From Candidatus Obscuribacter phosphatis (GTDB lineage: Bacteria > Cyanobacteriota > Vampirovibrionia > Obscuribacterales > Obscuribacteraceae), in contig MOYA01000003.1 in NCBI GenBank assembly GCA_001899315.1, positions 1-35,122 of the forward strand: DNA of 35,122 nucleotides, given 5' to 3'. The position numbers were made by a program, and so were the translations under genes. Below are positions 1-35,122 of the stretch, one piece after another. Under the pieces are notes generated by a model, which made no database searches, was not told the origin of the DNA, and saw nothing but the letters and a program-made list of their open reading frames with translations. How positions within the stretch are numbered: the stretch's first letter is position 1; each line of letters opens with the position of its first letter.

Positions 1-99
1 TCCGAATGCATCTTGGGCGAAAGCGGGAGCTGATAGAGAAAGGGCTCCTACAACGGTCAAAGCGGAGAAAGACATAGTAAGTTTGGAGAGTTTACGCAT
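1..99 (-). CDS. N-terminus of an exported protein (cut by window edge)
   Basis: Only the first 33 codons are inside the window. They form a textbook Sec signal peptide: a basic start (MRKLSK), a hydrophobic core (about residues 9-24, with VVGALSLSA) and a signal peptidase I site after APAFA, giving a mature protein beginning QDAFG. The ATG at 99 is preceded by a near-perfect ribosome binding site (AGGAGG, eight bases upstream), the strongest in this region, so the start is secure and the gene is probably well expressed. The mature protein lies outside the window, so no function can be given. Its promoter region (100-300) holds a good sigma70-type promoter and two inverted repeats. Confidence 0.75.
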   Translation of the reverse strand, partial: MRKLSKLTMSFSALTVVGALSLSAPAFAQDAFG

Positions 100-187
100 T
101 GAAATTACCTCCTGAGGTAATGCGAGACGATGTCCCAGAGACGCTGCACTGCGGACTTATTCGGTCTTTAATCTAGTAACTTCGCTT

Positions 188-201
188 AGCGGACTTCCGC
201 T
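188..201. promoter_or_regulatory. Second dyad, in the early leader
   Basis: AGCGGA-CT-TCCGCT is a perfect 6-bp inverted repeat with a 2-base centre, lying just downstream of the predicted transcription start of the exported-protein gene. Its sequence differs from the dyad at 255-270, so a second factor would be needed if both are operators. It could also be chance. Confidence 0.3.
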
Positions 202-216
202 TGGAAACGTGCACTC

Positions 217-245
217 AATGTAATCAAAGCCGACCCCGAAGTCAA
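217..245 (-). promoter_or_regulatory. Sigma70-type promoter for the exported-protein gene
   Basis: Read on the minus strand there is TTGACT (240-245), a 17-base spacer and TACATT (217-222). Transcription would start near 210, giving a leader of about 110 bases before the ATG at 99. The call is by eye from the consensus; spacing is ideal, and the -10 box matches four of six bases. Confidence 0.5.
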
Positions 246-254
246 CAGCAAATT

Positions 255-270
255 TGTTAGCCAGCTAACA
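255..270. promoter_or_regulatory. Perfect dyad next to the -35 box (operator candidate)
   Basis: TGTTAGC and GCTAACA form a perfect 7-bp inverted repeat around a central CA. The arms are too close for an RNA hairpin but suit a dimeric regulator. The site ends ten bases upstream of the -35 box of the leftward promoter, a usual position for an activator. The regulator is unknown. Confidence 0.5.
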
Positions 271-343
271 TTCCACAAATATTTTGGGCTAGATTCGGAA
301 AATGATCGAGACTAGTCTGGAACTTTTTGACTGAGACGATTAC

Positions 344-1633
344 TTATAAGCACATCGATAAGAACCTAAGCACGCGCCCGTGACTTTGAAGCTCCATCTC
401 CAGGGCTCCGGCGGCATAGCCGTCGAAAGTCATATCGCCCAGACGCTTCTCCAACATGCGCCCGGTGTTCACTATGTCTTCCGGCGCGACAATGAAGACG
501 CCGCGCCCCAGCGCTGCAGCTTTGCACTGCAGCACCCATAAGGAATACGCGGTGATGAGATGGTGCAGACCCACCATCAGACTGAGCTGTCCAAAGCCGG
601 CGCCGAAATACAACTTCCCAAAGATTCGCTGATATATAAACCTATAGAAGATATCTTTCAACTCTGGCACGTCGGGCAAGGTAACCGCCTTCACATCGGC
701 GAGATTGAAGCTTTTGTCGCCGGCACGCAGCTTTAGCTGCGGCGCGATGCCCATTTTGGCAGCCATTGAACTTTGCATAAACTTAGAAGCAGAAAAGTTA
801 GATTCGGCCCGGTTCAGGGTCTTCTCGGGGAAGTAGAGTCGATAAAGTTCCTTGAGCAATACATGCTCGATAGGCTTGAGCTGATGCTTGGGACCTAATT
901 CAATCTTGAGCTGCGCTTCAGGAATATTCGAGCCGCGCCCCTTTAGATACTCACCAACTACGAAAAGCGACATGTGAGCCAACCGCATCTCTAGGCTCTC
1001 AGAATCGTTCTGCAAGATGCGCAATAGCTCTGCCTCTATCTCTAAGTAGCGCTCCCAGGTCAGTGGCACCTCTTTGCACAGCTCAACTTTTGACCAATTG
1101 GGATGATGGTCAGGATACATCTTCTTGAACTCGGCAAATTTCTGGTTCAAATAGTCTCTCTGCTCGGTCAAAGGTTTACCGGCATTGAGAACCGCGCCCA
1201 CACTGACAAAACTGACCGTCGAGTAGAAGCCGGATGGAGTCTCATTGAAGTTATAGGGGAAGAGCTGACAGATGGAAGGCTTGGTCTTGCTCTCGAAGCT
1301 CGAGTGGATGAAGCAGAGATTATTGACCAAGAAGGGGCAGAGCCCTTCTTCATCAGGCTTGATAGCATGGGTGTAAGGACTGCCTTCCTTCTCGTGGTCT
1401 TTCAGCTCGCGAAAAAGATCGGCACCGTTTAGTTTCTTATGAAGTGAACCCCAGTCGACAGCCGAGATTCTTTCGTAATCGGCAGCGGTCATCGGCACAG
1501 CCCAGCCACTGCAGCATCTACCGCAACCGGTGCATTCATAATTGATCCCCTCGGGAATATGCAGAGGCTGAGATTCGCCCAAGCCGGGCTCAGACAAATT
1601 AGTATCTGGCAAATTCGGTTCTCTGTCAGCCAT
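344..1633 (-). CDS. YkgJ-family cysteine-cluster protein
   Basis: A 429-residue protein whose N-terminal third carries the family's hallmark cysteine cluster, CTGCGRCC at about residues 35-42, followed by further cysteines (CPFLVNNLCFIHS near 99-111 and SICQLFPYN near 120-129). In this family (PF03692) the cysteines are thought to bind zinc or an iron-sulfur cluster; the biochemical role is not settled. The protein is much longer than minimal YkgJ proteins of 100-200 residues. The C-terminal 250 residues are mostly helical with no motif I recognise, and hydrophobic patches near 340-380 (AGFGQLSLMVGLHHLITAYS) might touch a membrane. The gene starts 16 bases after anmK ends, so the two are probably co-transcribed. 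A GAGGAG lies 12 bases before the ATG. Confidence 0.8.
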   Translation of the reverse strand: MADREPNLPDTNLSEPGLGESQPLHIPEGINYECTGCGRCCSGWAVPMTAADYERISAVDWGSLHKKLNGADLFRELKDHEKEGSPYTHAIKPDEEGLCPFLVNNLCFIHSSFESKTKPSICQLFPYNFNETPSGFYSTVSFVSVGAVLNAGKPLTEQRDYLNQKFAEFKKMYPDHHPNWSKVELCKEVPLTWERYLEIEAELLRILQNDSESLEMRLAHMSLFVVGEYLKGRGSNIPEAQLKIELGPKHQLKPIEHVLLKELYRLYFPEKTLNRAESNFSASKFMQSSMAAKMGIAPQLKLRAGDKSFNLADVKAVTLPDVPELKDIFYRFIYQRIFGKLYFGAGFGQLSLMVGLHHLITAYSLWVLQCKAAALGRGVFIVAPEDIVNTGRMLEKRLGDMTFDGYAAGALEMELQSHGRVLRFLSMCL

Positions 1634-1649
1634 GATTATGGTTAGCTCC

Positions 1650-2984
1650 TCAAATCGATCGCACTAGCTTGCCGAGACATACCCGTCTCTTTGCACCGGT
1701 ACAAACCGGCACATTATTGGGCACGCCAAAATAGGTGGTGTAAGCAAGCAAGGCAAAAAGCAGCGCTTCTTTAAATTTTGCCGACACACCAAAGTCTTCA
1801 TGCATAAGCAAGTCGACGGGTTCGCCCCAATTTGTCTTGATCATATCGAGCAAGGCCGGGTTATAGGCGCCGCCGCCGCCCAAAATAAGCTTTCTCAGAC
1901 GATAATGAGGCTTGATGTGCATGACATAATTTTGCACTAGCGAATGGGCGGTGAAAGCAGTAAGAGTAGCGACAATATCGGCAGGAGCGAGGTCGGCGTT
2001 TGTCCACTCTTCCACAAGAGCGAGAGCGCGAGCCTTACTAAACAATTCTCTACCTGTTGTCTTGGGCGGAGGCAATTTGAAATAAGACTCTTGCTCAAGC
2101 ATAGATTTTAGACGCATCTGGTCAACAGTGCCTGAAAGTGCCACCTTACCATCTTGGTCGAAGTCTTGACCATAAAGTTTGCGCATTGCCTCATCGATGA
2201 GCACATTGGCCGGCCCGGTATCAAAAGCCATTACGGCCTGCCCATCTTCTGAGATGACAGTGAGGTTGGCGATGCCGCCCAGATTGAGCACCGCGCATGG
2301 TTCACCGCGCTTGCCAAACAAAACTTCATCGGCAAAGGAGAGAAGTGGTGCACCTTGACCGCCGCAAGCCAAGTCGAAGGTGCGGAAGTCACCAACTGTG
2401 GTGACACCGGTCAAGGCAGCGACATAGGCAGGGTCTCCCAGCTGAAGTGTTCCAGTAGTATCCATGCCCCAGAACGAAGAGGAACGAGGTTCATGCCAGA
2501 CAGTCTGTCCATGCGAACCAATTAGGTCGACTTCATGACCGAGACGGCGAGCAGCTCGCTGTACATGCTGAGCGGCTCGACCGAAGACCGAGCCCAGGGC
2601 GCTATGGGCCAAACAAACCGACTTGAGATCAAGGCGGCCACCGCTGACGAATTCCTCCAACTTCCTTTTGAAGGCTGTCTCAAAAGGTACCAGCTCGCTG
2701 TGCAAAAGCTCAAAAGAAAGGGGGATACTCGGTCCCTCAGGACTATTTATGGTCCCGCTTATGACACCGCCAATAACACCAGAGCCCAGACCGGGCATAA
2801 CTTCGAGAGAAACGCCGCAAGCCTGTGCATTAGCTTCTTTACCAGCAGCCTGCCGATAAGATTTTTCACCGTCGAGCGCCCGCCCGGGCGTAATCTTGAA
2901 AAGGGCAGCGTCAATGCCGTCCATTGAAGTGCCGCTATTCAATCCAAGAACATTCAAAGACTTGAGAACTTTGCCAGATGTCAC
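1650..2984 (-). CDS. anmK: Anhydro-N-acetylmuramic acid kinase
   Basis: AnmK phosphorylates and hydrolyses 1,6-anhydro-MurNAc, released in peptidoglycan turnover, to MurNAc-6-phosphate in the cytoplasm. The diagnostic N-terminal motif LGLNSGTSMDGIDAALF is present, with LNLGGIANLTVI and FDTGPANVLIDE of the ASKHA sugar-kinase fold and a late GGGGAYN phosphate-binding turn. I place the start at the GTG at 2984 (444 residues), because AAGAGAGG lies eight bases upstream. The longer frame from 3023 would start inside the predicted promoter. Even so it exceeds the usual 370-390 residues, because of an insertion of about 60 residues after the first motif. It is followed 16 bases later by the YkgJ-family gene; the operon partner does not obviously belong to wall recycling. 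Confidence 0.9.
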   Translation of the reverse strand: MTSGKVLKSLNVLGLNSGTSMDGIDAALFKITPGRALDGEKSYRQAAGKEANAQACGVSLEVMPGLGSGVIGGVISGTINSPEGPSIPLSFELLHSELVPFETAFKRKLEEFVSGGRLDLKSVCLAHSALGSVFGRAAQHVQRAARRLGHEVDLIGSHGQTVWHEPRSSSFWGMDTTGTLQLGDPAYVAALTGVTTVGDFRTFDLACGGQGAPLLSFADEVLFGKRGEPCAVLNLGGIANLTVISEDGQAVMAFDTGPANVLIDEAMRKLYGQDFDQDGKVALSGTVDQMRLKSMLEQESYFKLPPPKTTGRELFSKARALALVEEWTNADLAPADIVATLTAFTAHSLVQNYVMHIKPHYRLRKLILGGGGAYNPALLDMIKTNWGEPVDLLMHEDFGVSAKFKEALLFALLAYTTYFGVPNNVPVCTGAKRRVCLGKLVRSI

Positions 2985-3010
2985 GCAATATGCCTCTCTT
3001 AAACAAACTT

Positions 3011-3028
3011 CAATTGTACGCACAATTG
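3011..3028. promoter_or_regulatory. Dyad overlapping the anmK -10 box (operator candidate)
   Basis: CAATTGT-ACGC-ACAATTG is a perfect 7-bp inverted repeat lying over the -10 box and adjoining spacer of the anmK promoter. A protein bound here would block RNA polymerase, so repression is the natural reading. The half-site ACAATTG resembles the CAATTA half-site of the dyad at 28722-28736. Confidence 0.5.
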
Positions 3029-3040
3029 ACTAAATGTGAA
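3013..3040 (-). promoter_or_regulatory. Promoter of anmK-ykgJ
   Basis: On the minus strand TTCACA (3035-3040), a 16-base spacer and TACAAT (3013-3018) each match five of six consensus bases. The start of transcription would be near 3006, leaving about 20 bases before the GTG at 2984 and its Shine-Dalgarno sequence. This supports the shorter anmK start. Confidence 0.55.
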
Positions 3041-3204
3041 CGACTTTTCGATCTTTCTATGGATACCTCGCAGAGGCTCTCGGTCGAGCGGCACCGGGGC
3101 GTTGAGAGTATGAACAGGCACAAAGGAGGGAAAGGAGTGAAAGCCGGACCGTCATGACAACCGTGATCAAAGCCTAGCTGCTGTTAAAATATAGCGAAAA
3201 GTAG

Positions 3205-3235
3205 GTCTTTCAAGACAAGTCGGAAGCGTCGACTT
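3205..3235 (+). promoter_or_regulatory. Two adjacent dyads in the guaB3 leader
   Basis: GTCTT-TC-AAGAC (3205-3216) is followed directly by AAGTCG-GAAGCGT-CGACTT (3217-3235) and then TTAG/TTTT. The second could fold as a 6-bp hairpin before a short U-rich stretch, some 30 bases ahead of the guaB3 ribosome binding site, which would suit attenuation. The stem is short and no antiterminator pairing was found by eye. Confidence 0.25.
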
Positions 3236-3268
3236 TTAGTTTTAGCAAGACACAGATCGGAGGCAAGT

Positions 3269-4438
3269 ATGCAGATAGGGCTCGGGAAACAAACAAGACG
3301 TGCTTACGGCTTTGACGAAATAGCCCTAGTGCCGGGCTCCAAGACTGTTGACATGGAACTCTGCGATATCACTACCCATATTGGTTCACTCAAGCTTGCC
3401 AGTCCCATCATTGCGTCGGCAATGGACTCTGTGGTAGACGTCAAGGTTGCAGTTGAGATGCACAAACTGGGCGGTTTAGCCGTACTCAATCTGCAAGGGG
3501 TTCAAACCCGCTACGAAGAGCTCGAAGAAGTCTATGCCAAAATAGCCAGCTGCGACAAAGACAGCTTCGTCGAAGTAATGCAGTCGTTATACAAACAACC
3601 GGTCAAAGAAGAATTAATTGAAAAGCGCATCGCCCAAATCAAAAAAGAAGGAGGAATCGCTGCCGTTTCGGTTACCCCTAATTTTGCCGAGAAGTACGGA
3701 CCGCTTGCCAAGGCAGCCGGTTGCGATCTCTTGGTCGTGCAATCAACAGTAACCGGAATTGAGCACAAGAGCGCTACCGGTTCGGGAGGCAGCCTGGACC
3801 TGAGCAAGTTTACTAAGAGCATTGGTATCCCAGTAGTGGTGGGCAATTGCGTCATTTACCAAACAGCTCTAGAGCTTTTGGAAACCGGAGTAGCAGGCAT
3901 CCTGGTCGGAGTCGGACCCGGCGCTGCCTGCACATCAAGGTCGGTGCTTGGAATAGGCGTACCGATGGCCACAGCCATTGCCGACTGCGCTCAAGCCAGA
4001 GAAGATTTCGTCAAGAAACACCCAGGTGCCACTAGACCGGCAATCATCGCCGATGGCGGTATGGGAGTAGGCGGAGATATTTGTAAAGCCATCGCCTGTG
4101 GTGCAGACGCCACCATGATCGGTTCGCCCTTGGCCAGAGCCAAAGAAGCTCCAGGACAAGGCTACCACTGGGGCATGGCCACTCCCAGCCCGGTTCTGCC
4201 CAGAGGGACGCGAATCAAAGTGGGAACAACTGTGTCTCTAGCTCAAATCATGAATGGACCAGCCACCGTGGACGACGGCACCCAAAATCTAACCGGTGCG
4301 CTGAAAACCAGCATGGCGACCTTAGGAGCCGAGAACCTGAAAGAAATGCAAGAGAGAGAAGTAATTATCGCCCCCTCCATACTTACTGAAGGAAAAGTCT
4401 ATCAAAATGCCCAACAGCTGGGCATGGGACGCAAATAG
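3269..4438 (+). CDS. guaB3: GuaB3-family IMP dehydrogenase-related protein
   Basis: A 389-residue TIM-barrel protein of the IMPDH/GMP reductase superfamily. IMPDH oxidises IMP to XMP with NAD+, the rate-limiting step to guanine nucleotides. The start RRAYGFDEIALVPGSKTVD matches the GuaB3 branch, and the active-site loop GVGPGAACTSRSVLGIGVP carries the catalytic cysteine. ADGGMGVGGDICKAIACGAD forms the phosphate-binding region. There is no CBS (Bateman) pair, as expected for GuaB3 and unlike most GuaB proteins of about 490 residues. The ATG at 3269 has GGAGG five bases upstream. The gene stands alone on the plus strand, opposite anmK. Whether a separate guaB exists elsewhere in this genome cannot be seen. 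Confidence 0.9.
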   Translation: MQIGLGKQTRRAYGFDEIALVPGSKTVDMELCDITTHIGSLKLASPIIASAMDSVVDVKVAVEMHKLGGLAVLNLQGVQTRYEELEEVYAKIASCDKDSFVEVMQSLYKQPVKEELIEKRIAQIKKEGGIAAVSVTPNFAEKYGPLAKAAGCDLLVVQSTVTGIEHKSATGSGGSLDLSKFTKSIGIPVVVGNCVIYQTALELLETGVAGILVGVGPGAACTSRSVLGIGVPMATAIADCAQAREDFVKKHPGATRPAIIADGGMGVGGDICKAIACGADATMIGSPLARAKEAPGQGYHWGMATPSPVLPRGTRIKVGTTVSLAQIMNGPATVDDGTQNLTGALKTSMATLGAENLKEMQEREVIIAPSILTEGKVYQNAQQLGMGRK

Positions 4439-4460
4439 CCGCGCCCGAAACTGCCCCCAA

Positions 4461-4505
4461 AAACTTTCTCTCCAGAAACTCTCCCTCCAGAAACTTTCTC
4501 AAGAA
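4461..4505. repeat. Three 15-bp tandem repeats between guaB3 and htrA
   Basis: AAACTTTCTCTCCAG, AAACTCTCCCTCCAG and AAACTTTCTCAAGAA lie head to tail. They fill most of the spacer and look like slippage products. They are not a hairpin, and no promoter is evident in them. Confidence 0.7.
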
Positions 4506-4551
4506 ATAGTTTAAAAGAGCCGAAATCTGCCAAGCAAACCAAGGGATCGAG

Positions 4552-5976
4552 ATGAAAAACGCCTCTAGACTGGTACTGATCACCTCATTAGCATCGAGCG
4601 CTTTGAGCATTTATTTGGTCGCAGAGGCGATGCTGAGACCAGCGGCGCCACCATCGAGGGACGAAAAGCAAGCGCAGGGCAGTCGGCTTCCTCAATTCAG
4701 TAAGGTTTCTTTTGAGGGAGATCCGCCTTCTGAGGGCGGCAAGTCTTCCATAGCAAGAATTTTAGCGATAAGCTCAGAGTCAGCCGTAAAGAAAAGAAGC
4801 GCCGTGCCCCTAAGCTCAGAAACCATCGCCGACATTGCCGAGATAGCCGCACCATCAGTGGTGAATATTGAAGTAAAGAAAACCGAGGAATCGTCAGGCT
4901 CAGCCCTTCCGCTCTTCGATGCCTTCCCCTTTGGCGATGTGCATGATTTCTTTTATTACAACGGCAGGCGCATCGTCCCAGATAGCCCCGACATGAGCAA
5001 GCTTATACCCAAGTCGATCAAGAAGCGCGCCGTGCAAACCGGCACAGGCTTTGTTGTAAGGGAAGACGGCTATGTCATGACCAATGCCCATGTCGTCAAA
5101 AATGCCCAAGACATTAGAGTTACTTTGAACGACAAGCGCAGCTTCACTGCCAAGATTGTCGGATCGGACAATTATTCAGACTTGGCCCTGCTCAAGATTG
5201 AAGCCAACGGCCTGCCGGTTTTGAAGATGGGCACTTCGCTCGATCTCAGACCAGGTGAGTTTGCCATCGCCATAGGCAGCCCCTTCGGCTACGATCATAC
5301 AGTTACCCTTGGCATCATTTCGGCGGTAGGACGCACCGTCGACGATATCAACGGCAATATCAATTTCATACAAACAGACGCCGCCATCAACCCCGGCAAC
5401 TCAGGAGGTCCGCTTCTCAACATGCAAGGAGAAGTGGTGGGTGTGAACACGGCAATCAAAGACAATGCTCAGAACATTGGTTTTTCCATTCCGGTGGACG
5501 TAGCCAAAACAGTTGCCGACGATCTAATCAATAATCGCACCATCGAAAGACCCTGGCTGGGGATCGGTATGTCAGAACTTAAAGAGTCGCAGATCAAGAG
5601 CCTTGGCATACCTGCAACCACCCGTGGTGTACTGGTGGAAAAAGTCTTCAAAGGCAGCCCCTCAGAAGAAGCTGATATACAGCCGGGAGATATCATTCAA
5701 AAGATTGACGGCAAGAGCGTTCTCACCCCTAGAGATGTGCAGACTATGGTTAGAGCACATAAAGTGAAAGACAAACTCGCCTTCCTGCTGCTCAGAGAAG
5801 GAGCCATAAAGACAACCGAAGTGATCATCGGCGCTTATCCAGACTATGTCGAGATGCGCAATCTCAGCCCCAACACAAGCCCCAATCTCAGTCCAAATCT
5901 CAATCCAAATAATGCACCCAGCCAACCACAGAGACTGCAAGAAAAGCAGGGCGCCGGCCAAAACTCAAGACGTTAA
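4552..5976 (+). CDS. HtrA/Deg-type serine protease with PDZ domain
   Basis: A 474-residue envelope protease of the DegP/HtrA family (S1C), which degrades misfolded exported proteins. A hydrophobic N-terminal segment (about residues 7-23) anchors or exports it. After a low-complexity linker the trypsin-like domain spans about 88-315, with the triad visible as His180 (TNAHVV), Asp210 (SDLALLKI) and Ser284 (NPGNSGGPLL). One PDZ domain follows (about 330-425, with GVLVEKVFKGSPSEEADIQPGDII). The tail from about 437 is Asn/Pro/Ser-rich and made of four-residue repeats. The ATG at 4552 has AAGGGA about five bases upstream. One PDZ rather than two is the pattern of DegS and of cyanobacterial HhoA/HhoB/HtrA, so the specific paralogue is left open. 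Confidence 0.93.
   Translation: MKNASRLVLITSLASSALSIYLVAEAMLRPAAPPSRDEKQAQGSRLPQFSKVSFEGDPPSEGGKSSIARILAISSESAVKKRSAVPLSSETIADIAEIAAPSVVNIEVKKTEESSGSALPLFDAFPFGDVHDFFYYNGRRIVPDSPDMSKLIPKSIKKRAVQTGTGFVVREDGYVMTNAHVVKNAQDIRVTLNDKRSFTAKIVGSDNYSDLALLKIEANGLPVLKMGTSLDLRPGEFAIAIGSPFGYDHTVTLGIISAVGRTVDDINGNINFIQTDAAINPGNSGGPLLNMQGEVVGVNTAIKDNAQNIGFSIPVDVAKTVADDLINNRTIERPWLGIGMSELKESQIKSLGIPATTRGVLVEKVFKGSPSEEADIQPGDIIQKIDGKSVLTPRDVQTMVRAHKVKDKLAFLLLREGAIKTTEVIIGAYPDYVEMRNLSPNTSPNLSPNLNPNNAPSQPQRLQEKQGAGQNSRR
5860..5907 (+). repeat. Four 12-bp repeats inside the htrA 3' end
   Basis: AATCTCAGCCCC, AACACAAGCCCC, AATCTCAGTCCA and AATCTCAATCCA are in frame and encode NLSP, NTSP, NLSP and NLNP. Copy number could change without a frameshift, altering only the length of the disordered tail. 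Confidence 0.75.
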
Positions 5977-6032
5977 ACTCAATACACTAGACTCAATACA
6001 CTTGACTCAATACACTAGACCCAAGACGCTTG
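5977..6032. repeat. Four 14-bp tandem repeats right after the htrA stop
   Basis: The array begins on the first base after the TAA: ACTCAATACACTAG, ACTCAATACACTTG, ACTCAATACACTAG, ACCCAAGACGCTTG. The alternating TAG/TTG ends show a higher 28-bp unit duplicated once. It lies between htrA and the end of the convergent nucleotidase gene and is not a terminator hairpin. Confidence 0.8.
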
Positions 6033-6091
6033 ACTCAGCGCCAGCCCCTAGGAAAGAACTGGACCGAATTGTCTTTATCTCTGACGGTCAG

Positions 6092-6634
6092 TTAGACCGG
6101 CAGCACATGATGTGCGAAAAACTCTTTCACCGCCAACCAATCATTGACACGGGTGTAGCCCTGAACATTGCGATTATGGGGGGCATCAAAGAGCAATCCC
6201 TTGCCCTTGAAACGCAGAAAATGCCGGGCATTATCATCAATCAAATAATCGGCATCGACAATGCTTTTGTCGCCGCAGAAAACAAAGTTCATCGGTGAGA
6301 TAAAGGGAAAGTGCCGCAGAAGCCATTCGTACTTAGCACGAAAAGAACGAGGCACTTCCATAGCAGCGGTAGCAATAAAGATTTCATGGCTCTTGCTTAG
6401 TTCTTCTAAAACTTCGCGCGCATGAGGCATCACTGGCAAATCAGCAAAGAAATCTTCGGTGTGCACAATATCGATGGCCGCACCGACATGCTCATCTGGA
6501 ATCAAGTCAAATATATGCAAGCCAAGCAAGTCGGATTTAGCCAGCTCTGCACCGAATTTCGCGTTGTAGCGACTGAGATGTTCGCCCAGAGCATCGGCAA
6601 TCACTTCATCCATATCAACCGCAATTCTAGCCAT
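6092..6634 (-). CDS. HAD-family 5'(3')-deoxyribonucleotidase-like protein
   Basis: A 180-residue haloacid-dehalogenase phosphatase. It opens with IAVDMDEVIAD: the first Asp is the expected nucleophile and the second the general acid, in the DxDxV form typical of the NT5C-type family (PF06941), which dephosphorylates deoxynucleoside monophosphates. Motif II is the Thr in IFIATAAM and motif IV is the acidic pair in YLIDDNARH. I choose the ATG at 6634, with AAGGGG about five bases upstream; a longer frame to 6748 has no ribosome binding site and its extra residues do not fit the fold. It runs convergent to htrA and divergent from the DeoR-family regulator. Substrate assignment rests on family resemblance only. 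Confidence 0.8.
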   Translation of the reverse strand: MARIAVDMDEVIADALGEHLSRYNAKFGAELAKSDLLGLHIFDLIPDEHVGAAIDIVHTEDFFADLPVMPHAREVLEELSKSHEIFIATAAMEVPRSFRAKYEWLLRHFPFISPMNFVFCGDKSIVDADYLIDDNARHFLRFKGKGLLFDAPHNRNVQGYTRVNDWLAVKEFFAHHVLPV

Positions 6635-6720
6635 GATTCCCCTTAAGTTAACTAGGTTCGAGAACCCTTGGATTCTAAATCCCGCAGCCCCCAAATCCCG
6701 CAAATTCCAGCACGATCCAG

Positions 6721-6726
6721 TATAAT
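6721..6726 (+). promoter_or_regulatory. -10 box for the DeoR-family gene
   Basis: A perfect TATAAT lies 54 bases before the GTG at 6780. No good -35 hexamer sits 16-18 bases upstream (CCGCAA at 17), so an activator or an alternative element may help. Confidence 0.4.
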
Positions 6727-6779
6727 ACCGAAAGAACCCGCAATTCAAGACCGTTCAATACTAAGAGTAACAATAGAAA

Positions 6780-7547
6780 GTGCTGCCCCAAGAGAGACAA
6801 AAACAGATTTTGACGAGACTGCAGTCGCGCGGACAGGTTCTGGTGCAAGACTTAGTACGAGAATTGACCGTCTCAGAAGACACGATCAGAAGAGATCTAA
6901 AGGACCTAGCCCAGAGCGGGCTGCTCAAGAAAGTCCACGGCGGGGCAGTTCTGCTCTCGAGTGTGCCCTATTCGCACCGAGAACGGCTAAGCCTCAATCG
7001 AGAAGCCAAACGTAAATTAGCGAACATAGCGGCGGAGCTGGTGCAAAGCAATATGCTTATCTTTGTGGACGGCGCCACCACCACCCTGGAATTACCGGCC
7101 GCCCTGGAAGATTTGCCCCTGAACAAGATCACCTTCGTCACCCACAGCCCGGTCATGGCACAGCGCCTAAGCGAGCTTGGCTTTGCCGAGATAATTCTGC
7201 TCGGCGGCAAGCTAATCAAAGACTTACTGATCACAGCCGGGCTAGATTCTATAAAGCAAGCCGAACAGTTTCGACCCGACCTCAGTATCATCAGCGCCCA
7301 CGGACTTTCGGTACCGGCTGGTGCAACAGTGGAGAGCTGGGAAGACGCGCTTTTGAAGCGGGCTTTTGTCGAGCGCAGCGCCGAAACGGTAGTTATTGCC
7401 GGACAGGAAAAGCTTGGTTATGAGGCTTCCCATATGGTCCTGCCTACCGAAAAAATCAGCTACATTGTCACTGATGCCTCGCCAAGCGAGTGCCTAGGCT
7501 TCCAAAACAAGGGCGTCACTGTTTTGCACCAAGCTCGGCTCACCTAA
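6780..7547 (+). CDS. DeoR/GlpR-family transcriptional regulator
   Basis: A 255-residue repressor of the DeoR class, which usually senses phosphorylated sugars. The N-terminal winged helix-turn-helix covers about residues 3-58 (QERQKQILTRL; VSEDTIRRDLKDL, the family signature; KVHGGAVLL). The DeoRC sensor domain follows, with FVDGATTTLELPAAL as its phosphate-binding stretch and LLGGKL and VVIAGQEKLG strands. The start is the GTG at 6780; an in-frame TAG two codons upstream rules out anything longer, and the ribosome binding site is weak. The gene is divergent from the deoxyribonucleotidase, which hints at control of nucleotide or deoxyribose-phosphate metabolism, although no other salvage gene is adjacent. 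Confidence 0.9.
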   Translation: MLPQERQKQILTRLQSRGQVLVQDLVRELTVSEDTIRRDLKDLAQSGLLKKVHGGAVLLSSVPYSHRERLSLNREAKRKLANIAAELVQSNMLIFVDGATTTLELPAALEDLPLNKITFVTHSPVMAQRLSELGFAEIILLGGKLIKDLLITAGLDSIKQAEQFRPDLSIISAHGLSVPAGATVESWEDALLKRAFVERSAETVVIAGQEKLGYEASHMVLPTEKISYIVTDASPSECLGFQNKGVTVLHQARLT

Positions 7548-7675
7548 TGCCAGTGAGAACCTGGAGGATTCCGCCAATCGGGCAAATCCAAATCTAGCCG
7601 AATAATACAGTTCAGTTGTAATCGATTTGCAAACTTTCACTGCGCCTGCAACAATTTAAGCAAAAGCGGCAGAAA

Positions 7676-7693
7676 CTGTCGGTTGCGCGACAG
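7676..7693. promoter_or_regulatory. Stem-loop or operator between deoR-like gene and 7824 gene
   Basis: CTGTCG-GTTGCG-CGACAG is a perfect 6-bp inverted repeat with a 6-base loop, 129 bases after the regulator's stop. It has no U-run after it, so it is a poor intrinsic terminator. It may be an operator or a transcript hairpin in the leader of the next gene. The rest of 7548-7823 shows nothing clear. Confidence 0.3.
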
Positions 7694-7823
7694 CAATTCA
7701 AGATTTTCCTTGCCTTCCCAGGGAATAATGTTATGGTTAGAGGCAAGTCTTAAAGACGCAGTTATATCTTGAAAAACTGGCTCCTGAGGTCAGGTCAATT
7801 TTTCTGCACGGTGAGGTTCGACA

Positions 7824-9779
7824 GTGGCAACCAATAACAACAATGTTGCAAACGACAATACCAACCGCTCTTCGGCCGATCGTCCCATCGAAAGACCAGA
7901 AGCGGTAACCAACCAAGTTGCCGATCTGCTCAACGACAAACAGGCAATAAAACAAGCCGGATTGGGCACAGATCAAAGCGGTCAGCCTCTGGTCACAGAC
8001 AATAAAGGCGTGCAGCGGTTAGACTTCAAGCCTCAAGACGGCATGATTGCTTCATATATGGGCAATAGCCCCGAGCAAATCAGTCGAATTGGGGCAAATG
8101 GTGCCGGCCGCGGACTAGAAAGCGGCGAAGCCAAAGTAGTAAACGGCGGTGACAGCCCCGCAAGCAAAACCGACCGCGCTGCAGAAAAGGGCGACCGCGT
8201 CAAGGAAGCCAGCGAGAAGCCTGAAGTAACTCCAGAAAAGGCCCGAGAACACTATGCAAGAGTGCTTGAACAGACAGGCATGAGCCCAGCAGCGGCTGAG
8301 GCCGTTGCCAGGCAAACTCTTGACCGCCTTGGTGCAGTCAAGGACGGCGGCGCCGCCGACAAGGCAGAATCACGTCTGAAAGGCACACCGGCAGAACAGC
8401 TTGAGCGCATGGCCAAAGGCTATGAAAACATTCTCAATCCTAAAGAAAATTTCTCTGGACTCGACCAGCAAGCCCGCCAAAATATCGTCAAAGATTTGGC
8501 CCACCGCATTATGTCGCCCAGCGACTTTGTCAACCAAGGCGGCAAAAATACTTGTGCCTTGCAAGCCTTGCAAAAACAACATATGGAAGCCGGCGACCCA
8601 GCCAAAACAGTAGAAATGGCAGAGTCTGTAGTCAATAAAGGCTATGCCGACTTGCCCGGAACCAATCAAGACGGCTCGCCCATGCGCGTGCACGTCATGA
8701 GAGAGAGCTTGCAACCTGATAAAGAATCCGGTCAACCCTTCAGTACATCAAAACATGGCACCGACGGCGGTCTCAGAGGCATGGGCGGTCAGGTGCTCGA
8801 TGCTTTGTACGGACAAGCGCACGCAGACAACTACAGCATCCGGCGCGGGCTGCCCACCTCGGCAGACGGCTTTGACAAAGCCGGCAGCATTTATACAACT
8901 GCCGGCGCCAATAATCCTCCTTTCAACATAGATGGCAGTCGCAGCAATACCGGTGAAGCCTTCCTTGTCAGAGACAAAGGCGAGATCAAGTTCCTCAGCT
9001 CCAGCCCGGCAATCACAACCTATGATCGCGAATGGCTTAACCAGACCTTTGGCGGCAAACCCGGCTCTGTCTTGGTGCACGAGTCGGCAGATAGAGGTCC
9101 GCAATTCGCTGTCGATCCAGACAAACCTTATCCAGCCCATCTAAATCTCAAACCTAATACATATAAGACAAATGACGAACTAAAAGAAAAAGTAGCGCAG
9201 ATTCAAAATGAAACCGGACATTCGGCGCAGCTGCTCGTGCATTCAGATCACCTCACCGGCAATTCTGTTATGAAAGGGCGTGTTCTGCATGCTCTCACCG
9301 CCACCATGACCGACAAAGGTCTTGTGCTCGATAACCAGAACGGCAAAAACTTCGACCGCGTTTTAGATGACCGTCGACTGACCATCGCCACCGACGCCAA
9401 TAACTGGGATCTCGGCGGCAGTCGAGTGGTGGCCGGCAGAGGAGTCTTGCCCCACGGCGACGGACAACCAGGTGGTCAGCAAGGCGACAAGCCTAGAACT
9501 CAGCCGCGTGAGAGCGATGCCGGAAATGCCGAACCGAGAGCATCGGCGCCCTCATCAGGCGGCGGAGATGCCGGACGCTCGGCAAATAGACCCGAAACAG
9601 ATCCAAATAAAGATCCTCTCAAAGATCCTCTCAAAGATCTCACAAAAGACGCCCAGGCAAGAGAGAAGGAAGAGCGAGACAGATACAACCGCCGCAGAGG
9701 TAGACTGGCAGCCGACGGCAGTTTCGAGCCAGAAACCTATGTGCCCGACTTAGACGAATACAACAAAAAATCGAAATAA
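7824..9779 (+). CDS. Large hydrophilic protein with papain-like catalytic landmarks
   Basis: A 651-residue protein of no family I can name. The first 30 residues are Asn-rich, residues 100-200 are charged and helical, and there is no signal peptide or membrane span. The middle holds a possible cysteine-protease core. NQGGKNTCALQAL puts Gln238 six residues before Cys244, the spacing of papain's oxyanion Gln19 and nucleophile Cys25. RVLHALTATMTDKGLVLDNQNG near the end of the folded part gives His489 and Asp503/Asn504, the order expected for a Cys-His-Asp/Asn triad. The tail from about 540 is Pro/Gly/charged, with KDPL repeats. The GTG start has GGTGAGG seven bases upstream. A small gene follows 21 bases later. 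Protease, amidase or transglutaminase activity is inference. Confidence 0.75.
   Translation: MATNNNNVANDNTNRSSADRPIERPEAVTNQVADLLNDKQAIKQAGLGTDQSGQPLVTDNKGVQRLDFKPQDGMIASYMGNSPEQISRIGANGAGRGLESGEAKVVNGGDSPASKTDRAAEKGDRVKEASEKPEVTPEKAREHYARVLEQTGMSPAAAEAVARQTLDRLGAVKDGGAADKAESRLKGTPAEQLERMAKGYENILNPKENFSGLDQQARQNIVKDLAHRIMSPSDFVNQGGKNTCALQALQKQHMEAGDPAKTVEMAESVVNKGYADLPGTNQDGSPMRVHVMRESLQPDKESGQPFSTSKHGTDGGLRGMGGQVLDALYGQAHADNYSIRRGLPTSADGFDKAGSIYTTAGANNPPFNIDGSRSNTGEAFLVRDKGEIKFLSSSPAITTYDREWLNQTFGGKPGSVLVHESADRGPQFAVDPDKPYPAHLNLKPNTYKTNDELKEKVAQIQNETGHSAQLLVHSDHLTGNSVMKGRVLHALTATMTDKGLVLDNQNGKNFDRVLDDRRLTIATDANNWDLGGSRVVAGRGVLPHGDGQPGGQQGDKPRTQPRESDAGNAEPRASAPSSGGGDAGRSANRPETDPNKDPLKDPLKDLTKDAQAREKEERDRYNRRRGRLAADGSFEPETYVPDLDEYNKKSK
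9609..9644 (+). repeat. Three 12-bp repeats in the tail of the papain-like gene
   Basis: AAAGATCCTCTC twice, then AAAGATCTCACA, in frame and encoding KDPL, KDPL and KDLT. Copy changes would only alter the length of the charged tail. Confidence 0.7.
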
Positions 9780-9800
9780 GGCTGCAGCCAGAAAGAGCAA

Positions 9801-10421
9801 ATGCTGATTAAAGACATAGGACTGATCGATAAGATCTTGCTGCCCCCGGGCTTCATCGAGGGGGGAAAAGAGTTTGCCGAAAGAGGTGACAGCTGGTGCA
9901 TAGAGTATCATCCGGAAGACCCGGCTGAGAAAGAGACCACCCGACTAGCCTTCTATTATCGAGGTAGGGTGGCTTCAACTAGCGACACCGCGTTATTCAG
10001 AGAACTAATGGATGGTGAATCGCGTAATCTGTTGAGCACTTATAACGCCGGCTCGCCTGAAGTAACCGACTTGATTGCCCGCTTGATCAATATTCTTGGC
10101 AATCTCGGCGACAATCAATATACTCGCTTCCAAACTGGACTTAGCGGTGCCGGCTTTCACCTGCATTCTTTAGATATAGCCATCTACGGAGCCAGGAAAA
10201 TGCTCGTCGCCACAGGCTACTTCCACAATTTTGCAGGAGTGCCGACAAACTACTTCAAAGGTTGTTTCTTTGACGGCACGCCTCATGCGCCCAAAGCACA
10301 GCTGGAAGAAATCTATCTAGAGTCAAAAGATCTCAAAGTATTCGAGAAATATCTGCCGCCTTTTGAGCGCTGCTTACTCTCTATTCATTGGCAGGCAAAC
10401 AAGACTTCGGTGACAAGCTAA
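9801..10421 (+). CDS. Unknown 206-residue protein, partner of the papain-like gene
   Basis: Not recognised. It is soluble, with no signal peptide or membrane span, and mixed in character: aromatic-rich strands (WCIEYHPEDP, TRLAFYYRGRV), a central helix (PEVTDLIARLINILGNLG) and a C-terminal half with GYFHNFAGVPTNYFKGCFF. It starts 21 bases after the 651-residue gene and so is probably co-transcribed; AAAGAG lies close before the ATG at 9801. It ends four bases from the convergent larB stop. A small cytoplasmic protein directly behind a putative effector-type hydrolase could be an immunity protein or chaperone, but nothing in its sequence proves this. Confidence 0.75.
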   Translation: MLIKDIGLIDKILLPPGFIEGGKEFAERGDSWCIEYHPEDPAEKETTRLAFYYRGRVASTSDTALFRELMDGESRNLLSTYNAGSPEVTDLIARLINILGNLGDNQYTRFQTGLSGAGFHLHSLDIAIYGARKMLVATGYFHNFAGVPTNYFKGCFFDGTPHAPKAQLEEIYLESKDLKVFEKYLPPFERCLLSIHWQANKTSVTS

Positions 10422-10425
10422 CTAT

Positions 10426-11139
10426 CTAAAGCTGACTGGTCGCCTTGCGATAACCAAAGATTCTGACCATGGCCACAGCGGCGCCGAAACCGTTGTCGAT
10501 ATTGACTGCTACAAGCCCTGGACTGCAGCTGTTGAGCATATTAGCGAGGGCGGTCAAGCCACCAAGGCCGGTGCCATAGCCGACAGCCGTCGGTACGGCC
10601 ACCACCGGCATCGAGACCAGTCCACAAACGACGCTGGGCAAGGCGCCGTCCATACCAGCCACCACGATGGCAGCAGAACAGTTCTTAATTTCAGGAAGAC
10701 AATCGAGCAAACGATGCAAACCGGCTACACCGACATCATAAAATCGTCTCGCCGGTATACCCACCGAGGCCAGGGTCCAGAAGGCTTCTTCCGCCACCGT
10801 CAAGTCGACCGTACCGGCAGCAACAACCGCCACCGGCTTGATCAAAGCGGCACCAGCTTCTTCACTTACAGGTTGCGGCAGTTCGCCGAAAACCACTAGT
10901 GCAGCCTTTTCTATATACTGAGCCGGTATATCGGCGTCGGCACTTAACTGAAGCACCAGGGAGGCGTTATCCACCTTGGTGGCTAGAACACATTGATTGC
11001 TGCCCAAGAGCTCCTTGGCAATTGCCACTATCTGCGGTGCGGTTTTACCAGGACCATAGATAGCTTCCGGAAAGCCCTGGCGGCTTGCCCTTGCCAGGTC
11101 GGGCTTGGCATACGATTCAAGCGAAGACTCACTTTCCAT
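10426..11139 (-). CDS. larB: LarB, pyridinium-3,5-biscarboxylic acid mononucleotide synthase
   Basis: LarB carboxylates and hydrolyses nicotinic acid adenine dinucleotide to pyridinium-3,5-biscarboxylic acid mononucleotide, the first step to the nickel-pincer nucleotide cofactor of lactate racemase and relatives. The 237-residue protein shows the PurE/AIR carboxylase-like C-terminal domain: GTVDLTVAEEAFWTL, a GVAGLHRLL loop, AGMDGALPSVVCGLV and VPTAVGYGTGLGG. The N-terminal GFPEAIYGPGKT is also typical. Its start overlaps the end of larE by 11 bases, which implies translational coupling. Length is normal for the family. Neither larC nor larA is in the window. Confidence 0.92.
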   Translation of the reverse strand: MESESSLESYAKPDLARASRQGFPEAIYGPGKTAPQIVAIAKELLGSNQCVLATKVDNASLVLQLSADADIPAQYIEKAALVVFGELPQPVSEEAGAALIKPVAVVAAGTVDLTVAEEAFWTLASVGIPARRFYDVGVAGLHRLLDCLPEIKNCSAAIVVAGMDGALPSVVCGLVSMPVVAVPTAVGYGTGLGGLTALANMLNSCSPGLVAVNIDNGFGAAVAMVRIFGYRKATSQL

Positions 11140-12010
11140 GTAGACTAGCCCTGTTCTCTAGATTTGATTTGCCTATATCTGATTTAACCGGATCTGATTT
11201 AGCCATATTGGCTTTACCTTGACGATAACCTTCTCGGTCAAATTCCACCTTAGCAAAGCCTATGGTCAAGAGACTTTTCTCAATCGGTGCCAGCACATCT
11301 TCGGTAAGCCTATAGACTTCTTCGGCGCCTACCTCAACACGAGCGGTCAGACTAGAACCAGCTAAATATCTCACTCTAATCTGCTTAAAACCGGCATTCC
11401 GCACCGCCTGTTCAGCCGCCTCCACCTTATGCAGAGCCTCTTGGTCGACATAGGTAAAATCAGGAAAACGCGAAGAAAGGCAAGCAGTCTGAGGACGATT
11501 CCAAGAAGGCAGTTGGTAATATTTGGCCAACTGTCTGATTTCTTCCTTCCCTAAAGCGGCATCAAGCAGAGGCGCCAAGACACCGTATTTCTTAGCGGCT
11601 AAATGCCCTGGTCTGACATCCTTCAAATCGTCTTGATTAGCACCATAGACAATGGCATCAAAGTGCCACTCTTCTTTTAGCCGCGTCATTTCTTCAAAGA
11701 GTGTGGCCTTGCAAAAGAAACAACGGTTGCCGGTATTGCGCCTATAGTCTTCACTGTCGACCTCTTTGGTGTAGAGCACATGCAAATCGAAACTGAGCAG
11801 TTCGGCCTGCTCAAAAGCGGCTTGGCGTTCATACTCGGCTAGAGAGGGTGATACGGCAATGACCACACGCGACTGCGGCAATTCCTGCTTGGCGATAAAG
11901 GCCAAGAGAGAACTATCGACACCGCCGGAATAGGCAACCAGAGTAGGTCCGAGCTTGCGCAGGGCGGCTCTCAGATGCGCTTCTTTAGCAGCGATATCAG
12001 CGAATGTCAT
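11129..12010 (-). CDS. larE: LarE, sulfur-transfer enzyme of nickel-pincer cofactor synthesis
   Basis: LarE adenylates the carboxylates of the LarB product and replaces them with thiocarboxylates. The PP-loop AYSGGVDSSLLAFIAK near the N-terminus is the ATP-pyrophosphatase signature. The protein has three well-placed cysteines, a CxxC in NRCFFCKATLF and one in TACLSSRF. In characterised LarEs a lone Cys at the last site is a sacrificial sulfur donor, whereas versions with three cysteines bind a [4Fe-4S] cluster; this protein looks like the latter. I choose the ATG at 12010 (293 residues), because homologues start just before the first helix; a TTG at 12034 is possible. It overlaps the preceding gene by 14 bases. 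The C-terminus carries a KSDPV/KSDIG/KSNLE repeat. Confidence 0.9.
   Translation of the reverse strand: MTFADIAAKEAHLRAALRKLGPTLVAYSGGVDSSLLAFIAKQELPQSRVVIAVSPSLAEYERQAAFEQAELLSFDLHVLYTKEVDSEDYRRNTGNRCFFCKATLFEEMTRLKEEWHFDAIVYGANQDDLKDVRPGHLAAKKYGVLAPLLDAALGKEEIRQLAKYYQLPSWNRPQTACLSSRFPDFTYVDQEALHKVEAAEQAVRNAGFKQIRVRYLAGSSLTARVEVGAEEVYRLTEDVLAPIEKSLLTIGFAKVEFDREGYRQGKANMAKSDPVKSDIGKSNLENRASLHGK
11156..11200 (-). repeat. Three 15-bp repeats in the larE 3' end
   Basis: On the coding strand AAATCAGATCCGGTT, AAATCAGATATAGGC and AAATCAAATCTAGAG run in frame, encoding KSDPV, KSDIG and KSNLE. They add an unstructured tail just upstream of the larB start (11139). Confidence 0.7.
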
Positions 12011-13967
12011 GGTCGGCCGTCTTGCCGCTCTCAATATCCTTGAGACCGCTCCTCAATGAACCAGCCGCCAGCCTATCGAGCTCTTCTCGAATCGCCTCTT
12101 CATCAAGCGCCTCGACAAAAGTCTGAAAACGACGCAGGGCGGCAATTAATTCTTCAGGCGCCAAAGGCTTGGGACGACCAACAAAGATCTTTTCATTGAC
12201 TGTACGAGAGAGCCCTTCGTCCTTGGTGAGCAGCTCTTCGTATAGCTTCTCACCCGGTCTCAAACCAGTGAATTCGATTTTGATATCTTGCCCCGGTCTA
12301 AGACCAGAAAACTTGATGAGGTCGTTAGCCAAATCTAGTATCTTGACGGGCTTGCCCATATCAAGCACAAAGATCTCGCCACCAGATCCGAAGGCACCGG
12401 CCTGCAAGATCAACTGCACCGCCTCCGGTATCAACATAAAATAGCGGGTCACTTCCGGATCAGTGACTGTGAGTGGACCACCGGCGGCAATCTGCTGTTT
12501 CCACAAAGGTATAACCGAACCACGACTGGCTAAGACATTACCAAAGCGCACAGCTACATATTTGGTTTTAGATCGCAGGGCTAAATCTTGAATAACCAAT
12601 TCAGCCATACGCTTTGTAGCGCCCATCACAGAGGTAGGATTGACCGCCTTATCGCTGGAAACAAGAACAAACTTCTCGGCGCCATACTGATCTGAAAGCT
12701 CAGCCGTTACTCTAGTGCCGAAAACATTATTATTGACCGCTTCGTAGACATTAGCTTCCATGAGCGGCACATGCTTGTGGGCGGCAGCATGAAAGACAAG
12801 GTGGGGCTTATGAACCTTGAAGACCTGCTCCATGCGGCTGCGGTCCCTGATATCAGCTATAACCGGCACTACCTCTACCGGTTCTACTCGCCTGGCTAAT
12901 TCCTGCTGAATCGAGAATATGGAATTCTCGCCTTTACCCAAGATAATCAGCTTGCGCGGCTGAAAATTATAAATCTGGCGACAAAGCTCCGAACCAATAG
13001 AGCCACCGGCACCGGTCACCAAGACAGTCCGCCCTTCGATATATGAAGCGATGGAAGCCGAATCCAGCTCGACCGGCGAGCGCCCGAGCAAATCTTCCAG
13101 CGAGACTTCTCTTAGTTGATTGATACTGACTCTGCCATTGATAAGCTCAAACAAACCAGGCAAGATGCGGGTCTCGACTTCAGCATCGCGGCACATATCG
13201 ACAATGCGGCGAATCTCAGAAGGCGGAGCCGAAGGTATGGCAATAATCACCTGGTCGACACAGAGCAGCTCCACTAGACGGGGCAACTCTTTAGTGGAAC
13301 CGAAAACGGTGATGTGACCAATGCGCTTCTTAAACTTGCTTGGATCATCATCGACCATGCCGACCACGTCGACGCCTAAATCACTGCGCTGATTGAGTTC
13401 CTTCAAGACCATAAGCCCGGCGTCGCCGGCACCGACCACGAGGGCGCGACGCCGCACCGGTTGACGCCAGTGTCTTCTTTGACTGTGTTCGGTCTGGAGC
13501 CGGCGCAAAACCCGACTGGCAGCCATGAGGAAGAAACAGATACCCATGTCGGTAACGATGATGCTGTAGGACAGCAAGTGTCCTTCCACTCGCACAATTG
13601 GCAATGCCAGAGCGCGCAGACTGAGAATCAAAGCCGAAACCGAGAGCACGGCTACGCCTATCTCAGTTACTTCGGTGAGACCGGTATAGCGCCAAAGACG
13701 GCGATAGACACCGCACAAATAGGAAGAGAGCAAACGCAGCGCCACCACCACCGGTGCAACAATGAGGAACTGCTTGAGATAGGTCTCGTTCAGATGACCT
13801 TCAAATCTGATGAAATAGGCACCCAACAGAGCTAAAGTAGCCAGAGCGGCATCGAGCACGACTTGCAAAAGCCGCAACCAGGGAAACTTGAACTGATTTA
13901 TCTCCGGCTCTTGCGCCATCAATCTGAACCTTAGCTTCAGGAACCGCGCTATCTTACCACTAGTCAT
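11997..13967 (-). CDS. Membrane-bound nucleoside-diphosphate-sugar dehydratase (CapD/WbpM/PglF type)
   Basis: A 656-residue enzyme of surface polysaccharide synthesis. Members convert UDP-GlcNAc to the 4-keto-6-deoxy sugar, the entry to many capsule and O-antigen sugars. An N-terminal membrane region of about four spans (roughly residues 30-150) is followed by a CoA-binding-like Rossmann domain (RALVVGAGDAGLMVLKEL, about 168-185) and the SDR catalytic domain beginning VLVTGAGGSIGSELC near 314. In the catalytic motif SSDKAVNPTSVMGATKRMAEL the usual Tyr of YxxxK is Met, the known form for the long WbpM/PglF class. The ATG at 13967 lacks a ribosome binding site; the ATG at 13919 (MAQEPEINQ) has AAGG upstream and may be the true start. 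It overlaps larE but shares no pathway with it. Confidence 0.9.
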   Translation of the reverse strand: MTSGKIARFLKLRFRLMAQEPEINQFKFPWLRLLQVVLDAALATLALLGAYFIRFEGHLNETYLKQFLIVAPVVVALRLLSSYLCGVYRRLWRYTGLTEVTEIGVAVLSVSALILSLRALALPIVRVEGHLLSYSIIVTDMGICFFLMAASRVLRRLQTEHSQRRHWRQPVRRRALVVGAGDAGLMVLKELNQRSDLGVDVVGMVDDDPSKFKKRIGHITVFGSTKELPRLVELLCVDQVIIAIPSAPPSEIRRIVDMCRDAEVETRILPGLFELINGRVSINQLREVSLEDLLGRSPVELDSASIASYIEGRTVLVTGAGGSIGSELCRQIYNFQPRKLIILGKGENSIFSIQQELARRVEPVEVVPVIADIRDRSRMEQVFKVHKPHLVFHAAAHKHVPLMEANVYEAVNNNVFGTRVTAELSDQYGAEKFVLVSSDKAVNPTSVMGATKRMAELVIQDLALRSKTKYVAVRFGNVLASRGSVIPLWKQQIAAGGPLTVTDPEVTRYFMLIPEAVQLILQAGAFGSGGEIFVLDMGKPVKILDLANDLIKFSGLRPGQDIKIEFTGLRPGEKLYEELLTKDEGLSRTVNEKIFVGRPKPLAPEELIAALRRFQTFVEALDEEAIREELDRLAAGSLRSGLKDIESGKTADHDIR

Positions 13968-14044
13968 GAGGACTGTGGCTTAGGGGCAGTTCAGGAAGGC
14001 GCTCTCGGGGCGATATCGCAACAGAGCTTATGATTAAGCCGTCC

Positions 14045-14995
14045 TCAGGAAATGGACATTTTGCCTCTCTGGGCAGTTATCCACTCTCTAATGCGCTCAG
14101 GGGGCAAGCCCAGCGCCATGCTTGTGCCCTTGATAGCCATTTCATGCCCGACATCGAGCTTGAGGATGTCGTTGTACATCTTTACGGCCATGAGACGCAA
14201 TGGACCATCTTTGAGAGAGCCTGTGGCGCTCCAGACCAAGACTGAAACAATGATATAGCCAGTCAGTAGGGCTGCCACGCCGGGAATGATACCCACTACT
14301 TTCAGCTCAGGATGGGAATGGGACAAAAGCCAAACCATGAAGCCTTCATAACAAATAAAGAGCCCCATAAAGAAAGTCGGTTTGAACTGATATTTGGCAG
14401 TCATGTCGGCGCGGGGCTCGGTAGCAAAGATATTGCCTCGGCTGCTCTTAAACCATTCGGTGTTGATTTTGCGTTCGGGCGGGAAAACAAAAGTGGCACC
14501 AAGCAAGGTACAAAGCAAGAAGAAAGGACCGAAATAGCAAGCATTCAAGCCTAGTTTGCCCGACTCAAAAAGTACGAAGGGCCAGGGTACAAAGAGCGAT
14601 AACAAGACCAATAAAATAAAGCGGCCATTGCCTATACGCTGTTCAAGACCGGCACCGAAAACGTAGAGGAAGTAAACGTTACCGAAAACCTGCACCCTGT
14701 CAAGGGAAGCAAAGGTAGAGTTGAAAGCCACTGCCATAAACTTGCCCAAATTAGACAAGAAGAGTTCTGAAGCCCCGGCTCGGCCCGAAAAGGTCGCAGT
14801 CAAAAGAGCCTGTAGACCCTGGAAAAGCTCGCTCATATCTTTTACGACAAAACAGTTGCGCATAATCCAACTGTCATTGCCGGCGGTAGCCGACTGCCAG
14901 AACATAAAAGCGCAAATAAAGACCAGCATGTAAGACCCTATGGGCAAAATCTGCTGCGGCTCAAACTGGATCTTAGGCTTTATTGAGTTGGTCAT
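14045..14995 (-). CDS. Rhomboid-like membrane protein without catalytic serine
   Basis: A 316-residue polytopic protein with about six membrane spans. The stretch FGNVYFLYVFGAGLEQRIGN (about 104-123) followed by GRF matches the conserved rhomboid pattern of an Asn-containing helix, FG, an acidic loop residue and GxxRF. Where rhomboid proteases carry GxSG, this protein has GLNACYFG (149-156), with Asn151 at the serine position, and the His usually before the GN motif is absent. It therefore looks like an inactive rhomboid relative, binding membrane proteins rather than cutting them. The ATG at 14995 has AGAGGAG four bases upstream; a TTG five codons earlier lies inside that ribosome binding site region. 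It lies between leuS and the dehydratase gene on the same strand, 66 bases after leuS. Confidence 0.6.
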   Translation of the reverse strand: MTNSIKPKIQFEPQQILPIGSYMLVFICAFMFWQSATAGNDSWIMRNCFVVKDMSELFQGLQALLTATFSGRAGASELFLSNLGKFMAVAFNSTFASLDRVQVFGNVYFLYVFGAGLEQRIGNGRFILLVLLSLFVPWPFVLFESGKLGLNACYFGPFFLLCTLLGATFVFPPERKINTEWFKSSRGNIFATEPRADMTAKYQFKPTFFMGLFICYEGFMVWLLSHSHPELKVVGIIPGVAALLTGYIIVSVLVWSATGSLKDGPLRLMAVKMYNDILKLDVGHEMAIKGTSMALGLPPERIREWITAQRGKMSIS

Positions 14996-15061
14996 GGCGC
15001 TCCTCTGCAAGGTTCACGGCTGAACCGATAGCAATCTTAAAAAGCGCTTACCGGTCTTTTA

Positions 15062-17623
15062 TCAAATTACCACGTTGACAAGCTTATCTGGCACAACAAT
15101 TACCTTTTTGACCGGTTGACCAGAAATTTTGCTCTTAATCTTGTCATCTTCCAGGGCAAGACTTTCGGCAACCGAACGGTCGATTCCGCGGCTGGCAGAC
15201 ACTTTCGAGACAATTTTTCCGTTAACCTGCAAGACCAATTCCAGTTCATTATCAACGGTCAAAGCCTGGTCATAAGCAGGCCACTTGTTGAGGTGAATCG
15301 AGTCTTTATCAGACGGATAATCAGGCGAACTGGAGGGCAAATCAAGGCGGTGATAGAGCTCTTCAGTTATATGTGGAGCCATCGGCGCCAAGATAAGCAA
15401 TAGGTTGTAGGCGGCAAAACTGAGCACGGCAGACTTTTGAGAGAGCTTTTCGGGCTCTCGCTCCAATTCGGCGACATATTTGTAGAGACCGTTGACCAAT
15501 TCCATGCAGCGGGCGATAGCAGTGTTGAAAACATAGCGTTCTTGGCTGAGGTCGTTCGACACAGCCTTGATGGTTTTGTGCACCAAGCGCAAAAGCTGCT
15601 GCTCGGCGGGAGGCAGCTGGTTAATATCAAGAGAAGCACGGCAGAGCGATGCGTCAATAACACCTTTCTCTTTCAGGTCGGTCAGTAAGCGCCAGATCCT
15701 AGTCAAGAAACGGTGTTGCCCAACCGCGCCGTCTTCCGACCACTCAAGCTCTTGCTCGGGCGGTGCGGCAAAGAGTGTAAATAGACGAGCGGCGTCAGCA
15801 CCATAGCGTTTGAAGAAATCGAGGGTACCAACCACATTACCGCGAGACTTACTCATTTTTTCTATACGCCCGGAAACAGGCGAATACATAGTGACCATGC
15901 CCTGCGAAAGTAGATTAGTGAAAGGCTCGACACATTTGACCAAGCCCATGTCTTTGAGGGCGCGGGTAAAGAAACGAGAATAGAGCAGGTGCAAAATAGC
16001 GTGCTCTACTCCGCCGACATATTGGTCGACCGGCATCCAATAATCGACTCGCGCCTTACTGAAAGCTTCTTCATGGTTGGTGGCATCGGCATAACGCAAG
16101 AAATACCAAGACGAATCGATAAATGTGTCCATGGTATCGGTCTCTCGGCGGGCATCGCCGCCGCAAGAAGGACATTTGACATTGAGCCATTCAGGCATGC
16201 GACCGAGAGGCGAACCGCCTTCTCCGGTAAACTCCACACCTTCCACAGGCAATATCACCGGCAGTGTCGACTCCGGCACCGGCTGGATGCCACAAGAGGC
16301 GCAGTGCACCAGAGGTATAGGACAGCCCCAGTAGCGCTGGCGGCTGATCAACCAGTCACGCAGACGGAACTGTACTCGCTTCTTACCAGCTTGATTCTCT
16401 TCCGCCCAGGCGGTGATTGCTTCTTTTGCCTTGTTGTTTGAAAGCCCCGAGAACTTGCCTGAATTGATCAAAAGACCTTCGTCAAGATAAGCTTCAGTGA
16501 GGCTGCCGCTCGCTTTACCATCTTTGGCGATTACTTCCTTGATCGGCAAATTATAGGCGCTGGCAAAGGCAAAATCTCTCTCGTCATGAGCTGGAACGCC
16601 CATGACAGCGCCGGTGCCATAGCTCATCAAAACATAATCAGAAACGTAAACCGGCACCACATCACCATTGAATGGGTTGATGACGCTCGCCCCCAAAGGC
16701 ACGCCGGTCTTTGACTTATCGGTGGTCATGCGGTCGAGCTCGGTTTTGCGCTTACTCTCTTCCACGTACTTTTGCACAGCCTGGCGACATTCATCGCTTA
16801 CCAGCTCTTGCACAAGCGGATTTTCTGGAGCGAGAACCAAATAACTCACACCATATACGGTATCAGGTCGCGTGGTGAAAACCTTGATTTGAACATTAGG
16901 CTTGCTTTCCACTGTAAAGTGCAGCTCCGCCCCGGTCGACTTACCGATCCAGTTCTGCTGCATAACTCGAACCCGCTCCGGCCAACCCTTGAGAGTATCG
17001 AGATCGGCGAGCAGTTCTTCGGCATAATGGGTGATTTTGAGAAACCACTGGCTCATCATCTTCTGTTCGACCGGAGTCTCAGGATGGCGCCAGCAGGCAC
17101 CGTTTTCCACCTGCTCATTAGCCAAAACAGTGTGACATTCGGGGCACCAATTCACCGGTGCTTCTTTTCTAACAGCCAGGCCTTTCTCGTAGAACTTAAG
17201 AAAGAGCCATTGCGTCCAGCGGTAGTAATCGCTATCGCATGTGGTCACTTCTCTTTGCCAGTCATAACTGGTGCCCAGCTTTTTGAGCTGTTCGTCGCGC
17301 ATGAAGCGAATATTTTCCTTGGTCCATTTTTCAGGATGCAGTTTTCTTTTGATGGCGGCGTTCTCTGCCGGCAGACCAAAAGCATCCCAGCCCATGGGAT
17401 TGAGCACGTTATAGCCGAGCATGCGCCTGTGCCGGCTGATCACGTCCGAAATGGTATAGACCCTCATATGACCCATGTGCAGGTCGCCGGAGGGATATGG
17501 AAACATAACCAGAGAGTAAAATTTAGGTTTTTTGTCGTCGTCTATGGCTTTGTAGATGCCAAGCCCATCCCAGTACGCCTGCCATTTCTCATCGAATTCT
17601 TTAGGACTGTACTGGCTTTCCAT
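15062..17623 (-). CDS. leuS: Leucyl-tRNA synthetase
   Basis: An 853-residue class Ia synthetase of bacterial type. The HIGH signature is [16 protein letters not shown] (about 44-59) and the KMSKS loop is [13 protein letters not shown] (about 573-585). Between them lies the CP1 editing domain with its threonine-rich site [10 protein letters not shown] and the acidic VPAHDERDF that rejects mischarged Ile and Met analogues. [12 protein letters not shown] and a second CASC...CPSCGG set suggest zinc-binding knuckles. The C-terminal region (VNGKIVSKV) is the bacterial tRNA-binding end. Both a GTG at 17626 and the ATG at 17623 fit; AGAGG lies eight bases before the ATG, which I prefer. It is divergent from tyrS across about 240 bases. 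Confidence 0.98.
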
Positions 17624-17687
17624 CACTGCGACCTCTCCCTTGGACCTCTCATCTGGCTCTACGGTTTCCTTGAAAACACGCCAGGCG

Positions 17688-17716
17688 ATCTTACTTGGAT
17701 CTTCTTAAAATGTCAC
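17688..17716 (-). promoter_or_regulatory. Promoter of leuS
   Basis: On the minus strand GTGACA (17711-17716), a 17-base spacer and TAAGAT (17688-17693) match five and four of six consensus bases. Transcription would start near 17681, with a leader of about 58 bases. No T-box features are seen, and no convincing promoter was found for the divergent tyrS. Confidence 0.4.
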
Positions 17717-17866
17717 AGCGGCGCAAGGGTCAAGCCCGTCGTGTTAATATGCAAAATCCTCAACAAAACCTTCAAATAGTTAAGCCGGTTGTACCGACTA
17801 ATCAATCCTTATCAGCGCCTCACCCGCGTAACATTAATTTAGAAATGCATGCAAGGAAAACCAGCC

Positions 17867-19117
17867 ATGGAAGTTAAAGAAGTCGATAAGAACATCGAGA
17901 TTCCCGAAGAAGTTATGGCTGAAGCCGTCGAGCTTTGCCGAGGCGCTGAAGTCTTGCCTGACGGCGCCAAAGGCTTGGCCCGCAAAATCATGCAAGCCAA
18001 GCAAGCCGGTCGCCCCCTCGTGGCCAAGCTTGGCGTCGACCCCACTTCCACAGATTTGCATCTCGGTCATGCTGTAGTTTTTCGCAAGCTCAGACGTTTT
18101 CAAGATTTCGGTCACCAGGTCATCTTGATAATCGGTGGTTTCACCGCCCAGATAGGCGACCCCACCGGTCGCAATGCCACAAGACCGCCCTTAGACGAAA
18201 AGCAAGTACAAGCCAATGCCCAGACCTATCTCAATCAAATGGGACTGATACTCGACTTGAACAAAACCAAGGTGGTCAACAATAACGACTGGTTGGCACC
18301 GTTGACCATGAAAGAAGTCATCAAGCTTGCTGCTTCAGTGACAGCCAATCAGCTTTTGGCCAAAGAAGCCTTCGGTGAAAGACTCGACAAACAGCAACCG
18401 GTCGCCTTCCACGAGCTTTTTTATCCGCTTTTGCAAGCCTATGATTCGGTGGCCATTCAAGCCGACATCGAGCTAGGGGGCACCGATCAACGCTTCAATA
18501 TTTTGCAAGGGCGCGAACTGCAGCCTAAATATGGACAAGAACCGCAAATGGCAATGCTCCTTCCCCTTCTGGAAGGCACCGACGGCGTCAAGAAAATGTC
18601 CAAGAGTTACAACAACTATGTTGGTCTAAAAGAAGACCCGCAAGAAATGTTCGGCAAATGCATGCGCATTCCAGACGAGCTAATTTTGAAATACTTCGAA
18701 CTGACCACCACCTTGGCTGGTCACGAAGTAGACAAAATTGAGGCTGAACACTTGAAAGAGGGCGGCAATCCGAAAGATGCCAAACTAAAGCTGGCCAAGC
18801 AAGTGGTCTTCCAATATCACGGCGCCGAGGCTGCCGAACAGGCCCTGAAAGAATGGCAGCAGGTGCACTCGCAGGGTCAATTGCCCGATGAAATGCCAAT
18901 TTTCAAAATTGAAGAAGAGCAAGCCCTCTTTAGAGTTCTGGCTCTCGCCGGTCTGGTTTCGTCGAATGCCGAAGCTAAACGGTTGATTCAAGAAGGCGGA
19001 GTTAAACTAAATGGTGAAACAGTAAAAGATCCCAATCTTGTCGTTTCTTTGCAAGGCGCTGATACATCTGTGGTGCAGGTGGGCAGACGTAAATTTGTAA
19101 AAGTCGTTGCCCAGTGA
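17867..19117 (+). CDS. tyrS: Tyrosyl-tRNA synthetase
   Basis: A class Ic synthetase charging tRNA-Tyr. LGVDPTSTDLHLGHAVVFRKL holds the HIGH-type motif (HLGH), GDPTGRNATRP is the usual loop after it, and KKMSKSYNNYVGL is the KMSKS motif; the spacing resembles the TyrZ subgroup. A C-terminal S4 RNA-binding domain is clear (VSSNAEAKRLIQEGGVKLNG, then a VVQVGRRKFVKV end). I place the start at the ATG at 17867 (417 codons with the stop), since AAGGA lies nine bases upstream, rather than at the ATG at 17849, which has no ribosome binding site. Two small genes follow on the same strand, the first nine bases after the stop. Confidence 0.97.
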   Translation: MEVKEVDKNIEIPEEVMAEAVELCRGAEVLPDGAKGLARKIMQAKQAGRPLVAKLGVDPTSTDLHLGHAVVFRKLRRFQDFGHQVILIIGGFTAQIGDPTGRNATRPPLDEKQVQANAQTYLNQMGLILDLNKTKVVNNNDWLAPLTMKEVIKLAASVTANQLLAKEAFGERLDKQQPVAFHELFYPLLQAYDSVAIQADIELGGTDQRFNILQGRELQPKYGQEPQMAMLLPLLEGTDGVKKMSKSYNNYVGLKEDPQEMFGKCMRIPDELILKYFELTTTLAGHEVDKIEAEHLKEGGNPKDAKLKLAKQVVFQYHGAEAAEQALKEWQQVHSQGQLPDEMPIFKIEEEQALFRVLALAGLVSSNAEAKRLIQEGGVKLNGETVKDPNLVVSLQGADTSVVQVGRRKFVKVVAQ

Positions 19118-19126
19118 GGTGCAGTT

Positions 19127-19414
19127 ATGACTGAGAAGAGCCAAGACAAACAAGACGGGTCGGACCCTAATTTACAGGGTAAGCCGAAAGACAAGAACAA
19201 GCCCCGTTACAACGGCGGCATCACCCAAGAACTGAAAGCAATCAAGTTTGACCCCGATGCTTCGCAAGAAAAGAAAGATCTAGTCGAACAAATTGAAATA
19301 ATGCGCGCCCAATCTAAAGCAATCGGCAGTGACACTAGTGTTATTGACGAATTTGCCAAAGAAGAACTGCTCGATTCGACTAAAAAAGTCGAAGATGATA
19401 AAAAAAATTCGTGA
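19127..19414 (+). CDS. Small charged protein downstream of tyrS
   Basis: Unknown, 95 residues. It is highly hydrophilic and Lys/Asp-rich (35-40 percent charged), with a disordered N-terminus (KSQDKQDGSDPN) and one likely amphipathic helix (QEKKDLVEQIEIMRAQSKAI). It has no cysteine and no signal. The ATG at 19127 follows GAGGT by six bases and the tyrS stop by nine bases, so it is almost surely co-transcribed with tyrS and translated. Its end overlaps the next gene by 20 bases. No function can be read from the sequence. Confidence 0.7.
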   Translation: MTEKSQDKQDGSDPNLQGKPKDKNKPRYNGGITQELKAIKFDPDASQEKKDLVEQIEIMRAQSKAIGSDTSVIDEFAKEELLDSTKKVEDDKKNS

Positions 19415-19865
19415 CCAAATAGCTAATTACCTCTATTCTTTGAATACTATGTCGATTCGTCGCCTCCTATTAGTATTTTTCACTTTCATCACCCTCTACG
19501 CTCAGGGCTATTCCTTGGTGAGCGGTATCGAACTGGCATCCAGTGCCGCAGAAGCCCTCAAGTCGATGCAGATGCAAGTGAAAGTTTCAGGAAAGCTTGA
19601 AGACATTTCCGACACAGATCCCGAAGACATAGTCACTTTAGACCCCTTTTTGCCCAGCCAGAACGCTTTCAATTCAACTACCGAGAGCCTGGGCAAACTT
19701 ATCTCAGCAGTGACTTTTCTGTCCTTGCTCTTCACCCTTAGCTTAAGCCTGGCAGTGCATTTGGGGCAAAGCTTGAAGAGCAAATTTGGCTCAGCCAAAC
19801 TCACCACCCTCAGCCCGCCGGGAAACTTACCCACCTGGCTCAGACTTAGGCACCTGCTCAACTAA
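19395..19865 (+). CDS. Small two-span membrane protein
   Basis: Unknown, 156 residues from the ATG at 19395. A basic N-terminus (MIKKIRDQ) precedes a first hydrophobic span (about 24-45, RLLLVFFTFITLYAQGYSLV). An acidic stretch (DISDTDPEDIVTLDP) follows in the loop, then a second span (about 102-122, ISAVTFLSLLFTLSLSLAV) and a basic C-terminus. The charge pattern puts both ends in the cytoplasm and the roughly 55-residue loop outside. The start overlaps the preceding gene by 20 bases, suggesting translational coupling; an ATG at 19449 is the alternative, but neither has a good ribosome binding site. The RND pump gene begins 71 bases later on the same strand. Confidence 0.6.
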   Translation: MIKKIRDQIANYLYSLNTMSIRRLLLVFFTFITLYAQGYSLVSGIELASSAAEALKSMQMQVKVSGKLEDISDTDPEDIVTLDPFLPSQNAFNSTTESLGKLISAVTFLSLLFTLSLSLAVHLGQSLKSKFGSAKLTTLSPPGNLPTWLRLRHLLN

Positions 19866-19936
19866 ACATTCTGCAAGCAGCGGATTACTCAAGGCTCAAA
19901 TCTTTGGGCTTATGTCAGAGCAGGCAGAACCAACTA

Positions 19937-22900
19937 ATGATAGAAAAACTGATCAACTTTGCCCTCAGGCAAAGGTTGCTTACCGCCACAGCAGCCGTTG
20001 CCCTTTGTGCCATGGGCGTCTTTTCCATGCTGACCATATCGGTAGATTCCTTTCCCGATGTAAGCAATGTGCAGGTGCAGATAATCACCGAACCGGAAAG
20101 TATGGCCACCGAAGAGGTGGAGACTCTGATCACTTATCCGATTGAAACTGCCTTAAACGGACTGCCCAAGATTCAGAAAATCCGCTCGCTTTCAGCTTTC
20201 GGTCTTTCGGTGGTGACGGCTATTTTCGAAGAAGATACCGATGTCTACTTCGCCCGCAACCTAGTACAGCAGAGACTATTGCAAACACGTTCCAACCTAC
20301 CGGTGGACTGCCCAACACCGGTACTCGGCCCAGTCATATCGAGCTTTAGCCAGGTCTATATGTATTATCTGCAAAGCAAACAATATGACGACACCGAACT
20401 GCGAACTCTGCAAGACTGGGAAATATCAAGACGTTTGCGCTCAGTGCCCGGTGTAGCCGGTGTGGCTACCTATGGCGGCTTCGTCAAGCAATATCAGGTC
20501 TTGGTCAATCCCTATGATCTGCGCTCATACAATTTGCACATAAATGACGTGGTCAAGGCTCTGGCCGAGAACAATAGCAATGCCGGCGGCAACTTTATCG
20601 AAGAAGCCGGGGAAGAAGTGGTGATTAGAGGAATAGGCCGAGTCAAAAGCGTACATGACATCGGCAATATTGTTTTAAAAACAGTGAACGGCACCCCGGT
20701 CAAAATAAGCCAAATCGGCGATGTCGAGGTAGGTAAAGCCTTCAGACGTGGTTCATCGTCTTTTGACGGTAAAGGCGAAGTGGTGACCGGTATAGTCTTG
20801 ACCCGCAAGGGCGCCAATACCAAGACCACGGTGGAACACGTCAAAGAAACAATCAAAGAAATCGAGCGCGACCTGCCGGGCGATGTAAAGATTGTGCCTT
20901 ATTATGACCAGACCGAACTGGTCGACAAAACTATCGAAACGGTCAAGGAAATCTTGCTTTTCAGCGGTGGGCTGGTGATAGTGATACTGACCGCGGTGCT
21001 TTTGCATATACCTTCAGCTTTGATTGTGGCAGTGATCATTCCACTATCTCTGCTATTCAGCTTCATCATGATGAAATACAGCGGTCTATCGGCCAACCTA
21101 ATGACTCTGGGCGCAGTCGACTTCGGCATCGTGGTGGATGCCGGGGTGGTCATGGTGGAAAACATCTTCCGACATCTGGCGGAAGAGAAACCGAAAGACG
21201 CCAAAGAGACCTTAGAGATAGTGCGCCGCGGCGCCCAAGAGGTGGGCAAGCCCATAGTTTTTGCCATCGCCATCATTATTTCGGTCTACATACCGCTCTT
21301 TACCCTGGAAGGCGTCGAGGGCAAGATGTTCCATCCTTTAGCCCTCACCTTTGTCTACGCTCTACTTGGTTCGCTTCTAGTCTCTTTGACCGTCATACCG
21401 CTCTTTTGCTATTGGTTTATGAAAGGTAAGGTGGAAGAGAAAGAAAACCCGGTACTGAAGAAAATCACCGAACTCTACAGCCCAACCCTGCGTTTTGCCA
21501 TGGAAAACCCGGTCAAGACGATAGTCATAGCGGTTGCCACCTTATGCCTTTCCCTTCTTATAGTGCCTTTTCTAGGCTCTGAGTTTATTCCCAGCCTTGA
21601 CGAAGGTCCGATACTTTTGCGCACCAAAATGCCTGCCAGTATTGCCCACAGCGAGTCTGAAAAAATGGCGGTCACTCTCGAAAAACTGATCATGGAATTC
21701 GATGAGGTGGAAACTGTAGTGGCCAGGACCGGTCGCTCCAATACTGGTCCAGCCCTTGATGGCGTCGAGTCAACCGACTTTTATATAGGCCTCAAACCTC
21801 GACATGAATGGAAACACAAGAGCAAAGAAGACTTGATCAATGCCATTGCCGCTAAAGTGAAATCGATGCCGGGGCTGATGTATTCATTTTCGCAGCCCAT
21901 TGCCGACATGATTGACGACTTAATTGCCGGTATCAGAGCCGACCTGGGCATCAAAATATACGGCGAAGACTTGAACACTTTGGCTAGTCTGGCTGAAAAA
22001 ATACAAAACGAAGTTTCGGCAGTGCCGGGTGCTGCCGACATGCAGAGAGAGCAGATGCTGGGTCTGCCGCAGTTCAACATCAATATCAAAAGAGATGTTA
22101 TTGCCCGCTATGGTCTAAACGTAGAAGACGTGCAAGATATCATCACTACTGCTCTAGCCGGCAAGACAGCCTCTGAAGTAATTGAAGGGGCGAAGCGCTT
22201 TGGACTATTGGTGCGGTTCCACAAAGACTATCGCGATACACCTCAACAAATCGAATCGATTCTAGTAGACACCCCCACCGGCGCCGCCATTCCTATGAGG
22301 CAACTAGCAGAGCTAGAGAGCACGCGAGGCTTTGTCTGTGTCATGAGAGAAGACGGCAGAAGGCGGACAGCTGTTTTGGCTAATGTCAGAGGGCGCGATC
22401 TCGGCTCCTTTGTGGCAGAAGCCCAAGCAAGAGTAGAGAAGAATGTCGTTATTCCAAAGGGCTATAAAGTAGTATGGGCAGGACAGTTTGAAAATCAACA
22501 AAGAGCCATGGCAAGACTGGCCATAGTAGTACCGGTGGTGCTGGTTCTTATTTTCATTCTGCTTTTTGGTTCCTTCAACTCGGTCAGAAACGCCGGACTG
22601 ATCATGCTCAATGTGCCCTTTGCCATGATCGGCGGCATCCTGGCTTTGTTCTTGAGCCATCAGACCCTTTCAGTCCCGGCCATCATTGGCTTCATTGCCT
22701 TGTTTGGCGTAGCCGTGCAGAACGGCGTAATTATGGTCAGCTATATAATGCAAATGCAAGACAAAGGGCTGTCGGCCAAAGAAGCAGCCTGGCACGGCGC
22801 CCATGTCAGACTAAGGCCAGTACTGATGACGGCACTGGTGGCGGTGGTGGCACTTATACCCAAAATCGCTTCAAGCGGTACCGGCGCAGAAGTACAAAGA

Positions 22901-23044
22901 CCTCTGGCCACTGTGGTCCTAGGTGGTCTCATCTCAGCCACACTGCTCACCCTTATTCTCTTGCCGACTATTTATGCCATGCTCAATAAAGGGCATAAGA
23001 ACGGACATAAAAACGAACATCAGTCGCCGTCATCGTCAACTTGA
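19937..23044 (+). CDS. CzcA/CusA-family heavy-metal efflux RND permease
   Basis: A 1035-residue inner-membrane proton antiporter of the HME-RND class, which exports Cu+/Ag+ or Zn2+/Co2+/Cd2+. The layout is standard: an N-terminal span, a large periplasmic loop opening VDSFPDVSNVQVQI, a block of spans, a second loop (RTGRSNTGPALDGVESTDFY), and a final block with GVAVQNGVIMVSY. The proton-relay helix VDFGIVVDAGVVMVEN has Asp395, Asp401 and Glu408, spaced as the essential residues of CzcA. The ATG at 19937 is preferred to an in-frame TTG at 19904. Usually CzcB/C or CusB/C partners adjoin; none is in the window. The metal cannot be chosen by eye. The 3' end overlaps the convergent gene by 25 bases. 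Confidence 0.93.
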   Translation: MIEKLINFALRQRLLTATAAVALCAMGVFSMLTISVDSFPDVSNVQVQIITEPESMATEEVETLITYPIETALNGLPKIQKIRSLSAFGLSVVTAIFEEDTDVYFARNLVQQRLLQTRSNLPVDCPTPVLGPVISSFSQVYMYYLQSKQYDDTELRTLQDWEISRRLRSVPGVAGVATYGGFVKQYQVLVNPYDLRSYNLHINDVVKALAENNSNAGGNFIEEAGEEVVIRGIGRVKSVHDIGNIVLKTVNGTPVKISQIGDVEVGKAFRRGSSSFDGKGEVVTGIVLTRKGANTKTTVEHVKETIKEIERDLPGDVKIVPYYDQTELVDKTIETVKEILLFSGGLVIVILTAVLLHIPSALIVAVIIPLSLLFSFIMMKYSGLSANLMTLGAVDFGIVVDAGVVMVENIFRHLAEEKPKDAKETLEIVRRGAQEVGKPIVFAIAIIISVYIPLFTLEGVEGKMFHPLALTFVYALLGSLLVSLTVIPLFCYWFMKGKVEEKENPVLKKITELYSPTLRFAMENPVKTIVIAVATLCLSLLIVPFLGSEFIPSLDEGPILLRTKMPASIAHSESEKMAVTLEKLIMEFDEVETVVARTGRSNTGPALDGVESTDFYIGLKPRHEWKHKSKEDLINAIAAKVKSMPGLMYSFSQPIADMIDDLIAGIRADLGIKIYGEDLNTLASLAEKIQNEVSAVPGAADMQREQMLGLPQFNINIKRDVIARYGLNVEDVQDIITTALAGKTASEVIEGAKRFGLLVRFHKDYRDTPQQIESILVDTPTGAAIPMRQLAELESTRGFVCVMREDGRRRTAVLANVRGRDLGSFVAEAQARVEKNVVIPKGYKVVWAGQFENQQRAMARLAIVVPVVLVLIFILLFGSFNSVRNAGLIMLNVPFAMIGGILALFLSHQTLSVPAIIGFIALFGVAVQNGVIMVSYIMQMQDKGLSAKEAAWHGAHVRLRPVLMTALVAVVALIPKIASSGTGAEVQRPLATVVLGGLISATLLTLILLPTIYAMLNKGHKNGHKNEHQSPSSST

Positions 23045-24165
23045 GTAGTCTTGCGCAACCTATGGAAACCAACCAAGACCAAGCCCTCGGCATCGGTGCG
23101 TCGTGCCATGACAAAATATAGAGCGAGCGGCCTGATGCGACTTTTGCCCGTGACGGTAGAACGCACCTCAGCAACCAATAGATCGGGCTGTTCTTGATCA
23201 CCAGGCAAAATAGAGATGTGCATTTCACTGATGTCTTTCTCAGTACATTCGGCGAAATCACCGCTCATATCACGTGCCCGATTGCGACCAAAACGAAAAG
23301 AAGAAAAGACTTCATATAGACTGGGAGAGAGACTGTTCTTGAGCTTTTCCAACCTGGCAAAGCCAGGTCCCCGATTGGACGAGAGAGCAAGAGCAAAAGC
23401 CGCTTCCTTAGCCAGCTCTCGCGCCATCTTCTCGTCGCCCGGCGACAGCTTATTCATACCGGGTCTATCTTTTAGTTGAAGAGCCCGCAGCAAATCAGGA
23501 TTTTTCTTGAGTAGAAGCCAAATGTTATCGGAATAACGCATATCAATTATGACCGGCCTGTCTTCAAAGCTATCGGCAAGAAGATAGACGATGCGAAATG
23601 GCTCAGCCGGCAGCCCTCGCAAACGAACGAAGCGGCCGCTGACCACGGCCGCAACCAGACCGGAAGCAAGGCGTTCGGTTTTGATTGACTCGACATAGCA
23701 GCGAAAAGCCTTAGCCGAACTATATTCCAACCCATCGCCCACTGACCGCCGGCTTCGGCGCGACAATTCCTGTAAAAGCCCAAAAGAAATCGCCCGCTTA
23801 ATAACCAGGGCATTGTTGTCAGGCAAATCTACCCCCGCAATAGGCTCGGCCAGAAGGGCTTCTGTAACGAGGCGACACTGCTCGCGATAAATTACATTCT
23901 CGGTGGAATCTATAGTCGGTCGAAGAGGCAGCATCACAGTCAATTCATGATTGAGCTTATCCGACTCAATATTTTGCCTGGCATCGTCATGCCAATCCAA
24001 CTTCAAATCTTCATTGGCACTTTTGCCGGTGCCGGCTTGACCGACTTCGTCGATAAAATGGAAAGTTCGGGCCAAAACACTAAAGAGGGCAATCAAGCCG
24101 GTTGCACAAAGCATAAAGACCAGTACTACGGCAGGAAGATGGAATCTACTGTCTCTAAAGATCAT
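23020..24165 (-). CDS. Unknown membrane-anchored protein, last gene of the redoxin/GT-C operon
   Basis: A 381-residue protein with one N-terminal hydrophobic segment (about residues 10-32), so probably anchored with the rest outside. No family is recognised with confidence. The middle (LASGLVAAVVSGRFVRLRGL, then FRIVYLLADSFEDRPVIIDM and NIWLLL) vaguely resembles a transglutaminase-like core, but the His expected before VIIDM is Pro, so such a fold would be inactive. The C-terminus is a basic/acidic tail. Its ATG overlaps the stop of the YfhO-like gene as ATGA, a sign of coupled translation and shared function. It ends inside the 3' end of the convergent RND gene. Confidence 0.7.
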   Translation of the reverse strand: MIFRDSRFHLPAVVLVFMLCATGLIALFSVLARTFHFIDEVGQAGTGKSANEDLKLDWHDDARQNIESDKLNHELTVMLPLRPTIDSTENVIYREQCRLVTEALLAEPIAGVDLPDNNALVIKRAISFGLLQELSRRSRRSVGDGLEYSSAKAFRCYVESIKTERLASGLVAAVVSGRFVRLRGLPAEPFRIVYLLADSFEDRPVIIDMRYSDNIWLLLKKNPDLLRALQLKDRPGMNKLSPGDEKMARELAKEAAFALALSSNRGPGFARLEKLKNSLSPSLYEVFSSFRFGRNRARDMSGDFAECTEKDISEMHISILPGDQEQPDLLVAEVRSTVTGKSRIRPLALYFVMARRTDAEGLVLVGFHRLRKTTQVDDDGD

Positions 24166-26519
24166 TTCGAATCAGAACCACGGGCGGTTATTCTTAGAAG
24201 TCCGAAAAGCAAAAGCAAGAGCCCCAAGCAGGCTAAAGCAAGTCCTTTCTTGAGAGAGTCCGATTCAAACTTCATCTCTAGTCGATGACTGCCTTCCGGT
24301 ACAATCACGGCACGAAAAGCTGCATTAGCCCTGATTATCTCAATTGGACTGCCATCCAGATAAGCCTTCCAGCCTGGATAGTATTGGTCAGACAAGACAA
24401 AGAAAGCCGGGCGCTTCGCCTCAATCTGAAAGAGCAGCGCGGTTTCTCGATCTTGCAATTGCTTGATGCCGCCCAAGTCTAAGGACGAGCTACCCAATTC
24501 GTTCAGACGCTTGATTTCGACCGCCTGCTCCAGTGTCACTTCACTAAAGAGTACATGCCGCAAGGGGCGATAGATGCTGCCGTCGGGCAAGATAGAGGTT
24601 CTAATTGATTTAAGGCAATCGTTGGTATCGAGAACAATAGCATTGGGGACCAAACGGGCCCGAGGCAAGACTCTCTTATTTTCAAAATAGAGAATGCCTC
24701 CATCTTCTCTCTTCAGTTGCCAATGCGTATTACCCGATACTATCTGCGGTGGCACCTCAACCTTGGGCACGGTGACATACTTCACTGAAGCCACGTCAAA
24801 AGCTCGGTTCTCCGGCTTGAGATACCATGGCGGCTTCATAAAGCCCCCTTCGGCAATCCCCATCAGACGGGCATAGGTCCAGGGCATTAAGGGCTCATAG
24901 CCAGACGCGCTTGGCACTTGCCAAAGACGACTCAAGTTAGGCGGATATTCTCGATTCTCGCCCTCCAGTCCTTTAAGAGGAAATACTCTATAGCCCCATT
25001 CCTTAAGCTCTTCTCTCAATTCTTCGGTACCGGCAGGAGCCAGAAAAGTAGAAAGAGGGGCCGAATACTGACGCCACTCTGCCGTAACCCCGTAAACCAT
25101 TATGGACAGAGCCACGGCTAAGAAAAGGACAAGCCTGTTGCTGAGCCTAAGAGGACTCCTTAAATAATAAAAGAGCGCCATTGTGGAAAGGAGAAAATTG
25201 GCGGAAAGACCGCCGGCCACAAGATAGAGCATGACCTTAAGATGCTTGACTAGGCCTTTTCCCCGCCAGAAAGCAAACAAATCAAAAGGACGACCGTCTC
25301 TGCCCGGGCGCCTGGAAAGCTGTTCTACCCTAGAAGTGGCGCAGGCAACAAGCACGGCCAAAGCAAATACAGTCAAGAGCAAGAGGCGGAACTGCCCGCG
25401 AAAATGACCAACCAGAGGCAGATGATAAACCAGGGAAGAAAAGGGCGATGCCGCCAAAACTGCCATGCCGAAAGTAAGACAAGCGACTGAAAGAAAGAAA
25501 TAAATGAGCGGCTGCCGTATGCGCTTAATGGCAACGGTCAAGGACAAAAGCAAGGGTGCGATTCCAAAATAAATATAGCCGGGCGCAGGTCCCTGACCCA
25601 CTTCGGTCAAACTGCCGAGAGTACCATAGCGCCCACCCATCAAATAAGGAAAGACAAAGCCGACAAAATCGGTCAGACTACCTTGCCCAACCTGGAAGTC
25701 TTCTAGGCGAAAGAAAGGACGGCCGGAAAAGCTGTTTAATTCGAAACTGGGCAATATTTGAGGAAGCGCCAGAAGAGCGCCGCAAAACAAGAAGTAGAAA
25801 GGCGCCAAAAATCTAGCCAAAGAACTTTCCCAGGGGCTGCAAAAAGATGCGAATGCAGCGGTTAAAAGCAAAACATAGACTGCAGTTTGCGGATGTCCGG
25901 CAAAAACACAAGTGGCAGTCAGTAAGGCTAAAGCCAGGGCGGAAAGAAGGCGAATACGCGGCTCTTTATCGCGATTTAGCCTGAGGACAAAATAGAGAAG
26001 AAAAGGCAAATGCATACCGGCATGTAGAATTTGCACATGGTTTAGCTCAGAAATGAAGAAACCACTGCCACCAAAGCAGATACCGGCAAGCAATGCACCA
26101 AAAGTAGAACCGGTCAGCCGCCTGAGGAAGATAAAAGTGCCCAACATAGCAAGCAAAAGCGGTGAAAGCTGATAGAGATTGAAGCCCCAAAAGAGATGGC
26201 GACAAATCTGCATGAGCGGATAGAAAGTGGAAACCTGGGGATCAGCCAGCACCGGGAAGCCACAAAGCAGATTGGCAGTCCACTGCTGTTCTATTGAGGC
26301 AAAGGCGGGATAGTTCTGTACTCTGCCGTCTTCGTAGGCAAGAAGCAGGTTATCGCTAAGCAATGGCTGAAAAATTACCGACAAATAGAGCAGATACACC
26401 AAGGCAGCCAGCCCAATGCTTAACTCCTTGCCTAGCCTAGGTGCAGATGCGGTTTGCTCCCTAGATACTAAAGCAGACGCCGCAGCTGTTTCGCCAAGCT
26501 TTGCCTCTATCTCGGTCAA
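24162..26519 (-). CDS. YfhO-family polytopic membrane protein
   Basis: A 785-residue protein with about twelve membrane spans and a large C-terminal extracytoplasmic domain. It shows the YfhO pattern (PF09586): an acidic loop after the first span (LLLAYEDGRVQNYPAF), then NLLCGFPVLADPQVSTFYPL, and near the C-terminus VLSDQYYPGWKAYLDGSPIE followed by a strand with FRAVIVPEGSHRLEMKF. The family belongs to the GT-C superfamily of lipid-linked glycosyltransferases; in Gram-positives YfhO glycosylates lipoteichoic acid. The acceptor here is unknown. The start is a TTG at 26519, with AAAGG nine bases upstream and no better codon. It lies 25 bases after the upstream GT-C-like gene and overlaps the next by four bases. 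Confidence 0.82.
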   Translation of the reverse strand: MTEIEAKLGETAAASALVSREQTASAPRLGKELSIGLAALVYLLYLSVIFQPLLSDNLLLAYEDGRVQNYPAFASIEQQWTANLLCGFPVLADPQVSTFYPLMQICRHLFWGFNLYQLSPLLLAMLGTFIFLRRLTGSTFGALLAGICFGGSGFFISELNHVQILHAGMHLPFLLYFVLRLNRDKEPRIRLLSALALALLTATCVFAGHPQTAVYVLLLTAAFASFCSPWESSLARFLAPFYFLFCGALLALPQILPSFELNSFSGRPFFRLEDFQVGQGSLTDFVGFVFPYLMGGRYGTLGSLTEVGQGPAPGYIYFGIAPLLLSLTVAIKRIRQPLIYFFLSVACLTFGMAVLAASPFSSLVYHLPLVGHFRGQFRLLLLTVFALAVLVACATSRVEQLSRRPGRDGRPFDLFAFWRGKGLVKHLKVMLYLVAGGLSANFLLSTMALFYYLRSPLRLSNRLVLFLAVALSIMVYGVTAEWRQYSAPLSTFLAPAGTEELREELKEWGYRVFPLKGLEGENREYPPNLSRLWQVPSASGYEPLMPWTYARLMGIAEGGFMKPPWYLKPENRAFDVASVKYVTVPKVEVPPQIVSGNTHWQLKREDGGILYFENKRVLPRARLVPNAIVLDTNDCLKSIRTSILPDGSIYRPLRHVLFSEVTLEQAVEIKRLNELGSSSLDLGGIKQLQDRETALLFQIEAKRPAFFVLSDQYYPGWKAYLDGSPIEIIRANAAFRAVIVPEGSHRLEMKFESDSLKKGLALACLGLLLLLFGLLRITARGSDSK

Positions 26520-26544
26520 CCGCCACTACCTTTTCTTTATCGCG

Positions 26545-28050
26545 CTATTTTCGCACTAGTATACAAGCGCCTTGCCCGTGATATATCTCGATAAAGCCGC
26601 GAGTCTTGATGAGCTTTACCAGGGGATAGTCTTCATTCAAAAACACCCAGTCAATTTTATACTTATCGATGAGACTTGCCCAGCCCTCTTTTCCTGCCGC
26701 CATCGTGTGAAAATCACGAATTAAGCCATAGGGGTAAGCATCAAATCTGGTGTCGATAAAGACCTGGGCCTTTGTGCCCAGTTTTTCTATCATCACATCA
26801 CCATACTGCGGGTCGTTGAGTAAGTTACCCGCTGGTCTCTCTTTTGCGATTAATTCAAGGGCTTGAAAGGGCGGCTGAAACCCAATAGTAGCCATTGGCA
26901 AGACCAGCTTAAAAGTGGCAGCCGAAAAACTGGCACCAAAGACCAGACAAAACAAACAACCAGCAAGCAAAAGTACTCTCTCTAATTTGCTCTGCCGACC
27001 TGAGTAAGGCGAGTTTAAGATAGGCGAGTTTAAGGCAGCCAGGGCGGCATAGAGCAGAGCGAGGCAGGCAAAGACAACCATGCGCCGGTGCAGAAAGGCG
27101 CCAAAAGTCAAAGCCGAGGCAAAAATCAAGAGCGGCAGATTTTGCCAAAGCCGCTGCCTAGGCTGAGACAAGAACAAAGAGACCACGATAATAAGTGCTG
27201 TCAGAACAGTAAGCCAAAAGAAAGGCAAATACTCGCTGGTAAATAAATCGCGCATGGTCAGCGGCAATAACTCGACGATGTACTGGTTTACCTTGGCAAA
27301 AAAGAGCTTAGGCAAATAAGCAAAGAGACTGAAGCCATATGGATTAACCAAGCAACCAAGGGTCGAGCAAAGCAGTAAGACTGCGCGTGTCTTCAGCTTT
27401 TGGCGCTCAAAGAAAAGAGCATGCAAGGTCAAAAGCAAGAGATAGAGCAAACCCAGAACAAACCCGGCATGCAGATTGGCAGACAAAACAAAAAGCAAGA
27501 AAGCTAGTAGATAAGCCAACCGTTGACGCTTCAAGCTTGCCAAATCAAAAGAAAATAGGAAAGACAATAAGACCAGGGTAAACAGTTCTGGTCTAAGATA
27601 AATATGGAAAAAACTGCCATTTAGCGCTAGAGCGCCGATAAAAAGCGAGACAAGCTTGAGATATGTGCGGTTGCTTTCACAGACATACTGAAAAGGCAGA
27701 AATAGAAAGGCAAGCAAGGCTAGAACACCAACCAAGATCACCTGCAAAAGTGGGCCGCCCCAGGCATGGACAGAGGCGAAAATCACCTCGGACAGCCATT
27801 GATATTTGACAAAAGGACCGCTGCCGTAAATCGACAAAGTCCACGAAAATTGGTCGCGATAGAGAGCCTGTAGAGGCTCAAGAATAATCTGGCGCCCGCT
27901 GCCGGTAAGAAAGCTAGAGTCTGGATCGGCTAAAGCAAAGAGCGACAATAGCCAGCCCCAATAGAGCACCTGAATAAAGAGGGGTGTGACCGGCAGCAGT
28001 TTCAGGAATACTCGGAGGAGCAGGCTATTGATACTTGACCGAGCAACCAT
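26545..28050 (-). CDS. GT-C-like polytopic membrane protein
   Basis: A 501-residue protein with about eleven spans. An early extracytoplasmic loop (DRDQF-like stretch LYRDQFSWTLSIYGSGPFV, then KYQWLSEVIFASVH) and a C-terminal soluble domain with NLLNDPQYGDVMIEKLG, VFIDTRFDAYPYGLI and YKIDWVFLNEDYPL follow a pattern I know from uncharacterised bacterial GT-C-type glycosyltransferases. The acidic residues in the first loop would be the catalytic candidates. Its start overlaps the redoxin gene by 26 bases and the stop lies 25 bases before the YfhO-like gene. Two polytopic glycosyltransferase-like proteins in one operon suggest work on the same lipid-linked substrate, but neither donor nor acceptor is visible. 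Confidence 0.75.
   Translation of the reverse strand: MVARSSINSLLLRVFLKLLPVTPLFIQVLYWGWLLSLFALADPDSSFLTGSGRQIILEPLQALYRDQFSWTLSIYGSGPFVKYQWLSEVIFASVHAWGGPLLQVILVGVLALLAFLFLPFQYVCESNRTYLKLVSLFIGALALNGSFFHIYLRPELFTLVLLSFLFSFDLASLKRQRLAYLLAFLLFVLSANLHAGFVLGLLYLLLLTLHALFFERQKLKTRAVLLLCSTLGCLVNPYGFSLFAYLPKLFFAKVNQYIVELLPLTMRDLFTSEYLPFFWLTVLTALIIVVSLFLSQPRQRLWQNLPLLIFASALTFGAFLHRRMVVFACLALLYAALAALNSPILNSPYSGRQSKLERVLLLAGCLFCLVFGASFSAATFKLVLPMATIGFQPPFQALELIAKERPAGNLLNDPQYGDVMIEKLGTKAQVFIDTRFDAYPYGLIRDFHTMAAGKEGWASLIDKYKIDWVFLNEDYPLVKLIKTRGFIEIYHGQGACILVRK
27008..27037 (-). repeat. Two 15-bp repeats inside the GT-C-like gene
   Basis: GGCGAGTTTAAGATA and GGCGAGTTTAAGGCA (plus strand) are adjacent and encode the repeated LNSP motif of a loop (LNSPILNSPYSG). 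It is a short in-frame duplication. Confidence 0.6.
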
Positions 28051-28687
28051 AAGCCTGGGTGCTTGCTACTTCTGGAGTCTTACCCTTGAGCAAATCATCG
28101 AGAGCGGCTTTTACATAGTTCTTTGAGGTCTTCACGTCTTCGGCGTCTGTACTGCGTTTATCGTCTATGGCACCAGCATAAGCCAGCTTACCGGTTTTAT
28201 CGACGATAAACATATGAGGCGTGGTCTTAGCACCAAACATGCGTCCCACTTTACCATCGGCATCAATGAGTATATCGCTCGGCTTGCCGCCTTTATCAGC
28301 CATAGCCTTGAGATGCTCCGCACCCTCAAAGTAGCCTTGCTTGCCCTTGGCGGAAGAACAGATTGAAAGCCAAACAACGCCCTTTTCGGTATAAGTTTTC
28401 TGCAGCCCCTGCATATTGCCGCTGTCGTAGTGCTTCTGCACAAAGGGACAGCCCATATTGAACCATTCCAAAACAACCAGCTTGCCTTTGTAATCAGAGA
28501 GCTTGACTTGCTTGCCTTTGGCATCAGGCAAGCTGAAATCGGGCGCAAGAGCACCGGCACTTAGCTCGGGCACACTGCCTGACTGAGCCCGAACAAAGCC
28601 GCCATCGGCAAATTCGTTGGCTACAACAGCACCGGTGATCACCAAAAGAACGGCTAGTTTCTGCGTGACTTTAGATGCAACGTTCAT
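28025..28687 (-). CDS. Exported redoxin (AhpC/TSA, ResA-like)
   Basis: A 220-residue thioredoxin-fold protein with an N-terminal signal or anchor segment (about 9-25). The domain begins APDFSLPDAKGKQVKLSDYKGK. The active site WFNMGCPFVQKHY has one cysteine (Cys80), not CxxC, in a form common to a group of periplasmic AhpC/TSA proteins, and the cis-Pro loop is KTTPHMFIV. The C-terminus ends YGCSVKYQ, with Cys215 as the likely resolving cysteine; Cys110 (SICSS) is a third. It should act outside the cytoplasmic membrane as a thiol peroxidase or disulfide reductase. The ATG at 28687 has GAGG eight bases upstream. It is the first gene of the four-gene operon and overlaps the next by 26 bases. Confidence 0.88.
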   Translation of the reverse strand: MNVASKVTQKLAVLLVITGAVVANEFADGGFVRAQSGSVPELSAGALAPDFSLPDAKGKQVKLSDYKGKLVVLEWFNMGCPFVQKHYDSGNMQGLQKTYTEKGVVWLSICSSAKGKQGYFEGAEHLKAMADKGGKPSDILIDADGKVGRMFGAKTTPHMFIVDKTGKLAYAGAIDDKRSTDAEDVKTSKNYVKAALDDLLKGKTPEVASTQAYGCSVKYQ

Positions 28688-28717
28688 AGTAAATGCCTCT
28701 GTTCAGAAGGGACATAT

Positions 28718-28746
28718 ATACTAATTGAGACAATTAAAACGGTCAA
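28718..28746 (-). promoter_or_regulatory. Promoter of the redoxin/GT-C operon
   Basis: On the minus strand TTGACC (28741-28746), a 17-base spacer and TAGTAT (28718-28723): five of six and four of six consensus matches at ideal spacing. Transcription would start near 28711, about 24 bases before the ATG. Confidence 0.6.
28722..28736. promoter_or_regulatory. Dyad inside the redoxin promoter spacer (operator candidate)
   Basis: TAATTG-AGA-CAATTA is a perfect 6-bp inverted repeat lying between the -10 and -35 boxes and touching the -10, the standard place for a repressor. It resembles the CAATTGT/ACAATTG dyad at the anmK promoter. Confidence 0.5.
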
Positions 28747-28812
28747 ATATCATTATGTTTTGGACGCCAATTGGTCTTGGCAAGAGCATCCACAAAGACG
28801 CTGCCAAGAGAC

Positions 28813-28818
28813 TATAAT
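28813..28818 (+). promoter_or_regulatory. -10 box ahead of tRNA-Ala(CGC)
   Basis: A perfect TATAAT lies 49 bases before the tRNA. The -35 position (CCACAA) is poor, so this is only a candidate. Confidence 0.3.
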
Positions 28819-28866
28819 TTTTCTCGGTCTTCTTCGAAATAGTTTCTTGCCCAAATTACCGATCAT

Positions 28867-28939
28867 GGGGATATAGCTCAGTTGGTAGAGCGCACGGATC
28901 GCACCCGTGAGGCCAGGGGTTCGAATCCCCTTATCTCCA
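28867..28939 (+). tRNA. tRNA-Ala (anticodon CGC)
   Basis: A 73-base cloverleaf. The acceptor stem GGGGATA pairs with TATCTCC, including the G3-U70 wobble that marks alanine tRNAs. The D arm is GCTC/GAGC, the anticodon stem CACGG/CCGTG has loop ATCGCAC (anticodon CGC, reading GCG), and the T arm is AGGGG-TTCGAAT-CCCCT. The discriminator is A and CCA is not encoded. A CGC-anticodon alanine tRNA is an extra species in many bacteria, since TGC can read GCG. Confidence 0.95.
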
Positions 28940-28985
28940 GAATTTTTCCAAACCGATCACAAGCTAAACACAATCTGTTGCTAAA

Positions 28986-29018
28986 AATAGATAGAGCATA
29001 TTTACAACTCTATTTATT
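28986..29018. promoter_or_regulatory. Near-perfect inverted repeat before the response regulator gene
   Basis: AATAGATAGAG and CTCTATTTATT pair at 10 of 11 positions around an 11-base spacer, ending 15 bases before the ATG at 29034. Half-sites 22 bases apart, centre to centre, fall on the same DNA face, as OmpR-type dimers prefer, so autoregulation is possible. As RNA it would be an AU-rich hairpin near the ribosome binding site. Confidence 0.4.
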
Positions 29019-29033
29019 CAAAACTTTGGGTCC

Positions 29034-29711
29034 ATGGCAAAGATTCTGATTGTGGAAGATGAGGTCGACCTAGCCGAGCTAATTAGTTCTTGGCTTGCTC
29101 GACACGGACACGACACCGAAACTTTCAACAACGGCGATGACGCCCTGCTCGAGCTGCGACAATATAAAAACATCTACGATCTACTTATCTTGGACGTAAG
29201 AGTGCCAGGCAAGTCGGGGCTTGATCTCTGCAAACTCTATAGACAAGAGGGTGGTCTGGCACCAATCATGGTGATAACGGCTCAAGATTCTCTAGACATG
29301 ATGGAAAAAGCCTTCACACTCGGTGCCGATGACTACATCGGCAAACCCTTTCATCTAAAAGAACTGAAACTGCGCACTGAAGGTTTGCTTAGGCGTGGTC
29401 ATCTGCCCGATACAAAGTCATTTCACATAGGCGACATAGAGCTGGATACAGCCCTTAGACAAGTAAAGAAAAACGGACAAATCGTCCATCTCTCACCGAA
29501 AGAATACTCACTACTTGAGCTATTTCTCAAGCACCCGCATCATATTTTTTCAGCCGAAGAAATATTGAGAAGAATTTGGGAGTCCGATATCGACGCCATG
29601 AATGACACTGTCAGAGGGCATATAAATAGGCTGCGCAAAAAATTAGATAAGCCGGACGGCGAATCGATTATCTCGAATATTTATGGTGTCGGTTACAAGC
29701 TCAATTCATAA
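29034..29711 (+). CDS. OmpR-family response regulator (orphan)
   Basis: A 225-residue two-domain regulator. The receiver (about 1-120) has the acidic pair EDE (8-10), the phosphorylated Asp in LLILDVRVPG, the Thr in VITAQDS and the Lys in YIGKPFHLKEL. The C-terminal winged helix (about 130-225) shows VHLSPKEYSLLELFLKHP, the recognition-helix region NDTVRGHINRLRKKL and the closing IYGVGYKL of the OmpR/PhoB class. No histidine kinase is in the window. The ribosome binding site is weak (GGG close to the ATG). The gene runs into the convergent kinase gene with a 6-base overlap. Phosphorylation by a distant histidine kinase, or cross-talk with the neighbouring Ser/Thr kinases, is possible but unproven. 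Confidence 0.93.
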   Translation: MAKILIVEDEVDLAELISSWLARHGHDTETFNNGDDALLELRQYKNIYDLLILDVRVPGKSGLDLCKLYRQEGGLAPIMVITAQDSLDMMEKAFTLGADDYIGKPFHLKELKLRTEGLLRRGHLPDTKSFHIGDIELDTALRQVKKNGQIVHLSPKEYSLLELFLKHPHHIFSAEEILRRIWESDIDAMNDTVRGHINRLRKKLDKPDGESIISNIYGVGYKLNS

Positions 29712-31871
29712 CTCAGAAAAGTTGACATAGCCTCTGCCACCATCTAGTTTCAGAGACTCACGCTCATAAAGCTCGAGTTCCAAAACCTTTCTTCTAATTG
29801 TCGCCATATCAGTCTTGGTCCAGTTAAAAGTCGGCTCGTCAAGCTTGTGTCCTAAAGCTTTCAGCTTTTCGATATTCTTTGTTGAGAGAGTAGGAATAGT
29901 TATGTTCAAAACCAAGTTGCGCCGATTTGGACAACTTTCCAAGGCTTGCAAAATTTCTTTTGGACGAAAGAGGCAGTCGTGCACTTTCAATCCCTTGAGT
30001 TGTGGAAGACTCATCAACTTAGTCAACTGGGCGGGACTAATTTCAGTTTTTTCTATATTGAGACACCTTAGTTGCTTGGCGCGGGCGAGATTATCTATGT
30101 CATCATCAGCAAGCTCTAAAGTAGATAAACACAATTCTTCCAACCTATCTAATTGCGGCAATTCAGCCAAGAACGCTTTAAACTCCTTTCCGTGCGCTGA
30201 ATTGATATAAATTATGCGAGCCTTGTGAATCTGCCGACACTTAAGCAAAGGATATTTGATATCGCAGTGCCCCACCGAGAATTCCCTTGAAGGGGGCAAT
30301 GCATCTAACAACAAAAGGTCTTTATCTAAGACCATTTGCTCTACGCGTATCTGCTTTAGCGCAGACCACCCCTTTACATAACGTTCGGCAAGATGAAAGT
30401 CGGATGCCTTAGAAAAGCGCAGTTGTAAATCAAAGGAATTTGGTTTCAAGCCGGCAATGTACTCTCTAGGGGTATCTCCGAAAATGATGAATTCATACTT
30501 GTCGTCACTTTTGAGAGGTATAGTAAGAGCCCCTTTAGCTTCACGAGCGCCGCCCGGTATCCAGATTTCTCCGATGCGAGAATTTGGAAACTGAAATTTG
30601 ATGGACTTCTTGGTGCGCGATATTTCGTAACCTCTAGAGATCAATGCACTATCCTCTTCTGAAACCTTTCTGCCCCCACTGAAACCTTCCCCATTCACCT
30701 CAATCTTCTGGGACAGTAGAGAAACCGTGCTAGTTTCGCCTGTCTTAGCCTCAAAAGTAACGTCCACCGGCGGCGCTGCCTTGGGTGGAGCCGGTTTGAC
30801 AAAATGGTAGGCAACCAGCCCCAGAAGGGTCAAGCAAACCAAAGTCAGTAGAATCAGAAGTCCACTCTTAAGTCGTGCCCTAAGCTCTGCATCGGGATCA
30901 TTACCTTCCAACGTTTGCTCAAGAGCCGGGAAGCCTTCTGACTTAACACCAGTACCATAGACGGGACGATTGTTTAAATATCGCTCCAGATCAACAGCAA
31001 ACATCTGCATAGATGAATAGCGCTCTCGCGGATTTTTCGCCATGGCACGTGCCACCAAAAGCTCAAGCTCTGTCGAGAACTGCGCCCCGCATGTCTCAGA
31101 CAAAGAAGGCAAGGGCGCCGACAGATGCATGCCCAAGGTCTCAAACATTGATTCACCTTTATACGGCACATATCCAGTAAGCATTTCAAACAAAGTACAA
31201 CCCAAACTATAAACATCGCTGAGGGGGCTAGCCTCTTGCCCTGTCACAACTTCGGGGCTCATATAGTAAGGGGTACCAAAAATCTGTCCGGTGGCAGTCA
31301 ATCTCTGCCTTTCGTTAGAAGATAGACGATCGCTACTCAAGGCAGCGATACCAAAATCGAGTACTTTCAGATTTAAATTGCTACCCTTAGCGCTGCGGGG
31401 AAGAACCAAATTAGATGGCTTCACGTCTCTGTGCACCACCCCCATACCATGGGCGAAATGCAGTGCCCTGGCCGCTTCGATCGCAGCCCTAATGGCTAAC
31501 TCTTCCTCTAAGGCACCGCGCTGAGAGATAAGATCGGCAAGACTGTCCCCCTTGATCAGTTCCATCACATAGAAAGGCGCCGCCCGCCCGGCATCAATGC
31601 CGCAGTTAAAGATCTTCACTACACCAGGGTGATCCAGCCGCCCGAGAGCCCTGGCCTCACGCACAAAGCGCTGCCAATTTTCTTCTGTAAGCAGATGGGG
31701 GTACAAAACCTTCAAAGCGACAAGCTGATCGATAAAGCGATGTCGAGCCTCAAATACGACACCCATGCCGCCACGCCCCAGCACCTTCAATAGCTCATAG
31801 TCATTCCCGACAAAATCTCCCACCCGAAAGGATGCAGGCGGCATCGCTCGATTGTCGGAACCTTCGCTCAT
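29706..31871 (-). CDS. Transmembrane Ser/Thr protein kinase with LRR-like sensor (second of pair)
   Basis: A 721-residue Hanks-type kinase. Cytoplasmic catalytic domain about 25-298: glycine loop GRGGMGVVF, Lys54, catalytic Asp149 in VVHRDVKPSN, Asp172 in DFGIA and GTPYYMSPE, all present, so it should be active. A linker with VYGTGVKSEGF precedes one membrane span (about 337-357). The outer region includes a beta-rich part and degenerate leucine-rich repeats (LEELCLSTLELADDDIDNLA, LRCLNIEKTEISPAQLTKL, LKGLKVHDCLF). It lies 84 bases after the paralogous kinase on the same strand, so the two are likely co-transcribed. The ATG at 31871 has a weak ribosome binding site. Substrates are unknown. 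Confidence 0.9.
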   Translation of the reverse strand: MSEGSDNRAMPPASFRVGDFVGNDYELLKVLGRGGMGVVFEARHRFIDQLVALKVLYPHLLTEENWQRFVREARALGRLDHPGVVKIFNCGIDAGRAAPFYVMELIKGDSLADLISQRGALEEELAIRAAIEAARALHFAHGMGVVHRDVKPSNLVLPRSAKGSNLNLKVLDFGIAALSSDRLSSNERQRLTATGQIFGTPYYMSPEVVTGQEASPLSDVYSLGCTLFEMLTGYVPYKGESMFETLGMHLSAPLPSLSETCGAQFSTELELLVARAMAKNPRERYSSMQMFAVDLERYLNNRPVYGTGVKSEGFPALEQTLEGNDPDAELRARLKSGLLILLTLVCLTLLGLVAYHFVKPAPPKAAPPVDVTFEAKTGETSTVSLLSQKIEVNGEGFSGGRKVSEEDSALISRGYEISRTKKSIKFQFPNSRIGEIWIPGGAREAKGALTIPLKSDDKYEFIIFGDTPREYIAGLKPNSFDLQLRFSKASDFHLAERYVKGWSALKQIRVEQMVLDKDLLLLDALPPSREFSVGHCDIKYPLLKCRQIHKARIIYINSAHGKEFKAFLAELPQLDRLEELCLSTLELADDDIDNLARAKQLRCLNIEKTEISPAQLTKLMSLPQLKGLKVHDCLFRPKEILQALESCPNRRNLVLNITIPTLSTKNIEKLKALGHKLDEPTFNWTKTDMATIRRKVLELELYERESLKLDGGRGYVNFSEL

Positions 31872-31936
31872 AAAGAAAAAACTTTAGGTCAATCAGGGAG
31901 AAGACACATTCTATCTAAATAGCAATGAAAAATCCG

Positions 31937-31962
31937 TGACTATTCCTCCTGTAAATTAGTCA
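31937..31962 (-). terminator. Weak stem-loop at the end of the first kinase gene
   Basis: In the minus direction TGACTA (including the TAA stop), a 14-base loop and TAGTCA are followed four bases later by TTTTT. The stem is short and AT-rich, so termination would be partial at best. The loop contains an AGGAGGAA without a start codon behind it. Confidence 0.25.
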
Positions 31963-34313
31963 TCAAACTGATAGAACCTCCCGCTTTTAGTGTCGAAATA
32001 ATAGCGCCGGGGTATCAGTTGCAAGTTCTTGGCACAGCCGGCAATCCGGGCACGTTCAGCTTCGCTCCAGACTATGTTTCGCACCGCAACCTGTTCAGCG
32101 TCCTTAATTTCAGACTTTTGCTTTTCTGTATAAGCTGGATCCATGAGTACAACTGTTTTCATATGAGCAGCCAGAGGCAGGCAAGCAAGCACATCAGGCG
32201 CTGCGAAATCCCAGTCTGTAACAATAAGTCCGCTAATTGTCTTTGCTTGGCAGAGGACTTTCAGCTGTTCAGGCGTGACCACGGTGCGGCTGAGGCTAAG
32301 CCCTCTATACGCCTTTAGCTTAGCTAGGGCGGCGATAACGTCGTCATCGACAGAGAGCCGGTCCAGCTCATAGCGCCCCAACTTTGGCAGCGATGCTGCC
32401 CATTGCAAAAGAGCCAAAATCTCAGAGCACTTTGTATGAGGACAGTTTAGAGACATATACTCAAGCTTGGCAAAGCCGACACTCTTATCGACATCAGGCA
32501 GTTCAAAGCGACAATCAGAAAGCTGAATGATCACCGGCGACGGTATCAATTTAAGCAAGCGCCAAGACGCCTTGCTTATCTTATAGTGGGCAAGCCTCAA
32601 ATGATCAATCTGTCCCCAACCCATAAGGGCTTGCGCTGCTTCCTTTGTCTGTTCATCTTCACCGATAGTGAAATAGAGCTTGACTGCATTAGGCTCGAAA
32701 CCCTTCAAGAAGAGAGGCGAGAAGCCCTCTCTTAGGTAGAATGTCGGCTTTTCGCCACTCTTTGACTGAGGCAATACAAGCTCACCGCGGGCAGGATAGT
32801 CTTTGCCGTCAAGATTGAGACGCCCCAAACAGTACTCAGACGGAAAACGAAAATGCCAGCGATTTGCCGGGTCTTTCACCTGGTAGGGCTTGAGCTGAGA
32901 GAGTAACTCTTTCTCGAAGAGAGCATAGTCAGCGGTACCATATTTGGTGACATAAACATCGGCGATACAGTCTAACTGAGTCAAGAAAAATCGTTTTCGC
33001 TCTTCTGATAACCTTATTGGCGCGATAGGCAAAGATTGCGCCTCTGGCGAAGCTATCTTGGCTACAGCCGACTCAGTCGAACCGGACCCTGCCGAGAGAG
33101 ACTTGGTATTACTTACTAGATTCTCATTTCTCCAAGCCTCATTGCCAATTTTTCTTATCATCTCATGGGAAGATCTATTCAAATTACTGTTGCGCCTATC
33201 ATTATCGGTAAAGACGGGTATTGTTTTTACAGCCAAAAGTCTCGGCACATAAAGACAAGCAAGAAGAGCCAGACAAAGAGGCAAAGCCGATAGCACAAGC
33301 GAACGCTTCAACTTGCGCCGCCGCTCTTCTTCAGTTTCTTGCACGGCTCTCAATACCGGTCCAGAAAAACCAGTAGACTTAATGCCGGCAGCATAAACCG
33401 ACAAGCCTTGCAAATAACGCTCTAGGTCGAGAGCAAATTGAGCCATACTCTGATAACGCATCTGGGGAGACTTTGCTAGGGCAAGCGACACAATTCGCTC
33501 GAGGTCCTCCTCGAACTGATTGCTCTTATCTATGTCGGAAAGCCGTGGCACAGGGCTAGAGACATGCATGCTAACAGTCTCGAAAGCACTTTCACCGACA
33601 AAGGGAGGACGTCCGGTCAAGCACTCAAAGAGAGTGCAGCCCAATGAATAAATATCGCTCCGCTTATCGACCTCGCCTAGCTCGCCGCCACTAGCCTGCT
33701 CTGGACTGAGATAGTAAGGCGTACCGAATATAGCACCAGCAGCAGTGGCATACTGCTGAGCCGAAGGCGAAGCCTGAAACAAACCTTCTTTCTTTACTTC
33801 CTTAGCGATTCCGAAATCAACAAGCTTGACTGCTGTCATAGCGCCGTTTTCGAGAACAATGATGTTGGATGGCTTCACATCGCGGTGAATGACACCATGC
33901 CGGTGGGAAAAATCTAAAGCTTGCGCCACTGCAATAGTAAGAGCTAGGGATCGGCTTACCTCAAGCCTTCGCATCTCGCTATGTTTGATGCAAGACGCCA
34001 GGGATTCGCCGTCCAAATACTCCATTACATAGAACGGGCATTCGGCATCAGCCTTACTTTTATCGATGCCAAAGTTGTAGACCTTTACTATGCCGGGATG
34101 ATCGAGCCGAGCTAGAACACGCGCCTCGACTTGAAAGCGGTGCCAAGCCTCCCGGTTGACAAGATGCGGGTAAAGCAGCTTGAGGGCGTATTGAGTGCCA
34201 GGTATGAGCTTGTGTTCTGCTAAAAACACCGCCCCCATCCCGCCTCGACCGATTGGACGGCCGAGCTTATAGTCACCCCCGACTAGATCCCCCCTTCTAT
34301 ATAGGTCTGCCAA
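31956..34313 (-). CDS. Transmembrane Ser/Thr protein kinase with LRR-like sensor (first of pair)
   Basis: A 785-residue paralogue of the next gene. Its catalytic domain (about 15-302) is complete: GRGGMGAVF, Lys45, Asp145 in VIHRDVKPSN, Asp166 in DFGIA and GTPYYLSPEQ. The linker again has VYAAGIKSTGF. One span lies near 338-360. Outside is a Ser/Asn-rich stretch, a beta-rich region and degenerate leucine-rich repeats (LEYMSLNCP, KLGRYELDRLSVDDDVIAAL, YRGLSLSRTVVTPEQLKVL). The start is a TTG at 34313 with GGGG seven bases upstream; no in-frame ATG is better, and it aligns with the paralogue. The extra length against the paralogue is mostly in the outer linker. Role unknown: perhaps envelope sensing. 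Confidence 0.9.
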   Translation of the reverse strand: MADLYRRGDLVGGDYKLGRPIGRGGMGAVFLAEHKLIPGTQYALKLLYPHLVNREAWHRFQVEARVLARLDHPGIVKVYNFGIDKSKADAECPFYVMEYLDGESLASCIKHSEMRRLEVSRSLALTIAVAQALDFSHRHGVIHRDVKPSNIIVLENGAMTAVKLVDFGIAKEVKKEGLFQASPSAQQYATAAGAIFGTPYYLSPEQASGGELGEVDKRSDIYSLGCTLFECLTGRPPFVGESAFETVSMHVSSPVPRLSDIDKSNQFEEDLERIVSLALAKSPQMRYQSMAQFALDLERYLQGLSVYAAGIKSTGFSGPVLRAVQETEEERRRKLKRSLVLSALPLCLALLACLYVPRLLAVKTIPVFTDNDRRNSNLNRSSHEMIRKIGNEAWRNENLVSNTKSLSAGSGSTESAVAKIASPEAQSLPIAPIRLSEERKRFFLTQLDCIADVYVTKYGTADYALFEKELLSQLKPYQVKDPANRWHFRFPSEYCLGRLNLDGKDYPARGELVLPQSKSGEKPTFYLREGFSPLFLKGFEPNAVKLYFTIGEDEQTKEAAQALMGWGQIDHLRLAHYKISKASWRLLKLIPSPVIIQLSDCRFELPDVDKSVGFAKLEYMSLNCPHTKCSEILALLQWAASLPKLGRYELDRLSVDDDVIAALAKLKAYRGLSLSRTVVTPEQLKVLCQAKTISGLIVTDWDFAAPDVLACLPLAAHMKTVVLMDPAYTEKQKSEIKDAEQVAVRNIVWSEAERARIAGCAKNLQLIPRRYYFDTKSGRFYQFDD

Positions 34314-34408
34314 TCGGTTGCCCCATTTTTTTGAAACATAGACATGCCAACCACTCTCTTAATTCCCGAAATCTGCCCTGACTATGTTTTGCAGCAAAAG
34401 CCAAAACC

Positions 34409-34434
34409 AGGTATCTATATCTAGGTATCTATAT
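34409..34434. repeat. Direct repeat in the kinase upstream region
   Basis: AGGTATCTATAT occurs twice, 14 bases apart, about 100 bases upstream of the kinase start. The second copy runs into a TATAAT (34432-34437, plus strand) with no clear -35. The rest of 34314-34564 shows a small GTTTTG/CAAAAC inverted repeat (34386-34407) and nothing else clear. Confidence 0.5.
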
Positions 34435-34525
34435 AATGATTAGGCGGCAATATAAAAGAATCTGCGCAAAATGGCTTATTTCAAGGCTTTTTGTGAAGAA
34501 CCTTAAAACTCGCCGACTTCTGCTG

Positions 34526-34553
34526 TTTACCATTCTGCGCTCAGTGGTACGAT
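34526..34553 (+). promoter_or_regulatory. Promoter of tRNA-Ile
   Basis: TTTACC (34526-34531), a 16-base spacer and TACGAT (34548-34553) would start transcription near 34560, a few bases before the tRNA. Consensus match is moderate. Confidence 0.35.
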
Positions 34554-34564
34554 ATTTTGGCTGA

Positions 34565-34638
34565 GGGCTATTAGCTCAGGTGGCTAGAGCGCACCCCTGA
34601 TAAGGGTGAGGTCCCTGGTTCGAGTCCAGGATGGCCCA
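34565..34638 (+). tRNA. tRNA-Ile (anticodon GAT)
   Basis: A 74-base cloverleaf. The acceptor stem GGGCTAT pairs with ATGGCCC, the D arm is GCTC/GAGC, the anticodon stem CACCC/GGGTG has loop CTGATAA (anticodon GAT, reading ATC and ATT), and the T arm is CCTGG-TTCGAGT-CCAGG. The discriminator is A and CCA is not encoded. In many bacteria this gene sits in the 16S-23S spacer with tRNA-Ala(TGC), as the order here recalls, but no rRNA sequence is recognisable on either side. Confidence 0.96.
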
Positions 34639-34717
34639 GATCGTAAACCTTTCTGCAACAAAGCAAACACCAAATCCAATACCTGATAATATGGATGAAG
34701 TGAGCGCGGCAGGAAGA

Positions 34718-34746
34718 TTGCCCGCGAAATTCAGTCGAGTTATAAT
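34718..34746 (+). promoter_or_regulatory. Promoter of tRNA-Ala(TGC)
   Basis: TTGCCC (34718-34723), a 17-base spacer and a perfect TATAAT (34741-34746) lie between the two tRNA genes, with a start near 34753. The tRNA-Ala therefore probably has its own promoter besides read-through from tRNA-Ile. Confidence 0.6.
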
Positions 34747-34773
34747 GACGAAAGTCAAAATATTCGACTGAAT
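34729..34773. promoter_or_regulatory. Long inverted repeat around the tRNA-Ala -10 box
   Basis: ATTCAGTCGA (34729-34738) and TCGACTGAAT (34764-34773) are perfect 10-bp arms around a 25-base centre that holds the -10 box and the predicted start. Inside lies TGAC-GAAA-GTCA (34746-34757), a small stem with a GNRA tetraloop. As DNA it could be a paired operator. As RNA from the tRNA-Ile promoter it would fold into a strong composite hairpin. Confidence 0.6.
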
Positions 34774-34783
34774 CGCAAAGCCC

Positions 34784-34856
34784 GGGGGCTTGGCTCAGTT
34801 GGTAGAGCGTCTCGTTTGCACCGAGAAGGTCAGCGGTTCGAATCCGCTAGCCTCCA
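34784..34856 (+). tRNA. tRNA-Ala (anticodon TGC)
   Basis: A 73-base cloverleaf. The acceptor stem GGGGGCT pairs with AGCCTCC, with the G3-U70 wobble of alanine tRNAs. The D arm is GCTC/GAGC, the anticodon stem TCTCG/CGAGA has loop TTTGCAC (anticodon TGC, reading GCN), and the T arm is AGCGG-TTCGAAT-CCGCT. The discriminator is A and CCA is not encoded. It follows tRNA-Ile by 145 bases. With the gene at 28867 it gives two alanine isoacceptors within 6 kb. Confidence 0.96.
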
Positions 34857-34954
34857 AAATCTAAACGAGGGCGAAGACACCGGTCTGACAATTAAAGCAA
34901 ATAAGCTTTGGTAGTCAGGGTGAGCGAAGCACCTAATCACAAAAATAACCGAAA

Positions 34955-35122
34955 TCAATTCGATAATATCAATCCGATACTATCAATTCGAGAAAGGTCT
35001 GGGCATAAGCCCACGAGCCAACCGCGAGGCTCTCTAAACCGGTTCAGTACCCTGAAATCTGCATATTGAGGTCCGTATTCCACCAAGTAGTTGTGGATGC
35101 GCAAGCATTCACGGCACAGTTT
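34955..35122 (-). CDS. Possible C-terminus of a leftward gene (cut by window edge)
   Basis: Reading in from the right edge on the minus strand gives 55 sense codons and a TGA at 34955-34957. The peptide starts KLCRECLRIHNYLVEYGPQY, with a CxxC that could belong to a metal site, and ends DSIGLILSN. I do not recognise it. Open frames of this length arise by chance, so it is tentative. On the plus strand the same stretch has two small adjacent hairpins (TGGGC-ATAA-GCCCA at 35000-35013, and GAGCC/GGCTC at 35015-35032), so a structured RNA is an alternative. Confidence 0.35.
   Translation of the reverse strand, partial: KLCRECLRIHNYLVEYGPQYADFRVLNRFREPRGWLVGLCPDLSRIDSIGLILSN

Follow-up and report, generated by a model that had tools for sequence, protein, structure and literature searches.

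Two adjacent genes of Candidatus Obscuribacter phosphatis, here called K1 and K2, encode receptor-like Ser/Thr kinases whose outer domains are confidently predicted, from a sequence profile and structural models, to adopt a leucine-rich repeat (LRR) fold behind a cap. The two proteins most likely belong to a family of LRR receptor kinases that is large, fast-diversifying and lineage-specific. The window, by which we mean the whole 35,122-nucleotide stretch of DNA that was analysed, belongs to contig 3 of the source genome, an assembly of 5.49 Mb in 8 contigs that is 95% complete with 4.5% contamination.

Architecture of the two kinases

K1 and K2 are both encoded on the minus strand and are separated by 84 bp (Table 1). 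The TTG start of K1 recurs at the same site in its orthologue from a congeneric genome (G031). In agreement with the original prediction, both proteins contain a complete Hanks-type kinase. PF00069 scores 142.4 bits for K1 (E 2.3e-41) and 168.3 bits for K2 (E 2.8e-49) against a curated cut-off of 31.7, and regular expressions for the catalytic Lys, HRDxKPxN and DxG/DFG all matched in both. The single span proposed for each protein corresponds to a single hydrophobic segment, located some 40–50 residues C-terminal of the kinase domain and followed by a long C-terminal region. The common juxtamembrane motif, YxxGxKSxGF, was likewise found in both. Within the 93 kinases of the genome its regular expression matched K1 and K2 only; in a scan of eight further loci it was present in both G031 orthologues and in one kinase of locus L098 (YAGGIKSSGF), while a dispersed third copy carries A in place of Y.

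Table 1. Positions of K1, K2 and their parts in the window
Feature	Coordinates	Strand	Basis and remarks
K1, 785-aa receptor-like Ser/Thr kinase	31956..34313	-	ORF, PF00069; TTG start
K1 kinase domain	33450..34271	-	PF00069
K1 juxtamembrane motif YAAGIKSTGF, aa 307-316	33366..33395	-	Regular expression; coordinates computed from aa positions
K1 membrane span, aa 338-356	33246..33302	-	Kyte-Doolittle; coordinates computed
K1 outer cap domain, FxFPxxxxxG...AxG....P	32652..32921	-	No Pfam family or solved relative
K1 predicted outer LRR solenoid and C-terminal cap	32010..32681	-	AlphaFold2, mean pLDDT 82.3 (aa 422-785 modelled); coordinates computed
K2, 721-aa receptor-like Ser/Thr kinase	29706..31871	-	ORF, PF00069
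K2 kinase domain	30999..31799	-	PF00069
K2 juxtamembrane motif YGTGVKSEGF, aa 305-314	30930..30959	-	Regular expression; coordinates computed
K2 membrane span, aa 332-350	30822..30878	-	Kyte-Doolittle; coordinates computed
K2 outer cap domain	30402..30662	-	First row of profile A3
K2 predicted outer LRR solenoid, about 8 or 9 strand-helix units, then C-terminal beta hairpin	29763..30431	-	AlphaFold2, mean pLDDT 87.5 (aa 373-721 modelled); coordinates computed

The outer domain is a predicted LRR solenoid

The outer part had been described as a degenerate leucine-rich region that could not be assigned to a known sensor. BLAST aligned the outer regions of K1 and K2 at 25% over 299 aa with an E-value of 5e-15, indicating common ancestry and not mere likeness in style. 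We then compared with solved proteins a profile made from an outer-region alignment of 58 rows, in which the cap (FxFPxxxxxG..AxG....P) is followed by LRR periods. Among the best 60 of 549 matches the GALA protein, an LRR protein, came first (E 1.9e-47) and plant LRR receptor kinases came next; internalins were also among the profile matches. AlphaFold2 models of the two outer regions display the same order of elements, that is, a β-rich cap, parallel strand–helix units and a C-terminal hairpin. VIA-align paired the K2 model with 4xa9 (Z 14.0, rmsd 3.8 over 229) and the K1 model with 1fs2 (Z 15.0, rmsd 3.5 over 188), both Z values barely exceeding those that repeats reach by chance arrangement. 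Many of the aligned proteins are LRR proteins by name (ribonuclease inhibitor, NLRs, Skp2, FBXL17). Since repeat folds easily yield middling Z values, we give more weight to the profile match as evidence for an LRR. Single-sequence Pfam searches gave LRR_14 at 17.4 bits for K2, below the 40-bit cut-off, and no LRR matches for K1 at E≤1. Thus, the profile and the models together assign the outer domain: the degenerate leucine-rich region of the earlier description is a predicted LRR fold.

K1 and K2 belong to a large family

PF00069 matched 95 places in the genome, corresponding to 93 kinase genes (two genes with two places each, and one weak gene, C1:1434783, at 36 bits). Long tails are present in 47 of these kinases, and an all-against-all phmmer comparison of the outer regions produced clusters of 28 (including K1 and K2), 7 and 2. 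The search for further copies that had been proposed gave not two but 28 LRR kinases by sequence clustering and 29 by a later profile. All three catalytic motifs were matched by regular expression in 28/28 members of the cluster versus 63/93 of all kinases in the genome. Thirteen of the 28 are arranged in six head-to-tail tandem clusters, neighbouring genes being -11 to 84 bp apart if the first possible codon is taken as the gene start. Moreover, in a tree of 80 kinase domains all 28 fall inside one group of 32 (support 87, below the starred level), suggesting largely joint inheritance of the kinase and the outer module. A profile derived from the K1 and K2 outer regions only was run against a set of 72 kinase tails, in which at least two genes entered twice as overlapping loci; it recovered 47 of them, rising to 60 at convergence. 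The same genome also encodes relatives of the outer module that lack a kinase. Kyte-Doolittle plots place a hydrophobic segment at the N-terminus of three of them, L283 (336 aa), L284 (340 aa) and L287 (401 aa); the fourth, L282 (354 aa), has a start that is signal-like by eye only and counted from an internal Met.

The cap, which we represented as a sequence profile of 48 rows (A3), had no Pfam family apart from one stray match among the 48 (E 0.041), and comparison with the sequences of solved proteins gave no relative (best E 0.49). Within this Obscuribacterales family, 37 of 50 genomes carry the cap; elsewhere in the phylum it was found in one of 291 sampled genomes, where it lies in a 139-aa ORF. 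Judged from these 50 and 291 genomes, the cap looks private to the family. At least 20 matches occur in 16 of the 50 family genomes, drawn from four genera; this genome has 28, at least two of them in kinase-less proteins, and the maximum is 55 (G044). Kinase number alone does not explain such counts, as G028, one example among several such genomes, has 337 kinase candidates (150/150 of those scored were confirmed) and 0 caps.

Outer domains diverge more than kinases

The prediction that the outer parts have diverged more than the kinases was borne out by domain-by-domain alignment. Globally aligned, K1 and K2 are 53% identical in the kinase and 25% in the outer region (BLAST gives 49% for the kinase). 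The outer region was the less similar one in 126/126 same-genome pairs with kinase identity of at least 55% and in 52/52 orthologue pairs, the latter being the subset of 267 reciprocal best hits with at least 75% identity in the kinase and 42% in the outer domain; the orthologues were chosen from partial gene sets by outer-domain score, which favours similar outer domains. In a five-gene array of G036, kinases are 67–77% identical and outer domains 24–33%, and two neighbours in G008 have 93% identity in the kinase and 37% in the outer domain. For 37 reciprocal-best pairs with kinase identity of 80–95% (outer at least 30%), the median outer identity is 59%, and the six same-genome pairs with kinase identity of at least 80% have outer identities of 30, 33, 37, 44, 52 and 58%; the pairs in this comparison overlap, and its orthologues were selected in the way just described.

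The same contrast can be observed in substitution rates. In 12/12 cross-genome pairs the outer domain exceeds the kinase in dN, by a factor of 1.6 to 17, with modest ratios for K1 and K2 (1.6 and 2.5). Eight pairs had usable dS, and their outer ω is 0.07–0.33 throughout; for K1 and K2, outer versus kinase values are 0.159 versus 0.087 and 0.179 versus 0.070, about a twofold difference. Positive selection was not detected, dN/dS being below 1 in both domains. We considered domain swapping or gene conversion of the kinase as the source of the contrast and rejected it on the tandem pair L227 of G007. There dS is alike along the gene (kinase 1.34, juxtamembrane 1.46, outer 1.79) while dN differs four-fold (0.097 versus 0.405), which argues against swapping or conversion at this locus. 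Synonymous profiling covered eight pairs, of which five, K1/K2 among them, were saturated in the kinase. The G008 pair with 93% and 37% identity (kinase pS 0.61 versus 0.74) may reflect partial conversion of the kinase.

Conservation of the concave face

On the basis of LRR structures, we take positions 3, 5, 7 and 8 of LxxLxLxx to be the concave face. Changes were counted in greedy pairs, each gene being used once, with a repeat register set by a simple pattern that catches just 2 repeats in K1 and 4 in K2. In 16 orthologue pairs with outer identity of 0.42–0.62 (mean 0.55), 112/320 concave positions changed versus 534/1120 others, a concave/rest ratio of 0.73 (0.60–0.89). All 29 orthologue pairs at or above 0.42 gave 0.75 (0.57–0.96), and the 11 closest (outer identity at least 0.80) gave 0.83 (0.39–1.37), indistinguishable from 1. 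In 10 paralogue pairs at a mean outer identity of 0.45, the counts were 110/192 versus 364/672, or 1.06 (0.82–1.27). The ratio was 1.10 (0.96–1.23) for 22 paralogue pairs used of 24, and 1.14 (1.04–1.24) for all paralogues (32 pairs used of 35; 374/516 versus 1146/1806). The paralogue/orthologue contrast is 1.44 (1.03–1.89) or 1.50 (1.19–1.87), depending on the paralogue set, although binning still left greater divergence within the paralogue pairs than within the orthologue pairs. In a ranking among 17 shifted position sets, the concave set comes second in the former comparison and first in the latter; in the smaller one, an overlapping shifted set matches it (1.42 versus 1.40). Concave positions are therefore relatively conserved between orthologues and not between paralogues, a pattern that resembles specificity-determining positions and is expected if duplicates change specificity, albeit seen with a coarse register and a small number of independent pairs. 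An arms-race pattern, in which the concave face would be hypervariable, was not found: between orthologues concave positions do not change faster than the rest in any bin.

The tandem pair is old

The nearest records to the pair come from metagenome genomes of Candidatus Obscuribacterales and Melainabacteria. L097 matches nearly all of K2 at 77%, and the best segments of other near records reach 34% (L098) and 46% (REEB67). Both genes recur in G031, probably the genome of L097, in unchanged order and with kinase/outer identities of 84/75% and 88/71%. In G030, probably the genome of L098, the slot flanked by tRNA-Ile/Ala and tRNA-Ala(CGC)/redoxin again holds a tandem pair, here 77 bp apart and only 54/24% identical to K1 and 47/21% to K2 in kinase/outer regions. 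The slot is thus kept in both congeners checked, and the presence of tandem pairs in it indicates that the pair arose before the genus members diverged: it is old and not a private duplication. Furthermore, an equally close, dispersed third copy (G000:C1:2017738-2019927) has a kinase 53% identical to K1 and 52% to K2; its kinase/outer identity to K1 is 53/28%, compared with 53/25% for K2 to K1. One tree groups the third copy with K1 (94/65), another leaves the branching order open, and the AU test rejects neither grouping (p-AU 0.155 for K1 with K2, 0.372 for K1 with the third copy). The proposed duplication followed by sensor divergence is supported at the level of the family; K1 and K2 as each other's duplicates are one of the two groupings that the test allows.

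A Pfam scan of six neighbouring genes identified a response regulator, a redoxin, a YfhO-like protein, an RND pump and two proteins without a match. Coupling of the pair to the adjacent OmpR-type regulator was considered and set aside: the arrangement is seen in G031, but in L098 no ORF of at least 180 aa separates the pair from the redoxin gene. In G031 an Sbt_1 gene lies between the regulator and the tRNA; it had no match in this genome in a search run without a positive control.

Proposed function and alternatives

Taken together, the data make it probable that K1 and K2 are receptor kinases that bind diverse outside ligands through their LRRs, the kinase being kept and the LRR face re-specified after duplication. 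From a cytoplasmic kinase followed by one span, we infer that the LRR faces outward. The charge rule is uninformative here, as mean K+R in the 15 aa before and after the span is 2.79/2.75 and the bias falls either way in 12 versus 12 of 28 family proteins. A PknB-like kinase would thus lie in the cytoplasm, joined by a single membrane helix to a cap and LRR solenoid outside. The ligand would sit on the concave β face, and a protein, peptide or glycan surface seems likelier than a small ion. Binding might alter dimerisation or geometry, leading to trans-autophosphorylation, and the active kinase would then phosphorylate cytoplasmic targets. The repertoire would grow by tandem duplication with the kinase retained, and the LRR face of a duplicate would change specificity and later be held fixed between species.

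The outer LRRs could instead be adhesion or cell-wall anchors that place the kinase, as PASTA repeats may do for PknB, without individual paralogues having ligands of their own. Bacterial LRRs include adhesins, with internalins among our own profile matches, and dN/dS stays below 1, both of which would suit an anchor. A common anchor should, however, need no paralogue-specific concave faces, so the relatively greater change of concave positions between paralogues than between orthologues makes this reading unlikely, as does the divergence of outer domains among the G036 array neighbours. We consider it slightly less likely still that the outer domain is weakly constrained and drifting, the contrast with the kinase being a generic trait of extracellular repeats. 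The lower outer similarity in every pair compared, the roughly doubled outer ω of K1 and K2 and the lack of significant concave conservation in the closest orthologues would fit drift, but the low outer ω points to purifying selection in each of the eight pairs for which dS was usable, and concave positions are conserved in the 16 orthologue pairs of intermediate outer identity.

That the family is a set of anti-phage defence kinases is very improbable. PADLOC PD-T4-6 models do match both kinases, with E-values down to 5e-81, but they do so mainly on the kinase part, as would be expected of any Hanks kinase, and we therefore set aside a defence function based on them; the six neighbours listed above, as scanned with Pfam, also count against it.

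Comparison with known receptor kinases

Like K1 and K2, PASTA kinases of the PknB/Stk1 type have an N-terminal Hanks kinase, one span and a C-terminal outer sensor. The outer part here differs in consisting of the cap and predicted LRR. As originally predicted, it is not a PASTA domain: no PASTA family was among the Pfam matches of either protein at E≤1, and NF033483 of NCBIfam scores 270 and 263 bits for the two kinases, far below its cut-off of 450.

Plant LRR receptor-like kinases also combine a kinase, a single span and an extracellular LRR, and they too form large paralogous families and tandem arrays. In plants, however, the LRR is N-terminal and the kinase, of the RLK/Pelle clade, is C-terminal. 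K1 and K2 have the reverse order and another cap, and the best solved relatives of the K2 kinase, the one searched, are bacterial (PknB, the nearest at E 2e-46, PknE, StkP and PknA). The resemblance most likely reflects independent assembly.

Among bacteria, Ca. Uabimicrobium amorphum and Gemmataceae have massively expanded Ser/Thr kinase (STK) sets with a cytoplasmic kinase, mostly one span and C-terminal periplasmic repeats, as in the present family; according to the available text, those repeats are mainly WD40 or TPR rather than LRR, and "LRR" and "leucine-rich" have 0 occurrences in its main text (PMC11032199). STKs of cyanobacteria, which belong to the same wider lineage, also carry extra domains mostly at the C-terminus, but LRR is missing from the 14 additional domain types in the available part of a survey (PMC2176072). 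Such kinases are unmentioned in the available part of the paper naming Obscuribacter (PMC4040986). No description of LRR receptor kinases from Obscuribacterales, Melainabacteria or bacteria generally was found in the titles and abstract openings of open-licence literature among the matches listed. To judge from this search, the cap–LRR kinases would be a new form of bacterial receptor kinase, expanded kinases with outer WD40 or TPR repeats being already known.

A broader picture, which we put forward tentatively and would rate at somewhat below an even chance, is that Obscuribacterales independently evolved a receptor-kinase repertoire. In several genera each genome would encode tens of LRR kinases, many of them in tandem arrays, with a lineage-specific cap, a near-constant kinase and a concave face re-specified in each copy and then conserved between species; LRR proteins exported without a kinase might serve as co-receptors or decoys. 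The best-known large repertoires of receptor kinases with LRR ectodomains are those of plants. A separately built repertoire in an uncultured, non-photosynthetic relative of the cyanobacteria would offer a comparison for how receptor specificity evolves after duplication, and domain profile A3 together with the gene arrays may provide material for testing ligand specificity.

Genomic surroundings of the kinase pair

The response regulator convergent with the receptor-like kinase K2 is 94% identical to its counterpart in the congener G031. At the matching place in a second congener, G030 (locus L098), no ORF of at least 180 aa was found, and no partner histidine kinase was seen adjoining the regulator in the window. 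In G031, the slot reads regulator, Sbt_1, tRNA-Ala; the Sbt_1 gene is missing from the corresponding slot of the window, and a search of the genome to which the window belongs, run without a positive control, returned zero matches.

On the other side, the rRNA and tRNA cluster beside kinase K1 lacks a 16S gene, and the single 16S match reported in the genome lies elsewhere (G000:C1:246162-247653). The rRNA genes of this organism appear to be unlinked. Directly past the K1 stop sits a strong ribosome-binding-like AGGAGGAAT, with no ATG, GTG or TTG at the usual spacing from it.

Features near the kinase pair and relatives of its outer module
Feature	Location	Strand	Remarks
OmpR-type response regulator	window 29034-29711		convergent with K2, 6 bp overlap
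Ribosome-binding-like AGGAGGAAT	window 31942-31950	-	
tRNA-Ile, tRNA-Ala, 23S, 5S cluster	window 34565-35122; L222 8566-12521		adjoins K1
Sbt_1, bicarbonate-transporter-like	L097 6594-8378 (G031)		LysM-like stretch
Kinase-free outer LRR module relative	L282 1636-2700		apparent export signal
Kinase-free outer LRR module relative	L283 970-1980		apparent export signal
Kinase-free outer LRR module relative	L284 1094-2116		apparent export signal
Kinase-free outer LRR module relative	L287 954-2159		apparent export signal
139-aa ORF with cap-like match	L285 2391-2810		G113, different family of same phylum

Kinomes and kinase-free relatives

Very large kinomes were observed in three genomes. G013 has 188 PF00069 candidates and G028 has 337; in each of these two, 150 candidates were scored and all 150 were confirmed. 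In G044, 103 of 115 were confirmed. G028 has zero matches to the cap profile of the outer module, and therefore its expansion involves other kinase types.

The cap-like match in the 139-aa ORF has an E-value of 2.7e-6, and the ORF has a lipoprotein-like start, as judged by eye. The four kinase-free outer-module proteins (L282, L283, L284 and L287) are candidate co-receptors or decoys.
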